Position numbers and translations under genes: made by a program
Part shown: positions 1 to 34,641 of the stretch, piece after piece
Layout: each line of letters opens with the position of its first letter
How positions within the stretch are numbered: position 1 is the first letter of the stretch
Virus record (IMG/VR): IMGVR_UViG_3300021343_000009
Location: 1 to 34,641 of that record
Reading direction: 5' to 3' (one strand)
From: a virus
Length of the DNA stretch: 34,641 bases
Notes under the pieces: model-generated
Databases searched by the model: none
Told to the model about the DNA's origin: nothing
What the model saw: the letters and a program-made list of their open reading frames with translations, nothing else

Positions 1-714
1 GAGCAGCCCCGGTCGAGCGTTCAGTCGGATGTCGTCCCAGGTGAGCGTCAGCACTTCGCCGACGCGGCAGCCGGTGCCGAACAGCACCTCAGCAACCAGG
101 CGGCGCCAGTCGTTCGGGATCTCATCGAGAACCTTGGCCGCCTCGGCCGGCGTCGGGACGTAGTGGTTGTTGCGCGGCTCACCCTTTGGAAGCACCACCT
201 TCGGGAGTGAACGGTCTGGCGCAAGCCCTCGGACCCGCCCCCAGTTCCAGATCTGCACGACGTAGCGCCAGGTGGTGCGCACAGTGGACGGCGCGAAGCC
301 CTGCGCCAGCAGCTCATCGACTGCTTGCTCCAAGGTCGGCAGGTCGACCCTGTCCACGCGGACGTCTCCCATGACCGCCACGATGCGCCGTGCGCAGGTC
401 GCAGCCGACTGCTTCGTTCCTGGCGTGACGCGAGAGGACGCTGCGAATTCAGCTGCCCACTGGTCGACCAGTCCGTAGACCGTCCCGGTTGGGCGGGGCT
501 GCTCGATTTCGTCGGTGGCCACCCGGCGGGCCAGTTCTCGCTCAAGCTCGCGGCGGGTGAACCACCCGGTCAGCACCGTGTGGTCGCTTCCGTCGCGCCG
601 GATGGTGGCCTGCCAGTACCAGCGCGCCGGGTCCGTCCGCCGTGGCGGCCGCTTTGCTGCGGCGCGCACCTCTCCCATGCGCACCGGCTTCGGCCGGCGC
701 GGTCCTCGCCCCAT
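1..714 (-). CDS. int: Tyrosine integrase, C-terminus cut by window edge
   Basis: Site-specific recombinase that would integrate and excise the phage genome. The first 238 residues are visible. A basic N-terminal stretch with a beta-rich arm (about 1-70) is followed by a core-binding (SAM-like) domain (about 75-165) and the start of the catalytic domain (from about 185). The catalytic domain contains GTGCRVGEVLTLTW, the box around the first catalytic arginine (R217). The H-x-x-R and tyrosine motifs lie beyond position 1. The ATG at 714 follows GGGAGACAGG and lies 36 bp after the upstream excisionase-like gene, so the two are probably co-transcribed. The family call is firm. No attachment site is visible. 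Confidence 0.93.
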   Translation of the reverse strand, partial: MGRGPRRPKPVRMGEVRAAAKRPPRRTDPARWYWQATIRRDGSDHTVLTGWFTRRELERELARRVATDEIEQPRPTGTVYGLVDQWAAEFAASSRVTPGTKQSAATCARRIVAVMGDVRVDRVDLPTLEQAVDELLAQGFAPSTVRTTWRYVVQIWNWGRVRGLAPDRSLPKVVLPKGEPRNNHYVPTPAEAAKVLDEIPNDWRRLVAEVLFGTGCRVGEVLTLTWDDIRLNARPGLL

Positions 715-750
715 CCTGTCTCCCTGTGGGCCGCCTGGCCCGTGCGGTGC

Positions 751-1068
751 CTACGCGGCGCCCTTGCCTGCCTTGCTCAATGCCTTCAGTCCGCGACCCC
801 GGGGTGGCTTGGTGCCCCTTCGGGTCACGGGCTCCGGGTTCCCGTCGCGAGCCACCGCCCGCAACAGCTCCGTGCGCAAGACCCGCCGCCTTGGCCTCCC
901 ACCAATGTCGATGGTGTGGACCAGATCCCGGGCTTCCAGCCAGGACTTCGCATCCTCCCGGCGCACTCGCAGCACCTGGGCGGCTTCTGCGACGGTGAGG
1001 ACGTCGCGCTGGGCGGCCTGCATCGTCTGGCGAAGCGCCCGAAGCTCGTTGAGGATCTCGTCGGTCAC
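751..1068 (-). CDS. Excisionase-like helix-turn-helix protein
   Basis: A 105-residue protein with a MerR/HTH_17-type DNA-binding segment at about residues 25-68 (LTVAEAAQVLRVRREDAKSW, then a GGRPRRRVLR wing). A basic tail of K, R and G follows. Small proteins of this type next to an integrase commonly act as excisionases or as integrase regulators. That role is inferred from position and fold. The start is the GTG at 1068, which overlaps the TGA of the upstream gene (GTGA) and follows GAGGCGGC. The longer open frame back to 1179 overlaps that gene and lacks a better ribosome site. Confidence 0.7.
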   Translation of the reverse strand: MTDEILNELRALRQTMQAAQRDVLTVAEAAQVLRVRREDAKSWLEARDLVHTIDIGGRPRRRVLRTELLRAVARDGNPEPVTRRGTKPPRGRGLKALSKAGKGAA

Positions 1069-1295
1069 GCCGCCTCCCTCGCCGCCTTCTCGGCAGCCAG
1101 CTTCGCGGCATTGACGTTGGCCGCAGTGTCCTGCCCCACCACGCGGAAGCCGGCGGGGCAGGGCTCGGTGACCCGCCAAGCGGCCGCGCCAGTACCGGGG
1201 TCGGTCACGCCCACCTCGAGCTCACGCAGAGGACTCCGCTGGGTCGCCTGCTCGCGGTTGCCGAAGGGGTGCCAGGTCAAGAACGGGGTGGTCAT
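1065..1295 (-). CDS. Small protein of unknown function
   Basis: A 76-residue protein, not recognised. The N-terminal half is mixed and includes LTWHPFGNREQATQRSPL. The middle has a WRVTEPCPAGFRVVG segment with a single cysteine. The C-terminal 20 residues are an alanine/lysine/glutamate helix. It is translationally coupled on both sides: its ATG lies in the ATGA that ends the upstream gene, and its own stop overlaps the GTG of the excisionase-like gene. That placement suggests a part in the integration or regulation block, without further support. Confidence 0.6.
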   Translation of the reverse strand: MTTPFLTWHPFGNREQATQRSPLRELEVGVTDPGTGAAAWRVTEPCPAGFRVVGQDTAANVNAAKLAAEKAAREAA

Positions 1296-1831
1296 GCGGC
1301 TTCCTTGAGCGCCTTGCGCCCGGCTTTGGTGATGTAGAAGCGGTTGAGGCGGGTGGGGCGCATGCCGCGGCTGGTCTTGGTCATCGCCTTCGTCTGCCGT
1401 CGGTAGATGCGCCCGGCGCGGCGGAGGCGGTCACAGCTGGTCCGCGCATGTTCGCGACAGACCCCGAAGTGTTCGGCGATCTCGGCGACGGTGCAGCGGG
1501 GGTTGGACTGAATGAACAGCAGCACCCGGCGCTGGACGTCCCGAGGTGCGTTTCGCTTCCGGGCGCGCTTGCGGACCACGAGCAGCGCGGCGGCTGGGGC
1601 GGCCCCGTCTTCGATGGCCCAGAGCCACTCGCGGCCAGCTGGGGTCAGGCGGCAGCCGCGAGGTGGGTTGGCCTTCAGGCAGCCCATCATCTCTGCCCAG
1701 ACCCGGACTGCGGTGATCTCCCGCTGGCTCAGGTCGCCATCGAGGCGGGCGCCGAGCTCGCGGGTAGTCGCGGTGGTGCCCCAGGCTGTGAGGACGCGGA
1801 CGGCGTGGGGTGGGATGCGGTCACGAGGCAC
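1292..1831 (-). CDS. Tandem winged-helix DNA-binding protein
   Basis: A 179-residue protein, probably a transcriptional regulator. Residues about 8-75 look like one winged-helix unit (VRVLTAWGTTATTRELGARL, ending in RLTPAGREWL). Residues about 100-165 look like a second (LLFIQSNPRCTVAEIAEHFG, then CDRLRRAGRIYRR and a YITKAGRKAL wing). A basic linker, RKRARKRNAPRD, joins them. The GTG at 1831 is chosen because it follows GGAGGT by five bases and overlaps the upstream stop. The open frame to 1906 has no such site. The two-wing layout is seen directly; the regulatory role is inferred. Confidence 0.7.
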   Translation of the reverse strand: MPRDRIPPHAVRVLTAWGTTATTRELGARLDGDLSQREITAVRVWAEMMGCLKANPPRGCRLTPAGREWLWAIEDGAAPAAALLVVRKRARKRNAPRDVQRRVLLFIQSNPRCTVAEIAEHFGVCREHARTSCDRLRRAGRIYRRQTKAMTKTSRGMRPTRLNRFYITKAGRKALKEAA

Positions 1832-2114
1832 GACTGACCTCCGCTGTTCGCGGTGGATGCAACTCCAGCAGCTTGGCGACCACTTCCTCTCTGGAGGCCT
1901 GCTCAAGGAGCAGCTCGCAACGGAAGTTCTCCAACCGGAATCGCCCCGGAGGCTGCCTGGTGAGGATGTAGGTGGTGTAGTGTTCGTCGGGGCTTGCCAT
2001 CCAGCCGCCCTTGATAGGGTCGACCTGCCAGCCGGGCAGGTCTTCGGTCCACCGACGCGCGCGGGGCGTGTCGACTTCGCGCAGCACGCCGAACAGCGAG
2101 GGGCGGCTACTCAT
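1821..2114 (-). CDS. Unknown 97-residue protein
   Basis: Not recognised. The protein has aromatic and charged stretches (GWQVDPIKGGWMASPDEHYTT, then ILTRQPPGRFRLENFRCELL) and ends in a helical segment rich in E, K and L. The sequence looks like a small soluble beta-alpha domain. Its ATG at 2114 overlaps the TAG of the upstream gene (ATGAGTAG) and its end overlaps the GTG of the winged-helix gene, so it sits inside a tightly coupled operon. The longer frame to 2255 lies within the upstream gene and was not used. Confidence 0.6.
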   Translation of the reverse strand: MSSRPSLFGVLREVDTPRARRWTEDLPGWQVDPIKGGWMASPDEHYTTYILTRQPPGRFRLENFRCELLLEQASREEVVAKLLELHPPRTAEVSRAS

Positions 2115-2643
2115 CAGCGGCCCCCAGAAACACAGGGTGGAAGATGGCCGCGGCCCACTCCGCATTGCGCGGAGCTGTGCCCACGATGAGGCTGGACTCG
2201 CCGTACAGGGAGTCCTCCCAGTGCTCGTCGCAGAAGCCGACGCCTGCGTGGTCAACGTGGGTGCAGTCGGCGACGCAGTCCTTGATGCCGCACAGTGGCC
2301 ACCCGTCTGCGTTCAGCTCGGCATCGCCGGCCAGAGCAAGCGACTCCGTCTTCGAGTCCTCAGCCAGCGAGTCGGCGCACCCCTGGCACAGCGGTACACC
2401 TTGGATGTCCTCGGTCACCGCGACTACGGTCGGGCACCCATCGCACATCTTGGGCAGGTCGATGGCGTTGAGCCGGTCGCGCAGCCCGCGGAGCCACCGG
2501 GTGTCGACCTCGATGCTTGCGGGGTACTCCTCGGCGTGGTCGAGCACGGAACCGAGCCAGCGGCAGGCAACTTCGATGGGCGGGCCACCGATGCGGTCGA
2601 GGGCGTCTTGGATTGCGTCCATGTCGAACTGCTGGTCAGCCAT
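2107..2643 (-). CDS. Cysteine-cluster (zinc-finger-like) protein
   Basis: A 178-residue protein of unknown role. Cysteine pairs C67/C70 and C86/C89 form a CxxC-x15-CxxC zinc-ribbon-like unit. A second group (C118, C123, C127, H129, H132, C138, H141) could bind another metal ion. The N-terminal 65 residues are helical and contain no cysteine of the clusters. The ATG at 2643 lies in CCCAATGGCTGA, which overlaps the upstream stop and carries GAGGT as its ribosome site. Zinc binding is inferred from spacing only. A DNA-binding or host-takeover role is possible but not shown. Confidence 0.65.
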   Translation of the reverse strand: MADQQFDMDAIQDALDRIGGPPIEVACRWLGSVLDHAEEYPASIEVDTRWLRGLRDRLNAIDLPKMCDGCPTVVAVTEDIQGVPLCQGCADSLAEDSKTESLALAGDAELNADGWPLCGIKDCVADCTHVDHAGVGFCDEHWEDSLYGESSLIVGTAPRNAEWAAAIFHPVFLGAADE

Positions 2644-3106
2644 TGGGAACCTCGATGTGTGCGTTGGGGAACGAAGCTACGAATCGGTCGCCCGGCATCC
2701 AAGCGAGCCCGCCGCTGCCACCATCCCTGCGGTACACGACGATGACGCTGTCATCCACCAGTCCGGCCGCTCTGACCGCTTCAACGACGAACAGGGGCCA
2801 GTCAGCGGTCCCCGCAATTCTGCCCAGCGACTCGGCGTAGACCACCCGCACCACCCCGTGCTTGCCCTCCAGCACGGCGCCCTCTTGCGGAAGCTCGGTG
2901 CCCGTGGACGGCGGCGGGTCGTGGAGGTCGTAGGTGATTATGCTCGGTTCGAGCTGAGCCAACAGCCGAGCTTTGCCGCCAAGCGTGTCCTCGAACACCC
3001 CAATCTGGGCGGCGGCCAGCATCGCGGCGCGAGCCAGAGCGTCGAGCGGCATCACTTCGCCGCCATCGGCACACTTGATGGTGGTCGTGGTCGACGTCCT
3101 ACTCAT
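2636..3106 (-). CDS. Unknown 156-residue protein
   Basis: Not recognised. The N-terminus is threonine-rich (MSRTSTTTTIKC). It is followed by an alanine-rich helix (LDALARAAMLAAAQIGVFED), an acidic proline segment (YDLHDPPPSTGTELP) and a C-terminal alpha-beta part (ADWPLFVVEAVRAAGLVDDS, VIVVYRRDGG). No signal peptide or membrane segment is seen. Its last residues (VPNG) are set by the conserved ribosome-site junction shared with the next gene. It ends in a small overlap with the cysteine-cluster gene and starts 7 bases before the stop of the upstream zinc-ribbon gene. Confidence 0.6.
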   Translation of the reverse strand: MSRTSTTTTIKCADGGEVMPLDALARAAMLAAAQIGVFEDTLGGKARLLAQLEPSIITYDLHDPPPSTGTELPQEGAVLEGKHGVVRVVYAESLGRIAGTADWPLFVVEAVRAAGLVDDSVIVVYRRDGGSGGLAWMPGDRFVASFPNAHIEVPNG

Positions 3107-3281
3107 CGGTCAGCTCCTTCCGCGCGATGTCCTCGCAGCGGGCACACAGGGCGTAGGTGATGCCCACGCCTTGGAGACAGCGGCGGAGCGGGTTGGATTG
3201 GTCGTCGGTCTCGACGGTCTTCCGGCGACAGGAGACGCAGCGGGCGTCCTCCTCGGCGGAGGGTTGACGGCTACGCAGCAT
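3099..3281 (-). CDS. Small zinc-ribbon-like protein
   Basis: A 60-residue protein with CVSC at residues 15-18 and CARC at 46-49, plus C35. This is the spacing of a small zinc ribbon or treble-clef fold. The remainder is charged and soluble. The ATG at 3281 is chosen because it follows GAGGTGCCCA and overlaps the TAG of the upstream gene. A much longer frame through the same stop (to 3821) is antisense-like filler inside the upstream gene. Such micro zinc ribbons are common in phage early operons; its target is unknown. Confidence 0.65.
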   Translation of the reverse strand: MLRSRQPSAEEDARCVSCRRKTVETDDQSNPLRRCLQGVGITYALCARCEDIARKELTDE

Positions 3282-3909
3282 TGGGCACCTCGATGGGTTC
3301 CCACTGGATGCGCCAGAACCACTGCTGTGTCGGGTACATCGTCCGCAGCGCATCCTTGAGTTGGTCAGCCGTCTCGAAGCCTTCGAGCTTCGCCTCGGCG
3401 TCGTCGATGTCGGACAGGTCGCAGGGGCGGACGCTGGTGATTCGGCCCCAGGTGCGGCAGGCCCACTTGGGCATGTGGATAGAGGGACGCCAGCCGCACC
3501 CAGGCTTCCCACATCCCAGGTCGGAATGGGCGAGCCAGAAGTGCTTGTCCGTGCGTAGGACCACATCGTCCGCGACTGGCCGGACTGGACCACCTGCCCG
3601 ATAGGCCACCGCACCACCACTGACCGGTTGCACGGTGACGTCTCGCCACGCCTCCCGAATCCACACCATCCCACCGACCTCAGCAGTGCCGGCGCCGCGG
3701 ATGACGGCGCCGGTGCTGACCTGCACCGTGCTTCTCGGCCCTCGCCGCCCTTTGAACAGCCAGTGCCCAGGTGCCGGGCGCTCGAACTCGGTGCAGTCGC
3801 GCAGCAGGTCACAGGACGCATCGACCGGCCGGCGTGTCACCACCTTCCGCCCCTCGAAGGCAGCCAGTGCGAGGTCGTCGCGGAGGAGGATGCCGAAATC
3901 ACGAGGCAT
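3271..3909 (-). CDS. ASCH-like domain protein
   Basis: A 212-residue protein resembling phage proteins with an ASCH (PUA-like, RNA- or nucleic-acid-binding) fold. The features are GILLRDDLALAAFEGRKVVTRR near the N-terminus, MVWIREAWRDV in the middle, WRPSIHMPKWACRTWGRITS later, and a C-terminal WFWRIQWEPIEV strand. Together these give the family order of a RKTQTRR-like box, a W(V/I)RE-W box and a SIHMP-W box. The ATG at 3909 sits in the conserved GAGGTCTCCAATG junction. The biochemical role is unknown even for the family; RNA or modified-nucleotide binding is a guess. Confidence 0.72.
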   Translation of the reverse strand: MPRDFGILLRDDLALAAFEGRKVVTRRPVDASCDLLRDCTEFERPAPGHWLFKGRRGPRSTVQVSTGAVIRGAGTAEVGGMVWIREAWRDVTVQPVSGGAVAYRAGGPVRPVADDVVLRTDKHFWLAHSDLGCGKPGCGWRPSIHMPKWACRTWGRITSVRPCDLSDIDDAEAKLEGFETADQLKDALRTMYPTQQWFWRIQWEPIEVPNAA

Positions 3910-4372
3910 TGGAGACCTCCCCACCCAACACAGCCACGGCCACAGCCGCCAGCGCCTCGGGCACAGTCGTCAGCCCGGCCAGCTCCGGCACATGCCAGCG
4001 GTCGCGCTCCTCCCAGGAGGTCGCCAGCACGGAGCCGCGAGGCCCATCGATGGCGAGGATGCGGCCGCGGTTGGTCGGCCAGAAGCGGACGCGTGCCCCG
4101 CCCTCGTCGGGCTGGCCCGACTTGCGTTGGAGCGCCGCGGCAACGTGGGCCCGGGCGGTGAGGCGGTCCATCGGGACGGCCATGCTCTCGGACAGCTCTT
4201 CGACGAGCTCGCGGGTCTCTCCGGTGACGTAGCAGACCAGTACCTGTCCCCACTCGGGCTCACCGAGGGCGACGCCTTGGCGGCCGTTCTTCGTGTTGAC
4301 CAGCGGGGTGCAGAGCTGGACGACGTCGGGGGTGTCGGCGGGGATGGTCGGGGGGTTGGGGCGGTCAGCCAT
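3899..4372 (-). CDS. Unknown 157-residue protein
   Basis: Not recognised. It begins with a proline-rich segment (PNPPTIPADTPD). A beta-rich middle with VALGEPEWGQVLVCYVTGE and RARVRFWPTNRGRILAIDGP-like strands follows. It ends in an alanine/valine helix (ALAAVAVAVLGG) that is mildly hydrophobic but short for a membrane span. The ATG at 4372 overlaps the TGA of the upstream gene in CCCAATGGCTGA, the same junction as the gene starting at 2643. Its position in a chain of coupled genes is the only clue to function. Confidence 0.6.
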   Translation of the reverse strand: MADRPNPPTIPADTPDVVQLCTPLVNTKNGRQGVALGEPEWGQVLVCYVTGETRELVEELSESMAVPMDRLTARAHVAAALQRKSGQPDEGGARVRFWPTNRGRILAIDGPRGSVLATSWEERDRWHVPELAGLTTVPEALAAVAVAVLGGEVSNAS

Positions 4373-4709
4373 TGGGCACCCCCCACAGCTTGCGGTACTC
4401 GGCCGTCTCGCTGTGGGCTCGCAGGGCGGCAGCCGCCTCTTCGATGCCTTCGCCGTCGTACATGGCGGCCAGGGCGCGCATCACGACCGGGTCACTCATC
4501 ACGCAAGGCGCCCAGTTGATGCGGTTCAGCACAGCGCGGCTCGCGATGCCTGCGCCTTCGTGGGTGCAGTCGTCGCGGGAGACCACGACCGTCAGCACCA
4601 CCTTCGGGTGCTTGACCTTGGCGCGCTTCGATGTGGGTGCGGCCGTGACCACCGCGTCGACCGGCCATCCAGTGCGGACGCCATCGGAGCCGATGTTGCG
4701 CTCAGCCAC
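4365..4709 (-). CDS. Unknown 114-residue protein
   Basis: Not recognised. It has a lysine-rich stretch (TSKRAKVKHPKVVLTVVVSRDD), a central CVMSDPVVMRALAAMYDGEG helix and an alanine/glutamate C-terminal helix ending in YRKLWGVPNG. The GTG at 4709 is chosen because it overlaps the upstream TGA (GTGGCTGA). The frame open to 4949 lies antisense-like inside the upstream gene. It is part of the coupled chain; the basic surface could bind nucleic acid, which is only a guess. Confidence 0.58.
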   Translation of the reverse strand: MAERNIGSDGVRTGWPVDAVVTAAPTSKRAKVKHPKVVLTVVVSRDDCTHEGAGIASRAVLNRINWAPCVMSDPVVMRALAAMYDGEGIEEAAAALRAHSETAEYRKLWGVPNG

Positions 4710-4989
4710 AGAGCACCCCCACCCGCGCCGCAGCCTCAGCGGTCCGGCACACCACGTCGTCGTCTTGGAACTCGGCGACGAGGTCCTGAAGCCGGCGGAT
4801 GCCCGCCACCGCTTCAGACGCAGCTTCTTCGGGCGTCGGAGCCTCGACGAGCCGTGCGCCGATGCCCCCAAGCACCTCCACGAGCATCTCGTAGCGGAGC
4901 CCGGCGACCATGGCCTTGTCGGCGTTTTCTTCGATGGTGTCGTGCCCACCGGGAGGGGCGACAGGGAGAGCAGAAACGTTGGAGGTCAT
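4702..4989 (-). CDS. Unknown helical 95-residue protein
   Basis: Not recognised. The sequence reads as two long amphipathic helices: about 20-55 (ENADKAMVAGLRYEMLVEVL onward) and about 56-92 (PEEAASEAVAGIRRLQDLVA onward). An alanine-rich surface suggests a small helical bundle or coiled coil. The ATG at 4989 follows GAGGACACC. Only the 7-base gap to the membrane-protein gene upstream separates the two, so they are co-transcribed. An unusual DDDVVCRTAE segment near the end carries one cysteine. Confidence 0.58.
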   Translation of the reverse strand: MTSNVSALPVAPPGGHDTIEENADKAMVAGLRYEMLVEVLGGIGARLVEAPTPEEAASEAVAGIRRLQDLVAEFQDDDVVCRTAEAAARVGVLCG

Positions 4990-4996
4990 GGTGTCC

Positions 4997-5185
4997 TCAC
5001 GCGAATGCAAGTGTGGGAGGGAATAGGAATCCGTAGACCGCCGCCCGCAGCCTGTTGTAGAGGGCCTGGAGAGCCCTCGCGAGCGCATTCCAGGCGATGA
5101 CCAACTGTGCGAATAGGAGCAGCAGCACGGCCTCCCCGGCAGCGTCGCGCAGCAGGGAAAAGCACCAGTCGAGGGCGGGGGACAT
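4997..5185 (-). CDS. Small single-span membrane protein
   Basis: A 62-residue protein. Residues about 8-30 (LLRDAAGEAVLLLLFAQLVI onward) form one hydrophobic helix, followed by a basic segment (ALQALYNRLRAAVYGF). This suggests an inner-membrane peptide or an amphipathic membrane-bound helix. The ATG at 5185 follows GGAGGAACCA, the same CCAATG ribosome cassette used by several other genes of this operon. It lies between RecT and the unknown small genes. Small membrane proteins of early phage operons often act in superinfection exclusion or host inhibition, but nothing specific supports this here. Confidence 0.58.
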   Translation of the reverse strand: MSPALDWCFSLLRDAAGEAVLLLLFAQLVIAWNALARALQALYNRLRAAVYGFLFPPTLAFA

Positions 5186-5251
5186 TGGTTCCTCCATTGG
5201 ATGCCGCAGAACGCGGCAGGGTGGGTTGTGTTGGGCGGGAGTGCCCAACAG

Positions 5252-6112
5252 TCAGTTCTCGGCGGGCACTTCCACGAGAGTCCGCTGTTCACCGGTGCCG
5301 GCGAAGGGGGGCTCCTCGTCCATCAGGCCCGGGGCAGGCAGCGCAAGGGCGTCCGCCGGGGCGGCCACAGCCGGGCGCGGGACGGTGGCCGGTGCCTCGG
5401 GCTGCACATCGATGAGGTTGCCCGCGTTGTCGGCGTCGATGGCTTGGGACCACTCGGGCGAGTCGATGGGCATGGTGCCCCGGCTGGCGACGTAGAGAAC
5501 GGCGGTCTTCTGCGCCATCTCGATGGGCCAGTCCTTCCACGGTCCGCGCCCCTTGCGGAACATCGGCGACTTCTTGGCGCGGGCCAGGATGCGCTTGGTG
5601 GAGACCCAGACCTTGGCGGCCGGGGTGGAGTCGCCCAAGCGGCGGACGACGACAGCCACACCGGCCAGTTCGTCCATCGACATCGGGTCGTCCACGAACC
5701 GGTGGGACACGACCTCGCCGAGCTCGACCCGGAGCTCGTCTTCCTTGTGGACCGGGACGGGCAGGATGGTGAAGCCCTCGCGGTTGGCGAGCTTGGCCAC
5801 ACCGCGGTGGGTGATGCGCCAGTTGATCTTCCCGTCCTGGGGCACCAGGTAGCAGGTGGGGTTGGCGCCGCCCGGGTAGAGCTCGGTCGCGCAGCTCGTG
5901 GCCACGGCGGCCATGAAGGCTTCGGGGTTGTTCTGGGCTGCGTAGTCCCAGTCGCCGGGCTTCGTCGCGCTGGCGCGGGCCGCCATGAAGGCGAGGGCAA
6001 CGCGGCCGGCGGCTTCGCGGGCCTGCTCCTCCGAGTAGGCGTGCTTGAGTTGGCGGTACGCCTCACGCATGACGTGGAGGCGGAGTTCGTTGGCAATGGT
6101 GTCGGTGCTCAT
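5252..6112 (-). CDS. recT: RecT-family single-strand annealing protein
   Basis: A 286-residue recombinase that anneals complementary single strands and pairs with the upstream exonuclease in a Red/RecET-type system. Recognisable RecT features are the N-terminal helical segment, SCATELYPGGANPTCYLVPQ at about 73-92, INWRITHRGVAKLANREGF at about 96-114, VHKEDELRVE, and GPWKDWPIEMAQKTAVLYVA. The proline/alanine-rich last 60 residues look disordered, as in other RecT proteins, and end in an acidic tip. The ATG overlaps the TGA of the exonuclease gene (ATGA), which fits coupled production of both partners. Confidence 0.93.
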   Translation of the reverse strand: MSTDTIANELRLHVMREAYRQLKHAYSEEQAREAAGRVALAFMAARASATKPGDWDYAAQNNPEAFMAAVATSCATELYPGGANPTCYLVPQDGKINWRITHRGVAKLANREGFTILPVPVHKEDELRVELGEVVSHRFVDDPMSMDELAGVAVVVRRLGDSTPAAKVWVSTKRILARAKKSPMFRKGRGPWKDWPIEMAQKTAVLYVASRGTMPIDSPEWSQAIDADNAGNLIDVQPEAPATVPRPAVAAPADALALPAPGLMDEEPPFAGTGEQRTLVEVPAEN

Positions 6113-7152
6113 GCTCGGGGCTCCCGCACGGTCAGGCCGCGCTTGCCGATGGTTGCGGTGATTCGCTTGCCACTCTCGGTGAGGGCGTACACGCTGCGCA
6201 CGTCGCCCATGGCCTTGACCAGGCGGACGCGTGCCTTGTGTTGGAGGGCGGTGGCCGCCTTCGCGGAGTCCCGGTGCTCCAGGTACTCGGCGATGAGGTC
6301 AGCTTCGGAGCCGTCTGCCCGGCGCTTCACGACGCGTGCAGCCGGGTCCGGCCCAAGGTGGTGGAGGTAGCAGGTGCGCGAGTCGTCGACCGGAGGCTCC
6401 TTGCCTTCGACGAGGTGCCGGCCAACCCACTCCGAGAGGCGCGCCTTGAGGGCCCGCAAGTCGTCCGGAGTCGGCACCACCCGGATGCGGGCGCTGCGGA
6501 CGATGGCGTGCGGGCGGACGTTTGGGAATTCGTCGGTGGCGATGCTGCACCGGTCGTCGTCGACGTCGATGGTGACGGCCACGAACAGGTCGCAGAATGG
6601 CAGCCCGCACGCAAGCGCCTGAGACAAGCACTGGCCGAGATAGGCGCGCGGCATCGGCCAGGACGTCAGCTCGTCCAGGCCCTCGATGACCTCGTCGTTG
6701 CGGGGGACCCAGTGGCTGTGGGCCAGCATGACCGTCTTGGACTCGCCGACACCCCAACCCAAGTCAGGGTCGAAGATGAAGGCGTCTGGGGAGACCGCAA
6801 ACCGGCCGCGCTTCACGCGGATGTGGCCCGGCTCGATGACCTTGAGCCCGTAGCGCTGGCGGAACCTCCGCCACAACATGGGCTCCATGGCCAACCCACG
6901 GAGCAGGATGCTGTCGCTCTCGTCGTCCTCTTCCTCGTCGTCGGAGCGCACGGGCTCCAGCAGGTGGGTGGCGTGGCGAGCGGCCCACACTCTCCAGGGG
7001 CCGGCGTACCGGCTCCACCCGAGGATGGCCGCCACATCGGTCGACCCAACGTAGCCAGCGCGGGAGTCGGCATGCCGCGCCGTCAGCCACTTGTCGCGGT
7101 CGGCGTGGTGCTCCACGCGGGACGGGGCGTTGATGAAGTCGAGGGCGGTCAC
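6109..7152 (-). CDS. YqaJ-type (lambda Exo-like) exonuclease
   Basis: A 347-residue PD-(D/E)xK exonuclease that would resect double-stranded ends and hand single strands to RecT. The catalytic set is visible: YVGSTDVAAILG at about 34-45, E90 in GLAMEPMLW, D123 in SPDAFIF, E137 and K139 in GVGESKT, and Q174 in YLGQCLSQAL. An acidic insert, DDEEEDDESD, sits at 71-80. The GTG at 7152 overlaps the TGA of the upstream gene. The C-terminal third (about 230-347) has a helical region and a KRITATIGKRGLTV strand pair beyond the core domain. Confidence 0.9.
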   Translation of the reverse strand: MTALDFINAPSRVEHHADRDKWLTARHADSRAGYVGSTDVAAILGWSRYAGPWRVWAARHATHLLEPVRSDDEEEDDESDSILLRGLAMEPMLWRRFRQRYGLKVIEPGHIRVKRGRFAVSPDAFIFDPDLGWGVGESKTVMLAHSHWVPRNDEVIEGLDELTSWPMPRAYLGQCLSQALACGLPFCDLFVAVTIDVDDDRCSIATDEFPNVRPHAIVRSARIRVVPTPDDLRALKARLSEWVGRHLVEGKEPPVDDSRTCYLHHLGPDPAARVVKRRADGSEADLIAEYLEHRDSAKAATALQHKARVRLVKAMGDVRSVYALTESGKRITATIGKRGLTVREPRA

Positions 7153-7673
7153 TGCCCACCCCCAAGGACATGGAGCGCGACCAGGCGGAGGGCCTCGGCG
7201 TCCACAAGGCGGCTGCCATCGGGGAGACGGGTGTCGTCGAAGGGGTCAAGTTCTGCAAGGCCCTCCCAGACGAGATGGTTCACCCCGAACACGTCGCAGT
7301 CCGGCCCGATGCTGATCCGGTGCTCTCGCGGGCACTCGTCGGTGTACTCGGTGTCATCCACCAGCTCCAGCGGCGATGCGAACGGGGTGACTCCAACCCG
7401 CTTCGCGACGGCCCAAGCCACATGGGCTCGACCGGTGGCGTCCCACAGCGGGACATCAAACCCGCCCAGGCCCAGCCACCTGTTCATGCCGCCCGGCTCG
7501 ATTGGGTACACACGGCCGCGTTCACCATCGACATCCCACGCAACCTCGTTGATCTCGACCTCGCGCAGGCGGATGTCGCGACGCAGTGGGGTGAATCGTC
7601 GCACCACCCCCGGCAACGTCGCCGGAACCGTCAGCGCAGCGAGCTGCTCAGCCGTAGCGTTGGTGTTGGACAT
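7149..7673 (-). CDS. Unknown 174-residue protein upstream of the exonuclease
   Basis: Not recognised. The protein looks soluble, with beta-rich stretches (VNEVAWDVDGERGRVYPIE-like and FDVPLWDATGRAHVAWAVAK), an acidic middle (ELVDDTEYTDECPREHR) and a C-terminal helix (DAEALRLVALHVLGGG). The ATG at 7673 follows GGAGGGCTC. It is coupled by a 4-base overlap to the exonuclease. Genes in this place often encode single-strand-binding proteins or nuclease inhibitors, but no OB-fold or inhibitor motif is apparent. Confidence 0.62.
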   Translation of the reverse strand: MSNTNATAEQLAALTVPATLPGVVRRFTPLRRDIRLREVEINEVAWDVDGERGRVYPIEPGGMNRWLGLGGFDVPLWDATGRAHVAWAVAKRVGVTPFASPLELVDDTEYTDECPREHRISIGPDCDVFGVNHLVWEGLAELDPFDDTRLPDGSRLVDAEALRLVALHVLGGGQ

Positions 7674-7718
7674 GAGCCCTCCATGCGGCCCCTCCGGCCG
7701 CGGTGTGTTGTGTTGGAA

Positions 7719-8402
7719 CTATTTGGCAGCCTGAGCCGCAACCTCGTGCGCATCCGACACATCAGCGAGCACGTCATCCCCGGGCCACATCTCGTGGGCC
7801 AGCGTCTCCATCTCGTCGAAGATGCCGGCGTACCGCTGGCGAACCTCGCGGAGGGTGCTGTGCTCCAGAGCGTCATGCTCCAGGGGCACCCGCGTGGAGA
7901 GGTTCAGGATGGTGCGGCTGGCTTCCTTGAGCCGGCTGGTGGCGAGCTGCAGCAGGCCCTCCAGGCGGGCGTTGTTGTGCTGCGCTGCGGCCAGCGACTC
8001 CTGGGCAGTGCGGCGGAAGAAGCGGGCGCTGGCCACCTCTCCCTGGAGGTCGCCGATCCAGTCGTCGAGGTCGACGAGCTGCTCGTACCGGGTCTCCGCG
8101 CCGACGACGTAGTCGGACTCGAGAAGGGCGCTTTCGAGCAGCTGGTCCAGCACGTCGCGGGGCTCGTCGTCCCGGCGCTTGCTCTGTCGCTTGCGGGCGC
8201 CGCAGATGCAGATCGCGCCTTTCTCGATCTGGACAGGGGGGGGAGCGTCCGCGAGAGCTGCCTCGGTCGCGGCCATACAGGAGATTTCACCGGGGATGTC
8301 CGGAATGGCGGACATTTCCTGTCCATCAAGGACCGTGGAACAGCCTGTATGTTCAGTGCGTGCTCCGGACATCGCGGCGGTGTCGGGGGAAGAGTGGACC
8401 AT
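7719..8402 (-). CDS. First gene of the left operon, coiled-coil protein
   Basis: A 227-residue protein of unknown role. The first 50 residues look disordered. A small CICGARKRQSKRRDDE basic segment with two cysteines (about 65-80) leads into a long helical coiled-coil region to the end (LDDWIGDLQGEVASARFFRR, AQHNNARLEGLLQLATSRLK). The ATG at 8402 is preferred because GGAGG lies five bases upstream and a TATAGT -10 lies just before it. A GTG at 8462 falls inside the operator and promoter. Internal ATGs at codons 11 and 30 are alternatives, and the N-terminal part overlaps a group of TGTCC half-sites. Confidence 0.65.
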   Translation of the reverse strand: MVHSSPDTAAMSGARTEHTGCSTVLDGQEMSAIPDIPGEISCMAATEAALADAPPPVQIEKGAICICGARKRQSKRRDDEPRDVLDQLLESALLESDYVVGAETRYEQLVDLDDWIGDLQGEVASARFFRRTAQESLAAAQHNNARLEGLLQLATSRLKEASRTILNLSTRVPLEHDALEHSTLREVRQRYAGIFDEMETLAHEMWPGDDVLADVSDAHEVAAQAAK

Positions 8403-8414
8403 TGGGGCCTCCGG

Positions 8415-8430
8415 TGTGAGGAACACTATA
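8415..8430 (+). promoter_or_regulatory. Operator-like motif O1
   Basis: TGTGAGGAACACTATA. It matches O2 (8451-8466) at 14 of 16 positions and O3 (8998-9013) at 13 of 16. It overlaps the -10 and start of the leftward promoter. The likely ligands are the two helix-turn-helix proteins encoded next to it. The repeats are seen directly; binding is inferred. Confidence 0.65.
8425..8430 (-). promoter_or_regulatory. Candidate early-left promoter, -10 element
   Basis: Reading leftward, TATAGT lies about 22 bases before the ATG at 8402. The predicted start near 8418 leaves a leader of about 16 bases that contains GGAGG. The -10 is part of operator O1. No convincing -35 is found at 17-18 bases (ACATCT or AACATC), so the promoter may be weak, activated, or rely on other contacts. 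A second TATAGT at 8461-8466 inside O2 is an alternative -10. Confidence 0.5.
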
Positions 8431-8450
8431 CCTGTACCGGGCGCACCAGA

Positions 8451-8466
8451 TGTTAGCAACACTATA
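8451..8466 (+). promoter_or_regulatory. Operator-like motif O2
   Basis: TGTTAGCAACACTATA. Its first 11 bases, TGTT-AGC-AACA, form a perfect inverted repeat, the expected shape for a dimeric helix-turn-helix protein. It starts 36 bp from O1 in the same orientation and would cover the -35 region of the leftward promoter. Confidence 0.65.
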
Positions 8467-8494
8467 TCTTCGATTTCTTCACCGGGAGGATCAT

Positions 8495-8710
8495 GTGATC
8501 CCCAACGACCCTCAGCGCGACGCGCTTCTCGGCCATGTCATGGTGGCGGCCGCCTCCGCCCCTCGATGGAAGCTCCGGGTGGTCGCCCTGGTGCTGTGGG
8601 CGCTCAGAGAGGCCCCGTGGCCGCGGTCAACTCCGCGCGAGCGCCTCAACCATCACCCTGATGGCGTGCCGCTGGGACGAGTTGATGGAACCAGCGTGGT
8701 CCCGAAGTAG
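8495..8710 (+). CDS. Possible small gene antisense to the repressor 3' end
   Basis: A 71-residue reading frame starting at a GTG four bases after GGGAGGA, one of the best ribosome sites in the window. The product is basic and contains WKLRVVALVLWALREAPWP, a mildly hydrophobic helix. It lies where lambda-like phages carry accessory lysogeny genes, between the left operator and the repressor. Its last 84 bases run antisense to the repressor gene. No clear rightward promoter is seen in front of it. It could be a real small gene or a chance frame with a good ribosome site. Confidence 0.42.
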   Translation: MIPNDPQRDALLGHVMVAAASAPRWKLRVVALVLWALREAPWPRSTPRERLNHHPDGVPLGRVDGTSVVPK

Positions 8711-8962
8711 CGAGACCAGCTCCTCGATTTCGGCGTCCCCGGAGGAAGCGGTATCGGCTTCCTCTTCCTCTGGAACCAGCGCCCACCGCGCCTTCAGCGC
8801 ATGAGCCGCCGTCTGGATCTTCTCGATACTCAGCTCGTGTCGCCCGGTCTCAAAGTGAGACACCATCCCAGGCGTGACACCAATGGCGTCCCCCAGGTCT
8901 TTCTGGGTCAACCGCCGACGCTTCCGGAGCGCGGCAACCTGAACTCGTAGCAAGTCACTCAT
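8627..8962 (-). CDS. Helix-turn-helix repressor (CI-like)
   Basis: A 111-residue XRE-family protein. Residues about 1-60 hold the helix-turn-helix (LRKRRRLTQKDLGDAIGVTP, then MVSHFETGRHELSIEKIQTA). An acidic linker (PEEEEADTASSGDAEIEEL) and a C-terminal helix that could dimerise follow. It is shorter than lambda CI and has no LexA-like self-cleavage domain, so induction must differ from RecA-stimulated autocleavage. The ATG at 8962 has no Shine-Dalgarno, and a -10-like TACACT ends six bases before it, suggesting a leaderless message. Its recognition-helix stretch nearly equals that of the Cro-like protein. Confidence 0.88.
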   Translation of the reverse strand: MSDLLRVQVAALRKRRRLTQKDLGDAIGVTPGMVSHFETGRHELSIEKIQTAAHALKARWALVPEEEEADTASSGDAEIEELVSLLRDHAGSINSSQRHAIRVMVEALARS

Positions 8963-8968
8963 CCGCGG

Positions 8969-8974
8969 AGTGTA
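8969..8974 (-). promoter_or_regulatory. Candidate repressor-maintenance promoter, leaderless
   Basis: Leftward TACACT lies exactly six bases before the repressor ATG, so transcription would begin at or next to the A of the ATG. No -35 resembling TTGACA is visible, as expected for a promoter that needs activation. O3 lies 24 bases upstream of this element, a place from which bound repressor could stimulate it. Confidence 0.45.
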
Positions 8975-8986
8975 TGACGACCCGGC

Positions 8987-9015
8987 TTGCGCCCGGATGT
9001 GAGGGTCGCTATAGT
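8987..9015 (+). promoter_or_regulatory. Early-right promoter
   Basis: TTGCGC, a 17-base spacer and TATAGT, facing the Cro-like gene. The predicted start is near 9021-9022, giving a leader of about 15 bases with AGGAG at 9027-9031 before the GTG at 9037. Operator O3 covers the spacer end and most of the -10. The same TTGCGC-17-base layout recurs at the late promoter. Confidence 0.72.
8998..9013 (+). promoter_or_regulatory. Operator-like motif O3
   Basis: TGTGAGGGTCGCTATA. It matches O1 at 13 of 16 positions, with the TGTGAGG and CTATA blocks identical. It overlaps the -10 of the early-right promoter, so a bound protein would block it. Confidence 0.62.
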
Positions 9016-9036
9016 TAGTGCAGCTCAGGAGCTGCC

Positions 9037-9282
9037 GTGTCCCGACTTCGCGAACTCCGCCGCCAGGCGGGCCTCACCCAGACCTCCCTGGCTGCGGAGC
9101 TGGAGGTGACCACGTCAGCCATCTCGCACTTCGAGACTGGCCGGCACGCTCCCTCCACGTCCACCACACGCCGCATCGCCGAGGTTCTTGCACCGCGGCT
9201 GAACCGGACCGTGCGGGACGTCGCGGGGGAGCTGGTGGTGGACTCGGGCAGCTCAGCACAGACTGTGGGGGAGGCAGCGTGA
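9037..9282 (+). CDS. Cro-like helix-turn-helix protein
   Basis: An 81-residue XRE-family protein, first gene of the rightward operon and divergent from the repressor. The helix-turn-helix is at about residues 3-50 (LRELRRQAGLTQTSLAAELE, then AISHFETGRHAPSTSTTRRI). The stretch SHFETGRH is identical in the repressor, which supports shared operators. The GTG at 9037 is five bases after AGGAG. Placement and size are those of a Cro-type protein, which would repress the early promoters during lytic growth. Its C-terminal 25 residues look disordered. Confidence 0.85.
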   Translation: MSRLRELRRQAGLTQTSLAAELEVTTSAISHFETGRHAPSTSTTRRIAEVLAPRLNRTVRDVAGELVVDSGSSAQTVGEAA

Positions 9283-9716
9283 TTGCTGAACAGACCATCA
9301 GTGTTCGTCGGGCCAAGGAACTGGGGGCTGACCCTGCAGAGCTGAATCGGTGCGTGGAGAGGTCCAACCGGCTGAATCTCTACGCGAACGCCGCAGACAT
9401 CCAGCCCGCCATCGTTGGGCAGGACGGTCGTGACTCAGGCTCAGTGGAAGACCGCCTTGACCGCATCGAACACATGCTGTGCGTACTGCTTGCTCAGCTT
9501 GACCCTCGCCCCGAAGCAAACACGCCCCTGCCAGACATCACCCGTGAGCGTCTGCGCACCATCCGGTGCGTCCAAGGCGAGGCCGCGCGCGCGGCGGCTG
9601 CTTACCGTCGTGCTTGGCTGGTGCAGTCCGCCAAGGACCGCGGCCTAGTTGGGGAGGACGAGAAGGGCGTCACAAGCGACCGTCACGGCAACATCACCAT
9701 CCACAGGGCCGGGTGA
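9279..9716 (+). CDS. Unknown 145-residue protein after the Cro-like gene
   Basis: Not recognised. It contains a helical N-terminal part (VRRAKELGADPAELNRCVER), a DRLDRIEHMLCVLLAQLDPR segment that may form a coiled coil, and a basic helix (RVQGEAARAAAAYRRAW-like) near the C-terminus. It is coupled to the Cro-like gene by a GTGA overlap and has GGAGGCAGC as its ribosome site. The frame open back to 9018 overlaps the Cro-like gene. Its 3' end overlaps the opposing gene at 9645-10124 by 72 bases. Confidence 0.6.
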   Translation: MIAEQTISVRRAKELGADPAELNRCVERSNRLNLYANAADIQPAIVGQDGRDSGSVEDRLDRIEHMLCVLLAQLDPRPEANTPLPDITRERLRTIRCVQGEAARAAAAYRRAWLVQSAKDRGLVGEDEKGVTSDRHGNITIHRAG

Positions 9717-10124
9717 GCCCGTGATTGTCGTCTTGATGACGATGTGTGCCGCTGGGTTGGACTGCAGGACCCTCGTGCCGTTGCGCAGCGTGAACCAGTC
9801 GTGCCCAGCTGGTTCGGCAGGGTCCGGTTCTGCGATGGGTGTTGCTGGCCATGCCGAGGGCACGAAAGTGGTCTCCAAGCGACCTGTACCGTTCAACAGG
9901 TTGGCGGCCTCGACAGCCGCGTTCAGGCCAGCAAGCGCGTTGCCAACGATGCGCCTCCCGGTCGCCTCTTCGTCCTGGGCAAACGCAGCGATGAGCATGG
10001 GCTCGAAGGTCGTTCGCTTGCCTCGCAGAATGGCCGTTCCGATGTGGGTCGGACCAGGCTCGCTGCCCGTCAGCCAGACGTCTTCCGTCGGCATGTCGAC
10101 GTACTCGATGAATGGGGTTTGCAT
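9645..10124 (-). CDS. Opposing gene 1 (moron-like), unknown function
   Basis: A 159-residue protein on the strand opposite to the early-right operon. It reads like a folded protein: an N-terminal segment (MQTPFIEYVDMPTEDVWLTG), a helix (RRIVGNALAGLNAAVEAANL) and beta-rich parts (WFTLRNGTRVLQSN, HIVIKTTITG, DVAVTVACDALLVLP). The ATG at 10124 follows AAGGACTCAAC. No family is recognised. Reversed single genes inside phage operons are often expressed from the prophage and alter the host or exclude other phages; this is inference. The plus strand is also open here, but its product is Ser/Ala/Arg/Pro-rich filler. Confidence 0.62.
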   Translation of the reverse strand: MQTPFIEYVDMPTEDVWLTGSEPGPTHIGTAILRGKRTTFEPMLIAAFAQDEEATGRRIVGNALAGLNAAVEAANLLNGTGRLETTFVPSAWPATPIAEPDPAEPAGHDWFTLRNGTRVLQSNPAAHIVIKTTITGSPGPVDGDVAVTVACDALLVLPN

Positions 10125-10133
10125 GTTGAGTCC
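10124..10133 (+). repeat. Direct repeat TGTTGAGTCC, left copy
   Basis: The same 10 bases recur at 10224-10233, exactly 100 bp away. The two copies flank the gap between the reversed gene (start 10124) and the next rightward gene (start 10234), touching both start codons. They could be a regulatory pair or traces of gene insertion. Confidence 0.55.
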
Positions 10134-10223
10134 TTGGCTGGCCGCAAGCATCCGTGCTGCGGGTCAGCGGCTCCGGTCTATCGCCTCACCCCCGGCCGTG
10201 ACGACCCGGTGGGCGCGTCCCTG

Positions 10224-10233
10224 TGTTGAGTCC
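10224..10233 (+). repeat. Direct repeat TGTTGAGTCC, right copy
   Basis: Identical to 10124-10133 and immediately before the ATG at 10234. The 90 bases between the copies hold no gene and no convincing promoter; a leftward GATAGA is the best -10 guess. Confidence 0.55.
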
Positions 10234-10407
10234 ATGCGCGCCACCTCTCAGGGCCTGGGGGTCCTCATTCCCGAGGCCATCGTCGGCGACGTCCTCACCG
10301 GCCTGGTGGTTCCAGAGGCCGACGACTTCGGGTCCAGCGGTGGCTCCCAGCGGCCCCTACGGCCCGCCCCCACCGATTCTTCCAACCTCATCGAGGAGGC
10401 GGCGTGA
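10234..10407 (+). CDS. Small unknown protein
   Basis: A 57-residue protein, not recognised. It has a hydrophobic-alternating stretch (GVLIPEAIVGDVLTGLVVPE) and an acidic, proline-rich end (EEAA). The ATG at 10234 lacks a strong Shine-Dalgarno; only TTGAG precedes it. The frame stays open upstream, antisense to the reversed gene, but no better start is seen. Its stop overlaps the GTG of the next gene in GAGGCGGCGTGA. Confidence 0.48.
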   Translation: MRATSQGLGVLIPEAIVGDVLTGLVVPEADDFGSSGGSQRPLRPAPTDSSNLIEEAA

Positions 10408-10688
10408 CTACTGAACATGAGAACAGCCCCCAGGCGACCGTCGACTGGCTCCGAGAGGAACTGGCACACCTCATCGACAACGGGCACTCCACCGTGTCGG
10501 CTGCGGCGCTCGCGCGGGTGCTAGGCGGTGGTGAGGCCCGGTGCCTCGCGCCGGGGCTCAAGGGGCTGCACCGGTCGCCGGAGGCTCGTCTGAGCGCGTT
10601 GCGCCAGGAGAAGTGGCACGAGAACCGGGAGTGGCCACCGCCGGGGACGGACCTTGCGAGGCGGATGGCGAATCGGGAGGTTGCGTGA
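10404..10688 (+). CDS. Unknown 94-residue protein
   Basis: Not recognised. An N-terminal helix (QATVDWLREELAHLIDNGHS) and an alanine-rich segment (TVSAAALARVLGGGEARC) could form a small helical DNA- or protein-binding unit. A basic tryptophan-containing tail (ALRQEKWHENREWPPPG) follows. It is translationally coupled on both sides through RTGA overlaps. Its place just after the switch suggests an early regulatory or host-directed role, unproven. Confidence 0.55.
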   Translation: MTTEHENSPQATVDWLREELAHLIDNGHSTVSAAALARVLGGGEARCLAPGLKGLHRSPEARLSALRQEKWHENREWPPPGTDLARRMANREVA

Positions 10689-11104
10689 CCATTCACCTTG
10701 TCGCCAATCAGCGGGTCCGGTCCACCCTCAGCCTTCCGGACCTTGAGGATCCCGCGGCCTCGGAGGCCGCAGTCGGCTCCTATGTGCGGGCGCTCAAGGC
10801 TGCGGGGATGAAGCCTCTTGGGCCCGCAGACGTGGTCGCCTGGCTGCAGGAAGAGGCGAGCCTTCTCGCCGACGAGGCGGCCCCTATGCTTGTGCCTCTT
10901 GCAGCCCTCCGATGCGCCCTGAGTGGCGGAACCGTTGAGTGCCTCGGTGGTGGACGGGGAGTTCGCTTTTCCTCAGCGAGGACATTCCACGAGGCGCACC
11001 TCTTCCAGGCGCTGCTGATTCATCACGGCGGCGCCGACGAACTCCCCATCCTCTATCCAGGCATCTTCCGGCACGAGCTGCTGCCTCAGGAACGCCAGCC
11101 ATGA
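10685..11104 (+). CDS. Unknown 139-residue protein
   Basis: Not recognised. It has a beta-type N-terminus (TIHLVANQRVRSTLSLPDLE), a helical middle (GSYVRALKAAGMKPLGPADV, VVAWLQEEASLLADEAAPML) and a C-terminal part with FHEAHLFQALLIHHGG. The GTG at 10685 follows GGAGGTTGC and overlaps the upstream stop. It is followed, five bases on, by the end of the reversed gene at 11110-11634, so the two genes converge. Confidence 0.58.
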   Translation: MTIHLVANQRVRSTLSLPDLEDPAASEAAVGSYVRALKAAGMKPLGPADVVAWLQEEASLLADEAAPMLVPLAALRCALSGGTVECLGGGRGVRFSSARTFHEAHLFQALLIHHGGADELPILYPGIFRHELLPQERQP

Positions 11105-11109
11105 CCACC

Positions 11110-11634
11110 TCAAGGGTTCGGTGGCCGCGCCCAGATGCACGTAGCGGTGACTCGGAGCAGCATCACATCGCCTCCCTGGTGGTGTGCGGTGAGGCTGCCC
11201 CCCACCCGGAGGTGACCATCCCCCATCGGAGCGACCTTGGGTCGCGGGCAATTCGGCCAGCGGATGAGGTGCTTGAAGGTGCGCCCTCCGCGCTGTTCCA
11301 CCATCTGGGCTCTCCATCCCTCGTAGAAGAAGATGTCGAGCAGCCAGTCGGGCGCATCGACGTACTCTTCATCGAGAGGGTTGGGGGCGTTGGGTTTGGG
11401 CACCATGTTCTCCAGCACCATCACCGCAGCAATAGGCGGGAGTTGGTGGTTTCCAGCAAACGTGCGAATGAACTCCGGCTGCCGGTAGAGCGCCTTCAAC
11501 GAGGCGACAGCTTGGGTCCACGATGCTGTGAGCGTTGCAACGCCAAGCTCCTGTGGCTGGTTGTGAAACACAAGCAGGTCGCCCGTTCCGGCCGCATCGG
11601 GCCACTCGACATTCCAGACATTGTTTGGAGTCAT
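11110..11634 (-). CDS. Opposing gene 2 (moron-like), unknown function
   Basis: A 174-residue protein reversed within the early-right operon. It is rich in W, F and Y and looks folded (DLLVFHNQPQELGVATLTAS, DAPDWLLDIFFYEGWRAQMV, RTFKHLIRWPNCPRP). The ATG at 11634 follows AGAGGACTG. The plus strand is open through the same stretch (11101-11730) with coupled-looking ends, but that product has the poor amphipathy of an antisense frame. No family is recognised. Like the other reversed gene, it may be expressed on its own in the prophage. Confidence 0.62.
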   Translation of the reverse strand: MTPNNVWNVEWPDAAGTGDLLVFHNQPQELGVATLTASWTQAVASLKALYRQPEFIRTFAGNHQLPPIAAVMVLENMVPKPNAPNPLDEEYVDAPDWLLDIFFYEGWRAQMVEQRGGRTFKHLIRWPNCPRPKVAPMGDGHLRVGGSLTAHHQGGDVMLLRVTATCIWARPPNP

Positions 11635-11726
11635 CAGTCCTCTTTCGACTCCAGGGCCAGCACCGCCCCCCTTCTGAGTCGGCGCGACCGTACCACGCTC
11701 GACTCGACCCGGGTCCGGGAGGCCGC

Positions 11727-11915
11727 ATGACCTCAGCCCTTCGCGCATCCCTCAACAGCCTCTGGAGCAAGCTCGACGGCATGCACCGCACCGGCTTCGC
11801 CATCCTCGAAGAACTGCGCGCCCTCCGTCGCGACATCCGCGAGGCGCACGGGCTCGACCGCCAGCAGCCGCCCCGCAAGCAGGTCGCCGGCGACCGCGCC
11901 CGCCCCGCCTGCTGA
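11727..11915 (+). CDS. Small basic helical protein
   Basis: A 62-residue protein. Residues 1-45 form an amphipathic helix or helical hairpin (SALRASLNSLWSKLDGMHRT, FAILEELRALRRDIREAHGL), followed by a basic disordered tail. It resembles the short coiled-coil proteins common in phage early operons. The ATG follows GGAGGCCGC, the second junction type of this window, although no rightward gene ends there now. Function is unknown. Confidence 0.58.
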   Translation: MTSALRASLNSLWSKLDGMHRTGFAILEELRALRRDIREAHGLDRQQPPRKQVAGDRARPAC

Positions 11916-11922
11916 CTTCTCC

Positions 11923-11934
11923 GGCCCCATCCGC
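11923..11934 (+). repeat. Inverted repeat, left arm
   Basis: GGCCCCATCCGC, the exact reverse complement of 11987-11998. The arms are separated by 52 bases in the 113-base gap before the methyltransferase gene. No T-run follows, so a simple terminator is unlikely; a protein-binding site or long RNA stem is possible. Confidence 0.7.
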
Positions 11935-11986
11935 TGGCACGCCGCCCATGTGATTCCCCTCCGGTCTTCCCCACTGACCAGCGCCC

Positions 11987-11998
11987 GCGGATGGGGCC
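11987..11998 (+). repeat. Inverted repeat, right arm
   Basis: GCGGATGGGGCC, a perfect 12-base partner of 11923-11934. It ends 30 bases before the methyltransferase ATG, so an RNA stem here could affect its expression. Confidence 0.7.
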
Positions 11999-12028
11999 TC
12001 TCCCACCTTCTCGATTCGAGCAGACAAC

Positions 12029-12715
12029 ATGCCCGGCCCCGACCCGCTCGACCGCTGCTACACGCCCAAGGCGCTCGCCCAGGCCATTGTCGACCAGCTC
12101 GACATCCGGCCCGGCGACACCGTGCTTGAAGGCGCGGTGGGCTCCGGCGCGTTCGTCGAGGCCCTGCTCGCCGCGGGCGCCGACCTGTGGGTCAACGACC
12201 TCGACCCCGACGCTGCCGGCCTGAGGATGGTGGCGCCCGAGCGGGCCAGCCAGGCCGACTTCGGGCAGTGGGACGCCGAACGGCCGGCATCGTGGCCGGT
12301 GCGCTTCGATTGGATCATCGGCAACCCGCCGTTCAAGCGGGCTGACGAGCATGTCGCGGTGGCCTTTCGCCACGCACGGCGGGTGTGTTTCATCCTGCGG
12401 TCCACCTGGTACGGCGCGGGCTTCCGGGCTGACCTGCTCAACATCATGATCCCCCAACGGAAGACGCTGCCTGGCCCGCGTCCCCCGTTCCGGCTGGACC
12501 GCAAATCCCCTGACCCCGCACCCCCGTTGGTTGTGGACTGGAAGGTCGGGGTGCCCGGCCCCGCATCCAACCGAGTCCTCAAGTGGAAGGACGTGCGCGC
12601 TCCGCGAGGCGCATCCGCCATCGCACACAAGCACCTCGTCCGAGCCTCCCAAGTCTGGGCCGAGCGGGCGACCGAACTGGCACCGGTAGAACGACCGCGA
12701 CTGGAGGTCCGATGA
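12029..12715 (+). CDS. Adenine-N6-type DNA methyltransferase
   Basis: A 228-residue S-adenosylmethionine-dependent methyltransferase. It has an N-terminal YTPKALAQAIVDQL segment, motif I as EGAVGSGAF (34-42), an acidic NDLDP loop (56-60) and the catalytic motif IV GNPPF (98-102), which fits N6-adenine enzymes. The target-recognition part is short and probably lies in the C-terminal half (proline-rich, VVDWKVGVPGPASNRVLKWK). It may protect phage DNA or mark replication sites. The ATG has only a weak ribosome site and follows the inverted-repeat gap. The family call is secure; the target is unknown. Confidence 0.85.
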   Translation: MPGPDPLDRCYTPKALAQAIVDQLDIRPGDTVLEGAVGSGAFVEALLAAGADLWVNDLDPDAAGLRMVAPERASQADFGQWDAERPASWPVRFDWIIGNPPFKRADEHVAVAFRHARRVCFILRSTWYGAGFRADLLNIMIPQRKTLPGPRPPFRLDRKSPDPAPPLVVDWKVGVPGPASNRVLKWKDVRAPRGASAIAHKHLVRASQVWAERATELAPVERPRLEVR

Positions 12716-13209
12716 CGATGATCTACCCCCCGCCCATCTTCGCCATCGACCCCGGACCCGAGACCTCTGGGTTCGTCCGCTACGAGTGCGGGCGGGTGTG
12801 TGCGACGAAGAAGGCCGCGACGCTCGACCAGGTCCGCGCCTACATCGAGTCGCTGCCCTCCCACACCATCATCGCCTGCGAGCGCGTCCAGTCCTACGGC
12901 ATCGCTGGCGTCTCGCTGCTTCGTACGTCCGAGGTGGTGGGCCGCATCCAGGAGATCTGCCGCGACCGCGAGCTCGTGCTGATGTTCCGCCGCGAGGTGC
13001 TCCAAGAGCTGGACATCTCCGGCAAGGGCAACCGCGATGCGCTGGTCCGCCAGCGCTGCATCGAGATCCACGGTGGACCCAAGGCGGCCAAGGGAACACG
13101 ACACGACCGGGGCCCTCTCTACGGAGTGGCCGGGCACGCCTGGCAGGCACTCGGGCTTGGGTTGGCTGTGCTGGCCAAGCGCGAGCGGGACCTGCGGAGT
13201 GCCGCATGA
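12712..13209 (+). CDS. RuvC-like Holliday junction nuclease
   Basis: A 165-residue RNase H-fold nuclease that probably resolves branched DNA from replication or RecT recombination. Visible motifs are FAIDPGPETSGFVRY with the first acidic residue, IIACERVQSYGIAG with the second, and GVAGHAWQALGLGLA at the C-terminus. In this last motif histidine and glutamine stand near the place of the usual final aspartates. Related phage proteins show a similar G-x-x-x-H pattern. The ATG overlaps the methyltransferase stop and follows GGAGGTCCG. Confidence 0.78.
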   Translation: MTMIYPPPIFAIDPGPETSGFVRYECGRVCATKKAATLDQVRAYIESLPSHTIIACERVQSYGIAGVSLLRTSEVVGRIQEICRDRELVLMFRREVLQELDISGKGNRDALVRQRCIEIHGGPKAAKGTRHDRGPLYGVAGHAWQALGLGLAVLAKRERDLRSAA

Positions 13210-13487
13210 TGTGCTTCGTCCACCGGAAGTGGGGAGGGTTCCGCGCCCTGAGCCAACCCAACTGGCACAGAGTCGGCCCCGTACCGGCGTTCCGGGCTGT
13301 GTTGTGGGCCATGTCTGACCGACTCCAGGGCCACCAGGCCCATGTGCTGCCCGCGCCGGGCGCCTGGGACACCAGCGGCCACCCGCCCCATCGCGGGCTG
13401 TCGTTCGCTTGCCCCGTGCCCAGGCTGGCCGAGCCCGCCGTGACCGGCCTGCCGGGACAGCTCGCGCTGTTCGGGAGGGCCGCATGA
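13206..13487 (+). CDS. Unknown 93-residue protein
   Basis: Not recognised. It is rich in W, H, P and R, with RKWGGFRALSQPNWHRVGPV and WAMSDRLQGHQAHVLPAPGA segments and a C-terminal PGQLALFGRAA tail. It is coupled on both sides by ATGA overlaps. The composition is unusual for a globular protein but the coding frame is bounded exactly by its neighbours. No function can be assigned. Confidence 0.5.
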   Translation: MMCFVHRKWGGFRALSQPNWHRVGPVPAFRAVLWAMSDRLQGHQAHVLPAPGAWDTSGHPPHRGLSFACPVPRLAEPAVTGLPGQLALFGRAA

Positions 13488-14182
13488 GTGGGTGTGTCGC
13501 CATCGCGGCCCGTTTCCCGGACGGGGAACCGGCGCCAACCACGGAGGCCCAGCGCCCCCAGCCGAAGGTCCGTCGAGGCCTCAAGTGGCGGGTACTGGGG
13601 TGCCTCGTGGACTTCCCGGTCGGGTTGACTGTCGAGCAGATCACAGCCCGCCTGCTTCCGCCTCTGCCCCCGGCTGGCCCGCTGCCCACCGCCGCCGCTT
13701 GGCGAGAGCGACGCGCTCTTCGCGCTGAGCGCGAGGAGTTGCGCGACAAGCTGGCGGTGAAGGTGTCCCGAGCCGTCCGCCGCCTGAAGGTCGAGGGGCT
13801 CGTGATGCCCTGCGGCCACCCCCGCCTGGACCCAGCCGAGCTCGACCAGTTCCGCCGCCACGGCTGGGAGCGGTTTCGCCGGGTGGAGGACATCGAGCGC
13901 GGTGGGTGCATCGTCGGGCGCATCCGGCCACCCGCCACCGAACAGGAACGGTTTCGCCGGGCCATCGTCGAGACGCTTGCCGCTGCCCCTGACGGTGTGC
14001 CCTACAGGCACCTGCTGGAGATGACCGGCGGCAGCAGCGAGTCGGGGGCCGAAACCGGCAACTGGCGGCAGGCCTTCCAAGAGCTGGTCCGCGACAGCAC
14101 CGTCATCCCGGCCCGGGCTCGGCGCCCAACGCTGAAGGGCCTCCAGGCCCTGGGGAGGACCCATGGTCCAGCGTCAGCGTAG
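13484..14182 (+). CDS. Winged-helix-like DNA-binding protein, unknown role
   Basis: A 232-residue basic protein. A first helix-turn-helix-like unit is at about 30-105 (WRVLGCLVDFPVGLTVEQIT, then VKVSRAVRRLKVEGLVMPCG), and a second helical unit at about 150-225 (FRRAIVETLAAAPDGVPYRH, WRQAFQELVRDSTVIPARAR). The pattern of initial helix, recognition helix and basic wing suggests a regulator or replication accessory protein. The ATG follows GGGAGGGCC and overlaps the upstream stop. Its 3' end overlaps the next gene by 20 bases. Confidence 0.58.
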   Translation: MSGCVAIAARFPDGEPAPTTEAQRPQPKVRRGLKWRVLGCLVDFPVGLTVEQITARLLPPLPPAGPLPTAAAWRERRALRAEREELRDKLAVKVSRAVRRLKVEGLVMPCGHPRLDPAELDQFRRHGWERFRRVEDIERGGCIVGRIRPPATEQERFRRAIVETLAAAPDGVPYRHLLEMTGGSSESGAETGNWRQAFQELVRDSTVIPARARRPTLKGLQALGRTHGPASA

Positions 14183-14408
14183 CGGTCGCTCCTCGAGCAC
14201 TCTGGCTTTCTGCACCACCTGCGGCCTGTGGCTGCGCAAGTGCACGCACCTGAGCCCCGACGAGAAGCCGCCCGGCAGCGTCCCCGGCGACGAGCGGAGT
14301 GTCAGCGGCTGGCAGTGGGCGAACAGCGTCAACCCGAGCCCAGACGATGGCCGCGCGCCGACGTCCGTGCCGAACGGGACCTCGTGTCCGGGTTGGGTGA
14401 AGCGATGA
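14163..14408 (+). CDS. Small cysteine-motif protein
   Basis: An 81-residue protein with C17, C20, C27 and H29 (FCTTCGLWLRKCTH), a possible CxxC-x6-CxH metal site. The rest is rich in S, P and G and probably disordered. The ATG at 14163 follows GGGGAGGACC. It precedes the HNH gene with an ATGA overlap. Function is unknown; a zinc-dependent nucleic-acid contact is plausible. Confidence 0.55.
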   Translation: MVQRQRSGRSSSTLAFCTTCGLWLRKCTHLSPDEKPPGSVPGDERSVSGWQWANSVNPSPDDGRAPTSVPNGTSCPGWVKR

Positions 14409-14983
14409 GCGAAGTCTTGAAGCAGGCAACGGTGGACTCCACTGCCCAGCAGTGCAAGGCCCTACCTGATGATGCGCTGCTTGTGTTGGGGTCCAATCTG
14501 CACCCGCTCCAGCGCCTCATTCTTCTCGCGCACATCGGACGCTCGGGAACCGACCGCAACGGTCACCTGAGCGACCGGACTGTGGCTGCCCTCGAACGGT
14601 CCTTCATTCGCAACGCTTGTGGGATCAGAGGATCCAAGACCATCTCTCGCCACCTGGGGGCCTTGCTCGACGCGGGCATTCTGACGCCGCACACCGACCG
14701 CTGGGGGCGCAACCAGGCCGGGGTGTATCGTCGCCATGTTGAGAGGCTAGTTGCGCCAAGCCCTCCCGCACCAAGGGCGGGCCCTGTCCGCAAGGACCAT
14801 GGCATCGGTGTTCGGCGCCGAGTCTTCCTCTTGAGCGACGGGCGGTGCACCATCTGCGGAGCGACTCTGCGGCCGGGCTGGCACATGGATCACGTCACCC
14901 CACTTTCCAAGGGTGGTCCAGACGAGGAGTCCAACCTCCAGGCCTTGTGTCCGCCCTGCAACCAGGCGAAGGGGGCGGCATGA
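14405..14983 (+). CDS. Winged-helix and HNH endonuclease protein
   Basis: A 192-residue protein. Residues about 15-110 look like a winged-helix region (PLQRLILLAHIGRSGTDRNG, KTISRHLGALLDAGILTPHT). Residues about 136-192 form an HNH nuclease: RRRVFLLSDGRCTICG, HMDHVTPLSKGG, SNLQALCPPCNQAKG. The two CxxC pairs bind structural zinc, the DH pair and the N provide the active site. The mix suggests a sequence-directed nicking or cleaving enzyme, or a relative of homing endonucleases. It is coupled to both neighbours and not a separate insertion. Confidence 0.85.
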   Translation: MSEVLKQATVDSTAQQCKALPDDALLVLGSNLHPLQRLILLAHIGRSGTDRNGHLSDRTVAALERSFIRNACGIRGSKTISRHLGALLDAGILTPHTDRWGRNQAGVYRRHVERLVAPSPPAPRAGPVRKDHGIGVRRRVFLLSDGRCTICGATLRPGWHMDHVTPLSKGGPDEESNLQALCPPCNQAKGAA

Positions 14984-16056
14984 CGCGGCCGTGGTTCCAA
15001 TGCCCAGTCGAAGCGTGGCCGCACGTCGCCGAGGCCATGGAGAGGTCAGGGGCGCCGTGGCCCGCCGAGATGATGGTGGCCGACCTGCGCTGGTGGGCTG
15101 ACCAGGTCCGTCAACGAGAGGCGACGGGCCGCACCCGCTTCCCGAAGCGCATCCCTGGCTATCGGAAGATGGCCGCGCGATGGAACGTGAAGCCGCACGT
15201 CGCCCGCACCACCATGCAGGGTCGCTGGCAAACGACCCCCGACCCAGGCCCGCGCAGTTCGCACGCACCCGCTGCGCAGCCTGCGCGCACTTCCAGCGCA
15301 GCAAACGCGATGGACACGGCGTCTTCGGGCAAGATCTCGCCCACTTCACGCCCACTTCACGCGCAGTCGGCGCGCAAAGTTCGCGACACGCGCGTACCTC
15401 CAGAGCCAGAGCAACAGAGCCCAGAGCCAGAGCAGACCCCTTCGGGGTCTCCCCCCAAAGCCCCCCGTGCCGGGGGGCAGCGCGTGCCGCCGATGCCCAG
15501 GTGGGCCTCAAACGCTCGGCTTCCCAAGCGGATTGACCGTCGGCACCTGACCACTACGGTGCTCCGGGCGGCATCTTGCATCACAGGTGAGCCTCTGCCG
15601 GAGGCGTGGGCTCTGGGCTGGTCATCTTGGACCGACGAAGGCGCAAAGCCCCTCAATGTGGCCCGGTCCGCCACGAAGACGAAGCCGATGCTGAGCCTGC
15701 TCAAGGCACTCGACTGGCCTGACTTGGTCGAGTGGCTCAAGGATGTTGAGCTGCTTGCTTTGGCTGCTCGCGAATGCCCGCACCCACTGTTCGCTCGCCA
15801 CATCCGAGGCGAGGGCTGGGACGACGGGGTCGACCGCTCGAGGTCTACGGCGACCCTGATGGTCCACACCCGCTGGGACGACCGGCTGCGGGCTGCCCGG
15901 GAGTGGGACGCGGCTGGCCGGCCGCGCACCAGAACACACCGAGCGGCAGCGCGAAGACGGGCCTCGGTGGCCGATGACCTCGCTGCCATCAACGAACTCG
16001 GTGGTGACGACTTCAGCGACGGCAACGTCGTGCCCTTGAGGCGGAGGAGCGGATGA
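14980..16056 (+). CDS. Probable replication initiator (lambda O-like position)
   Basis: A 358-residue protein. The N-terminal part (1-80) resembles phage DNA-binding proteins (WFQCPVEAWPHVAEAMERSG, DLRWWADQVRQREATGRTRF, YRKMAARWNVKPHVARTTMQ) with a helix-turn-helix. Residues about 85-185 are a disordered linker rich in S, A, P and E that contains PEPEQ twice. The C-terminal part (about 190-358) is helical and basic. The middle DNA is crowded with short direct repeats and two hairpins, as in phages whose origin lies inside the initiator gene. With the following gene it mirrors an initiator-loader pair. Function is inferred from layout. Confidence 0.55.
   Translation: MTRPWFQCPVEAWPHVAEAMERSGAPWPAEMMVADLRWWADQVRQREATGRTRFPKRIPGYRKMAARWNVKPHVARTTMQGRWQTTPDPGPRSSHAPAAQPARTSSAANAMDTASSGKISPTSRPLHAQSARKVRDTRVPPEPEQQSPEPEQTPSGSPPKAPRAGGQRVPPMPRWASNARLPKRIDRRHLTTTVLRAASCITGEPLPEAWALGWSSWTDEGAKPLNVARSATKTKPMLSLLKALDWPDLVEWLKDVELLALAARECPHPLFARHIRGEGWDDGVDRSRSTATLMVHTRWDDRLRAAREWDAAGRPRTRTHRAAARRRASVADDLAAINELGGDDFSDGNVVPLRRRSG
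15339..15477 (+). other. Candidate replication origin within the initiator gene
   Basis: The stretch holds a tandem 11-base repeat GCCCACTTCAC (15339-15349, 15350-15360) and a 13-base repeat CAGAGCCAGAGCA (15401-15413, 15422-15434) at 21-base spacing. Two tight hairpins follow: AGACCCC-TTC-GGGGTCT (15434-15450) and CCCCCCG-TGC-CGGGGGG (15461-15477). Copies of GCGCGCA lie nearby. It codes for the disordered linker, so the DNA is free to carry signals. No AT-rich melting zone is obvious, which weakens the case. Confidence 0.4.
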
Positions 16057-16751
16057 TGGGCGATGGACTGACCAAGAGCGAACGCGAAGCGTTGGGGATG
16101 TTGGCCGTGGCCGGCTTGCGCAACGGCCCGCTGCCACCGTCGAGAGGCGGGGAGAAGGCCGCCTTCCAGGGCCACATGCGGGAGACTGCGAAGATGTGGC
16201 GCCGGGTGTTTGGCGACCGCATTCGAGGCCGCGAGGTGGACGCGGTTGTTGCACACATGGATGAGCCCGAGCGCGGCGCCTTCTGGCCTCGTCCAGCTGA
16301 CCTCGCAAAGCACCTGCCTCGGGCAGCGCCGAGGCCTCAAGGAGTGGCCGAGGACCCCAGGACGTGGAACCGCCGCCCCTTCGACCTGCTGCCCCACGCG
16401 CAGGGTCAGGTAATGGCGAGGGTTCTCGAGGCCGAGCGTCGAGCAGCACTCCACCTTGGGGCCCACGACTTGGCAAGCCAGTGGCTCCCCGGACTGCACT
16501 CCCGGTCCGACGCGGCGTACCGCGCGGAGTGCGCTCGCCGTGGACTCGACCCCGATGCCGAACTGCCTCACCCGCGCCACTGGCCAGGGCCCACCCCGCC
16601 TCCCGGCTTCGCCAGCGCAATCGCCAGCGTGCCCACCACGCCGAAGCGGTCCGGCCGCATCTCCGAGCGGCGCGGCGTCGATTCGCTCTCAGCTGGTCTG
16701 ACCCGCATCGCTCTCCCCGCCAACCTTCGTCTCGCAGGAGGCGCCCGATGA
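16053..16751 (+). CDS. Possible helicase loader or replication accessory protein
   Basis: A 232-residue protein placed directly after the putative initiator with an ATGA overlap. Residues 1-95 are helical with HMRETAKMWRRVFGDRIRGR, VDAVVAHMDEPERG and FWPRPADLAKHLP. This resembles the pattern, seen in phage loader proteins, of a helical unit closing with a W-P-P-type box. The rest is basic and proline-rich. No Walker motifs are present, so it is not a DnaC-type ATPase. A lambda P-like loader is the favoured guess; a structural DNA-binding role is possible. Confidence 0.45.
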   Translation: MMGDGLTKSEREALGMLAVAGLRNGPLPPSRGGEKAAFQGHMRETAKMWRRVFGDRIRGREVDAVVAHMDEPERGAFWPRPADLAKHLPRAAPRPQGVAEDPRTWNRRPFDLLPHAQGQVMARVLEAERRAALHLGAHDLASQWLPGLHSRSDAAYRAECARRGLDPDAELPHPRHWPGPTPPPGFASAIASVPTTPKRSGRISERRGVDSLSAGLTRIALPANLRLAGGAR

Positions 16752-17053
16752 GCACCGCCACCGCTCCGTTCCCGTCCTACAGTCCGCCGCCAGCCCCTCT
16801 GCCCCCAAGGCCCCCGCGCGTCGTCGTGTGGAGGCGGGACACGGTGGTCTTCTGGGCCGCCATGCTCGTGGTGCTGACCACGGCCGTGGCCTACTCGGCT
16901 GGGTACGTCGCCGCAGCGGGCCCCGCCTATGAGGTTGGGCTCCAGGATGGGCTGGACGTCCAGCTCGAGGTGAATCCGCCTGGCGGGTGCGAAGAGGGCA
17001 ACGAGACCCCAACCGATGGCGACGGCGAAGACGCCGTGCTGCTGGTGGCCTGA
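16748..17053 (+). CDS. Small single-span membrane protein
   Basis: A 101-residue protein. A proline-rich N-terminus (PPPAPLPPRPPRVVVWRR) precedes one membrane helix at about 37-60 (TVVFWAAMLVVLTTAVAYSA). An acidic tail (GGCEEGNETPTDGDGEDA) follows. The basic residues before the helix favour a cytoplasmic N-terminus. The ATG at 16748 follows GGAGGCGCCC and the stop overlaps the next ATG. It may anchor replication proteins or act in exclusion; neither is shown. Confidence 0.62.
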   Translation: MSTATAPFPSYSPPPAPLPPRPPRVVVWRRDTVVFWAAMLVVLTTAVAYSAGYVAAAGPAYEVGLQDGLDVQLEVNPPGGCEEGNETPTDGDGEDAVLLVA

Positions 17054-18633
17054 TGTCGGCCGACGCCACCGTGCTGGTCGCGGAGCACGAGGACCGCCTG
17101 CGGCAGCTGATGGGGGCCCGCCTGGCCCGCAAGGACCCGAGCTGGTCGAAGCCCATCGGCTCCACCATCATCCGCTCCGAGATCGATGTGACTGAGCGCG
17201 AGGCCCGGCTTGTCGCCAAGGAGCTGCAGGACTCTGGCCTGTGGGGCGAGATGCTGGAGGCGGAACGCCAGCGTCGGGCTGGCACCACCGAGGTGCTCGC
17301 CGACGACCTCGACCCAGATCCCGGCTACGAGTTTGAAATTCGAGAGGACGGGACCTACGTCTTCACGTTCCCCGGGAAGGCTGGCGCGGTCATCCGGACG
17401 AAGGCTGCGGTGGAGCAGATGCTCCTCGACTACACCGACAGCCACACGATGGAGCAGGTGGCCATCGCCAACGGGCTCACCCGCAACGAGTTCAACGGGA
17501 TCCGGCGGGCCATGGGGTGGACGAAGACCTCCACGCCAGTGCTGCGTGAAGACATCGAGGCCATGACCGAGGAGGAGCTGACCGAGCGCCTCACGGCCAT
17601 CAAGCTCCGTCGCGCCACAGTGAAGGCGGACCGCATCGACTGGCGGAAGACCCAGGCCGATGCCGACCGGTGGCGCCAGTACGAGGCGGGCACGCTCGAG
17701 CCCCTGCGCGAAGCCATCGAAGTTGCTGCTGCCAACTACGAGCCCCCCAAGGCCCGGATGGTCGTGAGGCCCAAGAGCGCCCGGCGCTACGCACTGGTCG
17801 TCTCGCCCACGGATCTCCACGTCGGCAAGCTCCACGACAAGATCAACGGCGGGGGCGAGGCAGCGAGCCTGCTCACCGCGAGGAAGCGGCTCATGGAGGC
17901 CGTGGGCGACATCCTTGCGAGCCTCCCTTGTGCGCCAGAGATCATCTACCTGACGGTGGGTGGCGACTGGTTCAACGTCGACAACTCGCTCAACACCACG
18001 ACCCGCGGCACCCCGCAAGACTCCGCGGCGACTCCGTCGGCCATCTGGGCGGAGGGCTCCACGCTCGCACGGGACCTGGTTCACCTGCTGTCGAGCGCAG
18101 CCCCGGTAGAGGTCGTCCACGTCCCCGGCAACCACGACCGGATGCTCGGCCAGGTGCTCGCCGACTTCCTGGCCGCGTGGTTCCGAGAGGACGACCGGGT
18201 CACCGTCCGCGAGGAGCGCTGCAGCTACGTGGCCTTCGACTATGGCGCGAACATGTTGCTCTTCCACCACGGCGACGGGGTGGGCCAGGCCAACGCCCTT
18301 GCTGGGCTCATGGCGGGACAGTGGCCGAAGCTGTGGGGGCGCACCACCCACCGCTTCGCCTTCCTCGGCCACCTCCATCACACCAAGGCCAAGCGGGTGT
18401 CGACGCGGTCGCGCCGCACGGTCTCCGAGCGCGAGTCCTACGAGATCCACGAGGACCGAGGCATCGTCGCCTTCACGCTCCCGAGCCTCTCGGCCGACGA
18501 CCGCTACCATGTCCACAAGGGCTACGTGCATGCCCAGTCGGCATTGCTGACGGTCGGTCTCGACTTCGATGACGGGTGGTTCCTGAACCTGCGCTCGGCG
18601 GTGAAGCCGGTGCGACCCAGGGGGGCGGCGTGA
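17053..18633 (+). CDS. Metallophosphoesterase (calcineurin-like) with helical N-terminus
   Basis: A 526-residue protein. Residues about 245-526 hold the five metal-site motifs of this fold: D254/H256 in SPTDLHVGK, D305 in VGGDWFNVDN, N360/H361/D362 in PGNHDRM, H406/D408 in FHHGDG and H440/H442 in GHLHH. The first 240 residues are helical with a helix-turn-helix-like stretch (SHTMEQVAIANGLTRNEFNG) and a basic arginine-rich region. In phages such enzymes can be SbcD-like nucleases. An enzyme acting on DNA ends or nucleotides is likely, the exact substrate unknown. Confidence 0.85.
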   Translation: MSADATVLVAEHEDRLRQLMGARLARKDPSWSKPIGSTIIRSEIDVTEREARLVAKELQDSGLWGEMLEAERQRRAGTTEVLADDLDPDPGYEFEIREDGTYVFTFPGKAGAVIRTKAAVEQMLLDYTDSHTMEQVAIANGLTRNEFNGIRRAMGWTKTSTPVLREDIEAMTEEELTERLTAIKLRRATVKADRIDWRKTQADADRWRQYEAGTLEPLREAIEVAAANYEPPKARMVVRPKSARRYALVVSPTDLHVGKLHDKINGGGEAASLLTARKRLMEAVGDILASLPCAPEIIYLTVGGDWFNVDNSLNTTTRGTPQDSAATPSAIWAEGSTLARDLVHLLSSAAPVEVVHVPGNHDRMLGQVLADFLAAWFREDDRVTVREERCSYVAFDYGANMLLFHHGDGVGQANALAGLMAGQWPKLWGRTTHRFAFLGHLHHTKAKRVSTRSRRTVSERESYEIHEDRGIVAFTLPSLSADDRYHVHKGYVHAQSALLTVGLDFDDGWFLNLRSAVKPVRPRGAA

Positions 18634-18917
18634 GTCGCGAGTTCCGCCCCGAGGTGACCCTCATGGCTGCCTCGGTGATGGGCCTGTGCTGTGCCATCGG
18701 CGCCGACATCTGGCCTGGCTTCCTCACCAACCTGTGGCTGTGGCGGATGTCCGAGCGCGTGCTCTGGGTGGCGCTGGGCTCCGTTCTGCTGACCATTTGG
18801 CTCCGACGCAATCCGCCCAAGGAGCCGCCTCGGCTGCCCGAGCGGCCACCACCCGAGCTCCAGGGCTCCAACAGCAACCAGGACCCGCCCGTGCGGCGGC
18901 TTGGGAGATTCGCATGA
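18630..18917 (+). CDS. Small two-span membrane protein
   Basis: A 95-residue protein with two hydrophobic segments, about 9-30 (VTLMAASVMGLCCAIGADIW) and about 41-57 (VLWVALGSVLLTIWLRR), and a proline-rich polar tail (PPKEPPRLPERPPPELQ). Two short spans and a charged tail recall small holin-like or exclusion proteins, but it precedes the late promoter and no endolysin is beside it. The GTG overlaps the upstream stop (GTGA). Confidence 0.6.
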   Translation: MSREFRPEVTLMAASVMGLCCAIGADIWPGFLTNLWLWRMSERVLWVALGSVLLTIWLRRNPPKEPPRLPERPPPELQGSNSNQDPPVRRLGRFA

Positions 18918-19405
18918 ACGCAGCAACAGACCGTCGGACTCTGCGCCGAGCGACATCCGACGTCGACGTCAGTGCCATGCTGGAGAGGGCGGAACGGCAG
19001 ATGGACCGACGTCGGACCGACGCTGGGATCCGCTTCCGCGACGTGGGTGGCGCGCTTCGGTGGTACTTCGAGCGCCGCGAGACCCTCACCAGCCCCAAGG
19101 GGATGCACCCGCGGTCGGAGCGCGCGGCCGACGGATCACAGGTGTGCGTCATCGTCGATGGTGGGGGCGGCGGTGATTTCGACGATGTGCTGGCCACGCT
19201 CTGCACCCTCGCACAGTGCCTCAAGCGTCTCCACGAGGACCTGCCCACCGCCTGGTTCATCGTCGTGAACAAGCACCGGGACGGGATGACTCTCCGCGAG
19301 GCCGCCACCCAGCTCAAGTGTTCGGTCTCGTCGGCCAGTGCTCATGTCGGGCGAGGAGAATCCTATCTCGCCGGGATGCTCCGCGGTGCGGGCGTTCTCG
19401 CATAG
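18914..19405 (+). CDS. Probable late-gene transcription regulator
   Basis: A 163-residue protein, last gene before the late promoter. Residues about 113-155 resemble a sigma-factor region 4 or ArpU-type helix-turn-helix (FIVVNKHRDGMTLREAATQL, CSVSSASAHVGRGESYLAGM). The N-terminal half is basic with a conserved-looking GIRFRDVGGALRWYFERRE. Phages of many kinds place late activators such as ArpU or RinA here, just upstream of the small terminase. The role is inferred from fold and position. Confidence 0.6.
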   Translation: MNAATDRRTLRRATSDVDVSAMLERAERQMDRRRTDAGIRFRDVGGALRWYFERRETLTSPKGMHPRSERAADGSQVCVIVDGGGGGDFDDVLATLCTLAQCLKRLHEDLPTAWFIVVNKHRDGMTLREAATQLKCSVSSASAHVGRGESYLAGMLRGAGVLA

Positions 19406-19421
19406 AATTGGTGAACGTGTG

Positions 19422-19450
19422 TTGCGCTGTTCGAACGTTCATGGTAGGGT
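19422..19450 (+). promoter_or_regulatory. Candidate late promoter
   Basis: TTGCGC, a 17-base spacer, then TAGGGT, the same -35 and spacing as the early-right promoter but with a poorer -10. The spacer contains overlapping palindromes GTTCGAAC and GAACGTTC, and GAACGT also occurs just upstream, so an activator or repressor may bind. The leader to the small terminase ATG is about 67 bases and lacks a gene. Confidence 0.55.
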
Positions 19451-19523
19451 TTTGGCAGGTGTAGAAATGCGCCGGGCGGTCCCGCCTACGTCACCGGTCC
19501 CGATGCCAGTGGACAGGTGAGAG

Positions 19524-20213
19524 ATGGGACGACCCACGAAAAGAGCACCGAAGGAAGAGGTCCTCGCCTGGATTGAGGCTGAGGGCTGTGGTGCGAAGGC
19601 GGCTTCCAAGCACTTCGGCATCCCAGTCACCACCATCAAGAATTGGGTGCGGGCAGCACGCGCGAGCAAAGCACAAGAAGGCCCCCCCAAGAGGCCTGTC
19701 AGCACGGCAGAGACGGGGGACCACGGGTCCAACTCGCCTGCCTCGCGCGATGGTCCCCCCAGAAGCCCCGCCAGCAGCGGGAACAAGGGGGCCCAAAGGG
19801 GCGTCCCCCCAAAGGGCTACCGACTCACTCCGCGCGGGTCTCGGGCAGTGCTGTCGGCCGAGTCGATGGACGACTACGCCCGCACGATGCTTCGGACTGC
19901 GGTGGAGCGCCTGCTGCTCTACCTGGCGGGTGAGCTTGAGGAGCCCATCCTCAGCATCCGGGAGCTCTCGGAAGCTGTTGAGCTCGATGTGGGTGAACGC
20001 ATCGACCTGGAGAAGGCGCTGAAGCAGCTCGCCTGGTCTCCCCGCGGGGCCAAGGAGGCCTCCATCGCCCTGGGCGTCCTCATTGACAAGTGCCCCGACA
20101 TCCTGGCGTTCGAGGACAAGCTCAATGGCGTCGGAGTGGGAAACACTGGCGGCCCGCGTGGCGAAGCTGCCTCCAGACGAGTTCGAGCAGCTCTGGGTGT
20201 CGTCGACCCCTGA
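19524..20213 (+). CDS. terS: Terminase small subunit
   Basis: A 229-residue DNA-recognition subunit of the packaging motor. An N-terminal helix-turn-helix (EVLAWIEAEGCGAKAASKHF, IPVTTIKNWVRAARASKAQ) is followed by a disordered linker rich in S, P and G (about 52-98) and a helical oligomerisation part (MDDYARTMLRTAVERLLLYL and onward). The ATG follows AGGTGAGAG. It directly precedes and overlaps the large subunit by 89 bases, an unusually long overlap. The call rests on the HTH, the length and the position. Confidence 0.75.
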   Translation: MGRPTKRAPKEEVLAWIEAEGCGAKAASKHFGIPVTTIKNWVRAARASKAQEGPPKRPVSTAETGDHGSNSPASRDGPPRSPASSGNKGAQRGVPPKGYRLTPRGSRAVLSAESMDDYARTMLRTAVERLLLYLAGELEEPILSIRELSEAVELDVGERIDLEKALKQLAWSPRGAKEASIALGVLIDKCPDILAFEDKLNGVGVGNTGGPRGEAASRRVRAALGVVDP

Positions 20214-21792
20214 GGTGCGTGACGACCTCGTCCGCGCCAGGGGCCGCTACGACCGAGGGTTCTTCCTCAAGTGGTGCTGGCCCGACCTGTTCAATCGCCC
20301 TTGGAACCAGTTCCACGAGGTGGTGCTCAACGAGGTCGACCCACCGTGGCATGAGCGCGAGCGAAACACCCTCCGCTGCAAGGCCGCTCCGCGTGGCATC
20401 GCGAAGACCACCACCGGCAAGGGCACCATGGTCCACGCGCTGGCCTACGGGCTGGATGTCGTTGGCGCTGTGCTGTCTGCCGAGCAGGGGCTCGCATACG
20501 GGATCTCGGACCACATCCGGCAGATGTTCAAGGACGAGGAGTCGGAGTTCTGCCGGCTCTTCGGCCCCTTCCAGATTGAGGGTGGTGTCGCGAAGTGGCA
20601 CGGCTCGGGGCCAGGTCTCCCGATGTTCGGGCTGGTCGCCAAGAGCATGAACTCGCAGATGCGCGGCTCCAACATTCGTGGCATCCGACCCACCCGGTAT
20701 CTACTCGACGACTGCGAGCGCCCAGACAAGGTTCGCAACCCGAAGCAGCGGGACAAGGACCACCACTTCCTCCAGGATGACGTCCTCAAGGCAGGCCCCA
20801 TCGAGGCACGGTCGGTGTTCGACTGGGTCGGCACGGTGCTGCATTCGGACGCGGTCATCGCCCGCATCCTCAAGTCACCTGCTTGGGTGGGGCAGAAGTA
20901 CCAGGCCATCATCTCGTGGCCGGACCGCACGGACCTCTGGGACCGCGCCCGCCGCATCTACCTGGACCTGGAGCTGGGCGAGGAGCCCATCCGGTCCGCC
21001 TGTGCTCGGGCCTTCTACGAGGCCAACCGGGAGGCGATGAACGCCGGCGCCGAGGTGCTCGATCCGGTCGCGGCACCTCTTTTCGAGCTGTACCGGGAGA
21101 TCTGGTCCAACGGCCTCCGCAGCTTCATGCGGGAGCGCCAGAACGACCCACGGAACCCGGATGACCAGCTCTTCGTGAGCGAGAGCTTCCGCCGCTTCGA
21201 CATCGTCGAGCGCAACGGCGAGCTCGTCATCGTGTCCGACCCCGATGAGTTCGGGAGACGACGCGAGGTCCCCCTCGCCGAGACCCGCCGCTACCTGCGG
21301 TGGGACCCGTCAATGGGCGGCAGCGGTGCCGACTTCGGTGCAGTGGCATCGCTCGCCCGGGACCGGCTCGGCTTCACCTACGTGCTCGCTCTGTGGATGC
21401 GTCGGGCTCGCCCCGGAGTGCAGCTCGAGGCCGTGTGGTCCGCCTCCGAGGTGTGGGGCATCCACCGTGGCTCGCTGGAGAGCAACGGCTTCCAGGCTCT
21501 CCTCGACAACGAATTCCGACGGCAGCACCTGCAGCGACAGGAGCAGGGCCGGTGGTTCCAGCTCCAGCTCGAGCTCGACCCATCGACCACGAACAAGGAA
21601 GACCGCATCGCTGGCCTGGAACCGATGGCCGCGAACGGTTGGCTCCTCTTCAACCGCTCCATCGGGCAGCCGGTCTTCAACCAGTTCGACGACTTCCCCA
21701 ACGGGGACAACGACGACGCCCCCGACGCAGTCGAGGGAGCTTTCGCCCGGCTCGGTGGACGCAGTCCCCGGATGGTCCGGCGCACGGAGTAG
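20125..21792 (+). CDS. terL: Terminase large subunit
   Basis: A 555-residue ATPase-nuclease that drives DNA into the prohead. The ATPase has a Walker A-like APRGIAKTTT (K94) and Walker B YLLDDCE (D195, D196, E198). The C-terminal RNase H-like nuclease shows D394 in RWDPSMGGSGADFGAVASL, a middle LELDPSTTNKEDRI region and D534 in DDAPDAVEGAF. The ATG at 20125 is preferred to a TTG at 20083. The frame overlap with the small subunit suggests coupled translation. Confidence 0.95.
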   Translation: MASEWETLAARVAKLPPDEFEQLWVSSTPEVRDDLVRARGRYDRGFFLKWCWPDLFNRPWNQFHEVVLNEVDPPWHERERNTLRCKAAPRGIAKTTTGKGTMVHALAYGLDVVGAVLSAEQGLAYGISDHIRQMFKDEESEFCRLFGPFQIEGGVAKWHGSGPGLPMFGLVAKSMNSQMRGSNIRGIRPTRYLLDDCERPDKVRNPKQRDKDHHFLQDDVLKAGPIEARSVFDWVGTVLHSDAVIARILKSPAWVGQKYQAIISWPDRTDLWDRARRIYLDLELGEEPIRSACARAFYEANREAMNAGAEVLDPVAAPLFELYREIWSNGLRSFMRERQNDPRNPDDQLFVSESFRRFDIVERNGELVIVSDPDEFGRRREVPLAETRRYLRWDPSMGGSGADFGAVASLARDRLGFTYVLALWMRRARPGVQLEAVWSASEVWGIHRGSLESNGFQALLDNEFRRQHLQRQEQGRWFQLQLELDPSTTNKEDRIAGLEPMAANGWLLFNRSIGQPVFNQFDDFPNGDNDDAPDAVEGAFARLGGRSPRMVRRTE

Positions 21793-21795
21793 GCG

Positions 21796-23283
21796 GTGAA
21801 GGTCAAGATTCTCGACCAGCGCCACTCCTCCTACGACGGCACCGTCCTGCAACGGCAGCGCGCCCTCTTTGAGGGAGGCAGGACTTGGCATGCTCTCGCG
21901 TCGGAGTGGTTCCCGAAGCGCGCCGTAGAGCCGAGCGACGTCCGCGAGGAGCGCCTCGGGCTCGCGTTCTACAACAACTACACCGGCAACATCCTGGCCT
22001 CGCTGGCCTCGATGCTCTTCGCTGAAGCCCCCAGCATCACCGGCATCGACGGCGACTTCTACGCCTCCCTGCAGGAGAACGCGGACCGCCTCGGGAGCAC
22101 CTGGGCGGAGTTCTGGCGCGAGCGATTCATCGACGCGGCCTCCCAGCGGTCTGCCTGGGTGTGGGTGAACCTCCCCCGTCGTCCCCAGCCCGCCGAGGGT
22201 GAACAGCCCGCGCAGTCCACCAGCATGGCCGACGAGATCAAGGCCGGGCTCCTCGATGCCTTCTTGGTGGGAGTCTCCGCCGACCAGGTCATTGACTGGG
22301 GCGAGGACGAGTCGGGTCGGCTCTCGTGGGTCATGATCCGGGACGTGGTGAGCCGCCGGGCGGGTGTCGACCAGCCTCGGGTCTCGGTCCACCGCTGGAC
22401 CTACCTGTCCGCCACTGAGATCAAGCGGTGGGAGTGGGCGTCCACGCCACAGAAGCGGGAACCGTCCGAGAACGATGTGGCTGAGCAGACACTCGCCGCA
22501 GCGCACAACATGCCTCGGCTGCCACTCGTCCGGCTGGAGCTGCCCCACCTGCTGTGGCCGATGGGTCGCCTCGAAGACCCTGCGGTCGCTCTGCTCCGCG
22601 CGGAGAACGACCAGCACTGGGCCATCCACCAAGCCGCCAACGAGCTGCTGGTGCTCACTTCCAAGTTCGGCGACGAGAAGCGCCCCACCCTTGGGCACGG
22701 GCACTACCTCGCGCTTGAACGCGACAGCGACGGTGAGGACACCGCGCAGTTTGTGGGTCCCAGCGGCATCGCCTTCGAAGCCATGCAGACCCAGGTGGAG
22801 CGCCTCCGGGACGACCTCCACCGCGTGGTCGGCCAGATGGCCCAGGCCGCGTCGAGCAACGCCGCCCGCGCCCGGATGTCGGGCGAGTCGAAGCAGGCCG
22901 ACTGGCGCGCCGCCGAGGTGATGCTCTCCGCCTTCGCCGGCATCGTCCTCGATGCGATGCGCGAGGTGCTCAAGCTCATCGTCGACCTGCGCAAGGACGG
23001 GTCGAGCGAGCTTCAGGTCGGTGGCCTCGACGGCTGGCACCAGGAGGACCTGATGGCGTGGCTTGAGGCAGTGAACCTCGCCACCGACGCCCGCCAATAC
23101 TCGCCGACCTACTGCAAGGTGGTCGCTCGCAAGCAGGCCGAGCGCACACTCGCCGATGCGGCCACGCCTGAGGAGATGGAGCGGATCCACTCCGAAATCG
23201 AGAAGGCCAACGTCGAGACCGGCCCACTGTTCGCAGCCTCGGACGTGACCGGCCTGGAGCCGGAAGACGACGATGCCGGGTAA
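21796..23283 (+). CDS. Portal protein (DUF4055-like)
   Basis: A 495-residue protein of the length expected for a portal, placed between terminase and the MuF-like gene. It carries EERLGLAFYNNYTGNILASL near the N-terminus, a VGVSADQVIDWGEDESGRLS segment and a long stem-like helix (MQTQVERLRDDLHRVVGQMA). A C-terminal helical tail follows. Twelve copies would form the DNA gate of the capsid. The GTG at 21796 lies just after the terminase stop. Its 3' end overlaps the next gene by 11 bases. Confidence 0.88.
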   Translation: MKVKILDQRHSSYDGTVLQRQRALFEGGRTWHALASEWFPKRAVEPSDVREERLGLAFYNNYTGNILASLASMLFAEAPSITGIDGDFYASLQENADRLGSTWAEFWRERFIDAASQRSAWVWVNLPRRPQPAEGEQPAQSTSMADEIKAGLLDAFLVGVSADQVIDWGEDESGRLSWVMIRDVVSRRAGVDQPRVSVHRWTYLSATEIKRWEWASTPQKREPSENDVAEQTLAAAHNMPRLPLVRLELPHLLWPMGRLEDPAVALLRAENDQHWAIHQAANELLVLTSKFGDEKRPTLGHGHYLALERDSDGEDTAQFVGPSGIAFEAMQTQVERLRDDLHRVVGQMAQAASSNAARARMSGESKQADWRAAEVMLSAFAGIVLDAMREVLKLIVDLRKDGSSELQVGGLDGWHQEDLMAWLEAVNLATDARQYSPTYCKVVARKQAERTLADAATPEEMERIHSEIEKANVETGPLFAASDVTGLEPEDDDAG

Positions 23284-24259
23284 CCGCGGCGCCGCCTACG
23301 TCCCGCCGTCCACCGCCCGCATCCACCGTCTGCTCGACCGCCAAGGCCGACAGCTCGACCGTCTGACCGACAGACAGGCGCGCCAAGTGCTGGTCGTCCT
23401 CGACGCCACCCGCCGCGAGCTCCGCGAAGAGCTGACCCGGATGGAGGCGACCGGCCGCGACCTGAACGTCCCGTTCACCGCACAGCGGATGCGGGTCATG
23501 CAGGCCCAGGCTGAGGACGGGGTCCGTCGGCTGGTCACCCGCCTCAACACCCAGCTCACCGCGGCCGCCCAGGCCCAAGGAGAGCTGGCTCTCGCCCAGG
23601 TGCTCTCGCAGGTCGAGATGGGCGAGTCCGAGTTCGGCCCCGCTGGTTCTCAGATCGAGTTCCGCGCGCTCACTCGACTCACCGAGGCAGGCAACCTCGC
23701 CCTCCATCGGCGCAGCCTGGAGCGGTACGGCCTCGACGCCATCCAGCGCATGCAGCGGGTGATGGTGGTGGGCGTCGCTCGCGGTGCCTCCATCCGGACC
23801 ATCCGCGACCGCCTGCTCGGGGCCTCCAACAGCGTGCTCGCTGCTGGCCGGCACCGCGCCGAGCTCATCGCCCGGATGGAGACCTCTGGCGCCTACAACC
23901 GGATGCACGCCGCGGCGCTCGAAGAAGCAGCTGCCGTGCTCGACGAGCCCGGACGCGAGGACGTCCTCCTGCGACGCGCAGACGAGGCCCTCGACGCTCG
24001 GAACCACCCGCTCTCCCGCGCCCTCCACGGCCGCACTTTCCCCGTCCGCGGCCCCATGAGCGTGCCCGCCAGCGCGGTCTACGCCTGGTCGAAGGCCATG
24101 AAGCGCCCCGCTTCCGGGGTGGTGTGGGAGCGCATCGGCAGCCGCTTCGTCGGCGCCCACTACCCCGCCCACTTCAACGACCGCGGCCGCCAGACCGCCT
24201 GGCGCGCCTCGTGGGGCGACGCCGGCCAGCAGGCCCCACCCAAGCCCCCCAGCGCATGA
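23273..24259 (+). CDS. MuF-like minor head protein
   Basis: A 328-residue protein. Residues about 1-110 are helical and strongly charged (RIHRLLDRQGRQLDRLTDRQ and similar). The MuF-type segment is at about 165-265: VARGASIRTIRDRLLGASNS, RAELIARMETSGAYNRMHAA. Such proteins attach to the portal and may be packaged with DNA. The C-terminus (FVGAHYPAHFNDRGRQTAWR) resembles the H-x-x-D-R end of this family. The ATG overlaps the portal gene. Confidence 0.82.
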   Translation: MPGNRGAAYVPPSTARIHRLLDRQGRQLDRLTDRQARQVLVVLDATRRELREELTRMEATGRDLNVPFTAQRMRVMQAQAEDGVRRLVTRLNTQLTAAAQAQGELALAQVLSQVEMGESEFGPAGSQIEFRALTRLTEAGNLALHRRSLERYGLDAIQRMQRVMVVGVARGASIRTIRDRLLGASNSVLAAGRHRAELIARMETSGAYNRMHAAALEEAAAVLDEPGREDVLLRRADEALDARNHPLSRALHGRTFPVRGPMSVPASAVYAWSKAMKRPASGVVWERIGSRFVGAHYPAHFNDRGRQTAWRASWGDAGQQAPPKPPSA

Positions 24260-24266
24260 GGACCCC

Positions 24267-25013
24267 ATGCCACTCAACGACGAAGACAAGGCCGCCATCG
24301 GCGAGCTCATCAAGTCCAGCCTGACCGCCTTCGGCACCAAGCTCGACGAGAAGTTCGTCACCGCCGACGCCGCCACCAAGATGGTGGAGCAGGGCACCGC
24401 CAAGGCTCTCGAAGGTCTCGACCTCGACAGCAAGCTCAACGGCCTCGTCGAGAAGCTCAAGCCTGCGGGCGGTGGCGATGGCGGCTCGAAGGGTGGGAAG
24501 GGCGACGCCGGGGGTGACGGCAAGCCGGATCCCGAGGTCGCCAAGCTTCAGGAGCGCCTCGAGCAGATGGAGCGCCAGAACCGCGAGGCCCAGGACCAGG
24601 CCGCCGCGGCCGAGAAGCGTGCCCGCGAGCAGTCCCTGGACAACGCCATGCGCTCGCACCTCGCAGCCGCCGGCATCCCCGCCGACAAGCACGACCTGGC
24701 CATTCCCGTCCTACGCACCCTCCGCACCGAGGACGGCAAGCCGGTGGTCGACCTCAACGACAACGGCCAGCCCATCTACCGCCAGCAGAAGAAGGGCTAC
24801 GTCGACGAGATGGCGATGGCCGACGGCCTGAAGGGCTGGGCCTCGACCGAGGCCGGCAAGACCTACATCCCCGCGACGGGAGCCAACGGCACTGGCGACG
24901 GCACCGGCGGTCGACAGCCGCAGGGCGGTGGCTCCGTGCCCCGCACCGAGTCCGGCCAGGTCGACTGGGGCTCCTTCAGCGGTCGCATGAACACGGCCGC
25001 GCTTCGCAGCTGA
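24267..25013 (+). CDS. Capsid scaffolding protein
   Basis: A 248-residue acidic, helical protein in front of the major capsid gene. A glycine/aspartate-rich hinge (GGGDGGSKGGKGDAGGDGKP, about 68-87) is followed by a coiled coil (about 91-125, KLQERLEQMERQNREAQDQA). The C-terminal half has alternating small and charged residues and a glycine-rich part. The order and composition are those of a scaffold that shapes the prohead and is then removed. No protease is fused to it or seen beside it. The ATG follows ATGAGGACCCC. Confidence 0.82.
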   Translation: MPLNDEDKAAIGELIKSSLTAFGTKLDEKFVTADAATKMVEQGTAKALEGLDLDSKLNGLVEKLKPAGGGDGGSKGGKGDAGGDGKPDPEVAKLQERLEQMERQNREAQDQAAAAEKRAREQSLDNAMRSHLAAAGIPADKHDLAIPVLRTLRTEDGKPVVDLNDNGQPIYRQQKKGYVDEMAMADGLKGWASTEAGKTYIPATGANGTGDGTGGRQPQGGGSVPRTESGQVDWGSFSGRMNTAALRS

Positions 25014-25086
25014 CCACTCTCCTTCGCCGACAGACCGGCACCACCCAGCGGCGCTGACGGCCGCAAGCACCACAGGAGGCCCTCCC

Positions 25087-26172
25087 ATGGCCACCGTGTC
25101 TCTCTCCGCGTTCTCGGCGGCGCTCTCCCTCATCTTCATGTCCCGGACCACCGAGCAGTTCCGGACCGACGTCGTCCTGCCCAACCTGCTCGCAGTGAAG
25201 CAGGGCCGGAACGCCACCTGCGTCTGGAACGCCAAGTTCAGCGGTCGCTCCGCTGGTGGTGCCTACTCCGAAGGCGCCGACATGGCAGACGCCGACTACG
25301 ACGCCCACACCCGGGCCAAGGCGTCGCTCAACTGGGCCCAGTACCGCAAGGGCGCCAAGGTGTCCGGGCTCGCCCAGGCGGTCGCGGCTGCCTCGAACGG
25401 CTCCGGGGCCGGCGACCTCAACGACATCCTGCTGGAAGAGGTCATCGACGCGACCCACGACCTCACCGTCGAGGTGTCGTCCGATCTCTACGGCGGCGAC
25501 CCCTCCGCCAGCCCCACCGAGCTGGCCGGCGCCGCCATCGCCATCGACGGCACGGCCGGCACCTTCGCGGGCCTGGCGTCGGCGACCTACTCGGACTGGC
25601 TCGCCTCCGAGCAGACCCTCGCCACCTCGCAGCTCTCCCAGGAGAAGCTCCGCACCCTCCTGCACCGCCCGGTGAAGGATGCCACCGGTCGCGACCCCGA
25701 CTTCGTCACCTGCCCCGGTGCGCTCTTCGACAAGGTGCGCGGGCTGGCCGACGAGAACAAGGACACCACCGTCATGGTGCGTGGCGCCAACGGCATGGTG
25801 GACATCTACGCCGCCATGGGTGTGCGCGCGGTGACCATCGACGGCGTGCCCTACATCGAGGACCGCCACTGCACCGCCAACACCTTCTACGCGTGGTCGG
25901 CTCGCGACGTCGAGATCCGGCAGATCCCCGCGGCGAACTCCCGAGTGTCCCCCAACGAGGTCCGGCAGGCGTTCCTCGCGCTCACCGGCACCGAGGTTCC
26001 CCTGAGCGACATCGAAGCCGGACTCCGCCAGCTCCACGGCGAGGGCGGTCGCCTCGTCCCCTACGTGCAGCTCCTCGCCAGCACCGGTGACGCCATGAAG
26101 GTCATGGTCAAAGTCTACCTGCAGCTCGCCTGGAAGCGCCGCAACAGCTTCGCGAAGCTCACCCTCATCTGA
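25087..26172 (+). CDS. Major capsid protein
   Basis: A 361-residue protein following the scaffold, with the size and place of an HK97-fold coat subunit. It is beta-rich with few repeats, and contains an N-terminal arm (TEQFRTDVVLPNLLAVKQGR), SEGADMADADYDAHTRAKAS and a C-terminal VYLQLAWKRRNSFAKLTLI strand. The ATG follows a strong ACAGGAGG site in a 73-base gap, fitting high expression. Confidence comes from order and composition rather than a sequence motif. Confidence 0.82.
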   Translation: MATVSLSAFSAALSLIFMSRTTEQFRTDVVLPNLLAVKQGRNATCVWNAKFSGRSAGGAYSEGADMADADYDAHTRAKASLNWAQYRKGAKVSGLAQAVAAASNGSGAGDLNDILLEEVIDATHDLTVEVSSDLYGGDPSASPTELAGAAIAIDGTAGTFAGLASATYSDWLASEQTLATSQLSQEKLRTLLHRPVKDATGRDPDFVTCPGALFDKVRGLADENKDTTVMVRGANGMVDIYAAMGVRAVTIDGVPYIEDRHCTANTFYAWSARDVEIRQIPAANSRVSPNEVRQAFLALTGTEVPLSDIEAGLRQLHGEGGRLVPYVQLLASTGDAMKVMVKVYLQLAWKRRNSFAKLTLI

Positions 26173-26253
26173 GCTGCGCACCCTGACGCCCGGCCCACCC
26201 CACGGTGAGGCCGGCGTCACCGCATCCCCTACACGACCCCCTTCGGAGGCGGC

Positions 26254-26784
26254 ATGACCGCGTACATCCGCAAGACCGGCAAGCGCAGCGAGCTCGACGA
26301 GCTGTGGGCCCGGCAGAACTCGCTCACCATGCTGGCCGCCTTCTCGACCTACGACGATCCGGGCATCGGCAACGGCACCACGGCCGGCAACCTGCGCACC
26401 ACGGCCAGCGTGGACTTCCGCGTGGCTGGTGCTTCGGCCACCAAGGCGTCGACCGACGACCTGTGGAACCTCTCTGGCGAGACCGACACCGACGCCTCCA
26501 GCTACCGGGCCTACTGGCTCTACCTGGACTCGGCCGGCGCGGCTTCGGTGGCCGCTGGCGCTGACGTCGGTTCAGCCACCGCTGCCCTCGCGGCGCTGCC
26601 AGATCTCACCGAGACCAAGGCCGTCATCGGCGTGTTCGTCGCGGACCCGTCCTGCGACTTCGACGCCGCCGGTGGCTTGGCCGCCCAGGGCACCATCTAC
26701 GACGGCATCCCCGCGGGTGCCCCGTGCGGCGTGCCCCGGCACTCCTACACGGCGCCGGAGATGGCCAACCTCGTCGCACCCTGA
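26254..26784 (+). CDS. Probable virion structural protein, capsid-associated
   Basis: A 176-residue protein directly after the major capsid protein, separated by an 81-base gap with its own strong ribosome site (GGAGGCGGCATGACC). It is rich in A, G, S and T with few charges (ASATKASTDDLWNLSGETDT, YLDSAGAASVAAGADVGSAT), typical of decoration or minor capsid proteins. A decoration role is the best guess from position. No motif proves it. Confidence 0.62.
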   Translation: MTAYIRKTGKRSELDELWARQNSLTMLAAFSTYDDPGIGNGTTAGNLRTTASVDFRVAGASATKASTDDLWNLSGETDTDASSYRAYWLYLDSAGAASVAAGADVGSATAALAALPDLTETKAVIGVFVADPSCDFDAAGGLAAQGTIYDGIPAGAPCGVPRHSYTAPEMANLVAP

Positions 26785-26790
26785 GGTCCC

Positions 26791-27156
26791 ATGGCCCTCA
26801 CCGACGAGCAGAAGAGCAAGGTCCGATACTGGCTCGGCTACCCCGATGGGTTCCGAGCGAGCTTCTCGGACCTCGAGGGCGGCATGTCGTCGCTCTCCAC
26901 CTTCGGCGAGGCTCGGGTCACCGATGCCCTCTCGCAGCTGGACACCATCGACGCGCAGCTCCAGACCAGTTGGGGCCGACAGAAGGTGGTGAAGGCCGAA
27001 GAGGTCACCCTCGCCGGTCACGACGAAATCCGTGCCCTCTGGATGGAGGGCCGCCGCCTGGTGCGCCTCATCGCCAACACGCTCGGGGTCACTCCGCGCG
27101 TGGATGTGTTCAGCGCCGGTGGATCTGGTGCGGGCATCGCCCGCCGAGGAGCCTGA
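26791..27156 (+). CDS. Head-tail connector protein
   Basis: A 121-residue protein. It is helical, with LTDEQKSKVRYWLGYPDGFR at the start and RLVRLIANTLGVTPR near the end. The size, fold pattern and place after the capsid genes match adaptor or connector proteins that bind the portal. The family call is made from gene order. It is close-packed with the next gene (start 27158). Confidence 0.55.
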   Translation: MALTDEQKSKVRYWLGYPDGFRASFSDLEGGMSSLSTFGEARVTDALSQLDTIDAQLQTSWGRQKVVKAEEVTLAGHDEIRALWMEGRRLVRLIANTLGVTPRVDVFSAGGSGAGIARRGA

Positions 27157-27157
27157 C

Positions 27158-27580
27158 ATGGACGCAGACGCCCAACAGCGCCTGGAGAAGTTCGCCGACA
27201 TGGTCGGCACACTGTCCGACGAGAAGGTCGCCGAGATGGCCGACGTGTCCGTCGAGGACGTGGCGGCGTTCCGCGAAGGCGACGCGACCGAAGATGCCGG
27301 AGACGAGCCCGAGCCCCTTGCCGAGCCCGCCCCAGCCGACAAGCCGAAGCCCAAGGTGCCGAAGCGCGCCCGGTCGCGTGCGAAGGCCAAGCGGGAGCCC
27401 GCGAAGCCCACGGGACCGACCCTTGGCCCCACGGTGCGCGTCACCCAGAAGAAGGTCTGCACGGGCCCCAACGGACGCACGCTCCGCCTGAGTCGGCGCG
27501 ACGTCTACTCCGGCGAGATGGCTGCGTGGCTGAAGAAGCACCACGCCGACATTTTGGAGCCCTACCCACTCAAGGAATGA
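27158..27580 (+). CDS. Unknown late protein with basic and acidic segments
   Basis: A 140-residue protein. An acidic helical N-terminus (RLEKFADMVGTLSDEKVAEM, DVSVEDVAAFREGD) leads into a proline-rich acidic stretch, then a strongly basic segment (VPKRARSRAKAKREPAK) and a short beta-type C-terminal part (VCTGPNGRTLRLSRRDVYSG). The charge layout suggests DNA contact in the head or a structural linker. No family is recognised. The ATG at 27158 follows GAGGAGCC closely. Confidence 0.52.
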   Translation: MDADAQQRLEKFADMVGTLSDEKVAEMADVSVEDVAAFREGDATEDAGDEPEPLAEPAPADKPKPKVPKRARSRAKAKREPAKPTGPTLGPTVRVTQKKVCTGPNGRTLRLSRRDVYSGEMAAWLKKHHADILEPYPLKE

Positions 27581-27583
27581 CCG

Positions 27584-27985
27584 ATGGCCCTCCGAGACGA
27601 CCTCGTCGCCATCGTCGATGAGGCCCGGACGGACATCGTCGACGACCTCTGCGGGCTGCGGCTTCGTGCCGTGCAGGTCCGCACGAAGACCTGGTCTGGC
27701 GAACCGGGTGTAGGCACCCCCACCGTCGATACGGTGACTCTGGCGCCTGTGCCCCGGGTCCGTCCTCCGACCTCCCGCCTCCAAGCTGCTCAGCCGGGCG
27801 TGTGGAGGGACGGTGACCTTGTGGTGGACCGGATCTCAGCCACCTACAGCGTCACCGACCTCAACCCACGCACCGGCGGCGTCGAGGTGGAGTGGCTCAT
27901 CGATGGCGAGGCCTACACAGTCGTTCGTGAGCCGGAAGAGAAGTACCTCGGGTGGCGGGTGCATCTTCGTCGCCGCGCGAGGTGA
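27584..27985 (+). CDS. Probable head-closure or neck protein
   Basis: A 133-residue beta-rich protein (VDTVTLAPVPRVRPPTSRLQ, DLVVDRISATYSVTDLNPRT, VEVEWLIDGEAYTVVREPEE) with an N-terminal helix. It sits between a connector-like gene and an HK97 gp10-like gene, where head-closure proteins are found. The call is from order and strand pattern. Confidence 0.58.
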   Translation: MALRDDLVAIVDEARTDIVDDLCGLRLRAVQVRTKTWSGEPGVGTPTVDTVTLAPVPRVRPPTSRLQAAQPGVWRDGDLVVDRISATYSVTDLNPRTGGVEVEWLIDGEAYTVVREPEEKYLGWRVHLRRRAR

Positions 27986-27988
27986 CCG

Positions 27989-28504
27989 ATGCCCGAGCTC
28001 CACATCCGTGCCCGCGACTTCGGCAAGCACCTTCGCCGAAGGCTGCGGCAGGACACCGACCTGCTGCGGAATACCGCGCTGGACACCGCCCTGCGGGGCG
28101 AGACACTGGCGGTGCAGTCGACCGACGAGAAGGGCCTCGTCGACCAGGGGCACTTCAAGCTGTCCTGGGACCATCGACGTACGCATGACGGCGCGCAGGT
28201 GGGCAACAGCTCGCCGCACTCGTCCGTCATCGAACACGGACGACGCCCGGGGCGACCCGGCCCCCCGCTGGCCCCAATCGAAGAGTGGGTGCGCCGGAAG
28301 CTGGTGCCCGAGGGTGTGGTCACTGGCCGCGACGGCGGACCGCCCACCGATGCGGACATCCGCTCGGCCGCCTTCGCCATCCGCCGGGCCATCCATATCC
28401 GCGGCTCGAAGCCGCACCTCATCCTCGGCAACCTCCGCGTGAAGCTCTCACGCCACTTCCGGACCGAGGCCATCCGTCGTCTCAAGGCGAAGTCTCGGAG
28501 GTAG
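27989..28504 (+). CDS. HK97 gp10-like neck or minor tail protein
   Basis: A 171-residue basic protein. It shows the family-like order of an N-terminal basic helix, TDEKGLVDQGHFKLSWDHRR, SSVIEHGRRPGRPGPPLAPI and WVRRKLVPEGVV. These proteins form part of the neck or tail completion. The position just before the tail-terminator-like gene supports this. The C-terminal 40 residues are a basic helical tail (FRTEAIRRLKAKSRR). Confidence 0.75.
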   Translation: MPELHIRARDFGKHLRRRLRQDTDLLRNTALDTALRGETLAVQSTDEKGLVDQGHFKLSWDHRRTHDGAQVGNSSPHSSVIEHGRRPGRPGPPLAPIEEWVRRKLVPEGVVTGRDGGPPTDADIRSAAFAIRRAIHIRGSKPHLILGNLRVKLSRHFRTEAIRRLKAKSRR

Positions 28505-28506
28505 CT

Positions 28507-29109
28507 GTGGCGGTCGACCCGGTCACCAGCGCAGCTGACGCCCTGGCAGCCCATCTGGGCTCCTCGGTGGACCTATCGGCGCTCCCTGCGAGCTTCCGGA
28601 CCCTCGACGTCCGCACCGCTTGGCCCGACTGGAGCGAAGATGCCGACCTCCAGGGGGTGCTTGTCGCGCTCACGTCCGGAGATCCGGACGAGATGGCCTG
28701 CAACCCAATCCCGCTGGGCCTCTCAGGCGACCAGACCACTTGGAAGGTGGCGAACCTCGAGTGGGTGGTTCAGGTCGACCTGTGGGTCCCCTACCGAGCC
28801 CACCTCGCACCCGCGATGGAGGCGCTGGACCAGGCGCTGGACAACCTGGTGCCTCAGTCGAGTGGGCTGCAGCTCACACACGACGACTACCACGGCCTGC
28901 CGGTCCACTTCGAAGTGGACGCTCGGCGGGTCGACCAGGACGGCGACGCTGCCCCGCGCGGGGCATGGCGAGGGCGCTTCACGCTCCGCGCCCAGAGCAG
29001 TCGCGTCCGACTCACCACTTCGAACCTCATCAACCAGCTCGACGCCACCATCACCGCCACCGGCGGCGCGTCGGGCTCCGAGACCACCACGCTCGTCACG
29101 GCGAGCTGA
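28507..29109 (+). CDS. Probable tail terminator or completion protein
   Basis: A 200-residue protein between the gp10-like and sheath genes. It has helix and strand patterns (TSAADALAAHLGSSVDLSAL, WVVQVDLWVPYRAHLAPAME, ALDQALDNLVPQSS) typical of small tail-terminator proteins, which cap the tail tube. The GTG at 28507 follows GGAGGTAGCT. The C-terminal 25 residues are rich in T and S (ATITATGGASGSETTT). Confidence 0.6.
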   Translation: MAVDPVTSAADALAAHLGSSVDLSALPASFRTLDVRTAWPDWSEDADLQGVLVALTSGDPDEMACNPIPLGLSGDQTTWKVANLEWVVQVDLWVPYRAHLAPAMEALDQALDNLVPQSSGLQLTHDDYHGLPVHFEVDARRVDQDGDAAPRGAWRGRFTLRAQSSRVRLTTSNLINQLDATITATGGASGSETTTLVTAS

Positions 29110-29118
29110 GGAGCATCT

Positions 29119-30612
29119 ATGGGCAGCCTCGTCCGCCGCATCGAAGGCCTGAGCCAGGCCGGCTACGGCGTCAACATGCTGGAGGTCCCCGCTCCGAAGC
29201 GGGTGGCCGGCGGCGCCTCGAACGTGGTGGGTATGGTCGCCGACCTCCCCTGGGGGCCGGTCAACAGCGTCCAGACCGTTGGCAGTTTCGGCGAGTTCTT
29301 CGACACCTTCTACCCGGACGGCTTCGGGGCCTCGAAGGACTTCACGACCTACCCGGCCATCCTGGCGCTGCTGAACAAGCCCTGGCCTGCGGGCGGCCTG
29401 AAGGTGTGCCGAATCGCCGCGACTTCGCAGGCCAGCGCAGGCTCGGGCGCCATCACGGCTGGCACTGGCTCCTTCACCATCACCGCGAAGTACCCGGGCG
29501 CGCTGGGCAACAGCATCACCTACCACTGGGAGGCTGCGACCGGCGGCGACGCTGCCAAGCGCAACCTCACCATTGCGGTGGGCACCGGGTACTCGGAGAC
29601 CTACGAAGACCTCGCGACCACCGACGTCGCGGCCATCTCCGACCCCTACGTCGAAATCACCGAGTCCAGTCCGAGCGCGATGCCGGCCACCGGCAGTGCC
29701 ACCGCGCTGACGAGCGGCTCCGACGGCACCGCGGTCGCCGCCGACTACACCGGCAGCATCAGCAGCTCGGTCGGGATCCGGCAGTTCTACGGCGAGGGCG
29801 TGAAGTGCGACGTGCTGTTCTGCGCGGAGGTCCCCGAAGCCCTCAAGGCCGGGGTGAACACCGGCGTGAAGGGGTGGGTGGACGACACCGACAAGGGCAT
29901 CGCCTCCCTCTGCACCACCGACGGCCAGGCCACGGCTGACGCCATCACGGACGTCGCCAGCTACCGCGCGGACCGGCTCCACTACCCGTGGCCGATGGTG
30001 AAGACGGCCAACTTCTTCGCCGACACGGTGGCCGACATCGAGGTGGATGGGAACGCTTTCGCCGCCTTCGCCTGGGCTGCGGTGGACCCTTGGGTGTCCG
30101 CCGGCGGGGCTCCCGGCGCCCCCTACCTCAAGGGCATCACCGGCCTGGAAGACGAGTCCGCCAGCCGCTCGACGATGGACAGCCTCAACGCCGCAGGCAT
30201 CGCCCCGTGGATGATGTCCAGCGACCTCGGCGGGGCCATCATCCGCAAGGGCGTGTCCACGGCACTCACTGGCCACACCAAGCTCCGTTCCCGCCGGCTG
30301 GTCGACTACCTCCAGCAGGCTTTCGCCCGCTTCGCGGTGAACTACACGGAGACCCAGCTCGACATCGACCTGGCAGCCGAAGCCCTAGGGCCGAACACCG
30401 GCGGCTTCGTCGCTGCCATCTCTGCGTGGCTGCTTGGAGAGAAGGAGCTCGGGCACGGCATCAAGTCGTTCGCCATCGACCCCTTCTCGGGCAACACCGA
30501 GGCGAGCCTGGACACGAACCAGTGGGTCGTCCTTGTGGCGGTCGAGATCTACGGCACCGCCGACACCATCGTCTTCAAGATGCAGGCCGGCACCACGGTC
30601 GTCACGGCCTGA
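29119..30612 (+). CDS. Tail sheath protein
   Basis: A 497-residue contractile sheath subunit, which identifies the virion as a myovirus. The C-terminal part has the conserved sheath pattern: SVGIRQFYGEGVKCDVLFCA, FAAFAWAAVDPWVSAGGAPG, IRKGVSTALTGHTKLRSRRL, and VDYLQQAFARFAVNYTETQL. The ATG follows GAGGAGCATCT. It is followed by the tube gene, the usual order. Contraction would drive the tube through the host envelope. Confidence 0.92.
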   Translation: MGSLVRRIEGLSQAGYGVNMLEVPAPKRVAGGASNVVGMVADLPWGPVNSVQTVGSFGEFFDTFYPDGFGASKDFTTYPAILALLNKPWPAGGLKVCRIAATSQASAGSGAITAGTGSFTITAKYPGALGNSITYHWEAATGGDAAKRNLTIAVGTGYSETYEDLATTDVAAISDPYVEITESSPSAMPATGSATALTSGSDGTAVAADYTGSISSSVGIRQFYGEGVKCDVLFCAEVPEALKAGVNTGVKGWVDDTDKGIASLCTTDGQATADAITDVASYRADRLHYPWPMVKTANFFADTVADIEVDGNAFAAFAWAAVDPWVSAGGAPGAPYLKGITGLEDESASRSTMDSLNAAGIAPWMMSSDLGGAIIRKGVSTALTGHTKLRSRRLVDYLQQAFARFAVNYTETQLDIDLAAEALGPNTGGFVAAISAWLLGEKELGHGIKSFAIDPFSGNTEASLDTNQWVVLVAVEIYGTADTIVFKMQAGTTVVTA

Positions 30613-30641
30613 GCCGGCCCGCCTCTGACCACTTCGACCTC

Positions 30642-30653
30642 GGGGCGCGCCCC
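30642..30653 (+). repeat. Perfect 12-base palindrome
   Basis: GGGGCGCGCCCC in the 55-base gap between the sheath and tube genes. With no loop and no T-run it is not a terminator. It may be chance in GC-rich DNA or a mild RNA structure. Confidence 0.5.
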
Positions 30654-30667
30654 CGCACGGAGACCCC

Positions 30668-31099
30668 ATGTCCGACACCGGCCTCGCCAACGAAGGCAAG
30701 GACGTCAGCGTCAAGGTGCTGTACGACGGCGCCCTCGTTGGCCTCTACGAGACCGTCCGCTACCGCCAGCGCGCGGTCATCACCAAGCTCGTCTCCAAGC
30801 CTCTGGGCACGGTGGACCGCAACATCGATACCATTCCCGAGGGGCACGAGCTGGAGGTCGAAATCGACGAGGCCACGCCCGGCGCCCAGGAACTGGCGGA
30901 CGTCCTCGACGCTGCCGCCACCGCCCGCGTGCCGGGCGAGCTGAGCCTCATCGAGACCACCCGCTACCGCAACGGCAGCGTGAAGAGCTACCTCTACCGG
31001 GCGCTGAAGAAGACGGCGTTCGAGCGGGGTGTGCAGCGTGGCGAGAAGACCACGATCCGCATGACCCTCGAGACCGGCAAGGCCCGCGCCGCCGTCTGA
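30668..31099 (+). CDS. Tail tube protein
   Basis: A 143-residue protein following the sheath. Its beta-rich pattern (DVSVKVLYDGALVGLYETVR, GHELEVEIDEATPGAQELAD, ELSLIETTRYRNGSVKSYLY) and length are those of a stacked ring-forming tube subunit. The contiguous order sheath, tube, chaperone and tape measure supports this. The ATG follows GGAGACCCC. Confidence 0.85.
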   Translation: MSDTGLANEGKDVSVKVLYDGALVGLYETVRYRQRAVITKLVSKPLGTVDRNIDTIPEGHELEVEIDEATPGAQELADVLDAAATARVPGELSLIETTRYRNGSVKSYLYRALKKTAFERGVQRGEKTTIRMTLETGKARAAV

Positions 31100-31146
31100 G
31101 GCCCCTGGGCCCTCGGGCCCGCCCACACCCGGACTGGAGAGCCCCC

Positions 31147-31803
31147 ATGTCCACCGCTCCCCGTGCTGCCGTTGAGGTCTCCCTCCGCGGTGGCCCGACC
31201 GTCGTCCTCGCCGACCTCACCGCCACCGAAGTGGCCACTGCCGCCGGTGCTGCCGGCCGCAACTCCAAGGTCGCCGAAGTCGTCGCCATGGACATCGCCG
31301 CCGAGGGCGTGCGCATGTCGCTGCGCAAGGTCGATGGCGCTGACGTCAGCTACATCGACGTCGCTGGCGACCTGTTCAAGGAGCGTGTCCCCCGCACGCG
31401 GCACCGACTCCAGCTCTCGCGGGTCTGGGGTGACCGGCACGCTCCCACCGAGGCGCAGGCCGAGGCCTTCAAGGCCACCATCGAAGTCGAGGACGGGCCC
31501 GCTGGCGAGATCTGGCGAGCGACGCTTCCCGATGGCCGCAAGGTGGCCATGACCGAGCCCTCGGACCTGACCGTCCGCGAGGTCATGGAGGCCACTGCCC
31601 GCGGCAAGAACGAGATGGCTGGAGCCATCGCCGCCGGCCGCGCCCACGTCTTCGAGGTGGGTGGCCAGGCCGTCCAGCCCGACTCCCTCAAGGGCAAGGC
31701 GTGGGACCAGCACTTCTCCGCCGTGGACACCGTCCTCGTCGGGCTGCTGTTCGGCGAAGCCACCGGGCTCAACGAGGCACCTGCGGTGGGAAACCTGCCG
31801 TAG
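31147..31803 (+). CDS. Tail assembly chaperone, short form
   Basis: A 218-residue protein between the tube and tape measure genes, the place of tail assembly chaperones. The N-terminus is beta-rich and Ala/Val-rich, and the C-terminal half is helical (DLTVREVMEATARGKNEMAG). Near the 3' end lies GGGAAAC in the phase required for a -1 frameshift, so most ribosomes stop at 31801-31803 and some continue into 31794-31952. The short and long forms would guide tape measure and tube assembly. Confidence 0.85.
   Translation: MSTAPRAAVEVSLRGGPTVVLADLTATEVATAAGAAGRNSKVAEVVAMDIAAEGVRMSLRKVDGADVSYIDVAGDLFKERVPRTRHRLQLSRVWGDRHAPTEAQAEAFKATIEVEDGPAGEIWRATLPDGRKVAMTEPSDLTVREVMEATARGKNEMAGAIAAGRAHVFEVGGQAVQPDSLKGKAWDQHFSAVDTVLVGLLFGEATGLNEAPAVGNLP
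31788..31794 (+). promoter_or_regulatory. Programmed -1 frameshift slippery site
   Basis: GGGAAAC, read as G GGA AAC in the zero frame, fits the X XXY YYZ rule. It lies three codons before the stop of the short form. The following G/C-rich sequence can form stems (for example GCCGT with ACGGC, and GGG..CC with GG..CCC), a common stimulator. Confidence 0.8.
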
Positions 31804-31952
31804 ACGCCTGGTGGGACCGGGTCGCCGTGGTGGCCCGCTACGGCCGCCAGTCCGTCAACGAGGTCCTTGACTGGCCCCAGAGCCGGTTCCGGGCCTTCCA
31901 CGCTGCCATCGTGCGGCTCATCGAGCGCGAGAACGAGCCCGCGCCTGGGTAG
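31794..31952 (+). CDS. Tail assembly chaperone, frameshift extension
   Basis: In the -1 frame after GGGAAAC, this adds 52 residues (PAVDAWWDRVAVVARYGRQS, VNEVLDWPQSRFRAFHAAIV, ending in ERENEPAPG). The fused product would be about 268 residues. The extension has no ribosome site of its own and lies between two tail genes, so translation through frameshifting is much more likely than independent initiation. The short and long pair parallels lambda G and G-T. Confidence 0.78.
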   Translation, partial: PAVDAWWDRVAVVARYGRQSVNEVLDWPQSRFRAFHAAIVRLIERENEPAPG

Positions 31953-31955
31953 ACG

Positions 31956-33764
31956 ATGTCCGACGACTACGTCATCAGCGCCCGCATCGTGGCTCGCGAC
32001 GCCTCGGACGCGGGGGCCACCTCCGCCGAGCGGCGCCTTGACCGCGTGGAGCGCCGCGGGCTCTCCGTCGGCCGCACCCTCCAGGGGGTCTTCGCCGGGC
32101 TGGCCGGCGCCGCCGGTGTCGGCCGCCTTGCCCAGGGCATCGTGGGCCTGCATTCGACGATGCAGGAAGCCGAGGCCGGCATGGCCACCCTCCTGGCAGC
32201 GAACCAGGGTGTGGGCATCAACCAGGCCCTCGGAACCGCGCGCGGCCTTGTGCAGGGCCTCACCGCCGACGCGGCCTCCGGTGCCGGCGAGCTCGGCAAC
32301 TACATGCAGGGGCTGCAGAGCATGCTCGGACCGGGCCTTGGGCTGGGTGCGACCATCGAGCAGCTCCGTGAGCTGAACCGCAACGCTCTGGGCGCTGGGT
32401 TCGCCCTCCGTGGTCAGGAGGGGCTCTCCCTGGCTCCGATGGACGTAGCCCAGGCCCTCAGCGGGCAGGTGGGCGAACGTACCACCCCCATCGTGAACCA
32501 GGCCCTTCGCGCATCTGGCCAGACGCTGGAGTCCTTCCGGGCACTGGCTCCGGAGCGGCGGGTCGAGGCGCTCAACCGGGCGTTCCAGTCCTTCGCCCCC
32601 GGCGTGGAGCTGATGGGTCGGTCGTGGAGTGCGCAGATGTCGACGCTGTTCGACCAGTCGCGCTCCCTGGCCCGTCTCGTCACCCGCCCGCTCTTTGACC
32701 GCTGGAGCGAGCAGCTCGAAGCAGCGAACGGCTTCCTCCGCGACAACCGCGACGGCCTCGAAGCCATCGCAACCCGCTGGGGGCCACGCCTTGTGTCGAT
32801 GTGGGACACCCTCATCGAGCGGGCAGGGACCTACGCCCAGATCACTGCTGCAGCCGGAGCGGTCCACTTGCTGGGTGGAGCTTCTGGAGTGGGCGCCATT
32901 GGCCAGCGACTGGCTGGTGGAGCGACACGCGTTGTTTCCACCGCGGGTGCTGCGGCAGGCGCAGGAGGTGGTATCGCCGGGCTCTTCACTGCTGCGCGTG
33001 CTGGCCTGACCCCGCTGGTGCAGGCTGCGGGTCGGCTCGCTGGTCCGCTGGCCCTCGTCACCCTGCTCGTGACCGGCGTGACCGGTGCCTTCCAGGAGTA
33101 CACCGGGGTCGCGCAGTTCGTGATGGACCAGGGTGCGGGTCTCTGGGAGTCGCTCGTGCAGCTCGGTGAGTCTTTTGCCTCACTGAGCGGCGAGGGCAGC
33201 GCCCTCAACATCGTGGGAGCCGGGCTGCTCGGCACTGTCGGGGCGCTCGCATGGGGCTTGGCACGCATCGTCGACGTTGCCTCATTGGCAGTCCTGGCCG
33301 TCGGGGCTCTGGTACGAGCCGTGGGCCACATGGTCAGGTTCATTGGCCGCGCTGCAGGCGCATTGTTCTCGGACGAGACGGTCGCCAATGTGCTGGCCGA
33401 GGAAGGGCAGGGCCTCCGCAACGCGTTCGCGGACATGGTCGACGGCATGGGACGCGTGACCGGGCTTGGGCCGTCTGAAGACTTCGGTTTCGGAGGCATG
33501 GGACCCCTGGTGGGCTCGGATGAGACCAGCCCTTTCGGGAACGGGCCGCTCCAGCACCCAGACGGGATGCCAGGAATCACCTCCCCATTGCCGAAGGAAG
33601 AGGGCTCCAAGGCCCCACAGAACCACTTCCACGGCCCGATGACCGTCACCATCAAGGCCGAGACGATGGAGGACCCCGCCCGCGTGGCAACCGTCCTCGA
33701 GACCGTAGTCTCGCAGCTCGTGACCAGTCGACGAGCTGCTCGCCGACCACTTCCCACCGTGTAG
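31956..33764 (+). CDS. Tape measure protein
   Basis: A 602-residue tail-length protein. It is helical and Ala/Gly-rich, with coiled-coil N-terminal parts (RRLDRVERRGLSVGRTLQGV), a long middle and hydrophobic segments (about 330-375 and 395-465) that may insert in the host membrane during DNA entry. The C-terminus is a HFHGPMTVTIKAETMEDPAR strand pair common in such proteins. The ATG at 31956 starts 4 bases after the chaperone extension stops. It is fairly short, so the tail should be short to medium in length. Confidence 0.88.
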   Translation: MSDDYVISARIVARDASDAGATSAERRLDRVERRGLSVGRTLQGVFAGLAGAAGVGRLAQGIVGLHSTMQEAEAGMATLLAANQGVGINQALGTARGLVQGLTADAASGAGELGNYMQGLQSMLGPGLGLGATIEQLRELNRNALGAGFALRGQEGLSLAPMDVAQALSGQVGERTTPIVNQALRASGQTLESFRALAPERRVEALNRAFQSFAPGVELMGRSWSAQMSTLFDQSRSLARLVTRPLFDRWSEQLEAANGFLRDNRDGLEAIATRWGPRLVSMWDTLIERAGTYAQITAAAGAVHLLGGASGVGAIGQRLAGGATRVVSTAGAAAGAGGGIAGLFTAARAGLTPLVQAAGRLAGPLALVTLLVTGVTGAFQEYTGVAQFVMDQGAGLWESLVQLGESFASLSGEGSALNIVGAGLLGTVGALAWGLARIVDVASLAVLAVGALVRAVGHMVRFIGRAAGALFSDETVANVLAEEGQGLRNAFADMVDGMGRVTGLGPSEDFGFGGMGPLVGSDETSPFGNGPLQHPDGMPGITSPLPKEEGSKAPQNHFHGPMTVTIKAETMEDPARVATVLETVVSQLVTSRRAARRPLPTV

Positions 33765-33773
33765 GCCACCACC

Positions 33774-34379
33774 ATGGCGCTCGACAGTGTCCGGGCCCTG
33801 GCGGCCATCGACGAGCAGGCTGCCGCCTCTCCCGTCACCCTCGGCCAGCCGATGGTCCTCCGCGACCTCGTCACCGGCCGTTCGGTGGTGCTGGAGGGCG
33901 ACGCTCTGCCCGAGCGTGGCCTTCGTGGTGGAGTCCGCCTCCGGGCCAACATCACCCGCTACCCGGGGTCCTCGAAGGGCTCCACGCAGGTCATGGGTAC
34001 CGAAGACGACGACCTGGAGATGGGAGGGTGGTGGCGAGACACGCTCCTGCACACCGCTGGTGGTGCCCGGTCCTTCGTGGCCGCCTTCGACGCGCTCCTC
34101 CGGGGGCAGAACCTCGTCGAGCTGACCTGGGGCGACGCTGTGGTGGTCCGCGGCTTCGTCCGTGAGTTCACCCCCGAGTGGGACACCGAGGCCGATGTGC
34201 GGTGGCGGGCCCGCTTCATGGTGGTCGACTCCGAGGCTGACCAGGTCGTCTCCCGGCCCACCCCTGAGACGCCAACCGCAGCCACCATGTCCACCGTGCT
34301 GGAGTTCCTCCGCGGGGCCCAGGACGAGATTGCGGCGGCGGTGGCAGTCTCCAACGCGGCCCAGGCGGTGCTCGCATGA
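33774..34379 (+). CDS. Probable baseplate or tail-hub protein
   Basis: A 201-residue protein after the tape measure gene. The middle is beta-rich (VVLEGDALPERGLRGGVRLR, NLVELTWGDAVVVRGFVREF, WDTEADVRWRARFMVVDSEA), a pattern shared by hub and DNA-circulation-type baseplate proteins. An alanine-rich helix closes it. The order is as expected for the start of the baseplate genes. The exact family is not established. Confidence 0.55.
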   Translation: MALDSVRALAAIDEQAAASPVTLGQPMVLRDLVTGRSVVLEGDALPERGLRGGVRLRANITRYPGSSKGSTQVMGTEDDDLEMGGWWRDTLLHTAGGARSFVAAFDALLRGQNLVELTWGDAVVVRGFVREFTPEWDTEADVRWRARFMVVDSEADQVVSRPTPETPTAATMSTVLEFLRGAQDEIAAAVAVSNAAQAVLA

Positions 34380-34641
34380 CGACCACCGTCCACACGATCA
34401 ACGACGACGCCACGGGGCTCGGTGAGAAGCTCGGGGAGCTGGTTGACCGGCTCGCTGACGCGCTTCGCGAAGGCACCCACACCGCTCAGGACGTCCGGCA
34501 CATCCGGGCCACGCTCGCCGGTGTGATGTCCGACCGGACCGACCTCCGGGCCACGCTCGATGGCCTCGACGTCGACGACCTCATCATCGGGACCGACGCG
34601 GCAGACACCATCCGGCTGTGGGGCTGGGTGGCTGCGCTTCG
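34376..34641 (+). CDS. Baseplate-region gene, cut by window edge
   Basis: The first 88 residues are visible. The ATG overlaps the preceding stop (ATGA). The sequence is helical and charged with a regular hydrophobic pattern (GLGEKLGELVDRLADALREG, HIRATLAGVMSDRTDLRATL, DLIIGTDAADTIRLWGWVAA). No motif is recognised. Its place after a baseplate-like gene suggests a further tail protein. Confidence 0.5.
   Translation, partial: MTTTVHTINDDATGLGEKLGELVDRLADALREGTHTAQDVRHIRATLAGVMSDRTDLRATLDGLDVDDLIIGTDAADTIRLWGWVAAL

Follow-up and report, generated by a model that had tools for sequence, protein, structure and literature searches.

The window, that is, the whole 34,641-nucleotide stretch of IMG/VR virus record IMGVR_UViG_3300021343_000009 (68.5% G+C), probably contains the immunity region of a temperate phage (probability of roughly 0.85), with genes for a CI-like and a Cro-like protein and three repeated sites of which sites 1 and 2 would constitute OL and site 3 would constitute OR. 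The switch is very likely real, since its repeated sites lie exactly where three related phages carry their own, differently spelled sites, and in essence it is very likely an ordinary switch of a temperate phage, with a specificity of its own. The best reading is that OL and OR are both read by the two repressors, CI-like and Cro-like, and that the window and its relatives would belong to a group of mutually heteroimmune phages. The repeats, their placement, the layout common to the four phages, the change of operator, and the match between the CI and Cro recognition helices are established at the level of sequence.

Repeated 16-mers at the putative early promoters

The initial annotation had pointed to 16-mers at 8415, 8451, and 8998, and all three were located and proved non-random in shuffled sequences. 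With up to three mismatches allowed, these are the only copies of the 16-mer in the 34.6 kb, all on the plus strand, with an expectation of 0.03, and three such copies were obtained in 0 of 100 shuffles. When the test was widened to any 16-mer with two copies in the left intergenic region and one in the right, the mismatch sum of the observed triple, which was 5, was matched in none of 3,000 shuffles (the lowest sum was 7) and in none of 1,000 in a repeat run. The left-right pair of 16-mers is weaker by itself (p ~0.02), so that the weight of the evidence rests on the triple. A matrix derived from the three sites gave them scores of 24 to 28, and the next best score in the window was 8.7.

Sites 1 and 2 fall inside the 92-bp gap that separates the rightward open reading frame at 8495 from the start of the left operon, and site 3 occupies the spacer of the rightward promoter PR and the start of its -10 element, just ahead of cro (Table 1). 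The -35 element of PR together with the beginning of its spacer makes up TTGCGCCCGGAT, of which G001, one of the three relatives, has an identical copy. A strict sigma-70 scan of 8200-9300 returned no promoter, a relaxed scan supported PR and nothing else, and neither returned a leftward promoter with a good -35. Because no good -35 was found, a leftward promoter PL is placed solely by position and by the TATAGT that the minus strand of site 1 reads at 8430-8425. The earlier claim that the sites sit at promoters therefore holds for site 3, which is embedded in TTGCGC-17-TATAGT, but for the left pair it becomes a location in a divergent region with a presumed leftward promoter.

Table 1. Features of the putative immunity region and the adjoining leftward operon, in window coordinates
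Feature	Position	Strand	Remarks
RecT	5252-6112	-	Pfam PF03837, E 4.8e-15; early leftward operon, 5252..7152
YqaJ/RecE-like exonuclease	6109-7152	-	Pfam PF09588, E 5.6e-9; phrog_434 and phrog_148 cover the exonuclease and RecT
Leftward gene of no assigned function	7149-7673	-	
First gene of leftward operon	7719..8402	-	Start region homologous to that of the same gene of G001 (RTEHTG)
Site 1 (putative OL)	8415..8430	+	TGTGAGGAACACTATA; aligns with G001 palindrome TATCGGTGTCACCGGTA
Site 2 (putative OL)	8451..8466	+	TGTTAGCAACACTATA, 2 mismatches; aligns with G001 TATCGTCCACACCGATA
Small rightward ORF, 71 aa	8495..8710	+	Divergent from the left operon; GGGAGG before GTG
CI-like repressor, 111 aa	8627..8962	-	Pfam PF01381, E 1.9e-10; PHROGs transcription regulators
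PR, rightward promoter	8987..9015	+	TTGCGC, 17 bp, TATAGT; TTGCGCCCGGAT same in G001
Site 3 (putative OR)	8998..9013	+	TGTGAGGGTCGCTATA, 3 mismatches; aligns with G001 TACCGTTGTCAGCTATA
Cro-like protein, 81 aa, HTH_31/HTH_3	9037..9282	+	Pfam PF13560, E 4.1e-14; first rightward gene

Sites 1 and 2 end in ACTATA, which is TATAGT on the minus strand, and the end of site 3 (TATA) provides the first four bases of the plus-strand TATAGT. The repeats could instead represent a promoter element for rightward transcription (the spacer and the -10, ...CTATA) that serves both the 8495 open reading frame and cro, as all three copies have the same orientation, site 3 falls between a TTGCGC and a TATAGT, and a rightward open reading frame lies downstream of sites 1 and 2. 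This is quite improbable: at sites 1 and 2 the scan did not return any good promoter for rightward transcription, promoters do not normally have conserved spacer sequences, and at the aligned positions, with identical spacing, G001 has palindromes rather than a ...CTATA repeat.

As operators, the left-hand sites would form an OL within the divergent region that feeds the leftward RecE/RecT-like recombination operon and the small rightward open reading frame. The first gene of that operon could be assigned to no PHROGs family, and nothing in Pfam matched it above the cut-off. To the right of the switch lie head and packaging genes. Despite the temperate-phage layout, no integrase or transposase family was found among the approximately 20 open reading frames scanned with Pfam; the window record may be a fragment. 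No Rfam families were found in 7000-11000. Just upstream of cro, GCAGCTCAGGAGCTGC at 9020-9035 can form a 6-bp hairpin over the likely cro ribosome-binding site (-11.5 kcal/mol for 9020-9060), which would be shortened if the transcript started near 9022.

Putative operators at the same positions in three relatives

Relatives were found through the terminase. None of 50,697 phage records matched the window at the level of DNA, searches with CI, RecE, or RecT returned no close relatives in IMG/VR, and a broad terminase scan returned only terminases about 30% identical. A terminase scan led to IMGVR_UViG_3300021419_000005 (G001), with a terminase 73% identical to that of the window, and the alignment of the window with G001 led to G003, a contig of a Deltaproteobacteria metagenome-assembled genome (MAG), and to G228, from the same bacterial order as G003; the terminases of these two are 52 and 45% identical to that of the window. 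Another candidate, L004, had been picked up through Cro and was dropped, as its RecE shows no relationship. Coordinates for G001 and G003 are those of the reverse complements of L012 and L017, respectively. All three (pro)phage relatives carry a short CI-like gene (106 to 119 aa) divergent from a Cro-like gene, in the layout of the window.

All three also have repeated sites at both of the positions occupied in the window, mostly palindromic and different in sequence in each phage. The G001 sites are 17-bp palindromes that align base for base with the window copies, with spacings of 36 bp (between sites 1 and 2) and 583 bp in both phages. When 18 kb of G001 were searched for TAYCGGTGNCACCGRTA, the best four matches, at 9201, 9237, 9784, and 9799, were divided equally between OL and OR, and in the DNA alignment the first three fall on the three sites of the window. 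G003 likewise has four sites, at 6484 and 6509 on the left and at 7056 and 7071 on the right, and G228 has 19-bp dyad-type sites (AGCAAAGN5CTTTGCT) on the left and right, with a 19-bp left-right match of p ~0.026. In the repeat test, shuffles as good as the observed sequence numbered 0 of 1,000 for G001, 0 of 1,000 for G003, and 118 of 1,000 for G228.

Since different repeats stand at the same positions in the relatives, the sequence of the sites has been replaced from phage to phage and their positions have been kept, the pattern to be expected of heteroimmune relatives. The initial annotation had named absence of the motif from equivalent sites in relatives as a refutation of its reading, and taken to the letter this is the case: the 16-mer itself is absent from them, but different operators occupy the positions where it would be expected. 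These sites, together with the helix residue that is matched in each CI/Cro pair (see below), support its reading of the repeats as operators.

The sites of G001 have clear dyad symmetry and those of G228 and G003 also show it, but it is weak in the window, where at any common centre the best values are 5, 4, and 1 of 8, compared with 7, 5, 5, and 6 of 8 in G001. No convincing dyad centre shared by the three window sites was found, and such weak palindromy is unusual for a homodimeric HTH_3 repressor. This weak symmetry would be compatible with sites that bind some other regulator, either a host factor or another phage protein, the CI/Cro pair acting elsewhere. Such an arrangement is highly improbable, because the operator sequence varies among the phages along with the CI/Cro recognition helix and, with a host factor, the motif would stay the same.

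A second right-hand site occurs in all three relatives, but in the window it is not significant. The candidate at 9014-9029 on the minus strand has 9/16 identity, which was equalled by 1,227 of 5,000 shuffles; as 25% of shuffles do as well, it is not claimed as a site.

Recognition helices of the CI-like and Cro-like proteins

The CI-like protein consists of an HTH_3 domain and a short helical C-terminus. Only HTH families were found in it with Pfam, a peptidase domain being absent, and its C-terminal half was modelled as two low-confidence helices. The Cro-like protein is 44% identical to the Cro of G001 over 68 aa; its AlphaFold model was poor and was left out of the analysis.

In the alignment of the eight CI-like and Cro-like proteins of the four phages, a single column (column 39) has the same residue inside every CI/Cro pair and different residues among phages: H/H in the window, D/D in G001, L/L in G228, and A/A in G003. 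Residues matched in 4 of 4 within-pair comparisons and 0 of 12 cross-pair comparisons, in a pairing test for which four phages set a permutation floor of 1 in 24. Column 39 aligns with Q33 of the 434 repressor, a recognition-helix residue that contacts operator bases, and the equivalent residue of the window CI, H36, lies within helix 3 (residues 31-39) of a moderate-confidence model. At the column equivalent to 434 Q28, three of the four pairs agree.

The match between CI and Cro at helix position 33, differing as it does among phages, suggests that the CI and Cro of the window share a target specificity. Common binding sites had earlier been argued from the sequence SHFETGRH, which is indeed common to both HTH proteins, but only its S and H belong to the base-reading part, and the residues before them, equivalent to 434 positions 28-30, are PGM in CI and TSA in Cro. 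Because E-T-G-R-H makes up the helix end and the following turn, SHFETGRH is informative mainly through S-H.

It is possible, though the less likely reading, that only the CI-like repressor uses the 16-mers as operators and that Cro reads a single site or a different one, as in the telomere phages phiKO2 and PY54. In phiKO2, whose OL is situated between cB and repA, CB binds three OR sites and two OL sites and Cro a single operator, OR3, so that CB and Cro differ in specificity within the same layout (PMC4997575). The difference between PGM and TSA at the first helix residues would be in keeping with such a division, and the matching of position 33 in all four pairs, at a residue that varies among phages, speaks against it. 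The 111-aa protein most likely keeps the prophage silent from OL and OR: bound to both in the lysogen, it would block RNA polymerase at the two early promoters, and Cro would compete for the same or overlapping sites in lytic growth.

Induction and comparison with known switches

Induction must differ from that of lambda, since the repressor has no cleavage domain. According to one report, antirepressors are known in other phages (PMC3121763). For the four phages, whose repressors are all non-cleavable, induction through a LexA-type SOS element of the host close to OL, or through the small open reading frame at OL acting as an antirepressor or as antisense into cI, is conceivable but unlikely. 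That open reading frame runs antisense over the 3' end of cI and has a homologue in G001 (E 6e-5). Open reading frames at the equivalent place in G228 and G003 have no detectable homology to it, and its status as a gene conserved in all four phages was rejected, homology being confined to the window and G001.

The short sequence CACTGAACA (window 8350-8358, minus strand) has a single exact copy in the DNA that was searched for each of the four phages, and this copy is always in the immunity region, the copies of the relatives being in the L012, L023, and L017 immunity regions. In G228, the copy is part of the LexA-box-like CTGAACAACGTTACAG, which resembles the LexA motif reported for Myxococcus and CTGTACTGGTGTTCAG upstream of recA in G246. 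The window copy lies within GCCTGTATGTTCAGTGCGT at 8343-8361, 19 bp that are identical in G001 with diverged flanks. In the first leftward gene they encode RTEHTG, with codons that end in A or T. This element is possibly one of DNA or RNA (nut-like or a regulator site), and no other IMG/VR contig contained its 18-bp core. A host LexA box was rejected for it, as the half-site spacing is wrong in the window and in G001.

Across four uncultivated phages, then, the layout of the switch is constant and the operator changes together with the matching helix residue of both repressors. Two of the four were found in genomes of one bacterial order, including a Deltaproteobacteria MAG; the window phage is of soil type. 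The set amounts to a small natural experiment on change of immunity specificity, from which predictions of superinfection immunity become testable. The mechanism is classical, with nothing categorically new.

The lambda-style OL/OR switch is a known type, and this phage is a well-supported added member with its own specificity. It has divergent repressor and cro genes with an operator overlapping PR, and a second operator cluster at the recombination operon, as do the three relatives; in common with lambda, operators are found at both early promoters, recombination genes are found in the left operon, and operators are about 17 bp long. In contrast to lambda, the window has a 111-aa repressor without the C-terminal autocleavage and cooperativity (S24-type) domain, two left sites and one clear right site rather than three and three, and a rightward open reading frame at OL that overlaps cI in antisense. 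The term lambda-like in the initial annotation is thus apt for the layout but not for the repressor or for the number of right-hand sites. Apart from weak generic HTH matches, no N-type antiterminator or CII family was assigned to any of the open reading frames of 5252-9716 (PHROGs) and 5252-10688 (Pfam), and no rex was recognised.

In 434 and P22, the repressor and Cro have a matching base-contact residue. The window resembles these phages in having an HTH_3-type recognition helix in both proteins with that residue matched, and it differs in its much less symmetric operators, its shorter repressor, and the lack of detectable close homology. Compared with phiKO2, the OL of the window faces a RecE/RecT operon; with the immB regions of the telomere phages N15 and phiKO2 it shares a repressor/cro pair flanked by operators, with two OL sites beyond the repressor gene and the others on the side of cro (PMC4997575).
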